Assembly: GCA_022566355.1 (NCBI GenBank)
Contig: JADFJB010000176.1
Coordinates: forward strand, 1-6,474
DNA from: a candidate division KSB1 bacterium
Lineage (GTDB): Bacteria; Zhuqueibacterota; JdFR-76; DREG01
Direction: 5' to 3'
Length of the DNA: 6,474 nt
Shown: positions 1 to 6,474 of the stretch, one piece after another
Position numbering within the stretch: the stretch's first letter is position 1
Layout: each line of letters opens with the position of its first letter
Notes under the pieces: generated by a model
Seen by the model: only the letters and a program-made list of their open reading frames with translations
Told to the model about the DNA's origin: nothing
Database searches by the model: none
Translations under genes and position numbers: made by a program

Positions 1-1
1 A

Positions 2-877
2 ATCGCTAACAGCGTTTTTGACACCCCTGGTATCGATACGGATGGGGATGGATTCGCCGGGTTAAACCTGGACGGTGGTGGCTTTTTGGGAGACGGTGTC
101 CCCGATTTTGCAGCACCACAGCCGCCACCCTCTCCTCCTCTTCAAATCACGACTGGCGATCGTCTGGTTAAATTGGACTGGTCTGCCGCTGATCCCACTA
201 GCCCCGGTTACAATTCGAGTGACCCATCCTTGCCCTTAAATGTTATCAACCCATTCTTGCAGGATAATCCGAACACCGAAGAAGACGAGCGCAAGAATTT
301 TGAAGGATTTCGGGTTCTCCGAAGCCGGACCGGAAAACCGGGCACCTTTGAACTCCTGGCTGAATTTGATTTAGCACAAAATGAATTTGGCAGAAATACC
401 GGCTTATCGTTTACCTTTGAAGATCATGCCAGCAACGGCTCTTTGCTCTATTATTCGGTTGTGTCATTTGACCGGGGTGATCCGGGTATTAATTTAATAC
501 CGCTGGCATCCAGCCCGTTGGACAATCTCACCAGGCTTGTAGTTTCTCCGAGGTCTTTAGATCGTTTTTCAGGTGAAATATGGGTCGAGCCAAATCCTTA
601 TATAGCAAGTGCCGGTTTCGATAATATCTCCAGCCGTTCAACAGGAAGTCGTTCCTCGATTGATTTTGTCAACGTTCCGTCAAAGTGCACAATTCGAATC
701 CTTACAATTGATGGCGATTTGGTTCATACGTTGGTGCATGATGATCCCAATTTCTCAAGAGTTCGATGGGATTTGTTTAATAGAGACGGCCGGCCCATTG
801 CAAGTGGTATCTATATTTTCTCAGTTGAAATACCCAATGGAGATCGACGCGAAGGCAGGTTTATCGTCATGAAATAG
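2..877 (+). CDS. C-terminal part of a large secreted protein with FN3-like and FlgD-Ig-like C-terminal domains (5' partial)
   Basis: The frame is open from the first bases of the window, so the gene begins upstream; 291 residues are visible. The TTG at 86 is in frame but sits inside the domain, so it is not a credible start. Visible order: an Asp/Gly-rich stretch with DTDGDG (about residues 12-17), reminiscent of Ca-binding thrombospondin-3 or dockerin loops; a proline-rich linker (about 40-47); a fibronectin-III-like domain (about 48-180) with the motifs FEGFRVLRS and YYSVVSFDRGDP; then a C-terminal beta domain (about 190-291) starting at WVEPNPYIAS and containing CTIRILTIDGDLVHTL and ASGIYIFSVE. 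This C-terminal module resembles the FlgD-Ig/T9SS-type tail common in KSB1/Calditrichota secreted proteins and suggests export to the cell surface. The gene ends with tandem stops (TAGTAG). The N-terminal function is unknown. Confidence 0.85.
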   Translation: MANSVFDTPGIDTDGDGFAGLNLDGGGFLGDGVPDFAAPQPPPSPPLQITTGDRLVKLDWSAADPTSPGYNSSDPSLPLNVINPFLQDNPNTEEDERKNFEGFRVLRSRTGKPGTFELLAEFDLAQNEFGRNTGLSFTFEDHASNGSLLYYSVVSFDRGDPGINLIPLASSPLDNLTRLVVSPRSLDRFSGEIWVEPNPYIASAGFDNISSRSTGSRSSIDFVNVPSKCTIRILTIDGDLVHTLVHDDPNFSRVRWDLFNRDGRPIASGIYIFSVEIPNGDRREGRFIVMK

Positions 878-1038
878 TAGATTCACCTAACTTTGGTTGC
901 AGGTGATACGGCTAGCCGCACGATGAGCTTAAGGATCGGATTCGATTAAGGTATTGTGATTTGCGGAAGGTAACTCACAAAAGCCTCGCAACTGAACTAC
1001 ACGGTTATGTGGTTTCTTAAAACTGTCCTTATGGGCTG

Positions 1039-1070
1039 TTAACCAATTGGCTCTTCCTGCAATTGGTTAA
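1039..1070 (+). terminator. Perfect 11-bp inverted repeat; possible terminator or regulatory hairpin
   Basis: TTAACCAATTG (1039-1049) is followed by a 10-base loop and its exact reverse complement CAATTGGTTAA (1060-1070). GTTTCTCTT comes next, pyrimidine-rich but not a clean U tract. It lies 162 bases after the upstream stop codon and 124 bases before the next start. The stem is AT-rich, so it would be a weak intrinsic terminator. A protein-binding operator is an alternative, since each arm contains the palindrome CAATTG. Confidence 0.4.
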
Positions 1071-1103
1071 GTTTCTCTTGCGAGTCAGTTAAAATTCTAT
1101 AAC

Positions 1104-1136
1104 TTTGGGATGTTATCAAGAAACTAAATAAACTTG
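1104..1136 (+). promoter_or_regulatory. Possible Bacteroidetes-type promoter for the transglycosylase/DUF350 pair
   Basis: TTTG at 1104-1107 is followed after 21 bases by TAAACTTG at 1129-1136, one mismatch from the TAnnTTTG box of the Bacteroidetes primary sigma factor. The spacing is at the long end of the accepted range. A sigma70-like TATAAC at 1098-1103 lacks a well-spaced -35 box. Whether this lineage uses the Bacteroidetes consensus is unknown, so the call is weak. Confidence 0.2.
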
Positions 1137-1180
1137 TCATTTGGTAGTTGTACTCAATTAGACTTTGGTTTTTTAACTCG

Positions 1181-1189
1181 AGAAGGAAG
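1181..1189 (+). promoter_or_regulatory. Ribosome-binding site that fixes the transglycosylase start at 1194
   Basis: The purine-rich AGAAGGAAG ends 4 bases before the ATG at 1194. Together with the signal peptide that begins exactly there, it favours this start over the in-frame ATG at 1134, which has no comparable site. Confidence 0.6.
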
Positions 1190-1193
1190 CGAA

Positions 1194-1835
1194 ATGAAAA
1201 AGCTAACCTTAATTTTGATGACTTGGATCCTTATACAGGGGAATCTTTTTTGGACCCATGGTACTTTCGAGGAAAACCGAAACAATATTTTGGTTATCAA
1301 CAATGGGGCTGGAGAAGACTTCCGCCATTATAATAACGTCACCCGTTATGATAATTACTTCTCAAAATACACCAAACGTAATTTTGGCCCGGCTTTCAAC
1401 TGGCATCATTTTAAAGCGCAGGCAATAGCGGAATCGGGGCTTAAGAAAAATGCTAAATCCTATGTGGGTGCTATTGGGCTTATGCAAATTATGCCGGCTA
1501 CTTATGAAGAGATTATTAAGCGTCATCGGTATATTAAAGGCAGCAGTAATAGCCCAAAGTGGAATATTGCAGCGGGTATTTCCTATAACCGTTCCATATG
1601 GAATTTATTTAAGGCAGACCGGCCTTTTCAAGACCGCCTGGATTTCACATTTGGCGCTTATAATGCAGGTAAGGGGAACATTATTAAAGCGCAAAGACGC
1701 GCTAAAAGTTCAGGTATAAATCCTGATTTATGGAGTTCTATAGAACAAACATTGCCTAAGGTCACAGGTAAACATAGTAAGGAAACCCTGGGCTATGTAA
1801 CAAAAATTAAATCCATTAAACAAATATTAAGGTAG
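1194..1835 (+). CDS. Exported lytic transglycosylase, SLT (family 1) fold
   Basis: A 213-residue protein predicted to cleave the MurNAc-GlcNAc bond of peptidoglycan non-hydrolytically, giving 1,6-anhydro-MurNAc ends, in the periplasm. Residues 1-23 form a Sec-type signal peptide (MKK followed by a hydrophobic core). There is no lipobox cysteine, so it is probably soluble rather than a lipoprotein. The catalytic domain spans about residues 65-213. The catalytic Glu is E80 in AIAESGL, followed by the family motifs GAIGLMQIMPAT (92-103), AAGISYN (126-132) and FGAYNAGKGNI (153-163). The late ETLGYVTKI (197-205) also fits the fold. It is a minimal transglycosylase with no LysM or other binding domain. 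The next gene starts 9 bases downstream, so the two are almost certainly co-transcribed. SLT family membership is firm; the subfamily and physiological role (wall turnover or envelope-machine assembly) are not resolved. Confidence 0.9.
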   Translation: MKKLTLILMTWILIQGNLFWTHGTFEENRNNILVINNGAGEDFRHYNNVTRYDNYFSKYTKRNFGPAFNWHHFKAQAIAESGLKKNAKSYVGAIGLMQIMPATYEEIIKRHRYIKGSSNSPKWNIAAGISYNRSIWNLFKADRPFQDRLDFTFGAYNAGKGNIIKAQRRAKSSGINPDLWSSIEQTLPKVTGKHSKETLGYVTKIKSIKQILR

Positions 1836-1844
1836 GTGTGAATC

Positions 1845-2069
1845 ATGGAATTAGCCATTGTTGTATCAAATTTTATATATGCGATTTTAGGGGCGTTATT
1901 GACCATTTCATTTATGGTATTGGGTTATAAAGTACTGGACTGGATTACACCTTTTGATACGTCGAAACAGCTAGGCGAGGGTAATATCGCCATTGGTATT
2001 GTTATAGGTTGTATGTTTGTTGGTTTAGGCATTGCTGTGGGTTTAGTAGTTGGCTTAGGGTTGAACTAA
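1845..2069 (+). CDS. Small DUF350-family inner-membrane protein
   Basis: A 74-residue protein with two hydrophobic segments (about residues 5-30 and 47-72) joined by a short polar loop containing WITPFDTSKQLGEGNIA. That loop matches the DUF350 signature (a TPFD-type motif, then a polar stretch, then GN(I/V)A), and the length corresponds to a single DUF350 unit. The function of the family is not established; some members lie in envelope-stress neighbourhoods. The ribosome-binding site AAGGTAGGTG (1829-1838) spans the stop codon of the transglycosylase (TAG, 1833-1835), and the ATG at 1845 follows at normal spacing. This suggests translational coupling and a shared envelope role. The second segment is very rich in Gly, Val and Ile. 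Confidence 0.8.
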   Translation: MELAIVVSNFIYAILGALLTISFMVLGYKVLDWITPFDTSKQLGEGNIAIGIVIGCMFVGLGIAVGLVVGLGLN

Positions 2070-2144
2070 TTGCTGACATCGCATAATCGTAAATTCAGAA
2101 ATCTTTCTCGCACCCGGCCCACAAACCGTCAGTAAGTGTTAGGC
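2060..2144 (+). repeat. Imperfect inverted repeat resembling an integron attC site
   Basis: GTTGAAC (2060-2066) can pair with GTTAGGC (2138-2144) with two G-T wobbles and one mismatch. TTGCTGAC (2070-2077) pairs with GTCAGTAA (2128-2135) over 8 positions with one wobble. The order and size (85 bases; outer 7-mer boxes, inner boxes, a poorly conserved centre, stop codon of the preceding gene next to the left box) mimic attC architecture. GTTAGGC fits the core consensus GTTRRRY exactly, but the left box breaks RYYYAAC at one position. The motifs are short and could arise by chance. Confidence 0.25.
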
Positions 2145-2163
2145 GCACGCCAATCGTTTTTCA

Positions 2164-2171
2164 AGAGGAGG
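2164..2171 (+). promoter_or_regulatory. Strong Shine-Dalgarno sequence of the epoxide hydrolase gene
   Basis: AGAGGAGG ends 10 bases before the ATG at 2182. It is a near-perfect anti-16S complement, clearly stronger than the sites in front of the other genes here (for example GAGTGGG before 3291), in keeping with a gene of different origin. Confidence 0.65.
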
Positions 2172-2181
2172 CGCATCCAGC

Positions 2182-3045
2182 ATGGACTATCAGTATATTG
2201 CGACAAATGGTATTCGTTTGCACGTCGTCCAGGCCGGCCCGAACGATGGACCGCTAGTGATCTTATTGCATGGATTTCCTGAGTTCTCGTATGGCTGGCG
2301 ACGGCAGATTCCCTACCTGGCGTCGGCTGGTTACAGGGTGTGGGCTCCCGATCAACGCGGTTACAACTTAAGCGATAAGCCGGACGGAATTGCGGCGTAC
2401 ACCCTCGATGAATTAGCAGCCGATGTGATCGGCTTGATGGATGCCGCCAACCGGAAGCAGGCCTTTTTAGTCGGGCATGACTGGGGCGCTGCTGTCGCTT
2501 GGTGGGTGGCCGCCAAATACCCGGACCGGCTAGCGAAAATGGTTGTAATAAATGTTCCGCACGGGGCTGTGATGAAGAAGCACTTACGGCGTAATCTCGC
2601 TCAACTGCGCAGGAGTTGGTATATATTTTTCTTCCAGATTCCGTGGTTGCCGGAGACACTGGCTCGACTACAGAATTGGAAGACGCCCGCACAAGCTCTG
2701 AAGTACACTAGCCGTCCAGGTACGTTTACCAATAATGACCTGGACCATTACCGTCAAGCCTGGTCTCAACCCAAAGCATACCGGTCCATGCTCAACTGGT
2801 ATCGCGCCATTATGCAGAAGCCACCTACCCCTCCTGCCAACCCACGCATCACTGTGCCGACTTTACTGATTTGGGGAGCCCAGGACAGGTTTTTGGGGCT
2901 GGAAATGGCCCAGCCAAGCATTGATCTCTGTTATGACGGACGCCTGGTTTTTATTGAAGAAGCGACACATTGGGTGCAACACGAAGAAGCCGAGCGCGTC
3001 AATGAGTTGATCGATACGTTCCTGCGCCACGGTACGAAAGATTGA
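2182..3045 (+). CDS. Alpha/beta-hydrolase, soluble epoxide hydrolase type
   Basis: A complete 287-residue cytoplasmic enzyme, predicted to open epoxides to vicinal diols via a covalent ester on aspartate (EC 3.3.2.-). Diagnostic residues are all visible: oxyanion-hole HGFP (30-33); DQRGYNLSDKP (57-67); nucleophile elbow GHDWGAA (98-104) with D100; charge-relay acid D235 in WGAQDRFL; and catalytic H263 in ATHWVQHEE. The cap domain (about 125-215) carries the expected epoxide-activating tyrosines, Y147 in SWYIFFF and Y207 in LNWYRA. GHDWG rather than GHDRG argues against fluoroacetate dehalogenase. There is no signal peptide. Base use differs sharply from its neighbours: 34 of 60 bases are G/C at 2401-2460, against 17 of 60 at 1861-1920 in the DUF350 gene. 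With attC-like motifs on both sides, this suggests acquisition by transfer. The natural substrate cannot be read from the sequence. Confidence 0.9.
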   Translation: MDYQYIATNGIRLHVVQAGPNDGPLVILLHGFPEFSYGWRRQIPYLASAGYRVWAPDQRGYNLSDKPDGIAAYTLDELAADVIGLMDAANRKQAFLVGHDWGAAVAWWVAAKYPDRLAKMVVINVPHGAVMKKHLRRNLAQLRRSWYIFFFQIPWLPETLARLQNWKTPAQALKYTSRPGTFTNNDLDHYRQAWSQPKAYRSMLNWYRAIMQKPPTPPANPRITVPTLLIWGAQDRFLGLEMAQPSIDLCYDGRLVFIEEATHWVQHEEAERVNELIDTFLRHGTKD

Positions 3046-3072
3046 CAGTTGTATTCCTATGTTCCCAGCGCT

Positions 3073-3090
3073 ATTTAACAAGACGTTCGT
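3073..3090 (+). other. attC-like left half-site downstream of the epoxide hydrolase gene
   Basis: ATTTAAC (3073-3079) fits the inverse-core consensus RYYYAAC exactly and is followed by AAGACGTTCGT, the kind of sequence usual at the left end of integron attC sites. It lies 27 bases after the epoxide hydrolase stop codon, where a cassette recombination site would be expected. No matching GTTRRRY right half is visible in the next ~150 bases, so if real it is truncated or decayed. Confidence 0.2.
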
Positions 3091-3126
3091 TGATTTCTCT
3101 TTATACTCCGTTTCCTGATAGAAATC

Positions 3127-3160
3127 CAGGGTTTTCCCCTTTTATTTTCAGGGTTTTCCC
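3127..3160 (+). repeat. Two 12-bp direct repeats at 22-bp spacing, possible operator
   Basis: CAGGGTTTTCCC occurs at 3127-3138 and again, identical, at 3149-3160, separated by a 10-base T-rich spacer. Start-to-start distance is 22 bases, about two helical turns, so both copies present the same DNA face. Each has GGG and CCC flanking TTTT, an imperfect palindrome as expected of a binding half-site. They lie about 130 bases upstream of the T9SS cargo gene at 3291, well placed for an activator or repressor. No known regulator is assigned. Confidence 0.45.
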
Positions 3161-3290
3161 TATTAACATTAGAAAACAAAGTTTATTATTTTAAATATCA
3201 GAGAACCTGTGTACTATAGTTAGCTTTTCTTGTATTAGTTAATTTTTCCTTTTGAGTCAATAAATAAATTATAAATCCGAGTGGGTATTA
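3161..3290 (+). promoter_or_regulatory. AT-rich leader, probable promoter region of the T9SS cargo gene
   Basis: A strongly AT-rich stretch between the direct repeats and the ATG at 3291. TATAGT (3215-3220) and TATAAA (3270-3275) are -10-like, but neither has a well-spaced -35 box, so no exact promoter is claimed. The gene's Shine-Dalgarno is weak (GAGTGGG, 3279-3285), as is common in Bacteroidetes-like lineages. Confidence 0.25.
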
Positions 3291-4130
3291 ATGAAGGTCA
3301 TTTGTGTTGTCATGCTATTTTTCGTCTTCCTTTCACTACCTTATAAATATGGCGAACCAAAAGCTAAGATATTACTCAATGGACCGATGATCCAAATTAA
3401 TCCCGACTCCCTATTCTTCGAAACCATGGAAAGCTATGATACTTTATTGGTAGTCAATCATGGGGATGTTGACCTGGTGATTGATAGTGTAAAGACATAT
3501 AGGGGTTTCGGGTATGGTATTGGGGTTGTAACCAAAGATACAACTTTTGGTTGGTCAGTAGTGAACCTTGACATTGAGCAATTTAAAAGAAATAGATTAA
3601 TTTTAGCACCCGGGAATACGGCGCAACTGATTGTATTTTCTCCAGACCTGTGTCCGGTTTGCAAATCAAATTCTTTTTTAAAGTTTTTCACTGACACCTT
3701 GTTTGTCTATAGTAATGATTCCGCGCATAATCCAGTGAAAATCTTTGCATCTGGAGAGGGAATCCAAAGCGCTGTTGAAGAAAGTTCCATTGTTCCTGAG
3801 GGTTTTATTCTACGCCAAAACTACCCCAATCCTTTCAATCCGCAAACCACAATTGAATATGCCATACCCCACCCTGCTCATGTTAGATTGGAAATCTTGA
3901 ATACCCTGGGGCAGCGTGTAGCTGTTTTAATCGACCAAAAACAAAATGCCGGTAAACACCAGGCAACATGGACAAGTAATGGACACCCAAGTGGCACTTA
4001 CTTTTTCAGAATCAATTCAGGCGGGTTTCAGCAAACCAAACGGATGACACTTGTTGAAATAAAGAAAACCACGGAGACACGGAGTAGCAAAGTGACAAAG
4101 GCACAGAGGGACAAAGTAACAAAGTTATAA
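3291..4130 (+). CDS. Secreted protein with ASH/choice-of-anchor-like domain and T9SS type A sorting domain
   Basis: A 279-residue predicted cargo of the type IX secretion system. Residues 1-18 are a signal peptide (MKV then a strongly hydrophobic core). Residues about 35-157 form a beta-sandwich resembling ASH/choice-of-anchor D domains: INPDSLFFE, TLLVVNHGDVDLVIDSV, LILAPGNTAQLIVFSP, closing with VKIFASGEG. A CPVC pair (121-124) inside it could form a disulfide. After a short linker comes the sorting domain (about 168-256) with VPEGFILRQNYPNPFNP, IEYAIP, VRLEILNTLGQRV, AGKHQATW, SGTYFFRI and TKRMTLVE. This domain normally ends at about this last motif. Here about 23 further residues (IKKTTETRSSKVTKAQRDKV and three more) follow, nearly all encoded by a low-complexity repeat that seems to have replaced the original stop codon. 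The ligand or role of the passenger domain is unknown. The gene stands alone and converges on the GWxTD gene. Confidence 0.85.
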   Translation: MKVICVVMLFFVFLSLPYKYGEPKAKILLNGPMIQINPDSLFFETMESYDTLLVVNHGDVDLVIDSVKTYRGFGYGIGVVTKDTTFGWSVVNLDIEQFKRNRLILAPGNTAQLIVFSPDLCPVCKSNSFLKFFTDTLFVYSNDSAHNPVKIFASGEGIQSAVEESSIVPEGFILRQNYPNPFNPQTTIEYAIPHPAHVRLEILNTLGQRVAVLIDQKQNAGKHQATWTSNGHPSGTYFFRINSGGFQQTKRMTLVEIKKTTETRSSKVTKAQRDKVTKL

Positions 4131-4220
4131 AGGCACAAAGCAAAAGACGTGAGACGGCAAACGTGAAACGGAGAAAACCACAAGGGCATGGAGGCACAAG
4201 ACACGGAGGCACAGGAGAAT
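4068..4220. repeat. Degenerate 8-bp-period purine-rich repeat (CCACGGAGACACGGAG type)
   Basis: From 4073 the sequence falls into nine consecutive 8-base units in one phase up to 4144: GGAGACAC, GGAGTAGC, AAAGTGAC, AAAGGCAC, AGAGGGAC, AAAGTAAC, AAAGTTAT, AAAGGCAC, AAAGCAAA. Two 14-base near-copies follow (ACGTGAGACGGCAA at 4147-4160, ACGTGAAACGGAGA at 4161-4174). A second run of the 8-base unit comes next, with GGAGGCAC at 4190-4197 and 4205-4212. The type (phrases such as ACCACGGAGACACGGAG) is known as dispersed intergenic low-complexity sequence in many environmental bacterial genomes. The first ~60 bases are translated as the tail of the preceding protein. The reverse strand is open here too, but its Cys/Leu/Ser/Pro-rich translation is a by-product of the repeat. 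Confidence 0.8.
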
Positions 4221-4285
4221 TTTATGTAAGATAAAATTTAACTCTGTTAGTTAATTAACGATTTGAGGATTTCTTCGGCCACTTT

Positions 4286-4307
4286 CCGGTGTAATAATCA
4301 CACCCGG
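4286..4307. terminator. Possible bidirectional hairpin between convergent genes
   Basis: CCGGTGT (4286-4292), a 7-base loop, then ACACCCGG (4300-4307). The arms pair over 7 bp if one C is bulged. It lies between the two convergent genes, where a shared terminator would be expected. There is no clear T tract on either side, so the call is weak. Confidence 0.3.
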
Positions 4308-4376
4308 CAATTTCCAGGTAAGCTCTCCCCCATTACTTTTATAGAAATATTAACGAATGAATAAACTAAACAATAT

Positions 4377-6419
4377 TTATCTTTTCAGTGTGAAAGAGGT
4401 TTTCGTTTCTTTCGAATCATTGGATATTTTGTCCACTACTTTGACAACCATTTCATAACTCCCATTGCTCAATTGGCTGAAATCAAGCTTGATTGAAAAA
4501 TATTCGTGGATCTTTCTCCCTTGTTGATTATAGGCGATCGAAATACTGCCTTTCCCTTTACCAAAGGGATTAAGCTTAGAAACAAAAGCCATAACCCCCT
4601 TTTTCTTTACCGGATCAACCTTGTATTCGATTTCATATTGGGTATTGCCAGACACATTCTTCTGCAGATTATAAATTTCGAAATAGATAGATACAGGTTC
4701 TTTTGTTCTTAATTCTGAAAACGGATTGATCTTGATAGCCAGGTTATTCCTGATGAGAAATGACGACTTTTCCGATTGATTAAGTGCAGAAACCGGGTTG
4801 ATCTCTTGCGCAAAAATCACACTACTGAGTTGCAGGTGTTGATCTGAATAGGGTGGATTTTTAATTGAATAGTCTTCAAATCCTTTTTGTTTTCCTGAAG
4901 GATTCGAAACATCGGCAAGGATGTAGAAAATATTATGAACAGTTGTAAATTGGATTTGGTGAATCAATTCTCCTTTTTCACCGAATTTGGCGGGCTCTAT
5001 GGGAATCGAATTCTCTTTCATGCTAAGATCATTGAGATTGGGATCCCGAATCACGGTATGAATAATTAACTCTTGCTGACTTTCCGAACCGGCTTTTGAT
5101 AATTTGACATCCTCTTCCCTGAATCCATAAGCCAGGGCTAATGTGTTTTCATTATTGCTGTTCATAAATAATGCCGGCTTCATGGAAAAATGTAATTCTG
5201 ATATGTTATCAAATTGATTACTGACACTGACAGGAATTTTTGTTTGTTCAATTGTTTGTTCTCTTAGAAATCCATCAAATAATATTTCTATTTCTTCAAT
5301 TTTTATATCCCCCCCTCCATCAACTTTCGAAAATGCGGCAGCAAATCTCACATCAAGATCGACACGCGTGCGCATTATTTCACTAAAAGCAATTCTACGT
5401 CTTATAGATCCACGTTCCATCGATCTCGGGAGAATGTCTTCGGCTAAATAAGCCAGAGAATATCCCCATATTTTATCGACAAAATTAAAAACGATCTGCT
5501 TGCCGGATATTCGGTATACCCAGGTCTCTAACGATCTCCCCGCGACAAGTACTCCAGGAGCATTAAATACATCCTGGTAAACAGGCATCACCTCTACTTG
5601 CTTTGCATCCGGTTGTCCGTATCTTATATAAATCCTGCCCCGGTCGTCATACCTGGTTGGTGGTGTTAATGCTGAATAAATTGTCCGGGCAAACTGCAGC
5701 CGTTTATAATGTTCTTCGAGTCTTTCATTTGTTTTTGTTCCCAATGACATATCCCGTATCAACCAAAAACGTCTTAGAAATTCTGCCTTTTGTCTATTTT
5801 TCTTTAATGATTTCCATTTTTTTGCTTCATCATCATTAACAATTTCGATGATATCTTTATGAAGTTGGTCTATCACCATTTTATGATCAAAATTAATAAA
5901 GGCTAACTCATCCAAAGCTTCGACGATTGTCTCGCCACCGAACTCTTGATCTGATTTAGACCTTATGATTTTTTCCAGTTTTTCAATATTCGGGATGCGG
6001 TCTGAATAAAAAAGAAGGGATGAGCCCGGTTGATAATCAAATGGCAGCATGTCTCCGACGCGTTTCTTGGCCCAGTAACCGTATCGTTTAATGGCATGTT
6101 GATAAAGGAGATTTCCACAAGTATCAACTGTAACCGATGAATCAGTTAATTCAATCCAGGATTGTTGAATCTTCTCATGGGTATATTCGTCATTCTCTTT
6201 TGTATATTCAACTTTCAATATGTCTAAAAATGAAACATAGCGTTCATGAAGTGATTTGCCATTTGTTACTTTTATGGGAAACTTATTTATCATCGTTGGG
6301 ATTGTTTCTATTTTCTCCTTTTCAATATTTACCAATTGAGAGATGATAAAACCTTCGCTATTTTCTTTCTCTCTAAGAACGGATACTATAAAATGACGTA
6401 ATGAGCCCAAGTAAGCTAA
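4377..6419 (-). CDS. GWxTD domain-containing protein (5' partial, truncated by the contig end)
   Basis: 680 residues are visible. The frame is open back to 6419, where genuine sequence gives way to adapter, so the true start is missing; the in-frame TTG at 6410 only looks like a start. The region around residues 214-303 (numbered from 6419) is the GWxTD homology region: FLRRFWLIRD, then NERLEEHYKRLQFARTIYS, then PTRYDDRGRIYIRYGQPD (254-271) and ETWVYR (298-303), followed by FNFVDK. The name-giving GWxTD is replaced by TRYDD. The C-terminal ~330 residues look like beta-sandwich domains, with LQLSSVIFAQEI, LAIKINPFSEL, EPVSIYFEIYNL and YEIEYKVDP as recognisable conserved blocks, and SQLSNGSYEMVVKVVDK near the end. 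GWxTD proteins are characteristic of Bacteroidetes, Ignavibacteria and KSB1-like bacteria and are usually exported; their molecular function is not established. No signal peptide can be assessed because the N-terminus is absent. Confidence 0.85.
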   Translation of the reverse strand, partial: LAYLGSLRHFIVSVLREKENSEGFIISQLVNIEKEKIETIPTMINKFPIKVTNGKSLHERYVSFLDILKVEYTKENDEYTHEKIQQSWIELTDSSVTVDTCGNLLYQHAIKRYGYWAKKRVGDMLPFDYQPGSSLLFYSDRIPNIEKLEKIIRSKSDQEFGGETIVEALDELAFINFDHKMVIDQLHKDIIEIVNDDEAKKWKSLKKNRQKAEFLRRFWLIRDMSLGTKTNERLEEHYKRLQFARTIYSALTPPTRYDDRGRIYIRYGQPDAKQVEVMPVYQDVFNAPGVLVAGRSLETWVYRISGKQIVFNFVDKIWGYSLAYLAEDILPRSMERGSIRRRIAFSEIMRTRVDLDVRFAAAFSKVDGGGDIKIEEIEILFDGFLREQTIEQTKIPVSVSNQFDNISELHFSMKPALFMNSNNENTLALAYGFREEDVKLSKAGSESQQELIIHTVIRDPNLNDLSMKENSIPIEPAKFGEKGELIHQIQFTTVHNIFYILADVSNPSGKQKGFEDYSIKNPPYSDQHLQLSSVIFAQEINPVSALNQSEKSSFLIRNNLAIKINPFSELRTKEPVSIYFEIYNLQKNVSGNTQYEIEYKVDPVKKKGVMAFVSKLNPFGKGKGSISIAYNQQGRKIHEYFSIKLDFSQLSNGSYEMVVKVVDKISNDSKETKTSFTLKR

Positions 6420-6474
6420 AGATCGGAAGAGCCAACGTCTGACTCACATGCACTGACCAATCTCGTATACCCTC
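6420..6474 (+). other. Illumina TruSeq adapter read-through (sequencing artefact, index TGACCA)
   Basis: AGATCGGAAGAGC (6420-6432) is the exact universal start of the Illumina adapter. It continues in register, without gaps, through a degraded version of the 21-base stretch that follows in TruSeq (13 of 21 bases agree, including ACGTCTGA), then the exact six-base barcode TGACCA (6454-6459), which is TruSeq index 4. ATCTCGTAT (6460-6468) and a near match of the next bases follow. By my count 45 of 55 positions agree with the known adapter. This is not genomic DNA. Confidence 0.95.

Follow-up and report, generated by a model that had tools for sequence, protein, structure and literature searches.

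The window, by which we mean the whole 6474-base contig (C176) that was analysed, carries a gene for a GWxTD-domain protein on its minus strand and, directly upstream of it, at the contig end, a segment matching the TruSeq indexed adapter. The adapter and index sequences used for the comparison are those of TruSeq, TGACCA being index 4. The features of this end are as follows:

4377 to 6419, minus strand: native gene encoding a GWxTD-domain protein and truncated on its 5' side by the adapter, with about 240 N-terminal residues missing relative to homologues
6420 to 6474, plus strand: 55 bases of the 64-base TruSeq indexed (read 2) adapter with index 4, 45/55 identical
6420 to 6432, plus strand: common adapter start, AGATCGGAAGAGC, exact; the first A is perhaps an A-tail or native
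6433 to 6450, plus strand: adapter middle, with 8 mismatches that leave its base composition equal to that of the adapter block
6444 to 6446, minus strand: TGA in frame with the gene, a false stop contributed by the adapter
6454 to 6459, plus strand: barcode TGACCA, TruSeq index 4, which with 45/55 fits best among 24 indices compared, the others reaching 42/55 or less
6460 to 6474, plus strand: beginning of the P7 portion, with ATCTCGTAT intact and ACCCTC following in place of GCCGTC

Elsewhere in the window, positions 4055-4215, at the end of and just past a gene with a Por secretion tail, hold imperfect short repeats (ACCACGGAGACACGGAG...GGCACAAAG...), whose 17-base unit, with at most one mismatch, occurs only there in the genome. 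No Rfam families or tRNAs were found within the window, and no close related loci of the window were found.

The sequence-only reading had proposed that the last 55 bases align without gaps with the index 4 adapter, and an ungapped scan bears this out, with 45 of the 55 bases identical. With all positions of the window scanned on either strand, the adapter fits next best at 27/55, and in 50 shuffles it reaches 30/55 at most. Against the whole genome (4,622,658 bases), BLAST recovers this place with an E value of 5e-10, and the sole other match is a 14-base chance match. The binomial probability of the match is about 1.4e-18 at one position and about 1e-11 genome-wide. Chance similarity was rejected by the full position scan, the shuffles and the whole-genome BLAST. 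The three blocks that the same reading had named as exact are all present: the adapter start at 6420-6432, the single exact copy of AGATCGGAAGAGC in the 4.62-Mb genome; the barcode at 6454-6459; and ATCTCGTAT at 6460-6468. Identity around the barcode is already unbroken from 6451 on, over 18 bases (CACTGACCAATCTCGTAT). The segment opens with AGATCGGAAGAG(C), exact at 6420-6432; read-2 adapter, one of the listed 6-base indices and P7 sequence come next, in register. It lies at a contig end and points outward, with the 5' end of the adapter at the junction, the arrangement that reading through a short insert would need. Since the contig is 6474 bases long, the match extends to its very last base. 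The window copy shares with the index 4 adapter a 55-base ungapped alignment, the first 13 bases, the barcode and ATCTCGTAT, but differs from it by 10 substitutions and lacks the last 9 of its 64 bases because the contig stops. As had also been noticed, the mismatches are clustered after the first block and ahead of the barcode, with 8 of the 10 in 6433-6450 and the others at 6469 and 6472. The A at 6420 may belong to the adapter, to the A-tail of the insert or to the native sequence.

The gene at the junction shows where genuine DNA ends. Read on the minus strand from 6419 to 4377, its frame encodes a GWxTD domain (PF20094, E 3e-6). The same genome has a longer homologue, a full-length paralogue of 918 aa from its ATG (contig C100), as well as other relatives, and a same-family genome, G002, has one of 818 aa that runs off its contig; both the C100 and the G002 homologues have a CarboxypepD_reg-like domain ahead of the part shared with the window gene. 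At the junction the window reads LAYLGSLRHF, its first L being the codon 6419-6417, and four distinct homologues read QAYAGSMRHF, DTYTGSLRHF, RAYQGSMEHF and KAYRGSKIHF. Upstream of this point the open frame of the homologues extends for 241-246 more residues, if counted from the stop before it, whereas the frame of the window passes 6419 into adapter codons and hits the TGA at 6446-6444; similarity to the homologues stops around the junction, and the sequence is therefore native to 6419, where the gene is cut. This agrees with the earlier placement of the end of genuine DNA, the A at 6420 being ambiguous. The arginine codon at 6425-6423, encoded by the adapter, coincides with an arginine at the same place in the homologues, an agreement most likely due to chance because it concerns one residue only. 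The concern that gene callers could be misled also proved justified, both for a false stop inside the adapter, the in-frame TGA, and for the TTG at 6410 on the minus strand, which is native sequence and encodes a Leu within the protein; no possible start lies between it and the stop encoded by the adapter, so that a caller could take a false start there. The native continuation was not found on a second contig, the last 170 native bases occurring once in the genome, and a search of the genome with the N-terminal part of a homologue gave no convincing broken mate of the gene; a match at C65:140-442, directed at a contig end, is weak (E 0.0017).

No other contaminated ends were found in this genome, either with the 13-base adapter start, which has no exact copy on its other contigs, or with the read-2 part at up to 3 mismatches; the 10-base adapter start has five other matches in the genome, about the chance expectation. 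Among the 194 genomes searched as relatives, two others contain the start of the adapter with no more than 2 mismatches, one of them being G002. That genome holds seven TruSeq adapter copies (L274-L279), six of which are no more than about 230 bases away from a contig end; one copy sits about 1.2 kb into contig C113 and is a possible sign of a misjoin. All six G002 copies that reach the index carry ACTGATAT, not TGACCA, and a library shared between the two genomes is for this reason unsupported.

That TruSeq adapters contaminate microbial genomes, with the copies concentrated at contig ends and pointing outward, has been described (Moeller et al., 2024, PMC11536531), and this kind of artefact is ordinary, well known and already documented. 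The window likewise has a forward adapter at a contig end, directed outward, but its genome differs from those cases in that a single contaminated end was found, and in that the copy is poorer than usual. When the adapter pattern was relaxed by setting N at the barcode and wherever the window deviates in the middle part, it matched at least 120 stretches in a genome collection and at least 120 in a viral collection. Among the matches listed (at least 245), 239 of 245 lie within 200 bases of an end of the examined stretch, 241 of 245 face outward, and 239 agree with the standard adapter wherever the pattern has N, the rest being one base off there; the mismatch pattern of the window is found in none of the 245, nor did an exact search of the viral contigs find it. 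In a 5.5-Mb record of Mycolicibacterium houstonense (NZ_LT546207.1; L037, positions 766-813), a TruSeq adapter is not at the edge of the examined stretch and is possibly at a scaffold join; L047, L160 and L220 have copies farther from the contig end, or several per contig, which are possible adapter-mediated misjoins.

How the mismatches arose is a separate matter, and the identity of the segment as adapter is unaffected by it. Most likely they are late-cycle, low-quality base calls, with phasing, on few reads. The base equals an adjacent adapter base at 8 of the 10 mismatches, against 5.0 expected (P 0.04, post hoc), and the base composition of the middle block is the same with the mismatches as without them, which has a probability of about 0.02 for random substitution at the same sites (post hoc); they can also be expressed as paired deletions and insertions. 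The resulting pattern of swapped neighbours is suggestive only, and that it is systematic, with an unusual adapter batch or faulty base calling as its source, we hold to be improbable; if it were, simple exact-match adapter screens would be blind beyond the first 13 bases. It is likewise unlikely that the adapter is a true one whose mismatches lay in the oligonucleotide itself, from a faulty or custom batch. The conserved composition of the middle block and the possible paired-indel description would both suit this explanation, as would the fact that an assembler usually needs several agreeing reads; against it stand the absence of the variant from the listed public copies and from the viral contigs, and the two mismatches of the P7 part, which would have to be in the oligonucleotide too. 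Phasing suits the mismatch pattern better than does a faulty oligonucleotide.

That the 55 bases are native DNA resembling the adapter by chance, as the ten mismatches and the shared arginine might suggest, has a negligible likelihood, given the genome-wide probability of the match, its position exactly at the contig end, the in-frame TGA where homologues extend by some 240 residues, and the loss of protein similarity near the junction. Thus, because the match is far beyond chance, lies at the contig end, faces outward, has a real barcode in place and coincides with a break in homology, positions 6420-6474 are almost certainly an untrimmed, imperfect copy of the synthetic TruSeq index-4 adapter and not DNA of the organism. 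Counting against this are the 18% of mismatches, high for a consensus, the lack of an exact 13-base adapter start on any other contig of the genome, the absence of the mismatch pattern from the 245 listed public copies and, in an exact search, from the viral contigs, and the arginine codon shared with homologues, most likely a coincidence. One or more library inserts would have ended at native base 6419 (or 6420), and a read would have passed through a short insert into the ligated adapter; with the adapter untrimmed, the assembler may have lengthened the contig along this read and halted within the adapter, the ten mismatches then being low-quality late-cycle calls from very few reads.

An exact screen of the genome with a longer stretch of the adapter would overlook the copy in the window. 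The contig needs trimming at 6419 (or 6420), and the gene at 4377-6419 needs a 5'-partial label, the TTG at 6410 being unfit as its start. Positions 6420-6474 hold no biological feature, and the finding is a matter of quality control only.
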